Below are positions 1-64,000 of a stretch of DNA of 64,000 nucleotides, one piece after another. Below the pieces are notes generated by a model, which was given only the letters and a program-made list of their open reading frames with translations, did not search any database and was not told where the DNA came from. Source of the DNA: Desulfoluna limicola. GTDB taxonomy: Bacteria; Desulfobacterota; Desulfobacteria; Desulfobacterales; Desulfolunaceae. The DNA lies in the NCBI RefSeq assembly GCF_021654575.1, contig NZ_AP024488.1, forward strand, positions 1,364,001 to 1,428,000, written 5' to 3'. Every line of letters starts with the position of its first letter. Positions within the stretch are counted from its first letter, which is position 1. The translations under genes were made by a program, and so were the position numbers.

Positions 1-1058
1 ACAACCTGGAGAAGCTGACGGGCCGACACGCCTTTATCGTTACCGATCCGTTTATGGTGAAGATGGGGTTTACCGACCGCGTCATCAGCTGCCTGGAGCG
101 TGCGAATATCAGCCAGAGCGTTTTTGACAAGGTTGAGCCCGACCCTTCCCTTCAGACCGTGCAAAAAGGGACGGTGAAGCTCCTTTCCGACGGCGCGGAT
201 CTTGTCATTGCACTGGGGGGAGGCTCGGCCATCGACGCGGCCAAGGCGATGATGTACTTCGCTTACAAAGCGGACCCCTCCAAAGCAAAACCCCAGCTGG
301 TGGTGATTCCCACCACCAGCGGCACGGGCTCCGAAGTGACCGCCGTCACCGTGGTGACCGACACCGAGCAGCAGATGAAGATTCCGCTCATTGACGACCT
401 AATCCTTCCGGACATGGCCGTTTTGGACGCACGCTTCACCCGCTCCGTGCCCCCTTCGGTGACTGCCGCCACCGGCATGGATGTTCTCACCCATGCCCTG
501 GAGGCCTTTGTCTCCACCCCGGCCAACGCCTTTACCGACCTCTACGCGGTGCACGCCATCAAGTACGTGTTCCGGTACCTCTTGAGGTGCTACCGCAACG
601 GAGACGACATGGAGGCGCGCCAGAACATGCTTCTGGCATCCTGCATGGCGGGCATGGCCTTTAACAACAGCGGTCTCGGCGTGGCCCACAGCATGGCCCA
701 TACCCTGGGCGGGCTGTTCCACATACCCCACGGCAAAGCCAACGCCGTGCTGCTCCCTTACGTCATCCGTTTCAACAGCTTTGACGTTCGGGACCGTTAC
801 CGCACCATCGCCAAGAAGCTCGAACTTCCCTGCGAGACCGTGGAGCAGGGCAACGAGAGCCTCATTGAGGCGGTGCGATGGCTCAACAGCCAGATGGGTA
901 TTCCCAACAGAGTCCGGGACCTGGGAATCAAAGAAGACGATTTCCAGACCGCCCTTGAAACCATGGCCCGGCATGCCATGGACGACGCCTGCACAACGAC
1001 CAACCCGAGACGCCCCTCCCCGAGGGACATCCGGCAGTTGCTGCGCAAGGCTTATTAA
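1..1058 (+). CDS. pduQ: Iron-dependent alcohol dehydrogenase, copy A (5' end outside window)
   Basis: Iron-containing alcohol dehydrogenase of the PduQ/EutG group, expected to reduce acetaldehyde to ethanol and recycle NADH for the microcompartment. Only the C-terminal ~350 residues are inside the window; the reading frame starts at base 3, and comparison with the full copy at 31777 shows that only about 20 N-terminal residues are missing. The nucleotide-binding motif ALGGGSAIDAAKA is seen near the start. The metal-binding region runs from TGMDVLTHALEA to VAHSMAH and FHIPHGKANAVLLP, supplying the usual Asp and three His ligands. PduS and PduT follow, matching the Q-S-T order of pdu operons, so PduQ is a better label than EutG, though both fit. 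The second copy at 31777 is nearly identical in protein sequence. Confidence 0.9.
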   Translation, partial: NLEKLTGRHAFIVTDPFMVKMGFTDRVISCLERANISQSVFDKVEPDPSLQTVQKGTVKLLSDGADLVIALGGGSAIDAAKAMMYFAYKADPSKAKPQLVVIPTTSGTGSEVTAVTVVTDTEQQMKIPLIDDLILPDMAVLDARFTRSVPPSVTAATGMDVLTHALEAFVSTPANAFTDLYAVHAIKYVFRYLLRCYRNGDDMEARQNMLLASCMAGMAFNNSGLGVAHSMAHTLGGLFHIPHGKANAVLLPYVIRFNSFDVRDRYRTIAKKLELPCETVEQGNESLIEAVRWLNSQMGIPNRVRDLGIKEDDFQTALETMARHAMDDACTTTNPRRPSPRDIRQLLRKAY

Positions 1059-1063
1059 AAACA

Positions 1064-1356
1064 TGCCTCCGGCGGCAAGGTGAGCCACCTTGAAAGCGGG
1101 TTGCCGATGCGCTTTGTCCCTCGTTCCTCGGGGCAAATCGCATCGGCCTTCACTTCCTTCTGTAACGAACTCTACAGATGAGAGTTGGCAGTATCGGGCA
1201 TTCGTTTTTAAGGGGCAGCTGGCGTGGTTTATTCTGCCGCCAAAACTACGGAGAGCCCGTAAAGCTTTAAGTTACAGGAACCTTCACGCATCCCCGCTTC
1301 TATAGAAGCGCGGGGATGCCACCTGGGGTCCAGGGGATCATCCCCTGGCGGAGGCA
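1064..1356. repeat. Intergenic mosaic repeat block with inverted borders
   Basis: The whole gap between the alcohol dehydrogenase and PduS is bounded by TGCCTCCGGC on the left and GGCGGAGGCA on the right, an imperfect inverted repeat. It contains an AAGGTG-agc-CACCTT hairpin and a constant-core hairpin at 1103-1147. Similar blocks fill several other gaps in the window (7511, 9507, 34601, 38172, 42413). Confidence 0.7.
1103..1147. repeat. Constant-core, variable-arm hairpin 1
   Basis: Arms GCCGATGCG and CGCATCGGC pair around a core containing CCCTCGTTCCTCGGG. The core recurs in at least eight other places, while the arm sequence differs each time but stays self-complementary. Confidence 0.75.
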
Positions 1357-1377
1357 ATAGAATAAGTGGGATTTTAT

Positions 1378-2712
1378 ATGAAAGACCAGATTGTAGAGAA
1401 GGTAAGAAACGCCGGCGTTGTAGGTGCCGGTGGCGCGGGATTTCCCACGCATGTCAAGATCAACGCCGAGGTGGACACGGTTCTGGTGAACGGTGCCTCC
1501 TGCGAGCCGCTTCTGATGAGCGACCCCTACATCATGGAGCATGAGCTCGATATCATGATTGACGGCTTGAATGCCGTCCTCGATGCCACCGGCGCCAAGC
1601 GCGGGGTGATCTGCATCAAGGGCAAGCACGGCAAAGCCCTTGAGACCATCAAAGAGGCCGTGGCCAAAGACACCACCGGACGCCTCGAGGCCTTCGAGCT
1701 GAGAGACTTTTACCCTGCCGGCGACGAGCAGGTGCTGGTGAAGGAAGTTACCGGCCGCACCGTTCCCGAGGCGGGCATTCCCCTTCAGGTGGGCGTGGTG
1801 GTGAGCAACACCGAATCCCTCTACAACATCGCCAACGCCATGAAGGACATTCCCCTTACCGAGCGTTACGTCACCGTAACAGGCGAAGTGGGGCAGGACA
1901 TGGTGGTGAAGGTTCCCGTGGGAACCATCGTTGCCGACCTTCTTGAGTTTGCAGGCGGCACCAAAATTTCTGAGTACAAGGTTGTGGACGGCGGCCCCAT
2001 GATGGGGCGCGTGCTCCCCGACACCGACCAGCCCGTCACCAAGGTGACCAGCGGCCTGATTGTCCTGGATCCCGAACACAACGTGGTCAAAGGCAAGGTC
2101 ATGGACCCTGCGGCCATCAAGCGGATCACCGGCACCGTCTGCTGCCAGTGCACCCACTGTACCGAGCTCTGCCCTCGAAATCTTCTGGGGCACTCGATTA
2201 ACCCCCACAAGCTTATGCGTACCCTTTCAGCACCGGAAATGGATCCGAAGGTTCGCATGGAAGCGCTTCTCTGCTGCGAGTGCGGTATCTGCGAGAAGTT
2301 CGCCTGCCCCATGGGCATTTCGCCCCGTGAGGTGAACATGCTCATCAAGAAAGAGCTCATGCAAGAGGGCATCCGATGGCCCGCCACCGGTGAAGAGCCG
2401 AAAAACCACCCCATGCGTGACGTTCGGTACGTGCCCACCAAACGACTGATGCAGCGTCTGGACGTGCTGAAGTACGACACCCACCCCGGCATGCCCGAAG
2501 AGACCTTTGTCCCTGAGCGTGTCGTCATTCCGCTTTCCCAGCACATCGGCGCACCCGCGCAGTGCCTGGTGAAGGAGGGGGACACCGTCAGGAAAGGTGA
2601 CCTCATCGGCGAAATTCCCGAAGGGGCCCTGGGTGCTCGCATCCACGCCAGCATCGATGGCGTCGTCACCTCCGTTGAGGGCGGCGTGGTGAGAATTTCA
2701 CGCAACGGCTAA
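1378..2712 (+). CDS. pduS: PduS-like RnfC-type iron-sulfur flavoprotein, copy A
   Basis: RnfC-related electron-transfer protein of the PduS family, known as a cobalamin reductase and thought to move electrons across or inside the microcompartment shell. The N-terminus AGVVGAGGAGFPTHVKI is the family signature for the nucleotide/flavin-binding part. Two [4Fe-4S] motifs are visible, with cysteines at about 255, 256, 258, 261 and 265, and at 299, 300, 302, 305 and 310. A C-terminal biotinyl-lipoyl-like hammerhead segment (KGDLIGEIPEGALGARIHA) follows. I chose the ATG at 1378 because it aligns with other PduS N-termini; an in-frame GTG at 1366 is possible. Its partner shell protein PduT lies directly downstream. 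It fits both reduction of cobalamin for EutBC and general redox supply. Confidence 0.9.
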   Translation: MKDQIVEKVRNAGVVGAGGAGFPTHVKINAEVDTVLVNGASCEPLLMSDPYIMEHELDIMIDGLNAVLDATGAKRGVICIKGKHGKALETIKEAVAKDTTGRLEAFELRDFYPAGDEQVLVKEVTGRTVPEAGIPLQVGVVVSNTESLYNIANAMKDIPLTERYVTVTGEVGQDMVVKVPVGTIVADLLEFAGGTKISEYKVVDGGPMMGRVLPDTDQPVTKVTSGLIVLDPEHNVVKGKVMDPAAIKRITGTVCCQCTHCTELCPRNLLGHSINPHKLMRTLSAPEMDPKVRMEALLCCECGICEKFACPMGISPREVNMLIKKELMQEGIRWPATGEEPKNHPMRDVRYVPTKRLMQRLDVLKYDTHPGMPEETFVPERVVIPLSQHIGAPAQCLVKEGDTVRKGDLIGEIPEGALGARIHASIDGVVTSVEGGVVRISRNG

Positions 2713-2720
2713 GCAAACTT

Positions 2721-2882
2721 GGCCTCCGGCGGGTCGCTTTTTTGAAAAAAAGCTCCGCAAAAAACTTTTCGGTTGTGGGGCATGTGGGACTACCCGTTCA
2801 CGACATGCACATTGAAATGAATACGGGCGAAGCCCGTTAGCGAATGTGACGCGCCCGAGGAACCAGGGCTCGGAGCATTCGC
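2721..2882. repeat. Interspersed repeat fragments before pduT copy A
   Basis: The PduS-PduT gap opens with GGCCTCCGGCGGGTCGC and a GCTTTTTTGAAAAAAAGC hairpin. It ends in an inverted-orientation constant-core hairpin at 2840-2882 (arms GCGAATG/CATTCGC around CCCGAGGAACCAGGGC), next to the ACGGGC-gaa-GCCCGT small hairpin that accompanies this core elsewhere. Confidence 0.6.
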
Positions 2883-2904
2883 GAACCTGTAAAGAGGTAA
2901 GAGT

Positions 2905-3456
2905 ATGAATTACAGAACGATTGGTGTTGTGGAACTCAACAGCATCGCCCTGGGCATGCAGACTGCAGATGAAATGAGCAAGGCCGCCACCGTGACCCTT
3001 GTCATGGCTCGCCCCACCTGTCCCGGACGTTACCTGGTCATGGTGGCCGGTGACACCGGTTCCGTTAAAAGCTCCGTGGAAGCAGGCCGTGAAGTGGCCG
3101 GTGACATGGTGATCGACTGGTTTGTGATTTCCAGCATCCACCCCACGGTTCTTCCCGCCCTGTCAGGGGCCACCATCGTCCCCCGCATCAACGCCCTCGG
3201 GGTCATCGAAACCTACACCGTGGCCTCCTGCATCCTTGCGGCAGACGCAGCCGCCAAGTCCGGTCAGGTGGACCTCATCGAAATCCGCTTTGCAGCGGGG
3301 CTTGCCGGAAAGTCTTACGTCTCCATGACCGGCGACGTGGGCTCTGTGAAGGCATCTGTGGCCGCAGGCATCGAAGGGGTTGGCGAGTCCGGCCCCGTCT
3401 ACAGCCACGTGGTCATTCCCTCTCCCAGCGAAGACCTCAAAGCGCAGCTTATGTAA
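2905..3456 (+). CDS. pduT: PduT-type tandem BMC-domain shell protein, copy A
   Basis: Trimer-forming microcompartment shell protein with two BMC domains (about residues 5-85 and 95-180). PduT homologues carry a [4Fe-4S] cluster in the central pore held by one Cys per subunit; here the motif PTCPGRY places that Cys at residue 39, and the diagnostic segment SSIHPTVLPALSG is present. It is 183 residues, the normal family size. The start is the ATG preceded by AAAGAGGTAAGAG. It is paired with PduS upstream, so electron exchange through the shell is the likely role. The same protein is encoded at 34825 with only a few substitutions. Confidence 0.95.
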   Translation: MNYRTIGVVELNSIALGMQTADEMSKAATVTLVMARPTCPGRYLVMVAGDTGSVKSSVEAGREVAGDMVIDWFVISSIHPTVLPALSGATIVPRINALGVIETYTVASCILAADAAAKSGQVDLIEIRFAAGLAGKSYVSMTGDVGSVKASVAAGIEGVGESGPVYSHVVIPSPSEDLKAQLM

Positions 3457-3464
3457 CGCAAGCA

Positions 3465-3571
3465 GGCCGGCTTACTTCCTTGGGCCGGTCGGCATCATGG
3501 GGGAGCACCTGTTCCTCCATGATCCTGAGTTTCGATGCGTGTCGCTTCAGGTATCGGAGCTCAGGATCATG
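3465..3571 (+). ncRNA. Three-stem structured element, copy 1
   Basis: Immediately after the pduT stop are three successive hairpins: GGCCGGC...GGCCGGTC, then GGGGGAGC-acct-GTTCCTCC at 3499-3518, then a long stem CATGATCCTGAG...CTCAGGATCATG at 3518-3571 with an inner CGAT/ATCG helix. Two more copies occur at 35384 and 38365, and paired positions change together among the copies, which supports an RNA structure. No T-run follows, so it is not an ordinary terminator. Its function is unknown; it could protect an mRNA 3' end or control the gene downstream. Confidence 0.6.
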
Positions 3572-3687
3572 ATTAAACGAAAACTCTAAATCAACATGGA
3601 CGCTGAATCTGATGTGCGTGCGACGTATGGGACGGGTGCACGCCTGTAGTTATATTCCAAATTACGATTGTTTAAGGAGTTTGAAGT

Positions 3688-4923
3688 ATGATGTTTAAGA
3701 AAGGAATGGCATGGATGGTGGGTGCCCTTGTTATGGCCGGCACCGCACTTACCAGCGCAAGCGCCATGGCGGAAGTGAAGCTCGCAGATGGCAACTGGAA
3801 CCCTGCTGTCAAAGCAAAGCTTGAAAAGATCATTGCCGAGAATGCTTTTCAGGGCAAAAAAGCGGTGTTTGACTTCGACAACACCACCGTCTGCCGTGAT
3901 ATCGGTGAGGCCACCTTCGCCGCCATGGTGGAAGCGGGGCAGCTGACTCTCGATAAAGTCTCCCGCGATGTGACTCCCTCCTCCTTTGTCCTCGGAGATA
4001 AAACGGTTTCTCTGGATACCGTGAAAGACCTGCCCGAGTTCTACGAGGATTTCCTCTCCGCCACCAAGCACCAGGCCGGTGAGAAGACCCCTTATTCCAA
4101 CAGCTACGCCTGGGTCGTTCAGATCATGGCGGGCATGACCCCCGCCCAGATCCTCCCCTTCAGCGAGAAGGCCTTCGGCAACAACATCGCCCTTAAGGAT
4201 TCCGGTGCGGCTGATCTCAAAGAGACCAAGATCAATGGTTACCGCATGCCGTTCTTCTACCCCGAAATGGTGGATCTCTACGGTGCCCTTCTGACGAACG
4301 GCTACGAGGTGTACGTCTGCTCTGCCTCCAACATCTGGACCGTTCGATGGATGGTTACCGAGAACATGAACAAGCTCATCGAAGCCAAGTACGGCAAGGG
4401 TATCGGTATCGCTCCCGACCACGTCATCGGCGTGAACGTTCTTCTGAAAGACAAGCGTGACGGCAAGCTTTACAAGGACCAGCTCCTGGTGAAAAGCAAC
4501 GCCAAGTACGCCGCCCTGGACCGCGATGAACTCTCCAACTATGAGTTGACCAGCCAGATCGTTTACCCCATCACCGGGTACTTCGGCAAGGTAGCCAACA
4601 TCATCAAGCATGTCACCAAAGAGCGTCCCTTCCTCATCGGCGGTGACAGCAACAACGACCTCCCCATGCTGGACCGCGCCGAGAACCGTCTCTGGATCAC
4701 CCGTCTTGAGTCCATGGGTTACCAGAAGGGCCTTGTCGAGCAGGCCTCCGACTCCCTTCCCGGCAACTGGATGCTCCAGCCTGCACTCTACAAGAAATCT
4801 CCCGGTTTTGTGGCCACCAAGGCCGACCTGGAGAAGCGCCTTGCGCCCAAGGCTTCTGCCCTTGAGACCCCCACCAAGGTGGTGAGCTTCCTCAAGGAAA
4901 ACGGTCAGCTGGCTGACTTCTAA
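3688..4923 (+). CDS. Periplasmic HAD-family phosphatase, probably phosphocholine/phosphoethanolamine phosphatase
   Basis: Predicted exported HAD-superfamily phosphatase of 411 residues. A signal peptide covers about residues 1-28, ending ASAMA. HAD motif I is FDFDNTTVC, with the nucleophile at Asp62 and acid/base at Asp64. The Mg-binding motif GGDSNNDLPML lies near residue 320. Signal peptide plus this HAD fold recalls Pseudomonas phosphorylcholine phosphatase PchP. Its place between a shell gene and eutBC suggests it frees ethanolamine or choline from phosphorylated headgroups outside the membrane. The specific substrate is inferred from context and is not proved by any motif. The start is the first of two adjacent ATGs after AAGGAG. 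A second secreted phosphatase flanks the other end of the locus at 40793. Confidence 0.75.
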   Translation: MMFKKGMAWMVGALVMAGTALTSASAMAEVKLADGNWNPAVKAKLEKIIAENAFQGKKAVFDFDNTTVCRDIGEATFAAMVEAGQLTLDKVSRDVTPSSFVLGDKTVSLDTVKDLPEFYEDFLSATKHQAGEKTPYSNSYAWVVQIMAGMTPAQILPFSEKAFGNNIALKDSGAADLKETKINGYRMPFFYPEMVDLYGALLTNGYEVYVCSASNIWTVRWMVTENMNKLIEAKYGKGIGIAPDHVIGVNVLLKDKRDGKLYKDQLLVKSNAKYAALDRDELSNYELTSQIVYPITGYFGKVANIIKHVTKERPFLIGGDSNNDLPMLDRAENRLWITRLESMGYQKGLVEQASDSLPGNWMLQPALYKKSPGFVATKADLEKRLAPKASALETPTKVVSFLKENGQLADF

Positions 4924-4944
4924 GCCAACTAAAAAAAAGAAAAA

Positions 4945-5024
4945 CGCATGCGCCGGGGCTCAATCCGGCACATGCGCTTAGGGAATGTGTCGAAGGCCCG
5001 CGGTCAGAGGTGGGGCCTTCGACA
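4945..5024 (+). promoter_or_regulatory. Two tandem hairpins in the eutB leader
   Basis: A hairpin with arms CGCATG...CATGCG and an inner GCCGG/CCGGC helix (4945-4976) is followed by a perfect 12-bp stem TGTCGAAGGCCC/GGGCCTTCGACA (4988-5024). Neither is followed by a T-run. They lie about 215 bases before eutB and could be a leader structure or processed 3' end. The loops do not match the ANTAR hexaloop rule. Confidence 0.4.
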
Positions 5025-5237
5025 TCAAAAGGACCTTAACACAAAAGGGCCTTGTTAGAAAATACCCCGATATAAAAGGGGTTGCGGTAAGTCAACGAGG
5101 ATGTGTCCGCAAGCCATATGCGTTTTCATGGGCCACAACGTCACAATGGGCCGAATGAACGCAGCGTCCGTAGGGCTGCCCGCCTATAAGGACAGTGCAT
5201 TTGCGAGGCCATCGCATGATGTGAAGGAGAAGTGCAC

Positions 5238-6599
5238 GTGAATTTAAGAAGCCAGATCGGTGACAAGGTTTTTGCGTTCTCATCGGTCCGAGACGTTCTG
5301 GCAAAAGCCAACAATGAGAAATCCGGCGACGCCCTGGCCGGAATCGCCGCCGAGTCGGCCACCGAACGCGTGGCGGCCAAGCTCTGCCTTGCCAATCTCC
5401 AGCTGAAAGACATCTACGAGAACCCGGTCATTCCCTATGAATCAGATGAGGTGACCCGGGCCATTTACGACGGTCTCAACACCACCATCTACGAGAAGCT
5501 GAAGAACTGGACCGTGGCCGAGTTGCGGGAGACGATCCTCAAAACCCGGCGCCAGGGAGACCTCCTGAACATCAGTCGGGGCCTGACCAGCGAGATGATC
5601 GCCGCGGCCGCCAAACTCATGTCCACCATGGACCTTGTCTACGCCGCCAAAAAGATCAAGGTATCCGCCCACTGCAACACCACCATCGGCCTTCCAGGCA
5701 CCCTGTCGTTCCGCAACCAGCCCAACCACCCCACGGACAACATCGAAGGCATTCTGGCCTCCCTCAAAGAGGGGCTCTCCTTTGGCTCGGGTGACGCCTG
5801 CTTTGGCGTCAACCCCGTGGAAGACAACGTGGAAAACTTCAAGCGGGTCATGGGCGCCATCACCGATTTCAAAGAGAAGTACGACGTGCCCACCCAGTGC
5901 TGCGTGCTTGCCCACGTCACCACCCAGATGCAGGCCCTTGAGCGTAAGGTGCCCCTGGACCTCATGTTCCAGAGCATCGCCGGAACCCAGACTGCAAACG
6001 AAGCGTTTGGCATCTCTGTCTCCATGCTGGACGAAGCCCGGGAGATGGCCCTTCACCTCGGCACCTCCACCGGCCCCAACGTCATGTACTTCGAAACCGG
6101 CCAGGGCTCTGAGATCTCCCTCGACTGCCACCATGGCGTGGATATCATGACCCTCGAAGCCCGCTGCTATGGCATGGCCCGTCGCTACAACCCCTTTATG
6201 CTCAACAACGTCTCCGGTTTTATCGGGCCCGAGACCATCTACACCGGCAAAGAGGTGATCCGGGCCGACCTGGAAGACCTCTTCATGGGAAAGATGCACG
6301 GCATCCCCATGGGGATCGCCCCCTGCTACACCAACCACATGAAGGCCGATCAGGACGACCAGGAACTGGGCACCATGCTCTGCGCCATGGCCGGTTCCAA
6401 CTTCTTCATGGGCGTTTCCGGCGGCGACGACTGCATGCTCAACTACCAGGACACCAGCTATCACGATGACGCCGCCGCACGCGAGATCCTTGCCCTGAGA
6501 CCGGCACCGGAGTTCGAAAAATGGCTGGAGAACTGGGGCATCATGGAAGAGGGCTGCCTTACTGAAGCAGCCGGTGACCCGTCTATCTTCGATAAATAA
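5238..6599 (+). CDS. eutB: Ethanolamine ammonia-lyase large subunit
   Basis: Catalytic large subunit of adenosylcobalamin-dependent ethanolamine ammonia-lyase, which converts ethanolamine to acetaldehyde and ammonia inside the compartment. The 453-residue protein matches the length of E. coli EutB and shares segments such as SGDVLAG-like SGDALAG, NTTIGLPGT, LAHVTTQ, YFETGQGS, FIGPE and CCYTNH-like PCYTNH. I chose GTG at 5238 because the product MNLRSQIGDKVF aligns with the known N-terminus and the GAAGGAGA ribosome site is then 7 bases away; the GTG at 5232 would be too close. eutC follows after 14 bases, so the two are co-translated. A structured leader precedes it. Confidence 0.97.
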   Translation: MNLRSQIGDKVFAFSSVRDVLAKANNEKSGDALAGIAAESATERVAAKLCLANLQLKDIYENPVIPYESDEVTRAIYDGLNTTIYEKLKNWTVAELRETILKTRRQGDLLNISRGLTSEMIAAAAKLMSTMDLVYAAKKIKVSAHCNTTIGLPGTLSFRNQPNHPTDNIEGILASLKEGLSFGSGDACFGVNPVEDNVENFKRVMGAITDFKEKYDVPTQCCVLAHVTTQMQALERKVPLDLMFQSIAGTQTANEAFGISVSMLDEAREMALHLGTSTGPNVMYFETGQGSEISLDCHHGVDIMTLEARCYGMARRYNPFMLNNVSGFIGPETIYTGKEVIRADLEDLFMGKMHGIPMGIAPCYTNHMKADQDDQELGTMLCAMAGSNFFMGVSGGDDCMLNYQDTSYHDDAAAREILALRPAPEFEKWLENWGIMEEGCLTEAAGDPSIFDK

Positions 6600-6613
6600 G
6601 GAGGGCATGCGAG

Positions 6614-7495
6614 ATGAATGAACAAGCACTGATCGAAAGCGTTATCAGCAAGTTGCTGGAGGAGGGCGTTATTAATGGGGCCCCTTCAGCTAAAACGACT
6701 GCAGCCATAGCATCGTCGGCCTCCTTTCACGGGGCTCCCGTGACCCTTCCGCCCCTTGACGAAGTGAAGGTCGACAACCCCAAAAACATGGCGGCCCTGG
6801 AGGCCATGAGGAAATCCACCCCCGCCCGTATTCTCATGGGCCGGTGCGGTGCGCGCCAGAAAACACACTCCTTTCTTCACTTCCAGGCCGACCACGCCGC
6901 CGCCGTGGATGCCGTCTTTCTCGATGTCTCGGATGCCTGCTTAGCCGAAAACGGCCTCTTCGGCGTTCAGACCACCGTCAAAGACAAAGACGAATTTCTC
7001 ATGAAGCCCGAACTGGGTAAAAAGCTGAGTGAAGAGGCAAAGAAGACGATCCTCGACAAATGCGAGAAGGGAGCCCAGGTCCAGATCATCGTGGTGGACG
7101 GCTTGAGCTCCACCGCCATCGAAGCCAACATCGCAGACACCGTGCCCGCCCTTATGCAGGGCCTCAAAGCCGAAGGCATCTCCGTGGGAACCCCTTTCTT
7201 TGTGAAGTACGGCCGCGTGGGGGTCATGGACGAGGTGGGCGCACTCCTTAACTGCGACGTGGTCGTGGAGCTCATCGGTGAACGCCCCGGCCTTATCACC
7301 GCGGAATCCATGAGCGCCTACATGGCCTATAACGCCGGTGAGAAGACCGTGGAGGCCGACCGAACCATTATCTCCAATATCCACAAAGGCGGCACCCCCC
7401 CGGCAGAAGCCGGCGCCCACATGGCCACCGTGGTGAAGCAGATGCTCACCCAAAAAGCCAGCGGCGTGGCTCTCTCTGAGGCGATGAAGGGGTAG
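6614..7495 (+). CDS. eutC: Ethanolamine ammonia-lyase small subunit
   Basis: Small subunit of ethanolamine ammonia-lyase, which helps bind the adenosylcobalamin cofactor at the EutB interface. It has 293 residues, typical of EutC. The first ~20 residues (MNEQALIESVISKLLEEG) form an amphipathic helix, as expected for a compartment-targeting peptide, followed by a variable linker up to about residue 50. The conserved core has the LHFQADHAAAVDAVFLDV segment, VVDGLSSTAIEAN, and the C-terminal GERPGLITAESMSAYMAY and ISNIHKGGTPPAEAGAH motifs. It is translated 14 bases after eutB. It is followed not by eutA directly but by a 488-base repeat-filled gap. Confidence 0.96.
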   Translation: MNEQALIESVISKLLEEGVINGAPSAKTTAAIASSASFHGAPVTLPPLDEVKVDNPKNMAALEAMRKSTPARILMGRCGARQKTHSFLHFQADHAAAVDAVFLDVSDACLAENGLFGVQTTVKDKDEFLMKPELGKKLSEEAKKTILDKCEKGAQVQIIVVDGLSSTAIEANIADTVPALMQGLKAEGISVGTPFFVKYGRVGVMDEVGALLNCDVVVELIGERPGLITAESMSAYMAYNAGEKTVEADRTIISNIHKGGTPPAEAGAHMATVVKQMLTQKASGVALSEAMKG

Positions 7496-7510
7496 GGCAT
7501 AGGAAAAGTC

Positions 7511-7975
7511 TGCCTCCGGCGGCAAGGTGAGCCACCTTGAAAGCTGATTGCCGGAGTGCTTTCTCCCTCGTCCTTCGGGATAAAGCACTCCGGCGTTTGC
7601 CTGGGATTCGCCGGAGTTATGAGGTAGAGGCGCCGTTTGCATGGTGGATGTGTGGTGGTGCAGGCCCTCATGGTTCACGTTGATGAATCGGCAGCATCGT
7701 AGGGTGCATTCCATGCACACACATGCAACCGAAACGTTTTTTGTCCAGCTTTTTTAAGAAGCTGAACGCCCGAGATACTCCGGTGAAAGTCAACTCCAGG
7801 GCTGGCACCGGAGGACCCACGGCTCACGCGCTTGCAACGACCGTGGCATACCCACACACTTAGCGCGAATGCGGATGCGACACACATCGAACTCTGTGGA
7901 ACGTTGCGCATTCGCCATATGGGGTCCAGGGGTGGCAAGGCCACTTAGGCTAAAAGTCCCCTGGCGCCGGAGGCA
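7511..7975. repeat. Intergenic mosaic repeat block between eutC and eutA
   Basis: This 465-base block runs from TGCCTCCGGC to GCCGGAGGCA, inverted borders. Inside are the AAGGTG-agc-CACCTT hairpin and the constant-core hairpin at 7550-7594 whose 13-base arms (GCCGGAGTGCTTT/AAAGCACTCCGGC) pair perfectly. It ends with a CATATGGGGTCCAGGGG module also seen before pduS copy B. The right border GGAGG sits 10 bases before the eutA start and probably serves as its ribosome binding site. I see no gene in it. Confidence 0.65.
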
Positions 7976-7983
7976 GAACCTTT

Positions 7984-9501
7984 ATGCCCGACAGTCCAAA
8001 AATCGCATCTCTTTACGCAGCCCATTTAAGCGGAGCTGAATCATCCGAAGCCGCCGAGGTCGTGACCAGTGTGGGTATCGACATCGGCACCACCACCACC
8101 CAGTGTGTGGTGAGCCGGCTTACGGTGAAGAACACGGCGCCGGGAACGCTTGTCCCCCGCATGGAGATCACCGACAAAGAGGTGGTGTACCGGAGCGAGA
8201 TTCATTTTACGCCCATTACCGACGGCAACCTTGTGGACACGGAAAAGGTGTTTCGCCTGGTGGAGCAGGAGTTTGCCCTGGCCGGGATATCGCCATCGGA
8301 GATTGACACCGGGGCGGTGATCATCACCGGGGAGACGGCCAAGAAGGAGAACGCGCGCCGGATTTCCGGAGAGCTGGCCGGTTACGCCGGTGACTTTGTG
8401 GTGGCCACGGCGGGGGGAAAGCTTGAATCGGTCATCGCAGGACGCGGTTCCGGGGCATCGGATTATTCCCGCACCCGTTTCAAGACCGTGGCCAACATCG
8501 ATATCGGTGGCGGCACGGCCAACATCGGGATTTTTAAAAACGGAAAAGCCATCGACAGCTGCTGCATCAATGTGGGCGGTCGGTTGATGCGGGTGGATGG
8601 CGCAGAAAAGCGTGTCCTTCAGATAACGGAACCCATGGCCCGTGTGCTGGACGATCTGGGATTGACTTTAAGGTCGGGGGATTCCGTGGACCCCATGGTC
8701 ATAGAGATTATCTGCCGCCGCATGGCAGAGGTGGTTCTGAATGCCCTTAAACATTCCCGGTTAAAGGGTCTTGAAGAGTCCCTCATGATGACGGAGCCCC
8801 TCCGACTTGATTACGATGTGGAGTGCGTCATGATTTCAGGGGGTGTTGCGGACCATGCCTACACCAGCTCGCCATGTGAGACCATAGAAGAGATCGCCCG
8901 GTACGGAGACATCGGCCCCATGCTGGGCCGCCAGATTCACCAGGTCTTCAAGGGGGACGGGTGCGACCTCATTCGCCCGGTGGAGACCATCCGCGCCACG
9001 GTGATCGGCGCCGGTGCCCAGACCGTGGATGTAAGCGGCAGCACCATCGTGGTGGACGACAACTGCCTGCCGTTGAAGAATATTCCGGTGGTGATTCCCT
9101 TTGGGGACGGCATCCCGGACAGGGAAGACGAGGTGGCATCCGCCGTGCTGCAGAGCGTGAAAAGCCTGTATGAAGAGGATGCCATCGAGCACGTGGCCGT
9201 GGGTGTGCAAGGAAGCGGGTACTTAAGTTATAAAAAGATTCAGGTTCTGGCCAAAGGGATATTGAAGGGCTTAGCCCAGATTACCCGCGCAGGCCTTCCC
9301 GTCATTGTCGTCATGGAACACGACAGCGGAAAAGTCTTGGGACAGAGTCTGCGCGTGATGAATCCCACCGCCCAGGTGATCTGCGTGGACCAGATCGAAG
9401 TGGGGGAGGGGGACTACATTGACATCGGCCACTCCATGGCGGGGGGCACGGTGGTTCCTGTGGTGATCAAGACCCTGGTCTTTGAAACGCGCCAGGCCTA
9501 A
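7984..9501 (+). CDS. eutA: Ethanolamine ammonia-lyase reactivating factor
   Basis: ATPase-like chaperone that removes damaged cobalamin from ethanolamine ammonia-lyase so fresh cofactor can bind. It has the actin/Hsp70-type nucleotide-binding motifs of EutA: SVGIDIGTTTTQCVVSRL near residue 30, an ITGETAKKENA segment, ANIDIGGGTANIGIF near residue 178 and CVMISGGVADH near residue 285. Its 505 residues slightly exceed the usual EutA length because of a ~25-residue N-terminal extension. Its translation start lies just downstream of a repeat border that supplies the GGAGG ribosome site. It belongs to the eutBC group and needs EutT (26599) for cofactor supply. Confidence 0.95.
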   Translation: MPDSPKIASLYAAHLSGAESSEAAEVVTSVGIDIGTTTTQCVVSRLTVKNTAPGTLVPRMEITDKEVVYRSEIHFTPITDGNLVDTEKVFRLVEQEFALAGISPSEIDTGAVIITGETAKKENARRISGELAGYAGDFVVATAGGKLESVIAGRGSGASDYSRTRFKTVANIDIGGGTANIGIFKNGKAIDSCCINVGGRLMRVDGAEKRVLQITEPMARVLDDLGLTLRSGDSVDPMVIEIICRRMAEVVLNALKHSRLKGLEESLMMTEPLRLDYDVECVMISGGVADHAYTSSPCETIEEIARYGDIGPMLGRQIHQVFKGDGCDLIRPVETIRATVIGAGAQTVDVSGSTIVVDDNCLPLKNIPVVIPFGDGIPDREDEVASAVLQSVKSLYEEDAIEHVAVGVQGSGYLSYKKIQVLAKGILKGLAQITRAGLPVIVVMEHDSGKVLGQSLRVMNPTAQVICVDQIEVGEGDYIDIGHSMAGGTVVPVVIKTLVFETRQA

Positions 9502-9506
9502 AAAAA

Positions 9507-10067
9507 GCCTCCGGCGGCAAGGTGTGCCACCTTGAAAGCAGGTTTGCGAATGCTCTCAGCCCTCGTTCCTCGGGCTGTCACATTCGCTGACGGGCTACGC
9601 CCGTGGAGTCCCAGCGGTGTTTTTTTTAGGTGTTTTCCCCGGCTGTCAGGCCTGTGGGATCATATGGGGTGATGCGGTATCCACCGTCTGGTGGTAATTT
9701 TATTGACACCCCTGGAATTGCGGCGTTGCCGTAGGGTGGGCAAAGGGTGTGCCGTGCCCATCACGAGCCATGATAACCGCCCATGCCACAAGAAGAGTAA
9801 GGCTGTCAACATCTCGGTAAATACAATCGATGAAGGCCAATCGGCCAATGATGGGCACGCTTCGCGCTTTGCCCATCCTACAGAGGTCCAACAGTATCCA
9901 TGGTAACAGGGTACGTTCTGCGCCGGAACTTGCCTCATGGATAATCACATATGGCCGAAAAAGCAGGTGATTAGATTTGCCTTTAACGTGAACTTACCGG
10001 TTTTGATCATCAAGACCTGTTTAGCAAACCTTTCAAACGGTTGGCCCCCGGCAGGGCCGCCGGAGGC
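9507..10067. repeat. Intergenic mosaic repeat block after eutA
   Basis: The block starts at GCCTCCGGCGGCAAGG two bases after the eutA stop and ends at GGGCCGCCGGAGGC. It contains a constant-core hairpin (9546-9587, arms GCGAATG/CATTCGC), an ACGGGC-tac-GCCCGT hairpin and a REPIN-like doublet (9731-9881). The right end carries the CAAACCTTTCAAACGGTTGG and CCCCCGGCAGGG modules that recur at 34720 and 38185. Confidence 0.65.
9731..9881 (+). repeat. REPIN-like inverted doublet 1
   Basis: A 151-base element begins GTAGGGTGGGC and ends GCCCATCCTAC. Each end folds by itself (TGGGCA...TGCCCA; GATGGGC...GCCCATC), giving two inverted palindromes that each start with the GTAG tetranucleotide typical of REP sequences. 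Related copies are at 38531 and 40303, and a RAYT transposase gene is at 62084. Confidence 0.7.
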
Positions 10068-10080
10068 GATTTTTTAACGA

Positions 10081-10232
10081 GAGCCTGAACGGTTTACCCG
10101 TTTCGGGGTCAGGGACGGTCACACGTCTGGCCCCGTTTTCCGGCAGTTCTTACCTGCCGGATGTGTACCACCATTCCTGGTGCGTCCGCCCCTTTTTTCT
10201 TTGTGAAGAAAGGGGCGGATTTTTTTTGCTGT
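10081..10232 (+). terminator. Multi-hairpin RNA ending in an intrinsic terminator
   Basis: Successive hairpins are GGGGTCA...TGGCCCC with inner GACG/CGTC, CCGGCAG-ttcttac-CTGCCGG, and CACCA-ttcc-TGGTG. These are followed by a GC-rich stem TCCGCCCCTTT...GAAAGGGGCGGA and a run of eight T. The last stem is a good intrinsic terminator. The preceding hairpins could make this a leader with attenuation for the chemoreceptor gene, or simply the end of the eut transcript. I could not match it to a known riboswitch. Confidence 0.6.
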
Positions 10233-10453
10233 TTTAAGATTCAGGGGCGGTTTCTTTTACTAAATTAATTTTAGCAAGATGGCGGGTTTGTTTCTTTCCT
10301 TGATATGCTGATTTGTCGTTTTAAATCAGCGATATGATCCGAATAAAAAATGTCATTTTTTTGCGGAAAAGTGTTCAGTATCAGGGGTTATATGTCGATA
10401 AACAAGGGAACAATATGCATGCCCCATGGGTTGATTTTATTTAAGGAGAATGA

Positions 10454-12523
10454 ATGATGTTAGGGAAGATTGGTCTGCGCGGAAAAATGCTCTTAAGTAT
10501 TTGTGGTGTGGTTTTACTCTCCTACTCGGTGAGTATTTTTTATATTACCTACAATGCCTCAAAAATGGCACGTTCGGAAGCGGAGGAGAAGGCCCGGGAG
10601 ATCGCGTCCAACCACAGCCAGATGGTGAGGGGGGAACTGAACAACGCCATGGATATCGCCCGCACGGTGGCCCACACCCTTGAAGGGTTGAAGATGAGCG
10701 GTAAGGAGCCCGATCGGGAGCAGATCAACGCCATGCTGAAGAACGTGCTGCGACAGAACCCCGACTTCATCGCCATCGACACCTGTTGGGAACCCAACGC
10801 TCTGGACGGGCGGGATGCCGATTTCATCGGTGTTGAAGGCCACGATGACACGGGGCGGTTTGTGCCTTATTGGAACAGGGGAAGCGGTTCCATTGAGGTG
10901 GAACCCCTGGTCAATTTTGATACGGAGAGCTGGTATCAGGATCCCAAAACCACCGGCAAGGAAATCATCACGGAGCCGTATGTCTACCCCGTGGGAGGCA
11001 AGGATGTCCTCATGACAACGGTCGTGGCGCCCATCAAGGTGAACGGTCAGTTTCTCGGCATGGTGGCCGTGGACATCGGCCTGGATACCTTCGGTAGGAT
11101 GATGGAAAAAGTAAAACCCTTTGAAACGGGTTACGGTTACCTTCTTTCCAACGAGGGCTATACGGTCACGCACCCCCGAAAAGATGTCATTGGATTGAAC
11201 GCCGGAGATGTGATCAAGGGCAAGGACCGGGCTCCGTTCATGGACGCACTGAAAAATGGCAAATCCTTTTCCATGATGCGGGAAGCGGTAAACGGTGGGA
11301 TGGCCACCTACCAGATCTTGTCTCCCATTCAGGTGGGCCAGACCGACACACCCTGGTCCATCGGCATTGTGGTTCCCATTGAAAAGGTTCTCGCGGGTGC
11401 TCATCGTCTGCGAAATACAAGCATCGTCATTGGTGTCGTCGGATTCCTCGCCCTTGTGTGTGTGGTGTGGTTTATCTCGATATTCCTTGTGGTTCGCCCG
11501 ATCAACGGAGTGGTTGAGGGGCTTCGCGATATCGCCGAAGGCGAAGGCGATCTGACCCTGCGTCTTCCTGTGAACGCCCAGGACGAAATCGGAGAGCTCT
11601 CCACCTGGTTCAACACCTTTATAGAAAAGCTACAGGGTATCATCGGTGACCTTGCGGGGCAGGCTGCAGCCATGGACGGATCTTCCCGGTCTCTCCTCGC
11701 CGTGGCCGGTGATCTCTCCACCCGGGCCGACAATACGTCCGAGCGATCCACCTCCGTTTCCGGTGCCGCCGAAGAGATGACGGTGAATATAAATGGCGTG
11801 GCCGCCTCCATGGAACAGGCCTCTGCCAACAGCGACATGGTGGCAACCGCAGCCGAAGAGATGACCGCCACCATCGGTGAGGTGGCCAAGCAGTCCGAGA
11901 CGGCCAGGAATATTTCTGAAAACGCTGTGCAGCGGGCCGGCAACGCCTCGCAGAAAATGGCAAGGCTGGGCGAAGCAGCTGCAGCCATTGGGTCTGTAAC
12001 CGAAGCCATCAGTGAGATTTCCGAACAGACGAATCTGCTTGCCTTAAACGCCACCATCGAAGCGGCACGGGCAGGAGAGGCCGGCAAAGGTTTCGCTGTC
12101 GTGGCCAATGAGATCAAGGCCCTTGCAAACCAGACCGCCGATGCGACCCAGGATATCAAGGAGCGCGTGGACGGGATCCAGAATGTTACCGGCGAAACAG
12201 TCTCAGATATTGAAGAGGTGACCAAGGTGATCACCGAGGTGAACGACATCGTGTCCACCATCGCCACCGCCGTGGAAGAACAGTCCGTGGCCACCAGCGA
12301 AATCGCCACCAATATTGCCCAGGCTTCCCAGGGTATTCAGGAGGTCAGTGGCATGGTTGCACAGAGCTCCACCGTGGTTACCGAGATTACCCGGGAAATA
12401 ACCGAGGTGAACTCCAATTCCGTTGAAATCTCTGAAAGCAGCCGCCAGGTGCACACCAACGCTGAAGAGCTCTCCTCCATGGCCGTCACCTTAAAGCATG
12501 TGGTAGAGACCTTTAAAATCTAA
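10454..12523 (+). CDS. Methyl-accepting chemotaxis protein with dCache-type sensor
   Basis: Inner-membrane chemoreceptor of 689 residues. An N-terminal transmembrane helix (about 13-33) is followed by a ~280-residue periplasmic double-Cache sensor with [18 protein letters not shown] and AVDIGLDTF segments, and a second membrane helix at about 318-342. A HAMP domain with [15 protein letters not shown] follows. The cytoplasmic signalling tip [20 protein letters not shown] lies near residue 525 and is diagnostic for the family. Lying between eutBCA and the choline operon, it may guide the cell to ethanolamine, choline or a related amine; that ligand is inferred from position only. The start is the first of two ATGs after TTAAGGAG. 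No CheW or CheA gene is nearby. A possible remnant of a second receptor start lies at 13226. Confidence 0.93.
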
Positions 12524-13225
12524 TAAAGGCCGATACGATCCGGCTCTTTAATTCACTGACGCGCCCCCGGCAGCCCTGCCGGGGGCCAATCCCGGGCAAA
12601 ATCGTGCTGAGAGCTTTTGAGTCCGGCCCATTGTTGTGGTATTCTTAACCAATGTCCTGCCGAAGGGCAGCGAGAGCTTTAGCGCCATCCGTTTCGTGCT
12701 TCCTGAGTAATCCTCAACCTGGTTTTTGCCGACGCCTGTCGCTGTTGGTCGCCATAAATCCTTCCTGATCTGACCGCATCCGGTTTTTGCTAAAACGTGT
12801 GGATTTGTCTTAATCTAAGTGGTTTACGACCCTTGCTTGGTGGTGAGATAAGTCGAGTTCTACTTATGCGAAGGCGTTGGTTTTCCGACGGTACTCGTCT
12901 TAACGAGCAGGCATCCCCTTTTGCCGCTTATCCCCGGTGGGTCTGAGCGGCAAAAGGGGATGTCACCGGTTTGTTTTCGGAGCTCATTTCAAAAAGCGAC
13001 CCGCCGGAGGCATAGCTGAATTGGTATGACAAGTGTTTGTCTGTGAACACTGATAAAATATCGGATCACCGATATGGGTGCTAATGCGCCATGGCATGGC
13101 GCTGAATCATCTTGAAAAAATTGGTTTTTATTGTGCAAATGCTCTGAGGCTCCCCTTGGACGTGTCAATACGTCAAGAAAAAATTGCATTGACCTAGTGG
13201 GGGGGATGACTTAAAGAGGGACTAA
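12524..13225. other. Gene-free region with palindromes
   Basis: About 700 bases after the chemoreceptor hold no convincing gene. A palindrome GCCCCCGGCAG-ccc-TGCCGGGGGC-like stem is at 12563-12586, a perfect 17-base-class hairpin at 12911-12963, and the right half of a mosaic repeat block (TTTCAAAAAGCGACCCGCCGGAGGCA) ends at 13012. Confidence 0.5.
12911..12963. repeat. Long perfect hairpin
   Basis: Arms GCATCCCCTTTTGCCGCT and AGCGGCAAAAGGGGATGT pair almost perfectly around a 17-base loop. No T-run follows, so this looks more like a palindromic repeat than a simple terminator. Confidence 0.6.
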
Positions 13226-13267
13226 ATGGTAGGACAAGTGGGTCTGCGTGGCAACATGCAGTTGTGA
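13226..13267 (+). pseudogene. Possible chemoreceptor N-terminal remnant
   Basis: A 13-codon frame MVGQVGLRGNMQL followed by a stop resembles the first residues of the chemoreceptor at 10457 ([13 protein letters not shown]), and is preceded by a GAGGG ribosome-like site. No receptor sequence follows. This is either a decayed duplicate or chance similarity of a short stretch. Confidence 0.35.
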
Positions 13268-13781
13268 ATGTACGGTGCGGCTTGAACAGGAAATACCGCA
13301 AGGGGCGGCTCCATGCTCTTGGTCGGTTTGTGCTAAATTTTGACGTTACCGGAGTCGTAACCCCATTGGCGGACGCTCTTATGCCCGGCAGGGGGGAAGC
13401 CATTGGCACAGAGCGTTTGGAATCCATGGTTGAATGTGAAGCCAGATACCTGACTGCGGGAGAGATGGGTTGGCATGTCATCATGTTTATTATCGGCAGT
13501 CCTGTCGAGATAAGGATGAGGTAGGTTGGGCACCCAAAGGGTGTTCCAGGCGTTGTGAAGCACGCTGGGTGCTGCCGCTTATGTTGAAACCCTTTATCTG
13601 CAACTGGGGGGGCAACGGCCAGAAGATGAAAAAGCTTGGGACTTATTGTCGAAAACGACCTTGGTTTCCGGGGTTCTTAACAGGCGTTTGACGGCAATGT
13701 GTGCAACAGTCATTGTGTAAACAAATACATCGGGTTAGGCGTGGCCGTAAGTCTTTGTTTGCCAGGGTGAGAGGGTTCGTT

Positions 13782-14618
13782 ATGAGGTTTAAAAGCAGGT
13801 ATTCTGTAGGAGACGTCAGTAAGGTTTGCAATGTGTCTAAAAAGACACTTCGATATTATGACAAAATTGGTCTTATCAATTCTGAAAGAGACGACAGCAA
13901 CAATTACAGGTATTACTCAAGCGAATCGTTATTGGCTGTCCCTGTTATCAAGTATTACAAACAGATGGGATTCAAACTTGATGAAATGCGGGAGTTCATC
14001 GAGGGGAATGTTCAGAATGTTTACAGGGCGATGCAACGGTCCTTCAGTGCAAAGATTGACGAACTTGAGGCAACCCAGGAAGAGACCCGAAGAAAGTATG
14101 TCTCTGTAAAAGACTGGTATGATTTGATTTTAGAAGCTGAAATGGTGATCGATAATAATATTAAGGAAGTATCGATTAAATACGTCAACTCTTCGGATTA
14201 TCTGTTTCTGGAGCAGGAGTTCGACAATGATATTAAAGCATCCATTATCAATATTGAATTTACAAATTATGTGGAAAAAGTAAACAACGAGATTACCGGG
14301 CCTGTTATTATCAATTTTTCTTCATTCCAGGACCGGATGCAGAACAAAAATCAAAAGATACGGATGCTTCAGAAAACACTGATGGTGTGCAAAGAGCATG
14401 AGAAAATGAAGTTTGGAGGCCAGATGATGATTTCGTGCTATCACATCGGGTCCCATGAAACCATTAATGAAACATACGAAAAAATGTGCCATTGGGCTCG
14501 GAAGCACGGCTACGTTATTGGCGAAGAATCATTTGAACGGTATGTTACGGATTATTGGACGACCAGAAACAACTCTAAGTTTGTAACAGAGATACTGATG
14601 CACGTTTCAAGGCAATAG
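13782..14618 (+). CDS. MerR-family transcriptional regulator with effector-binding domain
   Basis: Regulator of 278 residues. The N-terminal winged-helix MerR domain (YSVGDVSKVCNVSKKTLRYY, residues ~5-25, then NNYRYYSSESL) is followed by a dimerisation coiled coil (~80-120). A C-terminal domain of GyrI/BltR effector-binding type has a W-containing end (MCHWARKHGYVIGEESFERY). I took the ATG at 13782 because it begins the conserved domain; upstream codons are GC-rich and unconserved. MerR proteins activate promoters with overlong spacers, and two such promoters with a CCCCT-AGGGG palindrome lie in front of the transporter (15237) and the shell/cut operon (17393), so this is the likely activator of choline utilisation. 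Its base composition is more AT-rich than its neighbours. Confidence 0.9.
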   Translation: MRFKSRYSVGDVSKVCNVSKKTLRYYDKIGLINSERDDSNNYRYYSSESLLAVPVIKYYKQMGFKLDEMREFIEGNVQNVYRAMQRSFSAKIDELEATQEETRRKYVSVKDWYDLILEAEMVIDNNIKEVSIKYVNSSDYLFLEQEFDNDIKASIINIEFTNYVEKVNNEITGPVIINFSSFQDRMQNKNQKIRMLQKTLMVCKEHEKMKFGGQMMISCYHIGSHETINETYEKMCHWARKHGYVIGEESFERYVTDYWTTRNNSKFVTEILMHVSRQ

Positions 14619-15236
14619 AAGGCGAAGTATCCCCCTGAGGCACTCCTTGGAATAAAGGGGTCTTTTGGAACATACCGATGGCTGTGTCATTTTGGTGGAT
14701 ACCTTTATGGCACCGTTGCTGATGAGGGGGATAAGCATAAATACAGCCGCTTTGACATACCCCGGGGCAGGCAAACGACGGCAGTAATCGTTTTCAGTCA
14801 TCAGCGATAAAAACCGGCCGTCGTTTCCGTTGCTCCGGGCCGCACACAGAATTTTGAAATTGCGCGAACACTCCTATCTTATAAAGGGCTATATTGTCGG
14901 CCTCTTCTTTCTCCCTCATCTCTCAATGCTGACGCATTTCTTCTCACGCATCAATTTCCTTGCTGGGCGATCTGCCCGACCTTAACGCCGGGGTTAAGGT
15001 TGTCGTAAAAAAGCCTTGTGCCTTTACCGTCGTGGAACGTCTGGGGTCTGGTTCGTTTTTTGGGACACAGACGGGCCTGCTTGCCTTCTGCTGTTTGGGG
15101 TGATCGATCGATCTAACATTCTGAATACATGAGGGGAATGTGCCATGGTGGGCCACAGGTTTTTCGGGTCGCAAAGGCACCTTTTCGGCGCCGTTCGTCA
15201 TAAATTAGGGGTCCGTTTTTTTGTACAAAAATTGTA
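14619..15236. other. Gene-free region upstream of transporter promoter
   Basis: No convincing gene or known RNA seen. It is moderately AT-rich and leads into the MerR-type promoter. Confidence 0.5.
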
Positions 15237-15267
15237 TTGACCTTCCCCTTAGGGGTAAAGCTATAGT
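15237..15267 (+). promoter_or_regulatory. MerR-type promoter/operator before transporter
   Basis: -35 TTGACC and -10 TATAGT are separated by 19 bases, the overlong spacing typical of MerR-activated promoters. The spacer holds the palindrome CCCCTTAGGGG. A closely similar site is at 17393. Confidence 0.7.
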
Positions 15268-15368
15268 CCCTAAAAACCAGAAAATCTGAGATCACTGTAG
15301 ATCAAACGGATTTTTGTGCAAGTTGGGATTCTTTTAAAAGTGTTGGTTTAAGGGAGGACAATTAATTT

Positions 15369-16457
15369 ATGTTTGAAGCATCAGGTTCACAAAGCTTGGC
15401 TGCCATTGAAGCCAAGAACAAGTTATCTGCTGACTTTAAGAGAAAGGGCATCCTTATCGCCCTTCTTTCTGGTCTTTGTTATGGCTTTTATACGGCCTTC
15501 ATGACATTGGGGATGTCAAAGGGTGTATGGATTGATTGGTATGGTGCCAATAAAGCAGGTCTGTCCGCTTTTGCCATCACCTATCTTCTTGGTGCCATCG
15601 GGGCGGCACTTACCGACTCCTGCAGTGCCGGCTGGGCCGTGCTTATCTCCATTGTGAGAGGCAAGCTCGGCGACTTCTTCAGGTGTCTTAAAACCAAGCC
15701 TGGTATGGTCATGGTTGTTGGCGCCCTCGTCGGTGGCCCCATTTCCAGTACCGCTTATGTAATCGGTCTCCAGAAGGCGGGTTCTATTATTGTTCCCATC
15801 AGTGCCCTCTGCCCTGCCATCGGTGCTATTCTCGCCCGCTTCTGGTTCAAGCAGGAGCTCAACGCCCGCATGATGCTTGGTATCGCCATCTGTTTTGGTG
15901 CCAGCTTCATGATCGCTATCCCCTCCCTGGGTGGCGATGCGCCCGAGGGGATGTTCCTCGGTATCTGCTTCGGTTTTCTGGCTGCTGTAGGCTGGGGTTT
16001 CGAAGGGTGTGTCTGCGGTTACGGCACGTCCATGATCGACTCCGAGGTGGGCATTACCATCCGCCAGGTCACCTCCGGTCTCTCCAACCTTATTATTCTG
16101 ATCCCCCTGTTTGGCATGATCTCCAAAGGTGGGAACACTGTTGAGCTGGTAACCGCTGCCTTTACCGACGGTTCTTCCATCTTCTTCTTTGCCCTTGCCG
16201 GTCTTGCAGCTTACGGTGCATTCATGTTCTGGTACAAAGGCAACAGCATGTGCGGTGCCGCACTCGGAATGTCCTGCAACGGTACCTTCTCTTTCTGGGG
16301 CCCCTTCTGCTGCTGGCTCGTACTGGGTATCGCCTTCGGCATGGACGGATGGGCCATTCCCCCCATCGCCTGGGCTGCTGCGATTGTGATGGTTATCGGT
16401 ATCTTCACCATCGCTCTGAACCCCCTGGACCTGCTCAAGAGCAAGGAGGAGAAATAA
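15369..16457 (+). CDS. DMT-superfamily (EamA-like) permease
   Basis: Integral membrane protein of 362 residues with about ten hydrophobic helices from residue 27 on, after a short charged N-terminus. Segments such as IALLSGLCYGFYTAFMTLGM and GPISSTAYVIGLQKAGSIIVPISAL are typical of drug/metabolite transporters with two EamA-like halves. It is driven by the MerR-type promoter at 15237 and lies directly upstream of the choline lyase operon, so it probably imports choline or another quaternary amine, or exports trimethylamine. That substrate is inferred. It is followed by a one-base gap and a small gene. The start ATG has the ribosome site AGGGAGGAC. Confidence 0.8.
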   Translation: MFEASGSQSLAAIEAKNKLSADFKRKGILIALLSGLCYGFYTAFMTLGMSKGVWIDWYGANKAGLSAFAITYLLGAIGAALTDSCSAGWAVLISIVRGKLGDFFRCLKTKPGMVMVVGALVGGPISSTAYVIGLQKAGSIIVPISALCPAIGAILARFWFKQELNARMMLGIAICFGASFMIAIPSLGGDAPEGMFLGICFGFLAAVGWGFEGCVCGYGTSMIDSEVGITIRQVTSGLSNLIILIPLFGMISKGGNTVELVTAAFTDGSSIFFFALAGLAAYGAFMFWYKGNSMCGAALGMSCNGTFSFWGPFCCWLVLGIAFGMDGWAIPPIAWAAAIVMVIGIFTIALNPLDLLKSKEEK

Positions 16458-16458
16458 T

Positions 16459-16725
16459 ATGAAGCCTCTTAACTATGCTATTCTGAAGCACTTTACAAAA
16501 GTTGAAGAAGCGTGCGCCGACGATGTCATGGCTGCGCTCAAGGGCGAGTACAGCCACTTCAAGGCCTTTACAAAAGGCGGCGTCATCTCTGCAATCATGA
16601 CGGCTGAGGCCAACGGCCTCCTCGAGGAGACTCGATTCGATATGGACGCCAGCAACGAGCTGCGCGTTTACTATCGCGCCCATGAAGAAGGTGCTGAAAC
16701 GATTAACCACTACATCAAGGACTGA
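16459..16725 (+). CDS. Small protein co-transcribed with the permease
   Basis: A protein of 88 residues that I do not recognise. It starts one base after the permease stop, so the two are translationally coupled. It has no signal peptide or membrane segment, and its composition suggests a small winged-helix-like fold (ILKHFTKVEEACADDVMAAL, then GGVISAIMTAEANGLLEETRF). It could regulate the permease or sense its substrate. A strong terminator follows. Confidence 0.7.
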   Translation: MKPLNYAILKHFTKVEEACADDVMAALKGEYSHFKAFTKGGVISAIMTAEANGLLEETRFDMDASNELRVYYRAHEEGAETINHYIKD

Positions 16726-16775
16726 TGCACGCATAAGCTGCATTCGGAACTGATGTAAGAGGTTCTGTGTTTCCA

Positions 16776-16813
16776 AGGGCTTCACCCGTAACTCGGGTGG
16801 AGCCCTTTTTTTA
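16776..16813 (+). terminator. Intrinsic terminator after permease operon
   Basis: Stem AGGGCTTCACCC/GGGTGGAGCCCT with a short GTAACTC loop, followed by a run of T. Confidence 0.9.
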
Positions 16814-17392
16814 TGTCCGGTATCTTTTTTATTGGCTGTTGTGCTTTATTTGCAGATTTCTTCAGGGGGTCGAACTGATGGCAGTCGGGCGTTGCGGTTG
16901 GTTCAATTCTTTTGATGATATCGTTCACTGGTTTCCCCTGGAGGGGAGGGTGTGGGTGAACAGGTCAACTGCTTCTGATGTGGTTGTGGTGAAGGGCTCC
17001 TGGTTGTGCGGAATTTCTTGTTGTTATTGTTTAATTATCTGAAACAACACATGATGTTGCTATCTTTTCTGCCCCTTTAGCCTCAATGTCCCGGCCAGCG
17101 AAAAAACCGTATTTAACATTCAACTGGGTTTTCGGTGTTTGAAATTCATCAATCTTGCTCTTGTTGCCCGGCCCCACAGGGGGTGGGGTGGGTGTTGGCG
17201 GTTGTTTTTGGCCATGCTTTTTTCATGGTTTGTGGGAATGCCGTCATTAAAGCGCGTTGAGATGCAAAAAAAATTCCCAGGAACAGCGGTCGGGTATGGG
17301 TGGATATAGTCTTGATTTCAGTTATTTATGGGTGTGTGGTGCAGTGCGCTAAAAACTGGCCGGACCAATTGTGCTGTGCGCTTAAAAACTTA
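16814..17392. other. Gene-free region before the cut operon
   Basis: About 580 bases without a convincing gene, relatively T-rich, ending at the MerR-type promoter of the shell/cut operon. Confidence 0.5.
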
Positions 17393-17424
17393 TTGACTTT
17401 CCCCTATAGGGGAAGGGTTAAGGT
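17393..17424 (+). promoter_or_regulatory. MerR-type promoter/operator before cut operon
   Basis: TTGACT is followed by the palindrome TTCCCCTATAGGGGAA and a weak -10 TAAGGT with about 20 bases of spacing. The arrangement mirrors the site at 15237, which points to control by the same MerR protein. Confidence 0.65.
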
Positions 17425-17486
17425 GCTGTCAGTATAGGATGAATTGTTAAAACCAACGACAACGAAGACGTTAGGAAGGGATTTTA

Positions 17487-18104
17487 ATGCGATATTACGG
17501 TGAAGAGGCGTTAGGACTCATAGAGACCACAGGGATGGTTCCGGCAATTTACGGAGCCGATCAGATGCTTAAGGCAGCCAACGTGGAGCTGATCTCATAC
17601 GAGAACATCGGATCCACCCTCGTGACTATTTTTGTAAAGGGCGATGTTGCCGCTGTTAAAGCGTCTGTTGAAGCCGGTGCAGCCGCAGCCAAAGAGATTG
17701 GCCCGCTGACCGCTCAGAATGTCATGCCGCGTCCCATCAGCGCTGTCGGAGACATTGTCTCTGTGCATGATGTGGATGCTCAGGTTGATGCAACTGAAGA
17801 TCTTCCCCGCTCCAAAGCCCTCGGGATGGTCGAAACCTTTGGTATTGTGTATGCCCTCGAAGCGGCAGATGCCATGGTCAAGGCGGCGGACGTGGATCTC
17901 CTCGGATACGAAAACACCGCGTCCGGGTACATTTCAATTCTGGTTTCAGGCGATGTCGGTGCTGTTCAGGCAGCCGTTGAAGCCGGTGTAAGTGCCGTCA
18001 AGGAGATGGGTGTTGATCCCCACAGCTCCTGCGTCATTCCCACGCCTCACCCCGCACTGTCCAAGATCACCAGTCAGTACGCCCTTGATAAGCTGCTGCC
18101 TTAA
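17487..18104 (+). CDS. Tandem BMC-domain shell protein
   Basis: Shell protein of 205 residues with two BMC domains in tandem, the first from EALGLIETTGMVPAIYGADQ (~7) and the second from ALGMVETFGIVYALEAADAM (~112). They are joined by an acidic linker rich in Asp and Val. Each domain is of the ordinary BMC-H sequence type rather than the PduT type: no pore Cys motif is seen in the first domain. Such proteins form pseudohexameric trimers. It is the first gene after the MerR-type promoter and opens the choline operon. Confidence 0.92.
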   Translation: MRYYGEEALGLIETTGMVPAIYGADQMLKAANVELISYENIGSTLVTIFVKGDVAAVKASVEAGAAAAKEIGPLTAQNVMPRPISAVGDIVSVHDVDAQVDATEDLPRSKALGMVETFGIVYALEAADAMVKAADVDLLGYENTASGYISILVSGDVGAVQAAVEAGVSAVKEMGVDPHSSCVIPTPHPALSKITSQYALDKLLP

Positions 18105-18178
18105 TATTTCGTGATGACTTGGCAGAGGTTAGAGGCAGAGAAGACGACTATTAAGCAAAGGAAAGGGGAGAGGAACAA

Positions 18179-19678
18179 ATGACGATCATAGACAATGATT
18201 TGCTCTCCATCCAAGAAGCACGAATTCTTGCAGAGAATGCTTTTGAAGCACAGAAGAGATTGGCCACCTTTTCCCAGGAAAAGCTGGACGAGATCGTCGA
18301 GTGTGTGGCGGACGCCGCCCAGGAGCATGTTCAACGATTTGCCGTTTTGTCCCATGAGGAGACTGATTACGGCAAATGGCAGGACAAGTGCATCAAAAAC
18401 ACGTTTGTGTGTGGTGACGTTCGCAACCACTTAAAGGGCATGCGTTGTGTCGGCATTATCGGTGAGGATCCTCAAAAGCGTATGATGGACATCGGTGTGC
18501 CTGTCGGTGTTGTCGTCGCTTTGTGCCCGGCGACCAGCCCCGTTTCGACCACCATATACAAGACACTCATTGCCATAAAGTCAGGCAACGCCGTTGTGTT
18601 TTCACCCCATCCCAGGGCTCGTAAAACCATCGGCAAGGTCCTCGACATTCTCATTAATGCCGCTGAAGCCAAGGGATTGCCTGAAGGGTGTCTGACCTAT
18701 CTCCATACAGTGACTTCTGCCGGAACCAAGGAGTTGATGATGCACAAAGGGACATCCCTTATCATCAATACCGGGGTTCCGAGCATGCTCAAGCTGGCCT
18801 ACAAGGCCGGCAAGCCAGTGATCTACGGAGGCACCGGAAACGGGCCGGCTTTTATTGAGCGTACGGCAGACATCGCTCAGGCGGTGAAAGACATCATTGC
18901 CAGCAAAACCTTTGACAACGGAATTGCACCCTCGGCAGAACAGTCCATTGTTGTGGACGGTTGCATTGCCCAAGAGGTGAAGCGTGAGCTTAAGTCGAAC
19001 GGGGCGTATTTCATGACCGAAGAAGAATCGCAAACGTTTGCGACTCTTTTTTTCTGCCCCAACGGGAAGTTGAACCCGGGGATGGTCGGGGTCTCGGCCA
19101 AAACCCTTGCCTTAAGGGCAGGGTTTTCCGTACCGGACGATGTCACCGTATTGATTGCGGAACGAAAATACGTCTCCGACACAGACCCCTACGCAAAGGA
19201 AATGCTTTGCCCGGTTCTGGCCTACTACGTGGAAGACGACTGGATGCATGCCTGTGAAAAATGCATCGAGCTTCTGGTCACCGAAAGAAATGGGCACACT
19301 CTTGTTATCCACTCAAACGATCAAGACGTTATTTGCCAGTTTGCACTGAAAAAACCCGTAGGCCGTTTGCTGGTGAACACGCCGGCGACCTTCGGCGGCC
19401 TGGGGGCAACAACAAACCTGTTTCCGTCCATGACCCTGGGCAGTGGATCGGCAGGAGACGGCATCACCTCAGACAATGTGTCGCCTCTCAACCTGATCTA
19501 TGTCCGTAAAGTGGGCTATGGCGTCAGGAAAATCGATGCAATTGGCACCGACATCCCTCACGATGAGGCACCTTCCCTTGTGAATGCAACAAAAGGGGCG
19601 GGGGATAATGAATTGAATATGCAATCCTTCCAGCGTTTGCTTGATGAGGCCATCAAAACCATTGGTGGTTCCAAATAA
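18179..19678 (+). CDS. Aldehyde dehydrogenase homologue lacking the catalytic cysteine
   Basis: Member of the CoA-acylating aldehyde dehydrogenase family (EutE/PduP/AdhE N-domain type), 499 residues. The fold signatures are intact: CPATSPVSTTIYKTLIAIK, YGGTGNGPAFIERTADI, and a C-terminal FGGLGATTNLFPSMTLGSGS. However, the active-site loop reads TFDNGIAPSAEQ, with Pro251 where the second homologue at 24718 and active enzymes have Cys ([12 protein letters not shown]). The usual acyl-thioester reaction should therefore not occur. It may act as a structural or regulatory partner of the active enzyme. A C-terminal amphipathic helix (SFQRLLDEAIKTIGG) could be a compartment-targeting peptide. It stands between the shell gene and cutC. 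Confidence 0.88.
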   Translation: MTIIDNDLLSIQEARILAENAFEAQKRLATFSQEKLDEIVECVADAAQEHVQRFAVLSHEETDYGKWQDKCIKNTFVCGDVRNHLKGMRCVGIIGEDPQKRMMDIGVPVGVVVALCPATSPVSTTIYKTLIAIKSGNAVVFSPHPRARKTIGKVLDILINAAEAKGLPEGCLTYLHTVTSAGTKELMMHKGTSLIINTGVPSMLKLAYKAGKPVIYGGTGNGPAFIERTADIAQAVKDIIASKTFDNGIAPSAEQSIVVDGCIAQEVKRELKSNGAYFMTEEESQTFATLFFCPNGKLNPGMVGVSAKTLALRAGFSVPDDVTVLIAERKYVSDTDPYAKEMLCPVLAYYVEDDWMHACEKCIELLVTERNGHTLVIHSNDQDVICQFALKKPVGRLLVNTPATFGGLGATTNLFPSMTLGSGSAGDGITSDNVSPLNLIYVRKVGYGVRKIDAIGTDIPHDEAPSLVNATKGAGDNELNMQSFQRLLDEAIKTIGGSK

Positions 19679-19717
19679 GTGCGATTGGAAGCGGATCAGT
19701 AATAAGGGAGGTATACT

Positions 19718-22258
19718 TTGGATCTTCGAGATTTTTCAAATAAGCTTGCAGAAGCAACTAAAAACCTGACTCCGGAAGAGCGTGCATCTTTGAAGAAGAT
19801 GTTTGAAGGCATCTCTTCAGAGATTTCAGCAAATCCGTCTGCCGGCCCCACGGTTGTTTCACCCGTTGGCCCCGGCATTCCCGATGGCCCCACCGAGCGT
19901 CACGTGAAGCTGAAGGAAAAATTCCTGACGCACGTGCCCACCATCACCACTCACCGTGCGCGTGCCATCACCAAAATCGCCAAGGAAAACCCCGGTCTTC
20001 CCAAGGCGATCCTTCGCGGCAAGTGCTTCAAGTACTGCTGTGAGACCGCACCCCTGGTGATTCAGGACCACGAACTCATCGTCGGTTCTCCCTGTGGCGC
20101 TCCCCGCGCGGGCGCTTTCTCCCCCGATATCGCGTGGCGCTGGGTCAAGGACGAAATTGACACCATCGGCACCCGTGCCCAGGATCCCTTCTTCATCTCC
20201 GATGAAGACAAGAAGATCATGCGTGAAGAGCTGTTCCCCTTCTGGGAAGGACAGTCTGTGGACGAGTATTGCGAGCAGCAGTACCGCGAAGCAGGCATGT
20301 GGGAAATTTCCGGTGAGTCTTACGTCACCGATTGCTCCTACCACGCTGTAAACGGCGGTGGCGACTCCAACCCCGGCTACGACGTGATCCTGATGAAAAA
20401 GGGCATGCTCGACATTGTCAAGGAATCCCAGGCGAAACTTGACGAGTTGGACTACCTGAACCCCGATGACATGGACAAGATCTACTTCTACAAGTCCCTC
20501 ATCGACACCGCTGAAGGCGTGATGATCTACGCCAAGCGCCTCTCGGATTACGCATGTGAGCTGGCCGCCAAAGAGACCAACCCCCAGCGTAAAGCAGAAC
20601 TCGAGCGAATCTCTGCGGTCAACGCCCGCGTTCCCGCCCACAAGCCCGAGACCTACTGGGAAGCCCTTCAGGCTGTCTGGACTGTTGAGTCCCTTCTCGT
20701 TGTGGAAGAGAACCAGACCGGCATGTCCATCGGCCGCGTGGACCAGTACATGTACCCCTTCTACAAGGCGGACCTCGAAGCCGGTCGCATGACCGACTAC
20801 GAAGCCTTCGACCTCTCCGGTTGTATGCTTGTGAAGTGTTCCGAGATGATGTGGCTCACCAGCGAAGATGCCTCCAAGTTCTTTGCCGGCTACCAGCCCT
20901 TCGTCAACATGTGCGTGGGTGGTGTGACCCGTGACGGCCTCGACGCCACCAACGACCTCACCTACCTCCTGATGGACGCTGTTCGACACGTCAAGGTGTA
21001 CCAGCCCTCACTGGCCACCCGTGTTCACAACAAGTCTCCCCAGAAGTACCTGAAGAAGATTATCGACGTCATCCGTGCCGGCATGGGTTTCCCCGCCATC
21101 CACTTTGACGACGCTCACATCAAGATGATGCTGGCCAAGGGTTGCTCCATCGAAGACTCACGTGACTACTGCCTCATGGGTTGTGTTGAGCCCCAGAAGT
21201 CCGGTCGTCTTTACCAGTGGACCTCCACCGCTTACACCCAGTGGCCCATCTGTATCGAGATGGTGCTCAACCACGGTGTGCCCCTCTGGTATGAGAAGCA
21301 GGTGTGCCCCGACATGGGTCCCCTGGAGTCCTTCGACACCTATGAGAAGTTCGATGCGGCTGTCAAGGAGCTGATCAAGCACATCACCAAGTGGTCCTGC
21401 GTGGGTACCGTGATCTCCCAGCGTATCCACAGGCAGCTTGCGCCCAAGCCCCTCATGTCCATGATGTACGAAGGGTGCATGGAGTCCGGCCTTGACGTTT
21501 CTGCCGGCGGCGCCATGTACAACTTCGGTCCCGGTGTTGTCTGGAGTGGCCTGGCCACCCATGCCGACTCCATGGCGGCCATCAAGAAGCTGGTTTACGA
21601 TGACAAGAAATACACCCTGGCTCAGCTCAACGAAGCCCTGAAGGCCGAGTTCAAGGGATACGAGCAGGTGAAGGCTGATTGCCTTGCAGCTCCCAAGTAC
21701 GGCAACGATGATGACTACGTTGACCTTATCGTCAACGACCTCATCAACTACACCGAGCGTGAGCACCGCAAGTGCAAGACTCTCTACTCTGTATTGAGCC
21801 ACGGCACACTCTCCATCTCGAACAACACCCCCTTCGGTCAGCTCCTTGGCGCATCTGCCAACGGACGTGATGCGTGGATGCCCCTCTCAGACGGTATCAG
21901 CCCCACCCAGGGCGCCGACTGCAAAGGCCCCACCTCCATCATCAAGTCTGTTTCCAAGATGCCCACCGACAGCATGAACATCGGCATGGTTCACAACTTC
22001 AAGCTGATGAGCGGCCTGTTGGATACGCCCGAAGGTGAAGCAGGCATTATCACCCTGATCCGTACCGCAAGCATGATGGGCAACGGTGAGATGCAGTTCA
22101 ACTACCTTGACAACGAGACAATGCTCGATGCCCAGGTTCACCCTGAAAAGTACCGCGACCTGGTTGTCCGCGTTGCCGGGTACAGCGCCTTCTTTGTCGA
22201 GCTGTGCAAGGACGTTCAGGATGAGATCATCAGCCGGACCATGCTGACTGAGCTGTAA
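19718..22258 (+). CDS. cutC: Choline trimethylamine-lyase (glycyl radical enzyme)
   Basis: Glycyl radical enzyme that splits choline into trimethylamine and acetaldehyde. It has 846 residues, the length of the Desulfovibrio alaskensis enzyme, and every known catalytic residue falls at the same number: Tyr208, Asp216 ([10 protein letters not shown]), Phe395, Cys489 and Glu491 (GCVEP), Thr502, Tyr506 (WTSTAYTQW) and the radical Gly821 (RVAGYSAFF). The first ~40 residues before the core ([20 protein letters not shown]) are an amphipathic extension, likely the compartment-targeting peptide. Translation starts at a TTG preceded by AAGGGAGG. Its activase follows at 22314. Assignment is firm because the pocket residues match one by one. 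Confidence 0.97.
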
Positions 22259-22313
22259 TCAGGCATGATCCGAAGTTGAGTACCAGGTATGGATAAGTAG
22301 GGATTTGAGCACT

Positions 22314-23267
22314 ATGAGCAGCACAGGGGGCACCATGATTGAACGGAAAGCACGGATTTTCAACATACAGAAATACAACATGTATGATGGCCCGGGGGTC
22401 AGAACCCTGGTGTTCTTTAAAGGGTGTCCGTTGCGTTGCAAGTGGTGCTCAAATCCCGAAAGTCAAAAACGTCAATACCAGGTGATGTACAAGGCAAACC
22501 AGTGTATCAACTGCGGGGCCTGCGCTTCTGTGTGCCCCGTTGGGGTTCACAGGATGTCACCGGACACCGGGCTGCATGAGTTCGTCGAGGGCAGTGTCTG
22601 CATCGGCTGCCGCCGATGTGAAGACGCCTGCACCCCATCGGCCTTGTCCATCGTGGGTGAGATGAAAACCATTTCGGAACTCTACGACGTGGTGGATGAA
22701 GACCGCTCCTTCTATGAGATGTCCGGGGGCGGCGTGACGCTGGGAGGCGGTGAGGCGTTGATGCAGCCGGAAGCAGCAGCAAACCTGTTGATGGTCTGCA
22801 AGCAGAGAGGCATCAACACCGCCATCGAAACATGCGGGTATGCAAAGCCTGTAGAGGTGATGAAGGTCGCTGAATTCACGGATCTCTTTCTCTTTGACAT
22901 CAAGCACATGAATTCCGACCGCCATTATGAACTGACCGGGGTTCGCAACGAGTTGATTTTGAAGAACCTGAGAAACCTGCTTCAGAACCGGTACAACGTG
23001 AAGGTCAGGCTGCCGTTGCTGAAAAATGCCAATGACAGTGAAGAAGAAATTTCAGCGCTTATTGAATTTTTGACTCCCTACCGTGATTACAAGAATTTTA
23101 AAGGGATCGACTTGCTGCCCTACCACAAGATGGGTGTCAACAAGTACAAGCAGTTGGGCTGGGAGTATCCCATTGAAGGGGACCCGAGTTTAAGCGAAGA
23201 GGACCTGGACCGACTGGAAACTTGGATTAAGAAATACAACTTCCCGGTTTCAGTGATCAGGCACTGA
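22314..23267 (+). CDS. cutD: CutC activase, radical SAM
   Basis: Radical-SAM glycyl-radical-enzyme activase that installs the Gly radical on CutC. The SAM cluster motif is GCPLRCKWC (CxxxCxxC) near residue 37. Two extra ferredoxin-like cysteine sets follow: CINCGACASVCPVG (~65) and CIGCRRCEDACTP (~95). Then come the GGGEALMQ glycine-rich SAM-binding segment and DIKHMNS. I prefer the ATG at 22314, ten bases from AGGGA; TTG 22305 and ATG 22335 are alternatives. It is the only activase in the window, so it may also serve the second glycyl radical enzyme at 35735. Confidence 0.95.
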   Translation: MSSTGGTMIERKARIFNIQKYNMYDGPGVRTLVFFKGCPLRCKWCSNPESQKRQYQVMYKANQCINCGACASVCPVGVHRMSPDTGLHEFVEGSVCIGCRRCEDACTPSALSIVGEMKTISELYDVVDEDRSFYEMSGGGVTLGGGEALMQPEAAANLLMVCKQRGINTAIETCGYAKPVEVMKVAEFTDLFLFDIKHMNSDRHYELTGVRNELILKNLRNLLQNRYNVKVRLPLLKNANDSEEEISALIEFLTPYRDYKNFKGIDLLPYHKMGVNKYKQLGWEYPIEGDPSLSEEDLDRLETWIKKYNFPVSVIRH

Positions 23268-23343
23268 TCGAAATCGGTATGAATTTTGATTTTTATGGGT
23301 TGTTTTTGGCAATGCGCAAACAAATGAAAGGGGTTGTAGAAAT

Positions 23344-24036
23344 ATGAAAAAATTGATTTGTGCGGACGATATTCACAAATTAGTCAAGCAGGGCGAGAAA
23401 ACGCTCTGCATTGAGCCGGGCATGATCCTGACTCCGTCTGCAAAAGACGCAGCGAAGTCGGCCAAGCTGGAGTTGTGCAAGGCGACATCGGAAGCTGACT
23501 GCATCGCCTGTAAAGCAGCTGCTTCTTCCGACGAAGCCGGCACCGAAACCACCACCGAGTGTGATGCACCGTCAACGGATGCCGCCCTCAGCAGCGACAT
23601 GATCTACGGTGCCCTTAAAACCATGCTGAACAAAGGCCTTCTGGACGGGGTAACCGATGCGTCCTCTGAAAAGCCTTACAGTTCCGAAGCTGAAGGCGGC
23701 GTCAAGCTTGTCCGCGGCAAGTCGGTCACCATGGAAGTCCTCGACACCGGAACACCGGGCGCGAAAGCCTGCTTCCGCCAGGTCATCGGGGCCGGTGACG
23801 ATGGCTCCCACGTGGGGGCCGGTTTCCTGGAAATCGACGACTCCAAGTTTGAGTGGGTGATGGAAGGGTACGAAGAGATCGACTATGTCATCGAGGGGAC
23901 CCTTACCATCTCCATCAATGGCAAGACCTTCACCGCAAAAGCCGGCGACGTGTTCTTTGTTCCGGCCGGTGCCAAAGTCGTCTGGGGCTCCCCTGACAAC
24001 GCCAAGGTGTTCTTTGCCACTTACGTGACAGAATAA
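23344..24036 (+). CDS. eutQ: EutQ, full-length
   Basis: EutQ-type protein of 230 residues, similar in length to the E. coli protein. The N-terminus (MKKLICADDIHKLVKQGE, then ILTPSAKDAAKSAKLELC) is a small domain also seen at the start of EutT. A variable linker with an amphipathic helix (SSDMIYGALKTMLNKGLLDG) is followed by a C-terminal cupin from about residue 120 (DDSKFEWVMEGYEEIDYVIEG, then AKAGDVFFVPAGAKV). EutQ has been reported to have acetate kinase activity. It lies directly after cutD. A shorter cupin-only relative is encoded at 31309. Confidence 0.9.
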   Translation: MKKLICADDIHKLVKQGEKTLCIEPGMILTPSAKDAAKSAKLELCKATSEADCIACKAAASSDEAGTETTTECDAPSTDAALSSDMIYGALKTMLNKGLLDGVTDASSEKPYSSEAEGGVKLVRGKSVTMEVLDTGTPGAKACFRQVIGAGDDGSHVGAGFLEIDDSKFEWVMEGYEEIDYVIEGTLTISINGKTFTAKAGDVFFVPAGAKVVWGSPDNAKVFFATYVTE

Positions 24037-24050
24037 AAAGGGGCTAGGAC

Positions 24051-24704
24051 ATGACGGCACTTGAACCCATTCAAATAAACGGCAAGGCGTTAGGAATAAT
24101 CGAGACCGTGGGTCTTGTTCCGGCCGTGGAAGCCGGTGACGTGGCCGTGAAGGCCGCAGAAGTCACCATTATCGGCTGCCAGGCTGTGGGCGGAGGCCTC
24201 GTCTCCATCTTGATGACAGGCGATGTGTCCTCGGTGAAGGCATCCATCGATGCCGGCAGCGCGGCAGCCAAGCGCCTGGGAGAGGTTGTCTCGATTACCG
24301 TGATTGCCCGTACCGCGGAAGGCCTTGAAGGCATTCTGATCGAAGAGGGCAAGCGTCCCAAATGTTTCCCCGAGCGTAAGGCCACTGCGGCCGAGAAGCC
24401 GGAAATCACCCTGGAACCGGAGATCACCCTGGAGCCGGACGTGACGCCAGAACCCGCACCCGAAGAGACCCCTGAAGAGCCGGTAGCTGAAGCACCCGCA
24501 ACCGACATGGGCACCTCTGATGACGCGGAAGACGACTTTTTAAACTTCGAGATGTCAGATCTGAAGAAGTTCAAAGTGACCAAACTAAGGCGCCTCGCAC
24601 GGCAGCTTCACACCTTTTCCATCCCGAGAGGTGAGATCAAGTTTGCCAAGAAGAAAGACCTTCTTGAGGCGTTTACTCAATACATGAAGACATTAGATAA
24701 GTAA
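24051..24704 (+). CDS. BMC shell protein with C-terminal SAP/Rho_N-like extension
   Basis: Shell protein of 217 residues. A single BMC domain (ALGIIETVGLVPAVEAGDVA to VVSITVIARTAEG, residues ~8-90) is followed by a long Pro/Glu linker with imperfect repeats of the type PEITLEPE. A ~55-residue positively charged C-terminal domain (MSDLKKFKVTKLRRLARQ ... KFAKKKDLLEAFTQYMK) has the look of a SAP or Rho_N helix-extended-loop-helix. EutK and PduK are known shell proteins with C-terminal extensions, EutK's being a winged helix that could bind nucleic acid, so this may be an analogous design. The extension could face the lumen. Confidence 0.85.
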   Translation: MTALEPIQINGKALGIIETVGLVPAVEAGDVAVKAAEVTIIGCQAVGGGLVSILMTGDVSSVKASIDAGSAAAKRLGEVVSITVIARTAEGLEGILIEEGKRPKCFPERKATAAEKPEITLEPEITLEPDVTPEPAPEETPEEPVAEAPATDMGTSDDAEDDFLNFEMSDLKKFKVTKLRRLARQLHTFSIPRGEIKFAKKKDLLEAFTQYMKTLDK

Positions 24705-24717
24705 GAGAGGATGTAAG

Positions 24718-26160
24718 ATGGTAGATAAGGATTTGCTCTCAATCCAGGAGACCCGTGCACTGGTTCGAGCTGCACGCGCAGCCCAGCCCGCACTTGTAGA
24801 AGCCGGTCAGGAACGCGTGGACGCCCTTGTGGAGGCTATCGCCAAAGTAGGCGTTGAGATGGCTGAAGAACTGGCCAAAATGGCCAGCGAAGAGACAGGT
24901 TTCGGCAAGTGGCAGGACAAGAAACAGAAGAACATCCTCGCCTCTGAGAAACTGGTCAGCTACTACAAAGACACCAAGACCGTGGGGATCATCAACGAGG
25001 ACTCTGAAAAGAAAATCGTTGAAATTGCCACTCCCATGGGTGTTATTGCGGGTCTTATTCCCTCAACCAACCCCACGAGCACCACGCTCTACAAGGCCAT
25101 TATCTCCCTTAAGAGCGCCAACGCCATCGTGTTCAGCCCCCACCCCAGCGCGGTGAAGTGCATCACCGCCACTGTAAACATGATCAAGGGTGTCCTGAAG
25201 GCCATGGACTTCCCCGAAGATCTCGTGGGTGTCATCAGCGTTCCCACCCTTGAGGGTACCGATCAGCTGATGAAGATCGTCGACATGATCCTCGCCACCG
25301 GTGGCAACGCCATGGTCAAGGCGGCATACAGCTCCGGTACCCCCGCCCTCGGCGTGGGCTCCGGCAACGTGCCCGCCTTCATCGAGCGAAGCGCCGACGT
25401 GGATGTCGCGGTTCAGAAAATCCTCGCCTCCAAGACCTTCGACAACGGCACCGTCTGCGCTTCCGAGCAGGCCATCGTTACCGAAGCCTGCATCGCCGAC
25501 AAGGTCAAGGCCAGCGTCATCGCCCAGGGCGGTTACTTCCTGGAAGGTGAGAAGCTCGACAAGGTGAAGAAGGTCATGGAACGCCCCAACGGCTCCATGA
25601 ACCCCGCCATCGTTGGTCGTTGTGCAGCGGACATCGCAAAGGTCGCCGGCATCGAGATCCCCGCCGGCACCACCATGCTGCTCTGTGACGAGCCCGGCGT
25701 CGGCCCCAAATACCCCTTCTCCAAGGAGAAGCTCACCGCACTTCTCGGTTTCTATGTCGTCAACGACTGGCAGGAAGCGTGCGAGATCTGCTACAAGCTC
25801 CTTCACAACGGTGGCCTCGGTCACTCCATGGGCATCCACTCCAATAACGAAACCGTTATTCGTGAGTTCGCCCTGAAGAAGCCTGTGTCCCGTTTTCTGG
25901 TGAACACCCCCACCACCCAGGGTGCTGTGGGCATCACCACCAACCTGTCTCCCTCCTTCACCCTCGGGTGCGGTACCGTGGGCGGCAGCGCTACCTCTGA
26001 GAACGTTGGTCCCCACCACCTCTTCAACATTCGTCGCATGGCCTACGGCCTCGACGATGCGGCTGCCACCACCTGTGCGGCACCCGCTGAGAGCGTCGAC
26101 GTTCAGGCTGTGACCAACATGATCATGGAACAGCTCAAGAAGATGAGCGGAACCGTCTAA
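24718..26160 (+). CDS. CoA-acylating acetaldehyde dehydrogenase
   Basis: Active-type aldehyde dehydrogenase of 480 residues (EutE/CutF-like) that should convert acetaldehyde and CoA to acetyl-CoA with NAD reduction. The catalytic Cys247 is in [12 protein letters not shown]. The cofactor-binding pattern [18 protein letters not shown] and the C-terminal [19 protein letters not shown] are present. A C-terminal linker leads to an amphipathic helix ([17 protein letters not shown]), the expected encapsulation peptide. It pairs with PduL (27366) to give acetyl phosphate. The homologue at 18179 lacks the Cys, so this is probably the working enzyme for both the choline and ethanolamine branches. Confidence 0.93.
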
Positions 26161-26307
26161 GAACCGGCGAACATCACCCCATGAGGGGTGGGTTGGAACC
26201 TGCCGCCGCAGGTCTCTTTTGAAAGGGCCTGGCAAGCAAATTGCTCTTATCGGGGGCAGGTTTTAAAATCACACGATTTTAATAAGATAGAAATGAGGAG
26301 AAACAAC

Positions 26308-26592
26308 ATGAGTTCACAGAACGCACTCGGAATGATCGAAACCAAAGGTCTTGTAGGCGCAGTAGAAGCAGCAGATGCCATGGTAAAGGCTGCCAACGTA
26401 ACTCTCATCGGCCGCAGCCAGGTTGGTGCAGGTCTCGTAACCGTTATGGTTCGTGGTGACGTAGGCGCCGTTAAGGCAGCCACCGACGCCGGTGCCGCAG
26501 CCGCAGACCGTGTGGGTGAGCTGGTAAGCGTACACGTCATTCCCCGTCCCCACGGTGAAGTGGAGCTTATCCTCCCCAAGGTTGAAGGATAA
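26308..26592 (+). CDS. BMC-H shell hexamer protein 1
   Basis: Canonical single-domain BMC shell protein of 94 residues (PduA/EutM/CcmK type), forming hexamers that tile the shell facets. It contains [39 protein letters not shown] and ending [13 protein letters not shown] placed the start at 26308, preceded by ATGAGGAGAAAC; the open frame extends upstream but is not conserved. A nearly identical protein is encoded at 30605. Confidence 0.97.
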
Positions 26593-26598
26593 TAAGCC

Positions 26599-27357
26599 AT
26601 GAAAGTCATATCGGAATCCTATCTGAGGGAACTCTTCAGAAAGGCCATTCCTGAGACTTTCAAGCTGGAGGAGGGTCAGATCCTGACCCCCTCCGCATCC
26701 CAGCTTCTCGGTGAGAAGGGGGTTAAGGTCCTCAGGGGTGGTGAAGAGCCAAGTGCCTCACAGCCCGAGACCGCCCCGAAGAAAACAGAGGCGGAAGGGA
26801 AACCCGACATGAAATACGTGTCGGCCATCGACGGCGGTCTCTTTGAGACGAAGCCCGAGCACATGACGCAGCTCACGGGCATGCAGCTGGTCCCCAAGGA
26901 CCACCCGCGCATCGTTTTCAGGGGACGCCTCGACACCTGCCAGGGGGAGCTGCTTCTCCTGCAGGCCAAAGCCCATGATGCAGGGAAGAAGGGGATGGTC
27001 TCGGATCTTTCCGAGATCCTGGAGTGGACCCGCGACATCATGCGCTGTGATGTCCTGGATACCCCCGTCCCGGAGAAACCCATCCTGGGTCTCACCGACG
27101 CGGAGCTCAGGGCACACTCCCACAACCCGAAAAAACACTTCGGGATCGGCCACCTGCTCCCCACCTACGACATGGGTGAGCTCATCCTCGGACTGAACCG
27201 TCTGAGGGCCATGGTCCGGGAGTTGGAAGTAGCGGCTGTCAGCGCCCTGAAAGAGGCGTTTCAGCTGGAAAAACCAGATATCGTTCAGGCCCTGAACCGC
27301 ATGAGCAGCGCCCTTTACATCATGATGCTCAAAGAAAAAGGCGGCATTTACAAGTAG
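26599..27357 (+). CDS. eutT: Ethanolamine-type corrinoid adenosyltransferase
   Basis: ATP:corrinoid adenosyltransferase of the EutT type, 252 residues, supplying adenosylcobalamin to EutBC. The N-terminal segment FKLEEGQILTPSASQLLGEKG resembles EutQ and EutT N-domains. The catalytic helical part includes RGRLDTCQGELLLLQAKAH, LGLTDAELRAHSHNP and KPDIVQALNRMSSALYIMML. The metal-binding Hx11CCxxC motif of Salmonella EutT is absent: the corresponding region has no Cys pair, so this is the metal-motif-lacking variety. Its presence inside the choline operon, although choline lyase needs no cobalamin, ties the two branches together. Confidence 0.88.
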   Translation: MKVISESYLRELFRKAIPETFKLEEGQILTPSASQLLGEKGVKVLRGGEEPSASQPETAPKKTEAEGKPDMKYVSAIDGGLFETKPEHMTQLTGMQLVPKDHPRIVFRGRLDTCQGELLLLQAKAHDAGKKGMVSDLSEILEWTRDIMRCDVLDTPVPEKPILGLTDAELRAHSHNPKKHFGIGHLLPTYDMGELILGLNRLRAMVRELEVAAVSALKEAFQLEKPDIVQALNRMSSALYIMMLKEKGGIYK

Positions 27358-27365
27358 GAGATCAG

Positions 27366-28046
27366 ATGGATCAGACAATTGTTGAAGATATTATAAAAAA
27401 GGTCATGGACCAGATGGGAGCTTCAGAAGCAGCCCCTGCGACGAGCACAGCGCAGAAGGCGACTTGTGATGAGTCCATTCCCGTGGAACTCTCCGGTCGC
27501 CATGTCCACCTCTGCGAAGAGGACATTCAGGAGCTCTTCGGCGCGCCCCTGAACTACGTCAAAGAACTCTCGCAGCCCGGTCAGTACCTCTGCAAAGAGC
27601 GGGTTCGTCTCATCGGTCCCACAGGCGTCATCGACAACGTGGCGGTCCTCGGTCCTGCACGACCCAAATCCCAGGTTGAGCTCTCCCTCACCGACGCTCG
27701 CATCCTGGGTGTGAAGGCTCCGGTTCGACAGTCCGGTGACGTGGCCGGTACCCCCGGTATCGTTCTCACCTCCGGAACCGGCCTTGCCGGTCTGCAGGAG
27801 GGCGTCATCGTTGCTGCCCGTCACATCCACATGTCGCCTGCAGACGCCGCCAGGTATGGCGTTTCCGACAACCAGAAAGTGCATGTCTATATGGATGGCG
27901 AGCGACCCGCTGTATTTAAGGACGTCATCGTCCGGGTCCACAAGGATTTCAGCCTGGCCATGCATATTGACTTTGATGAAGCCAACAGCTGTGGCCTGGG
28001 CAGGAACGCCAAGGGCAAGATTGTGGGCGTAACCCAGGAGGCGTAA
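27366..28046 (+). CDS. pduL: Phosphate propanoyl/acetyltransferase PduL
   Basis: Microcompartment phosphotransacylase of 226 residues that turns acetyl-CoA into acetyl phosphate and recycles CoA inside the compartment. The first ~20 residues (MDQTIVEDIIKKVMDQMG) are an encapsulation helix. Two beta-barrel halves carry the zinc-binding motifs SGRHVHLCEED (His46, His48) and ARHIHMSPADA (about residue 154). It replaces EutD of the classical eut operon. It is 8 bases downstream of eutT and is followed almost directly by eutJ. Confidence 0.95.
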   Translation: MDQTIVEDIIKKVMDQMGASEAAPATSTAQKATCDESIPVELSGRHVHLCEEDIQELFGAPLNYVKELSQPGQYLCKERVRLIGPTGVIDNVAVLGPARPKSQVELSLTDARILGVKAPVRQSGDVAGTPGIVLTSGTGLAGLQEGVIVAARHIHMSPADAARYGVSDNQKVHVYMDGERPAVFKDVIVRVHKDFSLAMHIDFDEANSCGLGRNAKGKIVGVTQEA

Positions 28047-28047
28047 C

Positions 28048-28878
28048 GTGGACTTTTCATCCGTGGATCGGATTATCGCCGATCTTGAAACGTGCCTTGA
28101 AACCACTCGGGAGGTCTCTCCCACCGAAGAGCTGCTCGTGGGCGTGGACTTAGGAACCGCCTACATCGTTCTGGTGGTGATGAACAGCAAACGAGAGCCC
28201 GTGGCCTGCGCCATGGAGTTTGCCCAGGTGATCAAAGATGGCCTGGTTGTGGACTACATCGGTGCCATGACGGTGGTCAAACGCCTGAAGGCCCAGCTTG
28301 AAGAACGTCTCGGACGGGAACTGGAGAAGGCGGCCATTGCCGTGCCTCCGGGAACCGGCGAGTCGGACTGCAAGACCCACGGCTATGTGGTGGAAGGCGC
28401 GGGGATGGAAGTCACCAACCTGCTGGACGAGCCCACGGCGGCCAACGCTGTTTTGGGGGTTGAAAACGGGGTCATCGTGGACATCGGCGGCGGCACCACC
28501 GGCCTCTCCATCCTGGAGAACGGCAAGGTGGTCTATGTGGCCGATGAAGCCACGGGCGGAACCCATCTGTCTCTCGTACTCTCCGGGGCTTACAAGGTGA
28601 GCTTTGAAGAGGCCGAGGACATCAAGAAGGACAACTCGCGGCACAAGGAGATCTTTGCCTCGGTCCGGCCCGTGATCCAGAAGATGGCAACCATCGTGAA
28701 AGCGCACATCGAGGGCAGAAATATCTCATCCGTCTACCTCGTTGGCGGCACCTGTTGCCTGACCGGCATGGAGACCGTGTTCGAAAAAGAGCTCGGCATC
28801 CCCGTGCACAAGCCGGCCAACCCCTTTCTCGTGACTCCCATGGGCATTGCCCTGAGCTCTGTGGTTCAGGGCGAATAG
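28048..28878 (+). CDS. eutJ: EutJ, Hsp70/actin-fold Eut chaperone
   Basis: EutJ family, 276 residues. Actin/Hsp70-like ATPase motifs are VGVDLGTAYIVLVVMNS (~31), DIGGGTTGLSILENG (~148) and VYLVGGTCCLTGMETVF (~230). It starts with a GTG one base after the pduL stop, with CAGGAGG overlapping the end of pduL. The precise role is unknown; it is thought to help shell or enzyme assembly. It is distinct from the reactivase EutA, which is encoded at 7984. Confidence 0.93.
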   Translation: MDFSSVDRIIADLETCLETTREVSPTEELLVGVDLGTAYIVLVVMNSKREPVACAMEFAQVIKDGLVVDYIGAMTVVKRLKAQLEERLGRELEKAAIAVPPGTGESDCKTHGYVVEGAGMEVTNLLDEPTAANAVLGVENGVIVDIGGGTTGLSILENGKVVYVADEATGGTHLSLVLSGAYKVSFEEAEDIKKDNSRHKEIFASVRPVIQKMATIVKAHIEGRNISSVYLVGGTCCLTGMETVFEKELGIPVHKPANPFLVTPMGIALSSVVQGE

Positions 28879-28888
28879 GAGACAGACC

Positions 28889-29479
28889 ATGGATGTGGAA
28901 GCACTTGTAAAAGCCATCGCAGTTGAAGTCCTCAAGCAGGTCAGCGGTAAAGAGGAGCCCCCTTCAGTGCTGATCATCGGGGAGAAGACGTGCAAAAAAT
29001 GCCAGGCTGTCGAAAAGAAGCTGGGCGCGGCGCACCGATTTCTCTACCCCGATGAGGCTCCCGGCGCAGGCGAGACAATGCGCCGTATCGTGCCTTACCT
29101 CTCCATCCGCCACATGGCCGACATGGCCGCAGGAAAAGCGGAAGGGCCCCTCATGGAGATGGTCCTTGCAGCTCTTCTGGCCGGTCAGCCGGTGGAGGTC
29201 ATGGAGTACGAATACAAGCGGTACGCCGACACCGCCTCCGAAGGCCTCATGAGGCTCTTCGAGGGACAGGAAGCGGCACTGGCCACCTTCGGCCTCACCG
29301 CAATGGATATGACGAAACGCGACACCGTCAGAGTCAGAAAACCTCTGGTGACGGACGCGGATGTGACCGAGGCCAACCAGAAAGGCGCGCGAGAGCTGCT
29401 CCTGCCTGAGGACGCCCAGGTGACACCCCTGGCCGTGGAAAGTGCCAGAGAGTTCGGGATCACCATTACCCGGGCATAA
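28889..29479 (+). CDS. Eut-associated hypothetical protein with N-terminal targeting helix
   Basis: A protein of 196 residues that appears to belong to the uncharacterised family often found in non-enterobacterial eut operons (TIGR02536-like). The N-terminus MDVEALVKAIAVEVLKQVSG is a typical amphipathic encapsulation peptide. It is followed by an IGEKTCKKCQAVEKKLG segment with a CxxC pair and an Asp/Glu-rich alpha/beta core. The CxxC could bind metal or be redox-active. Family membership is from recollection of the pattern and is only moderately certain. It sits between eutJ and eutN. Confidence 0.7.
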   Translation: MDVEALVKAIAVEVLKQVSGKEEPPSVLIIGEKTCKKCQAVEKKLGAAHRFLYPDEAPGAGETMRRIVPYLSIRHMADMAAGKAEGPLMEMVLAALLAGQPVEVMEYEYKRYADTASEGLMRLFEGQEAALATFGLTAMDMTKRDTVRVRKPLVTDADVTEANQKGARELLLPEDAQVTPLAVESAREFGITITRA

Positions 29480-29530
29480 TGGGGGCGGGCCGCACCGGCC
29501 CATCTCACCAAACCTAACGAGGCGACCAAG

Positions 29531-29806
29531 ATGATAGTTGGCAAAGTGATCGGCAATGTGTGGGCTACACGAAAAGAAGAGGGCCTCAGCGGCATGAAAC
29601 TGATGGTGGTCCGACGGCTGGACGCCTGCACGAACGAGGAGCTGGATACTCTTGTGGCCGTCGATTTTATCGGCGCGGGCATTGGAGACCGGGTACTTGT
29701 GGCGACCGGCAGCGCTGCCCGTAAGACAGCGCGCATTACCGATGCACCTGTGGATGCCACCATCGTCGGAATCATCGACGAGGTTGAGGTTCGGGAAGGG
29801 GTATAG
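29531..29806 (+). CDS. eutN: Pentameric vertex shell protein EutN
   Basis: EutN/CcmL family protein of 91 residues that forms pentamers capping the microcompartment vertices. It has MIVGKVIGNVWATRKEEGL, then GMKLMVVRRLD, FIGAGIGDRVLVATGSAAR and the C-terminal IVGIIDEVEV, all diagnostic. The next gene starts four bases after its stop. It is the only vertex protein in the window. Confidence 0.96.
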   Translation: MIVGKVIGNVWATRKEEGLSGMKLMVVRRLDACTNEELDTLVAVDFIGAGIGDRVLVATGSAARKTARITDAPVDATIVGIIDEVEVREGV

Positions 29807-29809
29807 ACG

Positions 29810-30358
29810 ATGGACTCGCTGGGCATTGTAGAAAGCAGAAGTATTGCAGCAGGGGCTGTTCTGGCCGACATCATGGTGAAGGCTGCAAACGTCACCCTGG
29901 TGAAGGCGGGGACCATCTGTTCGGGTCGCTACATGATCCATGTGGCGGGGGACAGATCGTCTGTGGCCACCTCGGTGGCCGCTGCCGACGGTGCTGGCTA
30001 CGCCCTGGCGGGAAGTTATACCATCTCCAATATATCCCGCCAGGTGATCGACGCCCTGAAGCGGCCCATTGCCATGGCAGGCCACGGCGCCCTTGGCGTG
30101 GTGGAATGCCGGAATGTCTCTTCGGGCATCGTCGCTGCCGACAAAGCGGTGAAACGCTCCACGGCCCTTCTGGCCCGCATCGTGACGGGGCAGGGGATCA
30201 ACGGAAAGTCCTACTTTGTGCTGACCGGTGATGTGGCCTCGGTGGAAGAGGCGGTTGATGCGGCAAAAGAGAGCCTGGGAAAAAATTTGATGGAGGCCGT
30301 GGTGATTCCCTCACCCGACTCCTCGGTCATCAACGCCTTTGTGGTACGCCCCACATAG
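29810..30358 (+). CDS. PduT-like tandem BMC shell protein, third form
   Basis: Tandem-domain shell protein of 182 residues. Domain one (SLGIVESRSIAAGAVLADIM) has the PduT-like TICSGRY motif with Cys37 at the place where PduT holds its iron-sulfur cluster. Domain two starts at HGALGVVECRNVSSGIVAAD. It is more divergent than the copies at 2905 and 34825 and lacks their SSIHPTVLPALSG stretch (here ISNISRQVIDAL). It is probably a third redox-capable pore trimer, translationally coupled to eutN. Confidence 0.9.
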   Translation: MDSLGIVESRSIAAGAVLADIMVKAANVTLVKAGTICSGRYMIHVAGDRSSVATSVAAADGAGYALAGSYTISNISRQVIDALKRPIAMAGHGALGVVECRNVSSGIVAADKAVKRSTALLARIVTGQGINGKSYFVLTGDVASVEEAVDAAKESLGKNLMEAVVIPSPDSSVINAFVVRPT

Positions 30359-30604
30359 CGGACCTGAAGGTGCCATTGATGGCCAGCGCAACAAAGGTGT
30401 GACCCTTGTCTGCGGCATGAATGCCAACGATGAGTCAAGATGATCAGCTTACAGCCACTGTGGCCGCTCTCCTTCATTATTAAGGGGCACGGCATGATCG
30501 CCGAAGCGACGGCAAATGCAGTGAGTGCCAAGGTGGTCGATATAACTGAAGCAAACAGAAAATTAAACGAGAAGTAACGTTATTTCTTACAAGGAGGAAA
30601 CAAC
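30359..30604 (+). other. Region of short broken reading frames before second BMC-H gene
   Basis: This 246-base gap has several short coding-like stretches in different frames, including a 45-codon frame at 30440-30577 ending VVDITEANRKLNEK. The frames have no shared start, and I recognise no family. It may be a decayed gene or an unstructured leader. The second BMC-H start follows an ACAAGGAGG ribosome site. Confidence 0.35.
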
Positions 30605-30883
30605 ATGAACGCACTTGGAATGATTGAAACCAAAGGTCTTGTTGGGGCTGTAGAAGCCGCTGATGCAATGGTAAAAGCCGCTAACGTTGAGCTGGTTGGC
30701 CGTGAGCAGGTAGGTTCCGGCCTCGTAACTGTCATGGTTCGTGGTGATGTAGGCGCTGTTAAGGCAGCCACTGACGCAGGCGCAGCAGCCGCTGACCGCG
30801 TGGGTGAACTCGTGAGCGTACACGTGATTCCCCGTCCCCACTCTGAGGTTGAGCTCATCCTCCCCAAGAAGCGGGAAGCATAG
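30605..30883 (+). CDS. BMC-H shell hexamer protein 2
   Basis: Canonical single-domain BMC shell protein of 92 residues, nearly identical to the protein at 26308 (differences include [13 protein letters not shown] for [13 protein letters not shown], and the C-terminal tail KKREA). It forms facet hexamers. A strong ribosome site ACAAGGAGGAAAC precedes its ATG, and a hairpin terminator directly follows, so it ends this transcript and is probably made in high amount. Confidence 0.97.
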
Positions 30884-30889
30884 GGTTTT

Positions 30890-30924
30890 GGCCGGCAACG
30901 CAGATGATCTCTGGGTTGCCGGCC
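30890..30924 (+). terminator. Hairpin terminator of the cut operon
   Basis: Perfect 10-bp stem GGCCGGCAAC/GTTGCCGGCC followed by GTCCTTGTTTG. It has a weak T-run but sits exactly at the operon end. Confidence 0.7.
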
Positions 30925-30956
30925 GTCCTTGTTTGCCTGGAGAGAGAGATAAGCTG

Positions 30957-31112
30957 TTGTTCTTAGTTCGTGGTTCTTAGTGCTTGGTTAACGAGTCGCT
31001 ACGCTCCGTCAGATTAAAGAAGGGCAATGTGTCAATGGGCTCTGATTTTTAGAAATTTGGCCATGAGCCAAGCGAGTACCTTTAACGAAGAACGCGGAAC
31101 CAAGCACCAGAA
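30957..31112. repeat. Inverted-repeat intergenic element (TGCTTGGTT family)
   Basis: The left arm GTTCTTAGTGCTTGGTTAACGAG is matched by an inverted copy near 31072-31111 (CGAAGAACGCGGAACCAAGCACCAGAAC region). Related sequences occur at 58360-58476 and 63918-63985. It contains no gene. Confidence 0.55.
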
Positions 31113-31244
31113 CCCCCTTTATCAAGGGTTTGTCTCCTTCTCCAGATAAGCGAAGGCGGTACGAAACGCTGCCCCTTTGAATGCATGACAACCAAAAGCG
31201 GACACATGTTCGCTTTGTGTGAACCGAAGCGGCGGGAACCGGGA

Positions 31245-31265
31245 TTGCCTGCCCCCTTAAAGGGG
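31245..31265 (+). promoter_or_regulatory. Weak candidate third MerR-type operator
   Basis: TTGCCT is followed by the palindrome CCCCTTAAAGGGG, resembling the two MerR-type sites at 15237 and 17393, and lies just before eutQ-like and the second alcohol dehydrogenase. The -35 match is poor and no -10 is evident. Confidence 0.3.
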
Positions 31266-31308
31266 ACGGGAAGCCCCCCGCACCATCGCACCGGGAAAGG
31301 AATTCAAT

Positions 31309-31761
31309 ATGGATATCAACGAAAAAGTCCTGGAAGAGCTGATTAGAAAAGTCGTCGCAGAGCAGTTGGGCGGCGGAAAAGCACCGGCTTTTGAGAAAGT
31401 CGTGGACGAAAAAAGCGGCGTTCTCTGCGTGAAAACCCAAACCGTCAAGCCCGCACCCTTTGACACCGGCAAAGCTGGTGACAAGGTGTTCCTTACCGAT
31501 ATCACCACCCTTGATGAGAGCCCCCGCCTCGGCTGCGGCATCATGGAGATGGAGACCACCTCCTTTGACTGGACCCTGAAGTACGATGAAGTGGATTACA
31601 TCATCGACGGCACCCTGGAGATCGTCATCGACGGCCGCAAGGTGGTGGGCAACAAAGGGGACATCATCTTTATCCCCAAAAACACCTCCATCTCGTTCAG
31701 CGTCCCCGACACCGCACGCTTCATGTATGTCACCTATCCCGCCGATTGGGAATCGCAGTAA
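31309..31761 (+). CDS. Short EutQ-like cupin protein
   Basis: Cupin protein of 150 residues corresponding to the C-terminal domain of EutQ. An N-terminal amphipathic helix (INEKVLEELIRKVVAEQLG) resembles an encapsulation peptide. The cupin (FDWTLKYDEVDYIIDGTLEIV, then VVGNKGDIIFIPKNTSISF and a terminal FMYVTYPADWESQ) matches EutQ closely. It lacks the N-terminal CADDI-type domain of the full EutQ at 23344. It begins the second Q-S-T module and is 15 bases before the alcohol dehydrogenase. Confidence 0.88.
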   Translation: MDINEKVLEELIRKVVAEQLGGGKAPAFEKVVDEKSGVLCVKTQTVKPAPFDTGKAGDKVFLTDITTLDESPRLGCGIMEMETTSFDWTLKYDEVDYIIDGTLEIVIDGRKVVGNKGDIIFIPKNTSISFSVPDTARFMYVTYPADWESQ

Positions 31762-31776
31762 CAGGAGGGTTGTGCT

Positions 31777-32886
31777 TTGACGCAATTTAACGGACGCACC
31801 AAAATTTGCTACGGCGAAAACGCCATCAACAACCTGGAGAAGCTGACGGGGAAGCACGCCTTTATCGTCACCGATCCCTTTATGGTGAAGATGGGGTTTA
31901 CCGACCGGGTCATCAGCAGCCTGGAGCGGGCGAACATCACCCAGAGCGTCTTTGACAAGGTGGAGCCTGACCCTTCCCTTGAGACCGTTCAGAAGGGGAC
32001 CGTGAAGCTCCTGGCCGACGGGGCGGATCTGATCATCGCCCTGGGAGGTGGCTCTGCCATCGACGCGGCCAAGGCGATGATGTACTTCGCCTACAAAGCG
32101 GATCCATCCAAGGGCAAGCCCCAGCTGGTGGTGATTCCCACCACCAGCGGCACCGGGTCCGAAGTGACCGCCGTCACCGTGGTCACCGACACCGCCCAGC
32201 AGATGAAGATTCCCCTCATCGACGACATGATTGTTCCCGACATGGCGGTACTGGACGCGCGTTTTACCCGCTCCGTGCCACCCTCGGTGACTGCCGCCAC
32301 CGGCATGGATGTCCTGACCCACGCCCTGGAGGCCTATGTCTCCACCCCGGCCAACGCCTTCACCGATCTCTATGCGGTGCATGCCATCAAGTACGTCTTC
32401 CGGTACCTTTTGAGGTGCTACAGAAACGGAGACGACATGGAGGCTCGCCAGAACATGCTTCTGGCCTCCTGCATGGCGGGCATGGCGTTTAACAACAGCG
32501 GCCTCGGCGTGGCCCACAGCGTGGCCCACACCCTGGGCGGGCTTTTCCACATTCCGCATGGCAAGGCCAACGCCGTGCTGCTTCCCTACGTCATTCGCTT
32601 CAACAGCTTTGACGTCCGGGACCGGTACCGCACCATCGCTCAAAAGCTTCGTCTCCCTTCCGAGACCGTGGAGCAGGGCAATGAAAGCCTTATCGAAGCG
32701 GTGCGCTGGCTCAACGTTCAGATGGGCATCCCCAACAGGATCAGTGATCTGGGGATCAAGGAAGATGAGTTCCATACCTCCCTTGAAACCATGTCCAAAC
32801 ACGCCCTGGACGACATGTGCACCAAAACCAACCCGAGACGCCCCTCCCAGAGGGACATCCGGCAGTTGCTGCGCAAGGCGTATTAA
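31777..32886 (+). CDS. pduQ: Iron-dependent alcohol dehydrogenase, copy B (complete)
   Basis: Complete 369-residue iron alcohol dehydrogenase of the PduQ/EutG type, converting acetaldehyde to ethanol. It starts at TTG, eight bases after AGGAGGGT. N-terminal MTQFNGRTKICYGENAI is followed by ALGGGSAIDAAKA, TTSGTGSEVTAVTVVTDT, and metal ligands in TGMDVLTHALEA, GVAHSVAH and HIPHGKANAVLLP. It matches copy A almost throughout, with scattered substitutions mainly near the C-terminus (QKLRLPS for KKLELPC; HTSLETMSKHALDDMC for QTALETMARHAMDDAC), showing the copies have diverged since duplication. PduS and PduT follow. Confidence 0.95.
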   Translation: MTQFNGRTKICYGENAINNLEKLTGKHAFIVTDPFMVKMGFTDRVISSLERANITQSVFDKVEPDPSLETVQKGTVKLLADGADLIIALGGGSAIDAAKAMMYFAYKADPSKGKPQLVVIPTTSGTGSEVTAVTVVTDTAQQMKIPLIDDMIVPDMAVLDARFTRSVPPSVTAATGMDVLTHALEAYVSTPANAFTDLYAVHAIKYVFRYLLRCYRNGDDMEARQNMLLASCMAGMAFNNSGLGVAHSVAHTLGGLFHIPHGKANAVLLPYVIRFNSFDVRDRYRTIAQKLRLPSETVEQGNESLIEAVRWLNVQMGIPNRISDLGIKEDEFHTSLETMSKHALDDMCTKTNPRRPSQRDIRQLLRKAY

Positions 32887-32889
32887 AAA

Positions 32890-33237
32890 CCAGGGGATGA
32901 TCCCCTGGACCCCAGGTTTGCAAATGTGATCCCCCCTCGTTCCTCGGGGAGATCACATTTGCTGACGGGCTGCGCCCGTGACTGACTTTTAAGGTGATTT
33001 AACCTTCACTGTGTCGTGTAAATGATCCTTCCTCCATGGGAGAAACGATCGTTCGAAATGATTATGCAGGGTGCATGTACGCATCACCCCTGAACGGCTG
33101 CAAATCATGCACGTGCAACGCCTGGTGAATTTCCTCGCACACCGCGCGAATGCGGACGCGAGGCGGTTAAAATATCGACACCCGAATCGCATTCGCCATA
33201 TGGGGTGCAGGGGATCATCCCCTGCCCGCCGGAGGCA
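32890..33237. repeat. Repeat-filled gap before pduS copy B
   Basis: It begins CCAGGGGATGATCCCCTGG (palindrome) and continues with a constant-core hairpin (32920-32962; arms GCAAATGTGATC/GATCACATTTGC) and an ACGGGC-tgc-GCCCGT hairpin. It ends with the CATATGGGGTGCAGGGG module and a GCCGGAGGCA border. Confidence 0.6.
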
Positions 33238-33259
33238 AATCTTTATAGTGGGATTTCAT

Positions 33260-34594
33260 ATGAAAGATCAGATTGTAGAGAAGGTAAAAAATGCCGGCGT
33301 TGTAGGCGCCGGTGGCGCCGGGTTTCCGACGCATGTCAAGATCAACGCCGAGGTGGACACGGTTCTGGTGAACGGTGCCTCCTGTGAGCCCCTTCTGATG
33401 AGCGACCCCTACATCATGGAGCACGAGCTCGATATCATGATTGAGGGCTTGAACGCCGTCCTCGATGCCACCGGCGCCAAGCGCGGGGTGATCTGCATCA
33501 AGGGCAAGCACGCCAAAGCCCTTGAGGTCATCAAGGCAGCCGTGGCCAAAGACACCACCGGACGCCTTGAGGCGTTCGAGCTGAGGGATTTCTACCCTGC
33601 CGGCGACGAGCAGGTTCTCGTAAGGGAAGTCACCGGCCGCACCGTACCCGAAGCGGGCATTCCCCTTCAGGTGGGCGTGGTGGTCAGCAACACCGAATCC
33701 CTCTACAACATCGCCAACGCCATGAAGGACATTCCCTTAACCGAGCGTTACGTCACCGTCACCGGCGAAGTAGGGCAGGACATGGTGGTGAAGGTTCCCG
33801 TAGGGACCATCGTTGCCGATCTTCTTGAGTTCGCGGGCGGCACCAAGCTTTCCGATTACCGTGTGGTGGACGGCGGTCCCATGATGGGCCGCGTGCTTCC
33901 CGACACCGATCAGCCCGTGACCAAAACCACCAGCGGCCTCATCGTTCTGGACCCCGAGCACAACGTGGTCAAGGGCAAGATCAAGGATCCTTCAGCCATC
34001 AAGCGCATCACCGGATCCATCTGCTGCCAGTGCACCCACTGCACCGATCTCTGCCCCCGTAACCTGCTGGGCCACTCCATTGCCCCCCACAAGCTCATGC
34101 GCTCACTTTCGGCCCTGGTTGCCGATCCCGAAGCCCGCAAGACAGCCCTTCTCTGCTGCGAATGCGGTGCCTGTGAGAAGTTTGCCTGTCCCATGGGCAT
34201 CTCGCCCCGCGAGGTGAACGCCATGATTCGTCAGGAGCTCATGAAAGAGGGGATCCGCTGGAACGGAACAGGCGAAGAGCCTGTAAACCACCCCATGCGC
34301 GACGTGCGTTATATCCCCACCAAGCGACTGATGCAGCGTCTGGACGTGTTGAAGTACGACACCCACCCCGGCATGCCCGAAGAGACCTTCGTGCCCGAGC
34401 GCGTTGCCATTCCCCTTGCCCAGCACATCGGCGCTCCGGCCCAGTGCCAGGTAAACGTGGGAGACACCGTCAAGAAAGGCGACCTCATCGGCGAAATTCC
34501 CGAAGGTGCCCTGGGTGCTCGCATCCACGCCAGCATCGACGGTGTTGTGACGTCAGTCGAAGGCGGCGTGGTGAAAATTTCACGCCAGGCTTAA
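33260..34594 (+). CDS. pduS: PduS-like RnfC-type iron-sulfur flavoprotein, copy B
   Basis: Second PduS, 444 residues, the same length as copy A at 1378. Both [4Fe-4S] motifs are present (CCQCTHCTDLCPRN and CCECGACEKFACPMG), as is the AGVVGAGGAGFPTHVKI N-terminus. Differences from copy A cluster between the two iron-sulfur motifs and after them (SLSALVADPEARKTALL for TLSAPEMDPKVRMEALL). I chose ATG 33260 to match copy A; the frame is open further upstream into the repeat region without conservation. It serves electron transfer together with PduT copy B downstream. Confidence 0.9.
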   Translation: MKDQIVEKVKNAGVVGAGGAGFPTHVKINAEVDTVLVNGASCEPLLMSDPYIMEHELDIMIEGLNAVLDATGAKRGVICIKGKHAKALEVIKAAVAKDTTGRLEAFELRDFYPAGDEQVLVREVTGRTVPEAGIPLQVGVVVSNTESLYNIANAMKDIPLTERYVTVTGEVGQDMVVKVPVGTIVADLLEFAGGTKLSDYRVVDGGPMMGRVLPDTDQPVTKTTSGLIVLDPEHNVVKGKIKDPSAIKRITGSICCQCTHCTDLCPRNLLGHSIAPHKLMRSLSALVADPEARKTALLCCECGACEKFACPMGISPREVNAMIRQELMKEGIRWNGTGEEPVNHPMRDVRYIPTKRLMQRLDVLKYDTHPGMPEETFVPERVAIPLAQHIGAPAQCQVNVGDTVKKGDLIGEIPEGALGARIHASIDGVVTSVEGGVVKISRQA

Positions 34595-34600
34595 GGGGAA

Positions 34601-34764
34601 TGCCTCCGGCGGGCAGGGGATGATCCCCTGCACCCCAGGCTTGCAAAAGCGATCGCCCCTCGTTCCTCAGGGCGATCGCTTTTGCTAAGGTTGATGGCTT
34701 TACAACCAAGACCTGTTTGTCAAACTTTTCAAAAGTTTGGCCCCCGGCAGGGCCGCCGGAGGCA
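34601..34764. repeat. Intergenic mosaic repeat block before pduT copy B
   Basis: Bounded by TGCCTCCGGC and GCCGGAGGCA. It holds GCAGGGGATGATCCCCTGC, a constant-core hairpin (34643-34685; arms GCAAAAGCGATCG/CGATCGCTTTTGC) and the CAAACTTTTCAAAAGTTTG palindrome with CCCCCGGCAGGGC. Confidence 0.65.
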
Positions 34765-34824
34765 CGTTTTCATTTTGTTGATACGCCGGATTGTCCGGTT
34801 CATAGAGAATAAAGAGGTAAGAGT

Positions 34825-35376
34825 ATGAATTACAGAACGATTGGTGTTGTGGAACTCAACAGCATCGCCCTGGGCATGCAGACCGCAGATGAAATGAGCA
34901 AGGCCGCCACCGTGACCCTTGTCATGGCTCGTCCCACCTGTCCCGGACGTTACCTGATCATGGTAGCCGGGGATACCGGTTCCGTTAAAAGCTCCGTGGA
35001 AGCAGGCCGTGAAGTGGCCGGCGAGATGGTCATCGACTGGTTCGTCATTTCCAGCATCCACCCCACGGTACTTCCCGCCCTTTCTGGGGCCACCATCGTC
35101 CCCCGCATCAACGCCCTGGGTGTTATCGAAACCTACACCGTGGCCGCCTGCATCCTCGCGGCAGACGCTGCCGCCAAGTCAGGGCAGGTGGACCTCATCG
35201 AGATCCGATTTGCAGCGGGTCTTGCCGGCAAGTCCTTCGTCACCATGACCGGCGACGTGGGATCTGTGAAGGCTTCTGTGGCCGCAGGCATCGAAGGGGT
35301 TGGCGAGTCCGGCCCTGTCTACAGCCACGTGGTCATTCCTTCACCCAGCGAAGACCTCAAAGCGCAGCTTGTGTAA
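34825..35376 (+). CDS. pduT: PduT-type tandem BMC-domain shell protein, copy B
   Basis: Second PduT-type shell protein, 183 residues, with the iron-sulfur ligand Cys39 in PTCPGRY and the SSIHPTVLPALSG motif. It differs from copy A at only a few residues (for example LIMVAGD for LVMVAGD, AACILAAD for ASCILAAD, KSFVTMTGD for KSYVSMTGD). The 20 bases before the ATG are the same in both copies, and the structured element after the stop is also shared, so the duplication covered upstream and downstream sequence. Confidence 0.95.
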   Translation: MNYRTIGVVELNSIALGMQTADEMSKAATVTLVMARPTCPGRYLIMVAGDTGSVKSSVEAGREVAGEMVIDWFVISSIHPTVLPALSGATIVPRINALGVIETYTVAACILAADAAAKSGQVDLIEIRFAAGLAGKSFVTMTGDVGSVKASVAAGIEGVGESGPVYSHVVIPSPSEDLKAQLV

Positions 35377-35383
35377 CGCAACA

Positions 35384-35490
35384 GGCCGGCTTACTTCCTT
35401 GGGCCGGCCGCTTTCGTGGGGGAGCTTTTGTTCCCCCATGATCCTGAGATTCGATGCCTGACCTTTTCCGTATCGAGTCTCAGGATCATG
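35384..35490 (+). ncRNA. Three-stem structured element, copy 2
   Basis: Same arrangement as at 3465: GGCCGGC...GCCGGCC, GGGGGAGC-tttt-GTTCCCCC, and CATGATCCTGAGA...TCTCAGGATCATG with an inner TCGAT/ATCGA helix. It stands between pduT copy B and the second glycyl radical enzyme, about 240 bases before its start. Confidence 0.6.
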
Positions 35491-35734
35491 TATAAACGAA
35501 ACCCTTCAATCAAACCGGAGCTTGTGCCATTGTTCCCGGTTATGCCATTGGTGCAGGCGTTTTTTGTGAAGGCGAAGGGTGATCGGCATCTTGACGTAAA
35601 TACCACTTATTTCATGTTTTCAAACTTTGCTGACAGACAGGCATCGATGCTGATGCTAAGTCCTTTTTGACCGATGGTCAGGTGCAGCGGAATGGTTTGT
35701 CTGTCGTAAGATCTCAACGTAGAGGAGTTTACCC

Positions 35735-38149
35735 ATGGAAACAGCCACAGAAGTTCCCGCAGGTGCGAAACGTAAGAAGCCCCAGCTCCCCGGGCGTATT
35801 CAGAGGCTCAAGGACGCCTACCTGAAAATAAAACCGAGCATCACCATCGGTCGAGCCCTGGCTTTTACGGACGTCGCAAAGCAACACCCCGAACTGCCGA
35901 ACAATCTGCGTCGGGCCATGGGTTTTAAAAAAGCCTGCGAAACCGCACCCCTTCTGATTCAGAAAGATGAACTCATTGTCGGCCACCCCTGTGGCAAGCC
36001 CCGCGCCGGATCTTTTTCTCCGGACACCGCCTGGAAATGGGTACGCGATGAGCTGGACACCATCGGCACCCGTCCCCAGGATCCTTACGTGATCAGCGAA
36101 GAGGACAAGAAGGTCCTGCGCGAAGAGATTTTCCCCTTTTGGGAAGGCAAGTCCCTGGATGAAGCCTGCGAGGCGGCGTTCCGCAAAGAGGGCCTGTGGG
36201 AATTCTCTGCCGAGGCCTGCATCAGTGATCTGACCTACCATCATACCAGCGGTGGCGGTGACACCAGCCCCGGTTACGATATCATTCTGTTCACCAAGGG
36301 CATTGGTGGCATCAAGGCAGAGGCCGAAGAGAAACTGGCCGAGCTGTCCATGGATGCTGCTGAAAACATCGATAAGCTCTCCTTCTATGAGGCCGCCATT
36401 CAGACCTGCGAAGGCATTCTCATCTACGCCAATCGTCTCTCCGCATACGCAAAAGAGCTGGCCGAGAAAGAACAGGACACCAAGCGCAAGGCAGAGCTGT
36501 TAAAGATTGCCGAAGTCAACGCCCGCGTTCCGGCCAATCCCCCCGAGACGTTCCAGGAAGCGCTTCAGGCTATCTGGACCATTCAGTCTCTGTTTTTGAT
36601 GGAAGAAAATCAGTGCAGCACATCGTTGGGACGCTTTGACCAGTATGTCTACCCCTGCTTCGAATCCGATGTGAAGGCAGGACGCCTCGATGAAGCCCAG
36701 GCCTTTGAGCTGATGGGCTGCTTCATTATCAAATGCTCCGAGATGATCTGGTACACCCCTGAAGGGACCGCCACCTATTTTGCCGGGTACATGCCCTTCA
36801 TCAACCTGTGCGTGGGTGGCCAGAAGCGTGAAGGCGGTGACGGCACCAACGATCTTACCTACCTTGTGATGGACGCTGTCCGTAAGGTGGGGGTGTATCA
36901 GCCCTCCCTTGCCTGCCGTATTCACAACCAGTCCCCCCAAAAGTACCTGAAGAAGATCGTGGACGTGGTCAAGGCAGGTTACGGCATGCCCGCGTGCCAC
37001 TTCGACGACGCGCACATCAAGATGATGCTGAGAAAGGGCTTTGATTTTGAAGATGCCCGCGATTACTGCCTCATGGGTTGTGTTGAACCTCAGAAATCAG
37101 GCCGGATTCATCAGTGGACTGCGGGCGGGTTTACCCAGTGGCCGGTGGCCATCGAATTTGTGTTCAACCGCGGCGTGATGAAGTCGTACGAGGGAAGGCA
37201 GGGGCTTGATACAGGTGAACTGGATCAGTTCACCACCTATGAGCAGTTCGATGCCGCTGTCAAAAAGCAGATTGATTACATCCTGGAGCTGACGGCGAAG
37301 GGGACGGTCATCAACCAGAAGCTGGTTCGAGACATGGCGCCCACACCTTACATGTCCCTGTTTGTCGATGGCTGCATGCAGAACGGGAAAGACGTTACTG
37401 CAGGTGGCGCCGTTCTCTATGAAGGGCCGGGCACCATCTTTGCCGGTCTGGGCACCTACGCCGACAGCATGGCTGCCATCAAAAAACTCGTCTTTGACGA
37501 GAAAAAATACACCCTTGCCGAGTTGAAAAGCGCCCTCGACGCGAACTGGGAAGGCTTCGAAGAGATGCGGCGGGACTGCCTTGGTGCACCCAAGTTCGGG
37601 AACGACGACGACTATGCCGACATGATCACCAAGGACATCGTCGATTACACCGAAAAAACCATCAATCAGCACAAGTCCCTCTACGCCCGGATGATTCACG
37701 GGACCTTGTCCCAGTCCTTCAACACCCCCCTTGGCGAGATGATCGATGCCACCCCCAACGGGCGGTTGGCCGGTACGCCCCTGTCTGACGGGATGAGCCC
37801 CTCCCAAGGTGCCGACAAGAAGGGGCCCACGGCCATCATCAAGTCGGTCAGCAAGCTCAATGTTGAATCCATGAGCCTCGGGATGTCTCACAACTTCAAG
37901 TTGATGGAAGGCTCCCTGGAAACCCCTGAAGGTGAGGCCGGTTTGATTGCTCTCCTTCGAACGGCGTCCATGCTCGGCAATGCCCAGATGCAGTTTAACT
38001 ACATCGACAACGAAACCCTGAAGCAGGCGCAGAAGAACCCGGAAGAGTATCGGGATCTCATCATGCGCGTGGCAGGGTACAGCGCCTTCTTCGTCGAGCT
38101 GTGCAAAGAAGTGCAGGATGAAATCATCAGCCGTACCATGCTGGATTAA
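35735..38149 (+). CDS. CutC-like glycyl radical enzyme with altered pocket
   Basis: Second glycyl radical enzyme, 804 residues. Aligning it to CutC with an offset of 40 keeps Tyr168, Asp176 ([11 protein letters not shown]), Phe355, Cys449 and Glu451 (GCVEP), Thr462 and radical Gly781 (RVAGYSAFF). CutC Tyr506, which contacts the substrate, is Phe466 here, and the loop reads WTAGGFTQW instead of WTSTAYTQW. It also lacks the ~40-residue N-terminal extension of CutC, so targeting to the compartment is doubtful. It follows the second Q-S-T module and a structured element, and has the ribosome site AGAGGAG. No separate activase is nearby; CutD (22314) could serve it. Substrate: choline or a related quaternary amine is possible, but I leave it open. 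Confidence 0.9.
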
Positions 38150-38171
38150 GCGTAAGTTTTCAGCATGACGT

Positions 38172-38343
38172 TGCCTCCGGCGGCCCTGCCGGGGGCCAAA
38201 CTTTTGAAAAGTTTGATAAACAGGTCTTAGGGCTACTTATGAGTGCACAGTCGGTATTGGTGTATCCTGTGCCGTCGAGCAGGTAGCGCAGCAACAGGAA
38301 CGTTTTTGCGGAGCTTTTTTCAAAAAGCGACCCGCCGGAGGCA
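38172..38343. repeat. Intergenic mosaic repeat block after second glycyl radical enzyme
   Basis: Bounded by TGCCTCCGGCGGCC and CCCGCCGGAGGCA. It contains CCAAACTTTTGAAAAGTTTG and the TTTTTTCAAAAAGCGACCCGCC module also present at 2721 and 12980. It is followed directly by the third structured element. Confidence 0.65.
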
Positions 38344-38364
38344 TACAGATTGTGTAACGCAACA

Positions 38365-38464
38365 GGCCGGCTTACTTCCTTGGGCTGGCCGCCATCATGG
38401 GGGAACATCTGTTCCCCCATGAACCTGAGGGTCGATGCACACGGCATCGGCCCTCAGGTTCATG
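38365..38464 (+). ncRNA. Three-stem structured element, copy 3
   Basis: Stems GGCCGGC...GGCTGGCC, GGGGGAAC-atct-GTTCCCCC, and CATGAACCTGAGGG...CCCTCAGGTTCATG with inner CGATG/CATCG. Compared with copies 1 and 2, the changes T to A and A to T fall on the two sides of the same stem, a compensatory change. The sequence just before it (GTGTAACGCAACA) matches the end of pduT copy B although no pduT is here, so it looks like the tail of a third duplication. Confidence 0.6.
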
Positions 38465-38530
38465 AATGAGCGCACGGAATCGGGTTTCGTGGCCGGGATC
38501 ACGGAAACGAACGCCTATAAGCGACGTTCT

Positions 38531-38680
38531 GTAGGATGGGCAAAGGGTGTGCCGTGCCCATCACATATGGTGTTAACCTCCCAGGCCGGGAGAGGATGAC
38601 GGTGCCGATATTTCGATCAAACTGATCGGTAGAGGTCAATCGATCAACGATGGGCACGCTTCGCGCTTTGCCCATCCTAG
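38531..38680 (+). repeat. REPIN-like inverted doublet 2
   Basis: 150 bases from GTAGGATGGGC to GCCCATCCTAG, the same ends as the element at 9731 with a different middle. Both ends fold into hairpins of the GATGGGC/GCCCATC type. Confidence 0.7.
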
Positions 38681-38736
38681 GTCGTTACCGTCATTTCAAC
38701 GGTGTTGGTTTAATAATTGTTTTGTTGGGGGTAGAT

Positions 38737-39096
38737 GTGAACGTTAACTCAAACGAACAGAAGCAGCGGGTCATTCAGGAGTATGTGCCGGGCAAGCAGG
38801 TCACCCTGGCGCATTTAATCGCAAGCCCCCATGAGAGCATTTACATGAAGCTGGGCTTGGACGATGAGACGGGTGATGCCATCGGCATCCTGACCATCAC
38901 ACCTCCTGAGGGGGTGATCATCGCCGCGGACATCGCCACCAAGTCGGCCAGTGTCGAAATCGGTTTCCTGGATCGCTTCGGAGGCTCCCTGGTGCTGGTG
39001 GGGGATGTGGCCAGCGTGGAGTCGGCCCTGAAAGGGGTTTTGGCATATTTCGAAGAGGTTCTCCGATACGACTCCGTTGAGATGACCCGGTCGTAA
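38737..39096 (+). CDS. eutS: EutS, permuted BMC-H shell protein
   Basis: EutS-type shell protein of 119 residues. EutS has a circularly permuted BMC fold and forms bent hexamers. The sequence has [18 protein letters not shown], then [20 protein letters not shown] and [20 protein letters not shown], all close to E. coli EutS. I chose GTG 38737 because it has TTGGGGGT seven bases before it and matches the known N-terminus; a longer frame from 38650 runs into the REPIN-like element. eutP and eutV follow in the same direction with short gaps. Confidence 0.95.
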
Positions 39097-39110
39097 AAGG
39101 TGCTTTTGTC

Positions 39111-39533
39111 ATGAAGAAGATGATGCTTATCGGCGAGTCCGGTGTCGGCAAGACCACGATGATCCAGGTGCTTTCAGGGGAGTCCTTCACCTCCAGGAAG
39201 ACCATGGCCGTAGAGTTTTGCGGGCAGTTTATCGACACGCCGGGTGAGTTTATAGAGAACAGGCGCTTCTATCCGGCGCTCATCACGACATCGGCCGATT
39301 GCGATGTTGTGGCCATGCTGCAGGATGCCACCCGCATCAGCAGCCTTTTTCCTCCGCTGTTTTCCTCCATTTTTACACGGCGAGTCGTGGGTGTGGTCAC
39401 CAAGGTGGATGTGGATGGGGGCAATGTGGAGAGGGCAGAGCGGTTTTTAAAAAATGCCGGTGCCAGGGAAATTATTCGATCGAGCTCAATTACCGGGGCC
39501 GGTCTCGATATATTGAAAGAGATGCTCCAGTGA
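39111..39533 (+). CDS. eutP: EutP/PduV-like small GTPase-type protein
   Basis: EutP family protein of 140 residues. It has a P-loop IGESGVGKTTMIQ at residues ~7-19, FIDTPGEF as the G3-like motif and VTKVDVD as a G4-like motif near residue 98. EutP has been reported to act as an acetate kinase, while PduV interacts with the shell. It starts 14 bases after eutS. It is in the conventional eutS-P-V order of Gram-positive eut operons. Confidence 0.92.
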   Translation: MKKMMLIGESGVGKTTMIQVLSGESFTSRKTMAVEFCGQFIDTPGEFIENRRFYPALITTSADCDVVAMLQDATRISSLFPPLFSSIFTRRVVGVVTKVDVDGGNVERAERFLKNAGAREIIRSSSITGAGLDILKEMLQ

Positions 39534-39598
39534 TGCTGGTGGCAGATACGTTGCCGTCGGCCCATGGACCATAAAGACATACAAGGTGCGTAAAAAGC

Positions 39599-40174
39599 AT
39601 GGGATACAGAATTATCATAGTCGAAGATGAGCCCAACACACGCAGGGGTATTCGGGAGATCCTCGACGGTGCGGGATACGATGTGGTGGCCGAAGCAACC
39701 GATGGGATGGATGCGGTGGTCATGTGCCGTACCCACAAGCCCGATCTGGTGTTGATGGACATCAACATGCCCCTGCTGGACGGATTGAAGGCCTCGCGCA
39801 TCATCCGGTCCGAAAAGACCGCAGGGGGGATCCTTCTGGTGACGACCAATGTCGGCAAGGAGTGCGTGGACCTGGCCAAAGAGGTGGGGGTCATCGGGTA
39901 CGTGGTCAAGCCCGTGAAAGAGGCGTCACTTCTTCCCATGGTGGAGATCGCCGTGGCCCGGGCTGCAGAGATCAACAGCCTGGAGTCCGACGTTGAAAAA
40001 GCCCGGGGACAGCTGGAAGCACGCAAGCTGGTGGAACGGGCCAAGGGCCTTTTGATGAAGAAATATGACATCAGCGAAGAGGTTGCCTACAACAGGCTTC
40101 GAAAGCTCAGCATGGACAAGCGCTGCTCCATGAAAGAGATTTCTAAGGTGATTGTCATCAACGATGAGGGGTAA
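39599..40174 (+). CDS. eutV: EutV, response regulator with ANTAR RNA-binding domain
   Basis: Response regulator of 191 residues. The receiver domain has the acidic pocket in VEDEPN and the phosphoacceptor Asp of LVLMDINMP (about 54), with conserved Lys in VVKPVKE. A coiled linker leads to a C-terminal ANTAR domain (RAKGLLMKKYDISEEVAYNRLRKLSMD). In Gram-positive eut systems EutV binds paired RNA hairpins and prevents termination. No partner kinase EutW is encoded within this window, so its input is unknown. I looked for paired hexaloop hairpins in leader regions and found no convincing ones. Confidence 0.93.
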   Translation: MGYRIIIVEDEPNTRRGIREILDGAGYDVVAEATDGMDAVVMCRTHKPDLVLMDINMPLLDGLKASRIIRSEKTAGGILLVTTNVGKECVDLAKEVGVIGYVVKPVKEASLLPMVEIAVARAAEINSLESDVEKARGQLEARKLVERAKGLLMKKYDISEEVAYNRLRKLSMDKRCSMKEISKVIVINDEG

Positions 40175-40302
40175 GACCGGACGGTCGTAAGGCCACCGAA
40201 TGCCCCTGAACGAAGAGTAGACTTAAACATCGCTTATTCTACTTGAAATTTGAATAGTATGCAGGGTCTGCTTTCCAATACAGTTGGGATTATTGGGGTC
40301 GC

Positions 40303-40465
40303 GTAGGATGGGCACCCGTTTAATAATTTGGGGAAGCGCTCCCAGCATTGGTCAATTAATCTCTACCGAGGTTATTGCCCAAAATCATGGCACCCGACAT
40401 CTTCTTCCGGCATGAGCGATTATCACTACCTGTGATGGGCACGGCACACCCTTTGCCCATCCTAC
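40303..40465 (-). repeat. REPIN-like inverted doublet 3 (opposite orientation)
   Basis: From GTAGGATGGGC to GCCCATCCTAC, with the long arm (GATGGGCACGGCACACCC) on the right, so it is inverted relative to the copies at 9731 and 38531. It lies 128 bases after eutV. Confidence 0.65.
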
Positions 40466-40561
40466 ATGGTTCCGACAATATTCGCTGTAGAGAATTTGTA
40501 CTGAACCAAACCCTCTTCAAGGTCAACCTGATGTGGATGACAAAGGATGGTAACCAGAAAG

Positions 40562-40606
40562 GCGGATGAGTTTTGACCCGAGGAACGAGGGGCAAAGCAT
40601 ATCCGC
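40562..40606. repeat. Constant-core, variable-arm hairpin, inverted copy
   Basis: Arms GCGGAT/ATCCGC with TTTTGACC/GGGGCAAA around CCCGAGGAACGAGGG, the reverse complement of the common core. It is followed by the reverse complement of the AAGGTG hairpin and a GCCGCCGG border. Confidence 0.65.
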
Positions 40607-40792
40607 AACCTGCTTTCGAGGTGGCACACCTCGCCGCCGGAAGCATCCAAATATGTTTTAAAAAAATTTAAAGGGACATGGTGTTTTCACATGTCCCGAC
40701 TTGCCCTCTCTACTGAATTCACCATGCCGGCAGTTGTGTTGCGACGCAGCTGCCGACTGTTATCTGTAATATTCTTAATAATGGAGAAATGC

Positions 40793-42388
40793 ATGAAACT
40801 CTATCAACGAGGCAAGAACGTCCTTAAAACTGTGGTGATGTCAGCTGGCTTGGTGCTGGTTGCTTCTGCGGTTTTTGCCGCCAGTTCCCCCAAGTATGTG
40901 TTTTATTTTATCGGTGACGGCATGGGCCCTGCTCAGCGTCAGTCTGCCCAGTATTTTTACAAGATGGAAACCAAAAATCCCGAAGCCAAGTTGGTGATGA
41001 ACAGCTTCCCCACTTCGGCCCTGGTGACCACCCACTCCGACAACACCCTGGTCACCGACTCCGCTGCCGGTGGCACCGCTCTGGCCACGGGCTTTAAAAC
41101 CACCAACGGCGTGGTCTCCAAGCTGCCTGATGGCACCGACATCAAGACCATTGCAGAGGCAGCTCGTGACGCTGGTTTTGCTGTTGGCCTTGCCACCACC
41201 ACCCGCATCACCCATGCCACCCCCGCGTCATTTTCAGCTCACAACATGAGCCGTGGCAACGAAAACGAGATTGCCATTGATCAGCTGAACTCAGGCTTTG
41301 ATTACCTGGCCGGTGGTGGGTCCCGTAACTTCGTGGCGAAAGGCAATGCCGAAGGCCTCAAGTCGAAGCGCAAAGATGATCGTGACCTGGTTGCAGAGTT
41401 TAAAGCCAAAGGCTACACCACCTTCATCGGCGCCAACGCCCGTGATGAGTTCCGTGCTTACACCCCCAAAAAAGGGGACAAAGTTCTGGCACCTCTCTCT
41501 TCCAGCGCCCTGGGAATGGAGATTGACCGTCGCTTCAGCACGAAAAAAGAAAACGCCATGCCCGCACTTTCCGAGCTGACCGCAAAGGGCATCGACGTTC
41601 TCGCCGCACAGGAGAAGCCCTTCTTCATGATGGTTGAAGGTGGCCGCATCGACTATGCCGCTCACTGCAACGACGCCGCCGGTACCATTTACGACACCCT
41701 GGCTTTCGACGCAGCCCTTGCCGAAGCCTATGACTTCTACAAGAAGCACCCCAAGGAGACCCTCATCGTTGTGGCTGCCGACCATGAAACCGGTGGCATG
41801 GCCATGGGGATCAGCCTCGACTCCAAAGGCTACTTCCTGAAGCTGGACGAGCTGCTGAAGGTTAAAGTCTCTGCGGAAGACGTGCTGATGTACGTCTACC
41901 CCGAAATGGTGAAAACCTACCCTGATGTGGCCAAGCGTCAGAAAGCGTACCTTGCTTATGTCGCTGAAAACTTCGGCCTCACCGACCTCAACCCCCGTGA
42001 GCTCAAGAAGCTTCAGTCTGCCATGACCATTGAGGATCGCAACCAGGGCCTCAAAGACGAGGAGCAGACCACCTACGGCTATGCCTACACCCCCACCATG
42101 ATTGCCGTGGCACACGTGGTGTCCGAGCGTGCCCGTATCAGCTGGACCTCCTATGTGCATACCGCGTCCATGATCGCTCTGTCGGCCGTCGGTTTCCAGG
42201 CCGAGCAGTTTGATGGTTTCAAGGACAACACCGATGTGCCCCGGATCATGGCCAACATCATGGGCGTGAAGCTCTCTTCCATTGAAGCTTCATCTTCCAA
42301 AGCACTTCTGGGTGAGACCGTTGGTCCCAACAAGAAGTACTCTGAAATTCCTTACGGCCACACTGAAAACGTCGCTGGTAAAAACTAA
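40793..42388 (+). CDS. Secreted alkaline phosphatase
   Basis: PhoA-family alkaline phosphatase of 531 residues, exported to the periplasm. I chose ATG 40793 because it begins a clear signal peptide (KTVVMSAGLVLVASAVFA) and has AATGGAG before it. The first metal motif is FIGDGMGPAQ (~41). The phosphorylated Ser is in VTDSAAGGTALATG (~90), and later metal ligands are in MVEGGRIDYAAH and VVAADHETGG. It would release phosphate from organic esters such as phosphoethanolamine, so it may feed the eut/cut locus, but it could equally serve general phosphate scavenging. It is not closely linked to eutV. Confidence 0.92.
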   Translation: MKLYQRGKNVLKTVVMSAGLVLVASAVFAASSPKYVFYFIGDGMGPAQRQSAQYFYKMETKNPEAKLVMNSFPTSALVTTHSDNTLVTDSAAGGTALATGFKTTNGVVSKLPDGTDIKTIAEAARDAGFAVGLATTTRITHATPASFSAHNMSRGNENEIAIDQLNSGFDYLAGGGSRNFVAKGNAEGLKSKRKDDRDLVAEFKAKGYTTFIGANARDEFRAYTPKKGDKVLAPLSSSALGMEIDRRFSTKKENAMPALSELTAKGIDVLAAQEKPFFMMVEGGRIDYAAHCNDAAGTIYDTLAFDAALAEAYDFYKKHPKETLIVVAADHETGGMAMGISLDSKGYFLKLDELLKVKVSAEDVLMYVYPEMVKTYPDVAKRQKAYLAYVAENFGLTDLNPRELKKLQSAMTIEDRNQGLKDEEQTTYGYAYTPTMIAVAHVVSERARISWTSYVHTASMIALSAVGFQAEQFDGFKDNTDVPRIMANIMGVKLSSIEASSSKALLGETVGPNKKYSEIPYGHTENVAGKN

Positions 42389-42635
42389 TAACTATTTGGT
42401 TTTGCCTCCGGCTGCGAGGGTGGCGAAGCCACTGTTGCAAAAAACACCTCGAAAGCTGGTTGCCGTTGCGCTTTGCCCCTCGTTCCTCGGGTCAAATCGC
42501 AACGGCTTTTAGGTTGCTCTGAATATTTATTATTTGTGTGCACCTTACTATTTCAGTTTCTCAAACACTGCGAGCCTTCGTACCTAAGGCTCGCAGTGTT
42601 TGCTGACGGGCTTCACCTGTCATGTTAAAGACGAC

Positions 42636-42742
42636 CATATCTTTGCCGTTTTTCCCGGCTGCTCGATACACCGTTCTTGTTGGATAGGCGTGGCAGGAAA
42701 CTGCACAACACTTTTGGTCTGTCGAGTGGTCGGGGATCCATC
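42636..42742. repeat. CCCGGCTG dispersed repeat, copy 1
   Basis: Shares the pattern TTCCCGGCTGCTCGATACACCGTTCTTGTTGG... and ends at GGTCGGGGATCC with copies near 43021-43140 and 45045-45155. Confidence 0.5.
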
Positions 42743-43020
42743 TGTACTTGCCTGGCTGGGCCAAAGAAACCCACATCTCTCTTTGCCCGGCAATTCAGGG
42801 TTGACGGCAGCCTCAAATGTCAAAAAGCATAGGCACCACGAAGGGCACGAAGGCGATTTTGCCGCTAAAACAATGCTTTGGGATTACATGCTGGGATAAC
42901 TCGGACGTCCAGATGGTTGTCATTGATAGTGGGTTCAACACCACCAGAACCAAATTTGAAATATTGTGGGCCTTCGTTCCTTAAGCTCATCTCAATTCTC
43001 TGACACGCTACGTCCGAGAT

Positions 43021-43140
43021 GATAACAACGACATTCTCCATGCCGTCTTCCCCGGCTGAACGATAAGTTGATCTTGCTGGAAAGGCGTTGCAGGTAATTG
43101 CTCGACGCATTACGAACACCGAGTGGCCGGGAACCATGTA
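43021..43140. repeat. CCCGGCTG dispersed repeat, copy 2
   Basis: Degenerate copy of the ~110-base repeat at 42636, including CCCCGGCTGAACGATAAG and GAGTGGCCGGGAACCATG. Confidence 0.5.
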
Positions 43141-43278
43141 TGCAGACCGTCACGGTTTGAGTGCGATTCACAACCCGCTTCCAAGGTGGCCCACCTTGCC
43201 GCCGGAGGCATGTTTTTTTGTATTCGTAAATTCTATGTATTTTTTGATAAAAATCCCCCTGTACACCGGAGGTTTGCT

Positions 43279-44472
43279 TTGAATGATCCTGTTAAGCCGA
43301 GTCGTTACAACCTGAAGACTGTTGCCGAATGGTTTTTCATCCTGGCTGCCATGGTCGCTTTGTTCCTGGGGGGACAGCGTTGGTTGGGGGCAGGGGACGA
43401 CAGCAATGTCTCAGAACTGCCCGGGACGGTTATCTCTGTAGATAACGAGGAGATCCTGCAGGCCGGGGCAGGGGCCGTCGGCACACAATTTGCCACCGTG
43501 GTGATCAATGCCGGGGAGTGGAAAGGGCACCAGGTAGAGGCTGTCAACCATTTGAACGGGCAGCTGGACATGGATGAAATCTATGTGCCGGGGGACACGA
43601 TCCTCCTCGCCGTCCAGGTGGTGAATCAGCAGATCACCGACGCCAGGGCCATCAACAGCTACCGTCAGAATTGGGAATTGCTGCTCTTTGCGGTGTTTGC
43701 CGTGGCCCTCGTGGCGTATTCCCGCCTCATCGGCCTGAAGGCCCTGCTCTCGTTTATGGCGTCACTGGGGGTGCTCTGGTGCTTTTATATTCCCAACCTG
43801 CTGGCCGGTACCGCCCCTCTTCCTCTCAGCCTGGCCGTGTTGGTGCTTCTCTCCATGGTGATCATCCTGTCCGTGGCCGGGTTTACCCGCCAGGGCATTG
43901 CGGCGTTTCTGGGAACCGTGTGCGGCCTGGCCGTGACCCTCGCCTTGACGATTTTTTTCGGTGAAAAGCTCAAACTTGCCGGCATGACGACCCCGTTTTC
44001 CACCACCCTTCTGGTTCAGGGCGGCTACGGCCTGAACTTCCAGCACATTTTTTATTCCGCCGTCCTTCTGGGGGCTTCCGGGGCAGCCATGGATATTGCC
44101 ATGGACGTCAGTGTCTCCATGAACGAAATCAAGGTCAAGCGACCTGACATCGGTGTGCGAGAACTCATCCAGTCCGGCTTCAACATCGGGCGGATGGTCA
44201 TCGGCACCATGTCCACGACCCTGCTTTTGGCCTACTCCGGCGGCTACCTCACGATGCTGATGGTGTTTGTTTCCCAGGGCACCAGCTTTACACGGATCGT
44301 CAACATGAAACTGGTGGCCGCCGAAATCTTCAGAATTTTGATCGGCAGTATCGGGCTAGTGATGGTGGCCCCTGTCACCGCTGTGATTGCGGGGGTGTTG
44401 TTGAATGTTGGTTTTGAGGGGTGGCGTGAGCGCCGGAGTATTGCAGGGGATGATGAGGTGGTGGATGGATAA
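43279..44472 (+). CDS. YibE/F-family membrane protein
   Basis: Integral membrane protein of 397 residues resembling the YibE/F family. An N-terminal membrane helix (~17-35) is followed by a ~100-residue periplasmic domain (ISVDNEEILQAGAG to IYVPGDTILLAVQ), and then about seven helices from residue ~135 (LLLFAVFAVALVAYSRLIGLKALLS). The conserved core includes GASGAAMDIAMDVSVSMNEI and FNIGRMVIGTMSTTLLLAYSGG. I placed the start at TTG 43279, preceded by CCGGAGG; the frame is open further upstream through repeat sequence. The function is uncertain; the family is suggested to be a transporter. Confidence 0.85.
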   Translation: MNDPVKPSRYNLKTVAEWFFILAAMVALFLGGQRWLGAGDDSNVSELPGTVISVDNEEILQAGAGAVGTQFATVVINAGEWKGHQVEAVNHLNGQLDMDEIYVPGDTILLAVQVVNQQITDARAINSYRQNWELLLFAVFAVALVAYSRLIGLKALLSFMASLGVLWCFYIPNLLAGTAPLPLSLAVLVLLSMVIILSVAGFTRQGIAAFLGTVCGLAVTLALTIFFGEKLKLAGMTTPFSTTLLVQGGYGLNFQHIFYSAVLLGASGAAMDIAMDVSVSMNEIKVKRPDIGVRELIQSGFNIGRMVIGTMSTTLLLAYSGGYLTMLMVFVSQGTSFTRIVNMKLVAAEIFRILIGSIGLVMVAPVTAVIAGVLLNVGFEGWRERRSIAGDDEVVDG

Positions 44473-44497
44473 AAGAGGATTCAATTCGGCATAATTT

Positions 44498-45257
44498 TGC
44501 CTCCGGCGGCAAGGTGAACCACCTTGAAAGCTGGTGGCGAATGCGCATCCGCGCGACGTGTAACCCCTACGGATGTGATGGTTGACGACGTTGACTGGCG
44601 TGGGGTTCGGTTGTTCCGTAGGGAATAGTTGTAAAAACGAAAAACCGTTGGGATACGCGTGATACGTAGGGTGTGCTTGCGCACCAAAACGACAGACACC
44701 ATACGCCCAATTAGTTCGGAATATCGAAGCCACTGGCCTCGCGGAAGCTGTAACCGGCATGACGAAAAAGCCGAGACGGAATTCGGCGTGCCCGAAACCG
44801 CCTTTCAAAACAAACGCGACGGGTAATGGCACTCAATTTTTTTGAGCCAGTCGTAACCACAAAAATTTAATCGGTTAAATGTTACAGTTCCGGATAACTA
44901 CCATGGATTCCCGCCTTCGCTGGAAAGACGATACAGAGATCAATGTCGTTCAACCCTTTTCCTTCCCCCAGCTGTTCGATCTAAAGGTCACTACCCTTCA
45001 ATCCTTCTCGTACTTTCTGGCTGTTTGAACTCAAGAGCATTCCCCACAATTCTTCTCGTCTTCCCCGGCTGCTTGACAAACCGTTCCTGTTGGAAGGGCG
45101 CCGCAGGTAGGTACTCGATGTGCGTGGAATATCGAATGACCGGGGATCCATATTTGAGGAGCCGTTGAATTTTGCTGGAACGACTTCGGGTGATAGCATT
45201 GAAAAATACATGAATGACAACAAACACCCTGTAAGTTGATTGTTCGCTGAAAGCGAC
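44498..45257. other. Gene-free repeat-rich region
   Basis: It contains the left part of a mosaic block (TGCCTCCGGCGGCAAGGTG at 44498), a short CCATGGATTCCCGCCTTCGC repeat at 44902 that recurs at 51210, and a third ~110-base CCCGGCTG repeat at 45045-45155. No gene is seen. Confidence 0.55.
45045..45155. repeat. CCCGGCTG dispersed repeat, copy 3
   Basis: Third copy of the repeat at 42636, with CCCCGGCTGCTTGACAAAC and ending GACCGGGGATCC. Confidence 0.5.
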
Positions 45258-45297
45258 ATAAAAAAAGGGGAAAGACCTTGTAAACAGGTCTTTCCCC
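45258..45297 (-). terminator. Terminator of the minus-strand envelope operon
   Basis: Perfect stem GGGGAAAGACCT/AGGTCTTTCCCC (45267-45297). Read on the minus strand it is followed by a run of T, and it lies 130 bases after the lipoprotein stop. Confidence 0.85.
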
Positions 45298-45424
45298 ATG
45301 TGTGTTTTGGGACTGCAAGAGAAGGCCAATCGAGGATTTACGTACCGCCAAGTTTAAGGTATTTCCCTTACATTGTATCGTGATCGTGAACCCAGTTTAG
45401 AGTTGTTTCAAGCAAAGCTGAATA

Positions 45425-48400
45425 TCAGGGAGTCTCAATTTTTCCGCCTCTGACAGCTCGGATGCGAAGGGTATTGGTCCTGTCCCTGATGGCAACTTTC
45501 TCCTGCATTTCAGAAAAATTGATCTCCCAGGCAGAGTCCGGCGCAGAGGGATCGCATGAGGCTGTAGACGTCCAATAGGCATCTTCCATTCCGGTCAACA
45601 CATCTCCGGCGGATTGAAGCTCTGTCTGTGAATCATCTAACAGAGAGAGAAGCTCGTTTTTACTTGGGAGTCTCCAGTCGTTGTGCCCCGCAAGGGCCAT
45701 GCTGCTGCAGTGGGTAAGGGCTCCGGTCCATGTAAAATCGGCTCCTTCTTCAGCAGCAGCTTTTTGCCACATGAGGCCAGTTCGAAGATCCGTCACCGTT
45801 CCGTTGCTGTTGTCGATGAACCGGGGGGTGGATTGTCCACGAACCGCAATGAAAGGTGTCGTGGTGTTTATGTTACGGGTTGATGTCTTACTGGTGTTGA
45901 TGTCTGGTGTTGGGATCGCGCTTGTGGTTAGGATAACGGTCATGGCGTAAAGGGCATTCACAGGGCTCAGAGCAGAAGTCCAGTGGTCCGCAGTGGATGG
46001 CCCGAAAACAGTGGTGCGTTCTTCATCAGAATAGCTGAGCAGACCTTTCAGATCGGCTTCAGACGGGAGGCGCCAGTCACTCATGCCTCCGAGGACAAGA
46101 CCATCGCAGAATGATAGCGCATTTGCATAGGTGTCTGCTGGTTGGGGTGTTGTCTGCCAGGTCAACCCGGTTGCTTTTTCTTTAACCGTTCCGTTTACAG
46201 GGGCTTCAAAGGGATCCTCCTGAACGATAGGCCCATCATGAACCGCTCGTACATGGCATTGAACATTCTCCTCCCTTTTACTCGTTCCATTTTTAAAGTC
46301 AATGGTGAGGTAGCTGTTGGGCTCTGAGCTGGAAATAGGGGTAGATGTCCAGTACCGGTAGGGCTGTGTGTTGGGAAAAACGCCTTGGTCTATGGCGGGG
46401 CTGTATTGGTCGGCATTGCTGATGAAAGCCAGTTCTTTTACAGTGGGGAGTCTCCAACCTGAGTTGAACCCTGCAAGGTTGGTTGCGGAGAGTTCGTTGC
46501 AATGGGCTTCTGCATCAGCAAAAAGGACTGTCTGGGGGCCGGTCACCGTTGTTTTTAACTCCCAAATGAGTCCGGTTACATTGTCCTGAACAGCACCCTC
46601 TAATTGGGTGAAGGAGGGCGTGTTTATGGAAATATCTGAGTCTTCCCCGGTGATAGATGTGTATGACTGTGTTTGACCTGTATCAGGGATTACTTGTGAT
46701 GGAAGCTCATCCACTTCACCATTGCAATTGTTGTCTTCGGAATCTCCATAGATTTCAACCTGTGAGGGGTTGGTGGTCGTATCGTTGTCCATACAGTCAA
46801 TGTTGTTGACACTGAAGCCTGCCTCGGGATTTGCGATTTCAACGGGTGGGCCCACCACGTCTCCAAGTTTATCTCCGAATCCGTCCAAGTCTGCATCCGA
46901 GTAAAGGGAGCGCATTTGCATTCCATTGCAGTTGTTGTCAATGCCGTCATCCGGTAGGTCAGTCATATCAGGGTTGATGGCTATATGTACGTCATTGCAA
47001 TCTTCATTATTTGTTACATAACCTGTGGGCTGAACTTCAGCGATTTGGGTGTCGTTGGGGGTTCCGAATCCGTCTTTGTCCCCGTCTCTGTACCAAGTGA
47101 CCATGAATTCGCCATTGCAGTCCTGGTCGATGCCGTCGTCAGGGATATCTACGGCACCGGGGTGGATGGTGTCATCATTGTCTTTGCAGTCGTCGCCGTT
47201 TAGAACGTAGCCTTTGGGTTGCCGTGTGGAATCGGCTTCTTTGAAGATTGTCGAGTCCCCATACCCGTCATTGTCATAGTCCAGATACCAGGTATGCATC
47301 TTTACATTGTGCCCACCTCGTACGGCTCGAACTCGGCCGCTATAGTATGTTCTCGCGATAAATAACTGGCCGTATTTGAAGTCTGTCAAAATGACATCTT
47401 TTGTATCATATCGGGTTGAGGTCCAATAGGCAGAAGTTTCCGTATCCGGGAATAGGTCAGACTGGATCGCAGGATCTTTTTTGGTATGGTCAATTAGTGA
47501 GACCAGTTCGTGTTTGTTTGGAAGCCGCCAGTCCGTATAGCCGGAAAGATTTAGTTCGTTGCAATATTGTAATGCATCTGTCCAGAAAAAAACTTCGCTC
47601 TCGTCTATTTTTCCCGTAACCTGTTGCCACATGAGACCGTTGGTTGTGTCTTCGATGACACCAAGGCCACGGTCCACAAAGGAGGAAGTTTTAGATTCAC
47701 CCCGGACGGCCCAGACAACAGCGGCTTGATTGGTATCAAAGGGAGATGAAAGCCCTGTGGAGGGATCAAAGGTCCAGATGGAGTTAGCCTGTTGTGAGTT
47801 CTCACTTTCAGACCAGATATTTTGTCTTAATGTATGGTTATAGTAACGGGTATCGATACACAGAGTCTCTTCCTGGCTTTTTGAAAGGAATAGGAGCTCG
47901 GTGATGGTTGGGAGTCGCCAGTCATCGAAACCTCCAAACTTGTTACGGTTAAGTCCGGCGATATACGTTTCCTTGGCCTCATTCCAAGTGCAGGTGTTGT
48001 CTGAATCGTGAAGATCGGTGGGGTTTGCCTTTCCATCCGCATTTTGTTTCACTTCCCAGGTGAGGCCGGTGACCTCGTCTTTCACCATGGTCCATGTGGC
48101 AGCATGCTCGGGCAGGGGCACGCTATTGTCATCAAGTTTGGTATATGATTGGGGCGAAATTAGAAAATCGGAGTCCTCACCGAATGTATCAGTGTAGGAT
48201 TTGGTCTGCCCTGTATCTGGGATATAACCTCTGGTGACAAGGGGCTTGGGGTCCCCGTTACAGTCGTGGTCAATTCCATCGTCCTGTTCCAGCGCCTGGG
48301 GGTTGATTTCCGGGTCGTCATCATTGCAGTCCAGGTTGTTGGTCACATATTTGATTTCACTGCTTGCTGGTTCTTCGGAAGCACCTGGGTCCGTATTGCT

Positions 48401-48571
48401 TCCGAAACCATCCTCGTCATTATCCACATACCACAGGGTTTGAACGGCAACAGATTGTACTGCTGGTTCATCGCCTCCTCCACTGCTGCTTCCGCAGGCT
48501 GTAATGAAAAGAAATAAAAGACTTAAAATAACCGTGGGGACATATGATTTACTCCAAGCGCGGGTTTTCAT
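45425..48571 (-). CDS. Large lipoprotein with MopE-type and DUF1566 repeats
   Basis: Predicted surface lipoprotein of 1048 residues. A signal peptide ends in the lipobox FITAC with GSSSGGG after it. The body alternates two repeat types. The MopE-like metal-binding motif pattern YxDxDxDGYG ... NxDDCxDxD ... IxPGAxxxxDDGIDQDCNG occurs several times. DUF1566/Lcl C-terminal-type domains (TGLMWQ ... WTDAL..CN...GYTDWRLPNKHEL ... YWTST ... RAVRGG) occur about five times. Such proteins are common on the surface of Desulfobacterota and Geobacter relatives, and their role is unclear. It closes the minus-strand operon before the terminator at 45258. Confidence 0.88.
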   Translation of the reverse strand: MKTRAWSKSYVPTVILSLLFLFITACGSSSGGGDEPAVQSVAVQTLWYVDNDEDGFGSNTDPGASEEPASSEIKYVTNNLDCNDDDPEINPQALEQDDGIDHDCNGDPKPLVTRGYIPDTGQTKSYTDTFGEDSDFLISPQSYTKLDDNSVPLPEHAATWTMVKDEVTGLTWEVKQNADGKANPTDLHDSDNTCTWNEAKETYIAGLNRNKFGGFDDWRLPTITELLFLSKSQEETLCIDTRYYNHTLRQNIWSESENSQQANSIWTFDPSTGLSSPFDTNQAAVVWAVRGESKTSSFVDRGLGVIEDTTNGLMWQQVTGKIDESEVFFWTDALQYCNELNLSGYTDWRLPNKHELVSLIDHTKKDPAIQSDLFPDTETSAYWTSTRYDTKDVILTDFKYGQLFIARTYYSGRVRAVRGGHNVKMHTWYLDYDNDGYGDSTIFKEADSTRQPKGYVLNGDDCKDNDDTIHPGAVDIPDDGIDQDCNGEFMVTWYRDGDKDGFGTPNDTQIAEVQPTGYVTNNEDCNDVHIAINPDMTDLPDDGIDNNCNGMQMRSLYSDADLDGFGDKLGDVVGPPVEIANPEAGFSVNNIDCMDNDTTTNPSQVEIYGDSEDNNCNGEVDELPSQVIPDTGQTQSYTSITGEDSDISINTPSFTQLEGAVQDNVTGLIWELKTTVTGPQTVLFADAEAHCNELSATNLAGFNSGWRLPTVKELAFISNADQYSPAIDQGVFPNTQPYRYWTSTPISSSEPNSYLTIDFKNGTSKREENVQCHVRAVHDGPIVQEDPFEAPVNGTVKEKATGLTWQTTPQPADTYANALSFCDGLVLGGMSDWRLPSEADLKGLLSYSDEERTTVFGPSTADHWTSALSPVNALYAMTVILTTSAIPTPDINTSKTSTRNINTTTPFIAVRGQSTPRFIDNSNGTVTDLRTGLMWQKAAAEEGADFTWTGALTHCSSMALAGHNDWRLPSKNELLSLLDDSQTELQSAGDVLTGMEDAYWTSTASCDPSAPDSAWEINFSEMQEKVAIRDRTNTLRIRAVRGGKIETP

Positions 48572-48775
48572 AAATCTGTTCTCCTGTCGGCAAATCAGTG
48601 GTGTGGTGAGACGATGTATGTATTGAAATTGATTGTTTCTTTGTAAAAACCTTTCAAACGATGGGGGAATTTCTGCCTCTTATTAATTTCCATGCATATA
48701 AATTCGAATTGTCTGACCCGTTCATAATTCATTTGCGTTCGGAAACAGTAAGAGACCCAACATATGGGACTGATT

Positions 48776-51055
48776 TTAAAACAATGCTGAACCTGCAGCC
48801 CCGATAAAGCACCCTGAACTGGATGATGAGCTGGTGAGGGAGTCAGCAAGGTCCGTATCGCCAGAGTCGTATACCTGGTTAATACTCAGGCCGTTGTACG
48901 TGTCGGCCGCGACCACGTAGACATCTTCTTCTGCGGTGCTGAATGCCGACACAGCCTTCGTGCTGCTTTGGGTCGCCCAGGAGGCCAACTCTTCCGGGTG
49001 TGCCGGGTCGGCAAGGGAGAAGAGGGTAAATCCGCCTTTGCCGGATGCTGCAAAAAGTAAGGCACCTTCCATGTCGAGATCGAGGTAGCTTCCCGTTTCG
49101 GGCGGAGGAATGGTTGCTACGGTACTGGGTATGTTCAGCGGGTCTGTGACATTTTCGATACGGATGCCCTCTGCGTCATCGGCGATAATGGCATAGACCG
49201 AGGTGTTCTGGCGGAACACATATATGGCCACGGCATTTCCGGTTGTCACCTTCTCGGCTATGACGAATGGGGTGAGGGGATCGTTCAGGTCCGCGATTTT
49301 AAGGCCCCGGATGTCCGCAATGTAGGCACGGTTTTCTATGACATCAACAGCAGAATCCGTTCCTGCCGTGAATCCGCTTTGATCGATGGTAATGGGTGTG
49401 CCTGGATTTTCTGGGTCTGTCACATCAATGAGTCGGCTTCCGGATGTCCCTTCGGCCACACAGGCGTATGATTTGCTTCCGGACTCGAACCATGCCACAG
49501 ATCTTGATGTTCCCGGCGTTGGGGTGGTTCCAATAAGGCTCGGCCCCGACTTATCGGCCAGGTCCACCAAGGTGAGGCCCTCGGAGCCGTTGGCGATCAA
49601 GGCGATATTGTTGTTTACGGCAATGTCGTAAGCTGTGCCCGATATGGCAAGAAACCCGGTGAGGGTGGGGCCGGAAAAGCTGCTGGTGTCGAAAATTCGC
49701 AGGCCACGGGTGCTGTCAAGAAGGTAGGTAAATCCGTCAGCAAAAACGATGTCATCCCCATGCACAGCGGATTCTGTGGACGCTTTAAAAGATGGTGCGG
49801 ATGAATCAGAGACGTCCAGTTTCATCAAACCGCTTTCCACGGTGCCCATATAGAGTGTATTGTCCAGATGCGCCACGCTGTATGCCCCTTTGGCCTGGCT
49901 GGTATAGGAACCCTTTACTTTAAAATCCAAGACTTCACCTGGGGCAGGGGTGCCTGAAGCATCGATGATTTGTAGCCCTTCGTGATTGTCCGCCACATAG
50001 GCTGTGTTTTCATTCGGAGCGGTAACTCCCGTGGCCCCTCCGGGTGTTTCAATTCGGCCTATATTGATGATGGACCCTTCCGTAAGCTCGTTCGTGTCAG
50101 AGAGAATGGAAAGTTTTGCCATGACCGACTCTTCGGCATACTGATCCATGGCTGTGACGTAAGTATAGAGACGATTATCAGATCCGATAACGGGGTGGAC
50201 ATCGGAAACAAGGGCCGCCGATCCGTACAGGAAGTCAGTCTGCATGTTTTTGACAACAGGCTCGGCGATGGCAGCGGAATCGGTGACATCAAATACTTTC
50301 AGCCCATAGTAATAATCAAGAACAAAGGCGTAGGTTTTGTCTGGCTTGCCCGTCTCGGTGAAAGTAATGGCTTCTGCGTTTGTGTACCCTCCTGTGGTGG
50401 TGTATGTGCCATTGATATCCCCCTGTTTGTATCCTGATTTATAGCCGTTGGTGGGGTTGCTCAGGAGGATTTCTTCTGGGGTGGTGGCATTGGTCACATC
50501 AATGACCCTGAGACCGAAATTGTTGTCGGCAAGAAAGATCGTGTTGCTGGCATACCCGATCCCCAAGGCGTTTACTTGGGGAAGCGCCTGTGTTTCAGTG
50601 TCTGAAATTTTGATTGACCCAGGGTTGTCCGGCACCTCGAATAGTGTTCCAACCGGGTTCATGGGAGAAGCAGAAAGATCTGACAGGTTGAAGACCTGAA
50701 AACCACCGGTGGCTTTCTCTTTGTTTCCTGCCCCTGCAGCGACATAGAGGGTTTCGCTGCCTGCCTCGTCGCAGTAATACATATCAAAAATGGCGGAGAA
50801 TGTGTTTACTCTGAAGGTGAGAACCTCGGATAGATCACCACCTTTAAGGACTTGAATCGTGTCTCCGATGGCCCAGATCACAATTGGGCCTTCTGTGGCG
50901 TGATTTCCCGATGTCACCGCATTGGGGGCCGCCTGAAGATACCAGGCAGCAGAGACAAAGGGCCATTTGCTGATAAATTGAAGTGAGGTTCCAGCATGCA
51001 GCGTCGTTGCTGAGAAACAGACAAATAATGCAAGAATAATTGATTTCAATCTCAT
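48776..51055 (-). CDS. Secreted LVIVD-type beta-propeller protein
   Basis: Exported protein of 759 residues with a signal peptide (MRLKSIILALFVCFSATTLHA). Many repeats of ~45 residues have the pattern GLxVIDVTNxxxPxxxG..., for example FGLRVIDVTNATTPEEI, GLQIIDASG, GLRIFDTSS and GLTLVDLADKSGPSL. These are LVIVD repeats, which form a beta-propeller. It ends in a Ser-rich tail with SSSSSSGCFIGAAGSALF, which looks like a C-terminal sorting or anchoring signal with a single Cys. Its function is unknown; it is probably surface-exposed and part of the envelope cluster. Confidence 0.88.
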   Translation of the reverse strand: MRLKSIILALFVCFSATTLHAGTSLQFISKWPFVSAAWYLQAAPNAVTSGNHATEGPIVIWAIGDTIQVLKGGDLSEVLTFRVNTFSAIFDMYYCDEAGSETLYVAAGAGNKEKATGGFQVFNLSDLSASPMNPVGTLFEVPDNPGSIKISDTETQALPQVNALGIGYASNTIFLADNNFGLRVIDVTNATTPEEILLSNPTNGYKSGYKQGDINGTYTTTGGYTNAEAITFTETGKPDKTYAFVLDYYYGLKVFDVTDSAAIAEPVVKNMQTDFLYGSAALVSDVHPVIGSDNRLYTYVTAMDQYAEESVMAKLSILSDTNELTEGSIINIGRIETPGGATGVTAPNENTAYVADNHEGLQIIDASGTPAPGEVLDFKVKGSYTSQAKGAYSVAHLDNTLYMGTVESGLMKLDVSDSSAPSFKASTESAVHGDDIVFADGFTYLLDSTRGLRIFDTSSFSGPTLTGFLAISGTAYDIAVNNNIALIANGSEGLTLVDLADKSGPSLIGTTPTPGTSRSVAWFESGSKSYACVAEGTSGSRLIDVTDPENPGTPITIDQSGFTAGTDSAVDVIENRAYIADIRGLKIADLNDPLTPFVIAEKVTTGNAVAIYVFRQNTSVYAIIADDAEGIRIENVTDPLNIPSTVATIPPPETGSYLDLDMEGALLFAASGKGGFTLFSLADPAHPEELASWATQSSTKAVSAFSTAEEDVYVVAADTYNGLSINQVYDSGDTDLADSLTSSSSSSGCFIGAAGSALF

Positions 51056-51251
51056 ATGTCATATCCGTTGTTGCTGTTAAACGAAGGGCTCCATCATGAC
51101 AATTCATGTCAACATTCAATCCATGAGTCATGTCCCTTCTCACCCTGCCATCATGCTTCGGCTTTGCGCCACCCAATGAACCATGAGCACATGCGAGCTT
51201 AGTCCTGCCACCATGGATTCCCGCCTTCGCGGGAAAGACGAAGAGGGACGC

Positions 51252-52139
51252 TTAGAACCTGACGGATGCAGAGCACCCCATGGCCTCCTCGTCACCGAAG
51301 CGCAATTCCACGTTGATGGAAACGGCCTCTTTGACGACATAAGCCGCACCGATGACGTATCCCATGTTTTTCGACCAGGTGATATCGTCCTCGTAGTCGA
51401 TGTACCCCTTATCATAAAAAGGAGCCGGTATGTTTTGGTTCATGTAGTGTTCCTTGCCGGTAGTGCTGGAGATACGGGCACCGATATAGGGCTGGATAAA
51501 ACCTGTATCGGCAGAAAGCAGCAGAGCCATCTGAATTTCATCGAGGGTAGCGGCGTAGAACGTGCCATTTGTATCCATTGTATCAACCTCAAAGTCAAAC
51601 CGTCGGTATTTGATATCGATGCCTGCTTTCACGGGGAGTGTATTCCAGAGATTTCCTTCATGCATGATGAAGGAGAGTCCGACCCCATAGAATGGGTCCC
51701 CGTCGGATTGGAAGGTGCTGTCCACGGAAAATCCCCAAGCCACGGTTTTGTCGTAGTAGGTCAGGTCAATTGTGCTGTCACAGATTCCGTACAATAGATA
51801 AATGGACCATAAGTTCTTGATCACAGTTCCAACTTTGATATTACTGCAGGTGAGTTCGTTGTCTGACCTTCTGTATTGCTCGTAGTGACGCACCTCTTCA
51901 TTGGATGTACTGGAGTCATCCCACATGGGCATGCGTTGCTGGTTGGGCAGTGTGTTTCGCTGCTTGTCCCATTCAACGGCCATAAAAACTGATGAATCCC
52001 AGTCGTCAAAAAACAGCCCTTCTCCCCACACCACCGGATCTCCGATATTTCCCACCGGTGCGCAGAAAACCGCACCTGAATGCAACAGGAAGAACAGGAC
52101 GATAGAGAAAATTACACTTGTTTTTTTGAAACAAACCAT
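51252..52139 (-). CDS. Outer-membrane beta-barrel protein
   Basis: Exported protein of 295 residues with a signal peptide ending VFCAPVG. The mature part has alternating aromatic-rich strands (GICDSTIDLTYYDKTVAWGF, then VKAGIDIKYRRFDFEVDT) and ends in a phenylalanine (CSASVRF), as usual for outer-membrane barrels. I do not recognise a specific family. It starts 10 bases after the propeller gene at 52150 ends, so it belongs to the same transcript. Confidence 0.8.
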   Translation of the reverse strand: MVCFKKTSVIFSIVLFFLLHSGAVFCAPVGNIGDPVVWGEGLFFDDWDSSVFMAVEWDKQRNTLPNQQRMPMWDDSSTSNEEVRHYEQYRRSDNELTCSNIKVGTVIKNLWSIYLLYGICDSTIDLTYYDKTVAWGFSVDSTFQSDGDPFYGVGLSFIMHEGNLWNTLPVKAGIDIKYRRFDFEVDTMDTNGTFYAATLDEIQMALLLSADTGFIQPYIGARISSTTGKEHYMNQNIPAPFYDKGYIDYEDDITWSKNMGYVIGAAYVVKEAVSINVELRFGDEEAMGCSASVRF

Positions 52140-52149
52140 ATAACCCGCT

Positions 52150-53679
52150 TTAGCCTTTATCTATTTCTATCTCAATTCGGAAAAACTCTATTTTAGGTTC
52201 AACGTTCATGGCAATACCGTGGAGTTTTTTTTCCGAGTTAAAAACAATGGGAACCCCTTTGATGAATCCATCAAACCTGGTTTCTGACAATGTGTTGTTA
52301 ACGGCCAAGGTCCATTTGCTGTCTGTCAGCACCGTGTAGGCAAAGTGGTTCCCCTTAGGGCTGAACCATGGTATTCCGATAGCATCGAAAGGGGCACTTT
52401 CCTTGTCGTTTAAAACCATGACAACTTTTTCACTTTCATTCAGGCGGGCCCCGTATGCAATTTGTGAAGAGTTCGGGCTGAAAATGGGGCGTTTCACCTC
52501 TGCGTACTCTTTTCCTTTTTTACCGCCCAGAACCACAAACCATTTTCCTTTCTTCATGGCTCGGTAAGCGAGTTTTTTACCGTCGGGACTGAATACCGGC
52601 ATGCCCACCGAATCATACCTGTTTTGTTTTTTGCCATTGATCACAACTACCGGTTTGTTTTTTTTGATACCTACATACGCCAACTTTGTTGATCCGTTGT
52701 TGTAGAGATAAGGTCCGAGCTGGTGGAAACGGGGACCTTCTTCTTCATCTTCGATCATGACCCAGCGTTTTTCGCCCTGTTGCGCTGGGTAGGCGAGGTG
52801 GCTTGAATCCGGGCTGAAAATCGGGTTCCCGATCGTCTGGTAGGCTGTGTGCTCCTTATTGCCTTCAACGAGTAAGAGTTTTTTGTCCTTCTGGCCCACA
52901 AAAACAAGGCGAGATGAGTCCGGGCTCCATGTGATGGCTGTGACGTTTTCATACCCCTTACTCTGGGTTTTGTTAGTTATCAAGTGCCAGGCAGGCCCGA
53001 TCAATGCTGCAAAGGCGAATCGGGTCGAGTCTGGGCTGAAAATGGGTTTTTTTACCTGGCGAAAGGGACCGTGGTTTTTTCCGTCCAAGACAAAAAACCA
53101 TCCGTCGTCATTAGCCGCCACATAGGCCACATGCTTTGAGTCGGGGGAGAAGACTGGGGTTCCATACACAGATGTAAATAATGGCTCTTTTTTACCGTCC
53201 AGAACCATGGTCTGATGGTCACCCGTTTTGGCCCTGAACCCGAATCGCTTGCCGTCCGGACTGAAGGCGATATCCGTGACACCGTCGAAAAGTGGGCCCT
53301 CCTTACCGTCCACAACGGCAAAGGCTTTATTTTCCTCGTAGACGATGTAGGCCACTCTGGAGGTGCCTGGGCTGAAGACAGGAGTCCCCTTGGCGATATC
53401 GCCGTATGCTCTTCCTTTTTTTTCGTCCACATGAACAGCCATTTTACCATTCTGTCTGCTGGCATAGGCTATGTGGCGAAGTTTGGGTGGATCGACAGTG
53501 ACCCCGAAAATGGTGGCGTTCTTAGGTGGTGATCCCAAGGAAATAACGTTTTCTTTGATCGCTACAGCCTGACCAGTCTCCTTTTCCGGATTGGCGATGG
53601 CGGTGTTTTTTAAAACGATAGGCAGCAGGGTAAAGATGAATAGAATTCTCAACCATTTGTTGTTAATGCGATGTGTCAT
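52150..53679 (-). CDS. Periplasmic PD40/TolB-like beta-propeller protein
   Basis: Exported protein of 509 residues with a signal anchor (WLRILFIFTLLPIVL). About a dozen repeats carry FSPDxKxxAYxA or FSPDSSxLAY motifs, for instance PVFSPDSKHVAYVAANDDGW and PIFSPNSSQIAYGA, typical of WD40-like PD40 repeats as in TolB. Its start overlaps the end of the FadL-like gene by 17 bases, so the two are translationally coupled. In the Acinetobacter Fil cluster a protein of this sort occupies the FilE position; that comparison is from memory and tentative. Confidence 0.87.
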   Translation of the reverse strand: MTHRINNKWLRILFIFTLLPIVLKNTAIANPEKETGQAVAIKENVISLGSPPKNATIFGVTVDPPKLRHIAYASRQNGKMAVHVDEKKGRAYGDIAKGTPVFSPGTSRVAYIVYEENKAFAVVDGKEGPLFDGVTDIAFSPDGKRFGFRAKTGDHQTMVLDGKKEPLFTSVYGTPVFSPDSKHVAYVAANDDGWFFVLDGKNHGPFRQVKKPIFSPDSTRFAFAALIGPAWHLITNKTQSKGYENVTAITWSPDSSRLVFVGQKDKKLLLVEGNKEHTAYQTIGNPIFSPDSSHLAYPAQQGEKRWVMIEDEEEGPRFHQLGPYLYNNGSTKLAYVGIKKNKPVVVINGKKQNRYDSVGMPVFSPDGKKLAYRAMKKGKWFVVLGGKKGKEYAEVKRPIFSPNSSQIAYGARLNESEKVVMVLNDKESAPFDAIGIPWFSPKGNHFAYTVLTDSKWTLAVNNTLSETRFDGFIKGVPIVFNSEKKLHGIAMNVEPKIEFFRIEIEIDKG

Positions 53680-55435
53680 GTTTCTCCTTCTTGAACGGAT
53701 TCAGTTTGCTAAACAGATGCTTCACCATTTCCATCTGGTGATGGAGGTGTTCCATCTGGACTTCAAGGGGCATGGTTACCTTAAAAGAAACCATATAAAT
53801 AGCAGCCTCCTGCTCATAATCGAGGCCAGCAAACATATTTCCAATTCGTGTGAAGTCAGTTGAGTTGAGGTTGGTGCTTTCGTTGTTGTCGATGGCTATA
53901 TCATCGGCCAGAAGGCAGGCCAGAGACAGGTCGATATGAACATCTTTGGGAAGCTTCAAGCCTACGCCTGCTCCGTAGAGAGTTGCGTCGGGAAGGAAAA
54001 AAAGGACGTCGAACTGCTCCATGTTCAGGGAGGATGGGCGTCTTTCATAACCAGCCCTGACGGTAAGATGATCGGTAACGTCGTATTCGAGACCGGCACT
54101 CCAGTGCCAGGTATCCTTCATGTCTCTGTTAACAACGAAGTCTCGGTTTCCTTCTGTGTACCCCATCATCTTGGCGAGTTTGAGCAGTTGAATATCCTGA
54201 TCAAAGGTAAACCGGTTTTCTTTTACCACCGACCAGTTGGCCCAGTGAACGTCAAAGAGAAGTTTCAGGCGACTAACGGGTTTGAGCATGATGCCGGTGT
54301 GAACGCTCTGGGGAAGGATGTTTGTGGTTGTGACTGTGCCTTCCTGGTACGGCACTCCATTTGTCGGCAGATCCAGCATGCCTGCGCTCTGTAGGGTCAT
54401 TTCGGTTGAACTGTTCCAGTTAACATGCTTTTGGAACTGGTCGCTGTATTGCCATTGGTACTTGCCGGAGAGTTCGGCAACCGCTTCGCTCTGATAAGTG
54501 AGTCCGAAGGAGAACCACTCCCGTGGGCGCCAAAGGAGACCTAAGTTATAGGTAGGCGAAAAATCGTCCCGCAGTTCATCCAACTTGAGGGTGATATCGT
54601 GGGCATAGGGGCCTAAGCCGCCACCGAGCCATGGGGGAGGGAGGGTCTGCTGAGAGACAACAGGGATGTTGAGGTCTTTTGTGGCATCCCCGATCACACG
54701 GGTGAGGGCCACCAGCTCGTTGGGTGTACGGACGTTGGTTTCAACCCCCAGGACTTGCTGGCCCAAGCCCACGGAAACGCCGAGGGAGAGGCTGTTCGAC
54801 ACCCTGTAGGAGGCAGATGGGGCGGCATAGACCAGGTGCTGCAAGTACATGGACTTCACCCCGTACTGATAGGGGTCCCCTTCATCTTCATGGAGAAGTC
54901 CGGCCCCTGCAGCCGGGTAGTTGGCATAGGCAAAGGTCCAGGGGCTGTTTTTTTTCCGGGAGGAGATTCCCAGGGTGGGTGCCGCCAGGAAAGGGATTGT
55001 GCCGTAAAACGGGACATACATCTGGTAGCCGGAGTTGGAGTATTCTGAACCATCCAGTGGGTCCGGCCCACCATGGTCGCTGTTGGGGTCAGTCTCTTTG
55101 GAGTAGGTGTCTGGCCATTTGTCCGGGTCCGGGCCCCAGGTGCCGTTCATCAGGCCGGGCCACTCCGGGTCGGCGTTGAAACGCCCGGTCCGTTCAATAT
55201 GAACAAGGGTAAGGCTGTTGCTGAAGGTCTTTCCCTCGGGAAGAAGGGATAAACCTGCGGGGTTGTAGTGGACAGACATCAGCCCGGGAGGGTCAGCGGT
55301 GCAGGTGTTGGCCAGAGACATGGCGCGGGTGTCTATGGCGACCTGCTCGGTAAGGACGGCATGAGACGTCACCGGAAAGAAAAGAGCGGCTGCCAGAAGA
55401 ACATAGGCGGTGATGAGTCTCTGTTTCAAATGCAA
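53663..55435 (-). CDS. FadL-like outer-membrane transport protein
   Basis: Outer-membrane barrel of 590 residues of the FadL/OmpP1/TodX family. After a signal peptide ending TSHAVLT comes the family pattern AMSLANTCTADPPGLMSVHY, continuing into NPAGL. Later strands include GLLWRPREWFSFGLTYQSEAV and a DHLTVRAGYERRPSS strand typical of FadL barrels. It may carry a hydrophobic ligand across the outer membrane. In a Fil-like cluster it would correspond to the OmpP1-type component. Confidence 0.9.
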   Translation of the reverse strand: MHLKQRLITAYVLLAAALFFPVTSHAVLTEQVAIDTRAMSLANTCTADPPGLMSVHYNPAGLSLLPEGKTFSNSLTLVHIERTGRFNADPEWPGLMNGTWGPDPDKWPDTYSKETDPNSDHGGPDPLDGSEYSNSGYQMYVPFYGTIPFLAAPTLGISSRKKNSPWTFAYANYPAAGAGLLHEDEGDPYQYGVKSMYLQHLVYAAPSASYRVSNSLSLGVSVGLGQQVLGVETNVRTPNELVALTRVIGDATKDLNIPVVSQQTLPPPWLGGGLGPYAHDITLKLDELRDDFSPTYNLGLLWRPREWFSFGLTYQSEAVAELSGKYQWQYSDQFQKHVNWNSSTEMTLQSAGMLDLPTNGVPYQEGTVTTTNILPQSVHTGIMLKPVSRLKLLFDVHWANWSVVKENRFTFDQDIQLLKLAKMMGYTEGNRDFVVNRDMKDTWHWSAGLEYDVTDHLTVRAGYERRPSSLNMEQFDVLFFLPDATLYGAGVGLKLPKDVHIDLSLACLLADDIAIDNNESTNLNSTDFTRIGNMFAGLDYEQEAAIYMVSFKVTMPLEVQMEHLHHQMEMVKHLFSKLNPFKKEKHDTSH

Positions 55436-55450
55436 AAAGCGCTCCCCCGA

Positions 55451-56536
55451 TTACAAGTCATATGAAAACGGAATCCTGACTGAAAGTGAGAAGTCCGTAT
55501 CATTTTTTGTGAGTCCGAAGTTGAGTTTCACATGAACGCTGCGTTCAGGAGAAAGGTTCCAGCTCGTGCCGATACTGAAGGAAGAGTACATTTCACTTTC
55601 TCCGTTGACGGTTCCCACTCCTTGAACAGTGTACTCAGGTGCCATTGAATAGGTGTACTGGTAACCCAAGCTTATGGACACCTGGTAGGAGAGTGAGTAT
55701 CCGATGCCGAGGTTGTAGGATATCTGGTCACCAGGACGCACCTCCTGGATGACGTTGCCGCTCCCCGGTTTGTAGGTGAGCCCTGTGATGGGAATGCCGT
55801 GGCGATAACTCAGCCCACCGAAAGCCACAAGGGGGTCGATGGATTTGCTCAGGTTGACGCCTGTGGAGAAGGCGTACCCCCCACCACCGGTGCTGGTTTC
55901 CGCTTGAGGGTCTATTTTATAGGGGCTTCTGCCGGTGGGGCAGGTGAGGCTTCCGTTGAGGATCATGGAGGGGAAGTCCCCACCGGATTTTAACGGCTGC
56001 CAGAGGAATCCGAAGCTGGTGTCCCCAAGATCCGACACATCTTTGGCGTCTGCATTGCTTTGGTTTTGATACTTGTAAACAAAAGAGACGTTTGTGTTTA
56101 AGGTGATGTTTTCCTTGAAGGGGTATTCTACAAAAAGACCGTTGGTGAGGGTGTGCTTGGAGTTGTCTGAGATGTCAAATGTGCCTGCGGACGAGTCAAC
56201 AGCACTGTAGGAGTCTCCGGTGTAGTCAAAGCTGTATTCGAGGCCCAGAGCCCCTGGTTTCATCAGTGTGTAGTTTCGACCGGCTGCCGAGAGAACAGCC
56301 TCTTCTTTGTTGTATTCCTCGTCATCGGTGACCTGAAGGCTCCTTCGGGCGTCATTTTCCTCTTCCATCTTCTGGAGCTTCTCTTCCAGCAGCAGGACCT
56401 GCTCCCGGAGGAGTTGAATTCCAGCATCATCACCGAGGTCCCCCTCCCAGTCATCTTCAGCGAAACAGACTGACGTAAAGAGAGAAAATAGAAAGATTGT
56501 GACCAGAAGAACGGTAGTTTTCTTGAAGCGTTTCAC
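55451..56536 (-). CDS. Outer-membrane barrel with N-terminal coiled coil
   Basis: Exported protein of 361 residues. I placed the start at GTG 56536, which follows CAGGGAGG by ten bases and begins the signal peptide (KTTVLLVTIFLFSLFTSVCFA). A short coiled coil (LLREQVLLLEEKLQKMEEEN) follows, then a beta-barrel resembling the phenol-degradation/transporter-type barrels (SLTCPTGRSPYKIDP, then GGLSYRHGIPITG) with a C-terminal RIPFSYDL. An N-terminal coiled coil plus barrel suggests periplasmic trimerisation. It lies between the C39 peptidase and the FadL-like gene. Confidence 0.82.
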   Translation of the reverse strand: MKRFKKTTVLLVTIFLFSLFTSVCFAEDDWEGDLGDDAGIQLLREQVLLLEEKLQKMEEENDARRSLQVTDDEEYNKEEAVLSAAGRNYTLMKPGALGLEYSFDYTGDSYSAVDSSAGTFDISDNSKHTLTNGLFVEYPFKENITLNTNVSFVYKYQNQSNADAKDVSDLGDTSFGFLWQPLKSGGDFPSMILNGSLTCPTGRSPYKIDPQAETSTGGGGYAFSTGVNLSKSIDPLVAFGGLSYRHGIPITGLTYKPGSGNVIQEVRPGDQISYNLGIGYSLSYQVSISLGYQYTYSMAPEYTVQGVGTVNGESEMYSSFSIGTSWNLSPERSVHVKLNFGLTKNDTDFSLSVRIPFSYDL

Positions 56537-56649
56537 CAGTGAAGAACCTCCCTGGGTGTATTGAAAAGCTGCTGCCATATATTTGATCCCGTTGCTTCGT
56601 TATGAGATGAAAAATCCCTTTAAACAGAACAATGATTTGGGCCGGTAGA

Positions 56650-57402
56650 TCAATTCTTGAATCGCTTGTACTGACCGGAAAAGGAGTCGATTTGATTCTG
56701 GTTCACCTCGTTCAGGCCAGAAAAACGGGTCGGGTCAAGAACCAGGCTTTTTTCCATGTCCTGATCAATGAAACGCATGTCTTTTTCGGTGAGAGCCAGC
56801 CTGGGAACAGCGCATTCTTTGTCAGGAAAGACCTTGAAGAGGATGCTTTTGTACCACATTTTGGTGAATGTATTTAAAGGGTAACTACCATTCCCGCGCC
56901 AGGGATCTGCCACAAACACATGGTCTTTGTGGATACCTTTCAGCACCACAAAATGCCGGTAGCCGAACAGCTCAATGGGAACAATGCAGGGCCAGTTCTC
57001 CGGCTCCTTGAGGTCGGCGAGCTCAGCCCTGAAGCCCCCGGATTTGTAGCCCAGGGCCTCTGCGAACTGCTGCATGTCCCAGAGAGAAAAAGCCCGGAGC
57101 CGTTTGATCTGCTCCACATCGCCGTATTTCATGAGCCCGTTGATGATTTGCTTTTCAGAAAGCTGCTCCCCAAGGCAATGGTTCATCAGTGTGCCCAGGG
57201 CGGCTGAACCGCAGCTGTAATCATGCTGCTGCTTGACAATGTTCTTAAAGGCCGAGTCCGAAAGGGGCTTGATGTTGGGCCGAATACGTACCATGGCCTC
57301 CGTACCGACAGCGAGGTTCATCTCCCCCTTGGGAATTTGACTCTGGGGGTGAAATCCTCCGATAAAACAGATCAAGAGGATGATGCCTAAAGCAGCTTCC
57401 AT
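56650..57402 (-). CDS. C39-family peptidase-like protein, membrane-anchored
   Basis: Papain-like C39 peptidase of 250 residues with an N-terminal membrane helix or signal (AALGIILLICFIGGF). The catalytic Cys64 is in QQHDYSCGSAALGTL, the His in YRHFVVLKGI (about 154) and the Asp in FVADPWRG (about 167). C39 domains of ABC exporters remove double-glycine leaders, but this one lacks any ABC parts and is probably periplasmic. A similar peptidase belongs to the Acinetobacter Fil cluster. I chose ATG 57402 because it begins the hydrophobic segment; ATG 57432 is possible. Its substrates could be the four small secreted proteins upstream. Confidence 0.88.
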   Translation of the reverse strand: MEAALGIILLICFIGGFHPQSQIPKGEMNLAVGTEAMVRIRPNIKPLSDSAFKNIVKQQHDYSCGSAALGTLMNHCLGEQLSEKQIINGLMKYGDVEQIKRLRAFSLWDMQQFAEALGYKSGGFRAELADLKEPENWPCIVPIELFGYRHFVVLKGIHKDHVFVADPWRGNGSYPLNTFTKMWYKSILFKVFPDKECAVPRLALTEKDMRFIDQDMEKSLVLDPTRFSGLNEVNQNQIDSFSGQYKRFKN

Positions 57403-57432
57403 GGACAAGTTTCCTTCTGTTGCTATTGTCAA

Positions 57433-58280
57433 ACACAGAGAGCGAAGGTGATTTTTGTGATTCTAAAATTGTAACGAGAACCTTTGTGGAGAATATAAAC
57501 AATGTTATGTGTATAGTAAAGTGATATCTTGGCCGAAGCCAAGGCAGTCAAGCTTTTTGGGCGGTTGTACAAGGCAAAAAAAATGCTAAAAACCCTGGGT
57601 TGCTATCGTCATTTCGAAGTTTATGATTGCTGTAGAATCAGCTCTGGTTGACCAGTTTTTGGCGTATACGTATGGAGAAATAATCACTTATGATCCCTTC
57701 GAAGGATAACCGTTAAGGCGTCGAATCCATGGTGACTTATGGTGCCGGCTAACTCTCTGGTAAGATCGTTTGTCCGGTAATTATGGACGAAACATGAAAC
57801 ATAATAAGAACAAGGTTTACCCATAAGCACTTAATATCAAGTGGATAGAAATCTTGATAGAGCCGTTTGTCCGGCTTTAATTTAGCTATGAAAATACTGC
57901 CGGGGATTTTTTGTTTCCCTTCACCTGTGGCATGACAGTTTTAATTTTGTGAACCAATTCGGTTGTAGTGCCGCCGTCATTTTGGTGCGTGGAACGAACC
58001 CTGCATGCACCAGATTCTTATACGGTAGAGAATAATCTCTACCTGTTTCATTAAAAAAGTAAGGTAAATGTTGAAAGACTCCTGTAATGAAACCATCACC
58101 CTCGCAGGGTGCATTTTACGAACCGTGTTCGGGTAACAAAAATCATCAATATTCTGTGTAAAATAAAGCGTGTTTCACGCATTCGTTTGTAGTGAAGTGC
58201 ATGAGTCAACCCTGAAAATACTGTCACACATATTTCTTTGATAGAATTTCCTTGACCAAAAAGCGTCAGAGACGTTTTTG
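57433..58280. other. Gene-free region before heptamer repeat
   Basis: About 850 AT-rich bases separate the C39 gene from the small secreted protein genes. No gene or known RNA is seen. Confidence 0.5.
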
Positions 58281-58350
58281 CTTTAGCCTTTAGCCTTTAG
58301 CCTTTAGCCTTTAGCCTTTAGCCTTTAGCCTTTAGCCTTTAGCCTTTAGC
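58281..58350. repeat. Heptamer tandem repeat, CTTTAGC x10
   Basis: Ten perfect copies of the 7-base unit CTTTAGC (70 bases). It lies ~130 bases downstream of the gene at 58477. Confidence 0.95.
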
Positions 58351-58359
58351 TCTGCCAGT

Positions 58360-58476
58360 GCGTAGCGACTCCTCGAACGAAGCACCAAGCACGAAGAACG
58401 CCTTTGCTTTTCCCGCATTTAGTCCGTCTTTTTATTCCACCAAGAAAACCAAGCACCAGGAACTAAGAACACGCTT
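58360..58476. repeat. TGCTTGGTT-family repeat remnants
   Basis: Contains CGAACGAAGCACCAAGCACG and CCAAGCACCAGGAACTAAGAAC, related to the element at 30957-31112 and to 63918-63985. Confidence 0.5.
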
Positions 58477-59214
58477 TTAGGGTGAATCCCACCACTGATT
58501 TGGTGACAAAGACTGCTCATCAAACCCCGATACCACCTGCAACCCCTGCTGGGGGCCGTCCATGTTGATGATGAAGAACATGCCCATGTCATTTGCCTGA
58601 TACCCATTCGAGTTAAAATGAAAGGTTGTCGATCCGAGAGTCTCTCTGTCCAAGGTAGACGCAGCACCCCAGGTTCCACCTGTAAGAAGGGCGTTGTTGT
58701 AGGTTCCCGAATAAGTGCTGAAGTCTGCCGATAAGTCACCCTGGAGTCGGTTGCTCCCAAAAACGATTCGCTGTAGGTTGCTGCCGGTGGCATCAAAATC
58801 GGCCATCAATACAAGGCCGTCGATGGTCATGGAATCGTCGGTTGAATTTCCGATGGAGATATTGTTCCACTGCTGATCCCAACCCGTGACACTCACTGTC
58901 GCGTTGTCAATGATGCGGTCTTTTCCATACCAACCGCTGGAGAGGGAATCGATGGTGGTATAGGTATCGATATGGATATCGAGAAACATTCGTGCGGTGT
59001 CGTTTGACATGATGAATTGAGTAAAACCCTGCTGAGCCGTGGCCTCTTTTAACTCAGATGGCTGCATGGGTTTCAGTTCGGCGAAAGCGGGTGTCGTGAA
59101 GATACTCAGACTAAGCAAAATAAAAGGCAAGGTAAACCATCCGGCAGCAGCCTGACAGCGGTTTTTTGCTGAAAAAATGGGTGAAAAGCATATATTAAAT
59201 AAATATATCAGCAT
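58477..59214 (-). CDS. FilA-like small secreted protein (paralogue 1)
   Basis: Exported protein of 245 residues. A long hydrophobic N-terminus ends in IFTTPAFAELKPM, after which comes the motif SELKEATAQQGFTQFIM, shared in form with three other proteins upstream. The remainder is beta-rich, with repeated short segments such as ISIGNSTDDSMTIDGLVLMADFD and GMFFIINMDGPQQGLQV. This resembles secreted FilA/DUF6160-type proteins of putative pilus clusters. The true start is uncertain because no strong ribosome site is clear. Confidence 0.75.
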   Translation of the reverse strand: MLIYLFNICFSPIFSAKNRCQAAAGWFTLPFILLSLSIFTTPAFAELKPMQPSELKEATAQQGFTQFIMSNDTARMFLDIHIDTYTTIDSLSSGWYGKDRIIDNATVSVTGWDQQWNNISIGNSTDDSMTIDGLVLMADFDATGSNLQRIVFGSNRLQGDLSADFSTYSGTYNNALLTGGTWGAASTLDRETLGSTTFHFNSNGYQANDMGMFFIINMDGPQQGLQVVSGFDEQSLSPNQWWDSP

Positions 59215-59252
59215 AAAGTGTTTTGCCCTGTGGCCGAATGTGATAAATCCCT

Positions 59253-59313
59253 TTCACTATTCACTATTCACTATTCACTATTCACTATTCACTATTCACT
59301 ATTCACTATTCAC
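59253..59313. repeat. Heptamer tandem repeat, TTCACTA x8.7
   Basis: Eight complete and one partial copy of TTCACTA. The repeat overlaps the stop codon of the gene at 59310, so copy-number change could alter its 3' end. Confidence 0.95.
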
Positions 59314-60251
59314 GGTGTCGGTGGTTGCGGTACTCCCAACCCCCTCCCCGGAATCTCCATGTAAAGCTTGTGCGCCTGAATGTTATCCAAGGCAAATGAA
59401 CCCAAGTCATTTCCGCCGAAATTCATGTTGTCAATGCGAATCGACCCTTGCACGGGCATGTTAATGGCGATAAATCCGCTGCCTGACCGTGGGTTGGTGA
59501 CTGTGTAGTCGGCCCCGCCTTTGTCGGTGAACTGCCAGACGTCAGTATTGTCGGCGGCAATGTCCATGGTCATGGGGTTGCCAGAGGCAATATCACCTAT
59601 TGTGAATTTCCCGGTGGGCTGCCAAGTGGTAGGGTCATCAGAGGGGAAACCAGTAAAGGCTTCGGCAAAGGTGATGCCCGATAAGACCAGGTTATCTGTG
59701 CCATGGGTTCCGTAGTTGAACTGCTCAATGGAAATCTGTGCTCCCAATTCTGCGTCGATGCCTGAATCGTGGGCACCGAGATAAAGATGAAATGAGGGCA
59801 TTGCAAAACTGTTAAGAGTGATGGAACCGATATCATTTCCGCAGAAAGTGACTGTGTCGATGGTCAGGTCATAGTCCAGCTCCATATCGTTGCTTTTCAG
59901 GTAGAAGAAGGGCTGTCCAAAGGCTGGGTTCACAGGGGCATTGACGGTAAAAAGGTCGATGGTTATGCAGCCGATGAGACCATCTCCATTAAGGTCGGAG
60001 CTGCTGTTGGTGAGCTCCAGAGTCGAATGCCCATTTTGAAAGCTGAGATATTGAAGGGGATCGTCCGGGTTGGAGATCGTGTATCCCGTGTCGTATGATT
60101 CAATCTTAACATTTTTCAGAGCGATACTGATGCCTGCCTGTGCTGTGGCCTCCTTCATTTGGCCGGTGGAAAGACTCTGGAGTGCATGCGCGTGAGTAAA
60201 CAATAAAGAGAGAAATATGGCACAGAAACTAAACAGATACAAAGGTTTCAT
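59310..60251 (-). CDS. FilA-like small secreted protein (paralogue 2)
   Basis: Exported protein of 313 residues with a signal peptide (LYLFSFCAIFLSLLFTHAHA). Directly after it is the motif GQMKEATAQAGISIALKNV, which matches those of the neighbouring paralogues. The rest has repeated beta-type segments with LDYDLTIDTVTF and YTVTNPRSGSGFIAINMPVQ. The C-terminal codons run into a heptamer repeat. Same family as 58477 and 60479; a secreted or surface role is inferred. Confidence 0.82.
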   Translation of the reverse strand: MKPLYLFSFCAIFLSLLFTHAHALQSLSTGQMKEATAQAGISIALKNVKIESYDTGYTISNPDDPLQYLSFQNGHSTLELTNSSSDLNGDGLIGCITIDLFTVNAPVNPAFGQPFFYLKSNDMELDYDLTIDTVTFCGNDIGSITLNSFAMPSFHLYLGAHDSGIDAELGAQISIEQFNYGTHGTDNLVLSGITFAEAFTGFPSDDPTTWQPTGKFTIGDIASGNPMTMDIAADNTDVWQFTDKGGADYTVTNPRSGSGFIAINMPVQGSIRIDNMNFGGNDLGSFALDNIQAHKLYMEIPGRGLGVPQPPTP

Positions 60252-60408
60252 GGTCGATTTCCCTCATGCCCAAAGGTATGAATGTGTATGCATCGAGGCA
60301 ACCCTGGCAAAATCGAGTCTTTTGAGCCTCGATATGCCGTCGCATGAACTTAATATGTTTCATCTTTGGGTGACTATGGGGTTGGTGTGATGCATATGGA
60401 AAGGAAAT

Positions 60409-60439
60409 GCCCCCTCTTCACGTGGGTGAAAAGGGGGCA
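60409..60439 (-). terminator. Terminator after paralogue 3
   Basis: Stem TGCCCCCT/AGGGGGCA with inner TTCAC/GTGAA. On the minus strand it is followed by TTTCCTTT, 40 bases after the stop of the gene at 60479. Confidence 0.8.
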
Positions 60440-60478
60440 AGAGAGACGAATCTTTAACTGCTTTTACCCCGTCAGGAA

Positions 60479-61162
60479 TCAGTGGGGAGCGATTTCAAGA
60501 GTGCCACCGAGGATGGCCATGACACTGTTACCTTTTTCGATTTTGATGAAGACTCCACCAGAGTTATCAGCAACGGGATCACCAGTAGCATCCGCATTGG
60601 ACTCGATACCAACATAGTAGGAATCTGCTTCGGTGACAATTTCAAGGGTGGGGAGACCGATGACTACACCAGCTACCAGCGCTGCGCCGTAGTTATTCGT
60701 GAGGCCATCACTAAGGGCGGTACAGGTACCTACATCAATAGAGAGGGCGTGGGCGGCAAAGGTAGCACTACCAGTCGGGAGGTTGCCAGTTGTATCGTTT
60801 GTAAGAGCTGCTACAGAGGCATTGTCTGTATAAAACCCAGCAGTTACTAATGTTGATTTGGCTTTATCAGATAAGTTACCGTTAGTAATGGCATTAAAGT
60901 ACTTAACGCTGTGCTTTTCGCTGATGAAAACAGAGGCACCACCGGTCAGAGTTTCACCGGTCTTAATGCCGTCATCATCAGTGTATCTGGTTTTGCCAAC
61001 CCAGGTCTCAAGTTTCACGCCGTCAATAGCGATGCTCACACCAGCCTGACCGGTGGCGTCTTTCATGCCGTCGGCGGTCATGGGGGTGAGGGCAGAAGCG
61101 GTAAGGGGAGCGATCATGAGGGCGGCGCCAACCATAAGGGAAAGGACTGATTTCTTCATCAT
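60479..61162 (-). CDS. FilA-like small secreted protein (paralogue 3)
   Basis: Exported protein of 227 residues with a clear signal peptide (VLSLMVGAALMIAPLTASA) and the shared motif DGMKDATGQAGVSIAIDGV immediately after. Later segments include GIDV-like LSIDVGTCTALSD and LPTLEIVTEADSYYVGIESN. The start follows TGGAGG by eight bases. A probable c-di-GMP-I riboswitch lies just upstream and a terminator just downstream, so this gene appears to be a single c-di-GMP-controlled unit. It is closest in pattern to FilA/DUF6160 proteins. Confidence 0.85.
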   Translation of the reverse strand: MMKKSVLSLMVGAALMIAPLTASALTPMTADGMKDATGQAGVSIAIDGVKLETWVGKTRYTDDDGIKTGETLTGGASVFISEKHSVKYFNAITNGNLSDKAKSTLVTAGFYTDNASVAALTNDTTGNLPTGSATFAAHALSIDVGTCTALSDGLTNNYGAALVAGVVIGLPTLEIVTEADSYYVGIESNADATGDPVADNSGGVFIKIEKGNSVMAILGGTLEIAPH

Positions 61163-61194
61163 CTAAAAAACCTCCAATAATTAAGTGATTTAAT

Positions 61195-61315
61195 TATGCC
61201 AGAGGCGGCCCGACTATCCGCACTTCTCCTAAAAATACGGACTCGCGGCTTTCCGTCCCCGGATTACTCCGGGTTTGGCTTTTTCTACGGCTTTGGTGTG
61301 CCTGGGTACAACCTG
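61195..61315 (-). promoter_or_regulatory. Probable c-di-GMP-I (GEMM) riboswitch
   Basis: Read on the minus strand, the sequence contains GCCAAACCCGGAG, then ATCCGGGGACGGAAAGCC, a spacer with GAGTCCG, and GCGGATAGTCGGGCCGCC. These match the order of GEMM-I conserved pieces: CAAACC, a stem, GGGACGnAAAGCC, a second stem, and GGATAG(C/T)CGGG. It ends about 35 bases before the ATG of the gene at 61162. The expression platform is not resolved. Confidence 0.7.
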
Positions 61316-62083
61316 TATAAAAATGAGAAAACAGTATGTTTCGATTGACTATGGCGATGGGGACTTCTGTGTGTTTTGTGGAAAAGTGTCGCCATAGGGT
61401 AAAGAGTGTGCTTGTGATGGCAAGCGGAGCAAGGTGGCTCCGGGGGGGACTCCAACGGTCCCATGCACCTCTTTAAAGCTGGAATGATCGGAGAGTCTTG
61501 TCATTCCTGAGTATTGCTGTGATCGTCGTGATGTGTGAACTGTGTTTTATTGTGTGAAACTCGGTTTTAGATTTAAAACATCGATATGAACCGTGTGATT
61601 GGTTTTTGGTATGACACGAGGGGTTATATGTGTCAAATATTTTTTTTGGGGTAGTTGAGGTGATAGGTCTTAAGTGTTCTGATTTACAGGGTAAAATAGT
61701 TTGAAATCAGTAGAAGCGTGGTTTGTACCCTGGTGCCGGTTCTCAGAGTGGGGTTTCGAGAGGTTTTACCAATTGGTCAACAGTTTGCCGTTTCTTCGAA
61801 GGTATTGAAAATAACGATGTTTGCGCTTGAAACCAAAATTCGGATGGTTACCATTCACGGAACCATGTGGCGTGTTTTTGACTGGGTGGTCAATAAAATC
61901 CAGTCATTTTTTACCGAATGGTAAACCCGTCTTAGTAATCGGGTCGGACCATACTAATTATCTGAAAAATAATAATAAAATAGCTGTTTATTGTTGTATT
62001 AATTGTTTAGATCCTTATTATAGATGATAATATTGCAATGATAAGATCATTTGTTTCATGTCATTCAGGAATAGGGGGGACCT
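61316..62083. other. Gene-free AT-rich region
   Basis: About 770 bases without a convincing gene, leading to the RAYT transposase gene. Confidence 0.5.
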
Positions 62084-62740
62084 ATGCCGAGGGCACACCG
62101 ACACTATCTGCCAGGCCACGTCTGGCACATCACACACCGTTGTCATCAGCATGATTTTCTGTTGAAGTTTGCCCGGGACCGTCGCCGATGTACAGGATGG
62201 CTGTTTGAGGCAAAAAAGCGCTATGGTTTATGTGTTTTAAACTACATCGTCACATCCAACCATTTTCACCTCCTGGTGTACGATACGGGGGCGCCTCGCA
62301 TCATTCCAAAATCCCTTCAATTGATTGCCGGGCGTACCGCCCAGGAGTACAACCAGAGAAAGGGCCGAAAAGGCGCTTTTTGGGAAGACCGCTACCATGC
62401 CACAGCCGTTGCAAGTGACAACCATTTGGCGGAATGCCTTACCTATATAGATTTGAATATGGTGAGGGCCGGGGTGGTTGAAGATCCATCAGATTGGGAG
62501 TGCTCTGGCTACCATGAAAGTCTTTTGCAACGGCAGAGGTATCGGATTATAGATTCCGAAAGGTTGATGCATCTTTTAGGCATGGAAGATGAGAGGACCA
62601 TGGCAGAGCATCGACAGCGGTGGATTCAGGCGAAAATTCAAGAAGGAAATCTTGTGCGGGAAACGATATGGTCACAGGGTGTTGCGGTGGGTGGCGAAGC
62701 GTACCTCAAGGAGATTCAGACTCAGGTGGGGAGGGTGTAA
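62084..62740 (+). CDS. RAYT (REP-associated tyrosine transposase)
   Basis: Y1-type single-strand transposase of 218 residues. The HUH motif is in TSNHFHLLVYD (~58-68), and the catalytic Tyr lies in TAQEYNQRKGRKG (~95). The N-terminal PGHVWHITHRCHQHDFLL is typical of the RAYT branch, which is thought to move REP/REPIN elements that begin with GTAG. Three such REPIN-like doublets lie at 9731, 38531 and 40303. It is on the opposite strand from its neighbours and sits between two FilA-like genes, so it interrupts or flanks that cluster. The ribosome site AGGGGGG precedes the ATG. Confidence 0.9.
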   Translation: MPRAHRHYLPGHVWHITHRCHQHDFLLKFARDRRRCTGWLFEAKKRYGLCVLNYIVTSNHFHLLVYDTGAPRIIPKSLQLIAGRTAQEYNQRKGRKGAFWEDRYHATAVASDNHLAECLTYIDLNMVRAGVVEDPSDWECSGYHESLLQRQRYRIIDSERLMHLLGMEDERTMAEHRQRWIQAKIQEGNLVRETIWSQGVAVGGEAYLKEIQTQVGRV

Positions 62741-62771
62741 AAAGAAGAAAGGAGCAGGTCACTCGATGCAA

Positions 62772-63497
62772 TTATTCACGGGTTGTGACTTCTATTATAC
62801 CACCCAGTGTCGCCTGGGTGGTGGGGCCCTGAGAAAATTGCAGGTAATGCTTATCGGAGTTGGATGCATCGGGTTGGTTCAGCAGGCCCACGTCATAGCT
62901 GTGTGAGGTGTGATGGATCTCAAAAGTCGGCATACCAACGACAATGCCTTCTACGTGGGTCGAAGAAAGGCCCAAGTTCAAGGCCTTGTTGTTATAGGTA
63001 AGCATCTCGGAAAGGATAGGGCAGCGACCTTCGGTGATGGTCATGTAATGGGTTATAAACAGATCTTCAATACCTGTTTCAGGGTTGACAGTGTTGACAT
63101 ATCTATAGGACACACCTGTCAATGCCTGAGACTCGGGTGAGGTTTCGCCGTAGGAGGAGACCAGGCCAGAGTTTTGACCCGAAGTTGCGTCAGTGCCCGT
63201 CAGTGACTGAAGAATTGATGAGAACATATCCCCTGTGAAGCCTACCCCAGTATTACCCAGTATGTCCGATACGCCTCCATCCCAACTTGTTTGCATGATT
63301 TCTGACGTTCGGCCGTTGGTGATGGCGCTGATATATATTTTGGTTTGCTCCACCACTGCTTGTGCTTCATCACTCATTCCGGCTTGCCCGGTCAGGAACT
63401 TGAGAGCGTGATCGGAGATGGCCCTCATTGCCGAGGCGGAAGCCGGGGCGAATGCGAGCATGACGCCGAGGAAAAGTGCAACAAGAGACTTTTTCAT
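62772..63497 (-). CDS. FilA-like small secreted protein (paralogue 4)
   Basis: Exported protein of 241 residues with a signal peptide (SLVALFLGVMLAFAPASASA) and the related motif HALKFLTGQAGMSDEA. The C-terminal part, VVGMPTFEIHHTSHSYDVGL, parallels the LPTLEIVTEADSYYVGI segment of paralogue 3. The start at ATG 63497 has AAGAGGAG before it; an in-frame upstream ATG at 63527 lacks a ribosome site. It is the outermost member of the Fil-like cluster, separated from the rest by the RAYT gene. Confidence 0.83.
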   Translation of the reverse strand: MKKSLVALFLGVMLAFAPASASAMRAISDHALKFLTGQAGMSDEAQAVVEQTKIYISAITNGRTSEIMQTSWDGGVSDILGNTGVGFTGDMFSSILQSLTGTDATSGQNSGLVSSYGETSPESQALTGVSYRYVNTVNPETGIEDLFITHYMTITEGRCPILSEMLTYNNKALNLGLSSTHVEGIVVGMPTFEIHHTSHSYDVGLLNQPDASNSDKHYLQFSQGPTTQATLGGIIEVTTRE

Positions 63498-64000
63498 CTG
63501 AATCTCCTCTTGAATCGTACTTATCATGGATAAGGATGAAGAATTTGGAGCGCTGGACCGCTCCCATGCTGTGCTTCAGGTAAGACGTGCGACGATCGGG
63601 ATGGCATCGGCGACTGATGGCCGGAGTGTTCCGGACGGTATAAAAATAACCAAATCAATCGAACCGTTTATTTTGGATTGATTCTATTTGCTTAGCACAG
63701 TGGGTATGCTTGGGCAAGGTGTAAATACCTATAAATCCAGCATTAGAGTATTGTCAGCCAGTGCTCATTGTAAAAAATGTAAACGTCGTTCAGGGGGCGA
63801 TATTTTTCGGGCATGGTGTCTGCATTGGTACCGAAATAACAGTTTAGAACCTGATTACCATCTAATCTCAGCTACCACCCAGAGTATTGATGCCCACAGT
63901 ATGGTGGCTTGTGGAAAACGTTCTTCGTGCTCGGTTCTTAGTTCATGGTTCGAGGAGCCGTTGCACTCCATCAGTTATAAAAAAAACATGCGCTGGTTGC
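63498..64000. other. Gene-free end of window
   Basis: Upstream region of the gene at 63497. It contains a TGCTTGGTT-family repeat piece around 63918-63985 (GTTCTTAGTTCATGGTTCGAG). No gene is seen. Confidence 0.45.

Follow-up and report, generated by a model that had tools for sequence, protein, structure and literature searches.

The window, that is, the whole stretch of 64,000 nucleotides from Desulfoluna limicola contig NZ_AP024488.1 that was analysed, carries a type I (GRM1) choline-utilization microcompartment locus, with shell genes, a short CutC, CutD, a phosphotransacylase (PTAC), EutN, EutQ, and a PduV-type protein. Choline microcompartments make trimethylamine, the precursor of TMAO. 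Within this locus, an uninterrupted open reading frame at 18179–19678 on the forward strand translates into a 499-residue aldehyde dehydrogenase (AldDH) homologue, referred to here as CutB, a name already in use (PMC6620236). The features of the locus, in window coordinates, are as follows:

17487–18104, + strand: BMC-T shell protein with two BMC domains, the gene preceding cutB
18179–19678, + strand: CutB, acylating aldehyde dehydrogenase homologue of 499 residues, almost certainly catalytically dead
18536–18538, + strand: CutB codon 120, Ser replacing the oxyanion-hole Asn (role of N138 from PMC4762007)
18776–18829, + strand: CutB codons 200–217, remodelled cofactor-loop region (ATGG to NTGV; GVGxGN to YGGTGN)
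18929–18931, + strand: CutB codon 251, CCC, giving Pro where the catalytic Cys would stand (85 CutB-type and 77 Cys-type sequences aligned)
19598–19675, + strand: predicted C-terminal helix of CutB (474–496 in the model), encapsulation-peptide-like
19718–22258, + strand: CutC choline trimethylamine-lyase, short type I form, 846 residues (TIGR04394, 1647 bits)
22305–23267, + strand: CutD, radical SAM enzyme activating CutC (TIGR04395, 562 bits)
23344: EutQ-like gene
24051: shell gene
24718–26160, + strand: CutF, active-type acylating aldehyde dehydrogenase with Cys, 480 residues (TIGR02518, 641 bits)
26188: shell gene
26599: adenosyltransferase-like gene
27366–28046, + strand: PduL-like phosphotransacylase (PF06130)
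29531: EutN
29810 and 30605: shell genes
31309: EutQ
31777–32886, + strand: iron-containing alcohol dehydrogenase
33071: RnfC/PduS-like gene
34825: shell gene
35735–38149, + strand: second glycyl radical enzyme
38650: shell gene
39111: PduV/EutP
39599: ANTAR regulator

As the preliminary description had it, cutB is the second gene of the choline operon, in the run shell-cutB-cutC, and a second AldDH, which bears the Cys, is present in the same locus (CutF, 24718–26160). The second glycyl radical enzyme (35735–38149, +) is a CutC-family protein of 804 residues, 60% identical to CutC, which scores 1395 bits against TIGR04394 (cut-off 1050) and keeps the glycyl loop and the GCVEP motif intact; TAGGFTQ stands in place of the TSTAYTQ of CutC, and its substrate may differ from that of CutC. 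It lacks a separate CutB and is 68% identical to the type II CutC of E. coli, the figure for the first CutC (19718) being 65%. Moreover, a 90-kb stretch on contig 1 of this genome (G000) holds three Cys-type acetaldehyde dehydrogenases that are closely related to one another, at 1356826, 1388748 (24718 of the window), and 1446075, the copy at 1356826 being 93% identical to the window CutF, which suggests adjacent microcompartment loci or recent duplication.

Codon 251 of cutB (18929–18931, +) is CCC and encodes Pro, within KTFDNGIAPSAEQS, and this residue aligns with the catalytic Cys of the paralogue CutF (TVCASEQ), which bears out the replacement reported in the preliminary description. Relatives were sought across 84,980 species genomes, with search patterns taken from parts of the protein other than the active-site loop, and 80 loci with a close relative were returned, in Desulfobacterota, Bacillota, and a few Gammaproteobacteria; the closest relatives of the window protein are those of Desulfoluna (84–87% identity). 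Among the 85 aligned CutB-type sequences, some of them near-identical (the 80 scan loci, the window protein, and four more), site 251 is Ser in 50, Pro in 30, Ala in three, Thr in two, and Cys in none, and Cys occupies this site in all 77 aligned Cys-type relatives (72 plus five of type II). The loss of the Cys is thus conserved in the homologues of other cut loci. The codon is NCN in all 80 loci, and the Ser codons are invariably TCN (50/50) and never AGY, which is what a single TGY-to-TCY step would predict. On the tree, at least eight changes among Ser, Pro, Ala, and Thr take place at this site and none to Cys; a TCT or TCC codon is one step from a Cys codon, yet no reversion to Cys appears. 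Such a pattern suggests a single ancestral TGY-to-TCY loss, which would have been followed by drift among NCN codons. Pro has no special standing at this site and is simply the state of some lineages, as Ser, Ala, and Thr are of others.

For the other catalytic positions, the reference was the set of Cphy1178, namely C269, H387, E357, and the oxyanion N138 (PMC4762007), and the assignment of the catalytic His in CutB rests on this H387 together with an aligned GH[ST] motif; no paper with AdhE catalytic residue numbering was found in the literature search. The oxyanion-hole Asn position corresponds to codon 120, which is Ser in the window protein and in 80 of the 85 CutB-type sequences, and Asn in all 77 Cys-type enzymes. 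The ATGG loop has become xTGV in CutB (NTGV in the window), with Val for Gly200 in 81/85, GVGxGN has become YGGTGN, with Tyr for Gly216 in 82/85, and TLGCG has become TLGSG, the change of Cys422 to Ser being near-fixed. Glu341 is invariant (85/85), His373 is kept in 75 of 84 members, with Gln in eight, and Asn400 is mostly retained. Cys90 (codon 90, 18446–18448), where the Cys enzymes have Thr, is found in 83 of the 85 CutB sequences; it is replaced by Gln in the divergent CutB of genome G929 and by Tyr in another member. The G929 protein, 28% identical to that of the window, carries Pro at 251 and has Leu and Gln in place of the oxyanion Asn and the His, respectively, and its ATGG and GGTGNGP loops are both destroyed; it is still encoded upstream of cutC and keeps the C-terminal tail. 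To judge from these residues, cofactor chemistry seems hard to imagine for this protein, whereas a structural role does not.

The single-chain AlphaFold model of CutB has a mean pLDDT of 86, finds its best PDB match in 3k9d (TM 0.93–0.94 by target length), and shows a low-confidence linker followed by a C-terminal helix (474–496) that resembles encapsulation peptides; similar tails are present in almost all CutB members. The model of CutF (24718–26160) has a lower confidence (pLDDT 79). Against TIGR02518, the acetylating acetaldehyde dehydrogenase family, CutF scores 641 bits, above the cut-off of 620.1, and CutB 563.2 bits, below it, the Cys and oxyanion Asn required by this family being replaced in CutB by Pro251 and Ser120. 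The earlier statement of an otherwise intact fold is correct for the fold as a whole, but not for the active site, since the oxyanion Asn and cofactor-loop residues have been lost. With such an active site, CutB almost certainly lacks acylating dehydrogenase activity.

The gene appears functional rather than decaying, given its low dN/dS (0.04–0.16 in 17 pairs, pairwise Nei–Gojobori), usually somewhat higher than that of cutC and far below 1; this purifying selection agrees with the earlier proposal that a non-catalytic form is being kept. In all 77 loci with cutC in view, cutC comes directly after cutB, at a distance of at most 191 bases save in two loci with about 1.25 kb, and a shell gene lies upstream of cutB in 78 of 78 loci. 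The two spaced loci, L075 and L077, belong to Candidatus Pseudoscilispira and have Thr at site 251. Locus L063, from a Peptostreptococcaceae MAG, has an extra CutC-like gene at about 2053 (+), some 5 kb upstream of cutB.

The linkage extends to genome samples. CutB is present in all eight Clostridia genomes with CutC and in six of the seven genomes above the CutC cut-off in the sample of the window's phylum, the threshold applied revealing no related aldehyde dehydrogenase in the seventh (G014). Within the Enterobacterales sample, CutB occurs where a short CutC and a microcompartment aldehyde dehydrogenase are found together (G419, G537), and a CutC of 1136–1153 residues (G499, G658, G716, and the second G419 locus) is accompanied by the Cys enzyme only, as is the 1128-residue CutC of E. 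coli; no microcompartment aldehyde dehydrogenase lies next to cutC in G442 and G546, which have a short CutC. Photobacterium proteolyticum (G419) carries both a type I locus (CutC of 847 residues and CutB) and a type II locus (CutC of 1137 residues and the Cys enzyme), and its cut loci, at C83:12357–16417 and C48:38795–45416, offer a natural side-by-side comparison. A Cys-type enzyme is found alongside CutB in 22 of the 24 extra searchable genomes, the exceptions (G400 and G409) both being small assemblies; CutB loci that seem to lack CutF are thus mostly an artefact of limited flanks.

In a maximum-likelihood tree rooted on AdhE, CutB is monophyletic (100/100), the window protein falling in one clade with the other Cys-less AldDHs encoded upstream of cutC. 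The sister group of CutB is formed by the type II Cys aldehyde dehydrogenases (100/98), which are also encoded upstream of cutC, and 22 alignment positions are common to both and rare elsewhere. A topology with all other non-AdhE enzymes grouped against CutB is rejected, modestly, with a p-AU of 0.035; the sister relation to type II comes with the caveat of a long CutB branch (1.13). Type I CutF, which is about 42% identical to CutB, is divided in the free tree between a Firmicutes clade and a Desulfobacterota clade (98/98), suggesting that it may have had several origins, although a single type I CutF clade is not rejected (p-AU 0.12).

The replacement of the Cys is not a new observation, since the window gene belongs to the group described by Axen, Erbilgin and Kerfeld in 2014, whose passages on the GRM1 choline loci state that those with two AldDHs always have one with Ser or Pro for the Cys and propose, by analogy, a scaffold or regulator role for this defunct AldDH (PMC4207490). 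Like the enzyme of those passages, the window CutB is the second AldDH of a type I locus with the Cys replaced; in the wider CutB set, Ala and Thr at this site and the loss of the oxyanion Asn are found in addition. The single clade, the placement between shell gene and cutC, the C-terminal helix, and the kinship with type II are also added here, and the phylogenetic parts may already be contained in Zarzycki 2015 or Martinez-del Campo 2015. The literature search found no interaction, localisation, or deletion report for any CutB, nor any experimental work addressing the reason for a dead aldehyde dehydrogenase in type I organelles, which was posed as a question in 2014.

The closest system with experimental data is the GRM2 of Klebsiella, where CutF shifts CutC to larger assemblies (Kalnins 2020, PMC6971018). 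This association requires the N-terminal extension of CutC, and CutF has been proposed to act as a multivalent cross-linker, with the authors' caveat that encapsulation with CutF present is uncertain (PMC6971018). Type II CutF (Klebsiella, E. coli) resembles CutB in its position upstream of cutC, its GGxGNGPAF motif, and, according to Kalnins et al. (PMC6971018), an encapsulation-like extension at the C-terminus. However, it has the catalytic Cys, the Asn, ATGG, and TLGCG, and its partner CutC has an N-terminal extension of 345–350 residues, whereas the window CutC is the short form; with Pro251 and a short CutC, the window CutB is not a type II CutF. Type I CutF (TIGR02518 family) shares with CutB the fold, the locus, and a C-terminal helix, and differs from it in having a complete catalytic set. 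Moreover, the degenerate, CutC-like N-terminal extension of type II CutC is, as CutB would be, a non-catalytic enzyme-derived module of the organelle core, but the extension derives from a glycyl radical enzyme and is fused to CutC, whereas CutB derives from an AldDH and is separate.

The best explanation seems to be that type I choline-utilization microcompartments have in CutB a conserved pseudoenzyme, and gene order, the C-terminal helix, and kinship with Klebsiella CutF make structural scaffolding tied to CutC its probable role. The ancestral cut aldehyde dehydrogenase would have performed two jobs, one being the oxidation of acetaldehyde and the other the cross-linking of CutC into the core of the organelle. 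A separate enzyme, CutF, could then have taken over the chemistry in type I loci, while CutB would have kept only the structural job, as an oligomer bridging CutC and, via its C-terminal helix, the shell. Since type I CutC does not have the N-terminal extension with which Klebsiella CutF partners, the CutB interface cannot simply be the same. The invariant Glu341 and the mostly kept His373 and Asn400 speak against a scaffold, since ligand binding could have been retained.

CutB might instead serve as a regulatory subunit of active CutF, modulating it within mixed oligomers, although this seems unlikely. Inactive paralogues tune active partners in other pseudoenzyme pairs. The acylating aldehyde dehydrogenase fold is common to CutB and CutF, tetrameric and larger forms of a Klebsiella CutF are seen on elution (PMC6971018), and nearly every genome checked has a Cys-type enzyme alongside CutB; nevertheless, the two proteins are only about 42% identical, and CutB forms one clade while CutF is split, so that CutB appears to follow cutC and not one CutF lineage, an argument weakened by the single CutF clade not being rejected. 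Even less probable is a protein that binds NAD, CoA, acetaldehyde, or acetyl-CoA and so serves the organelle as a sensor, store, or sink: the predicted fold is present overall and Glu341 and, mostly, His373 are retained, but Val for Gly200 and Tyr for Gly216 alter conserved positions of the cofactor loops in nearly all members, both loops are lost in the G929 protein, and the Pro and Ala forms have no nucleophile at 251 for covalent trapping.

Activity through another nucleophile, such as Ser251 or Cys90, is very improbable. In its favour, site 251 is most often Ser, and Cys90 is nearly fixed in CutB where the Cys enzymes have Thr; against it, Pro and Ala members lie within the same clade, Cys90 is replaced in G929 and in another member, and the oxyanion Asn is lost in most. 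Trapping of acetaldehyde by another Cys was rejected on similar grounds, as Cys90 is nearly fixed in CutB but absent in G929. Finally, a sequencing error at 18929–18931, a caveat of the preliminary description, or a decaying pseudogene has nothing in its favour beyond the unusual residue and a negligible probability: CCC is two substitutions away from TGC or TGT, making a point error unlikely, the Cys loss recurs in three phyla, and dN/dS is low. Thus, of the roles first proposed for the protein, a structural or regulatory one remains the best reading, whereas acetaldehyde trapping is unlikely, since the Pro and Ala forms offer no nucleophile and the CutB-specific Cys90 is not invariant. The phylogenetic and residue evidence favours a CutC-linked structural pseudoenzyme over trapping.

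If CutB is such a structural pseudoenzyme, type I and type II organelles might perhaps use different enzyme-derived non-catalytic core modules, namely CutB, derived from a type II-like active enzyme and acting as a CutC-linked core organiser that gave up its catalytic half to an interchangeable CutF, versus the fused CutC-like extension. The residue pattern, the linkage to cutC, and a sister enzyme whose influence on core assembly has been measured lead to the specific question of whether CutB is needed for the encapsulation of CutC. If so, CutB would be a pseudoenzyme that organises a bacterial organelle and would provide a handle for engineering or blocking that organelle.
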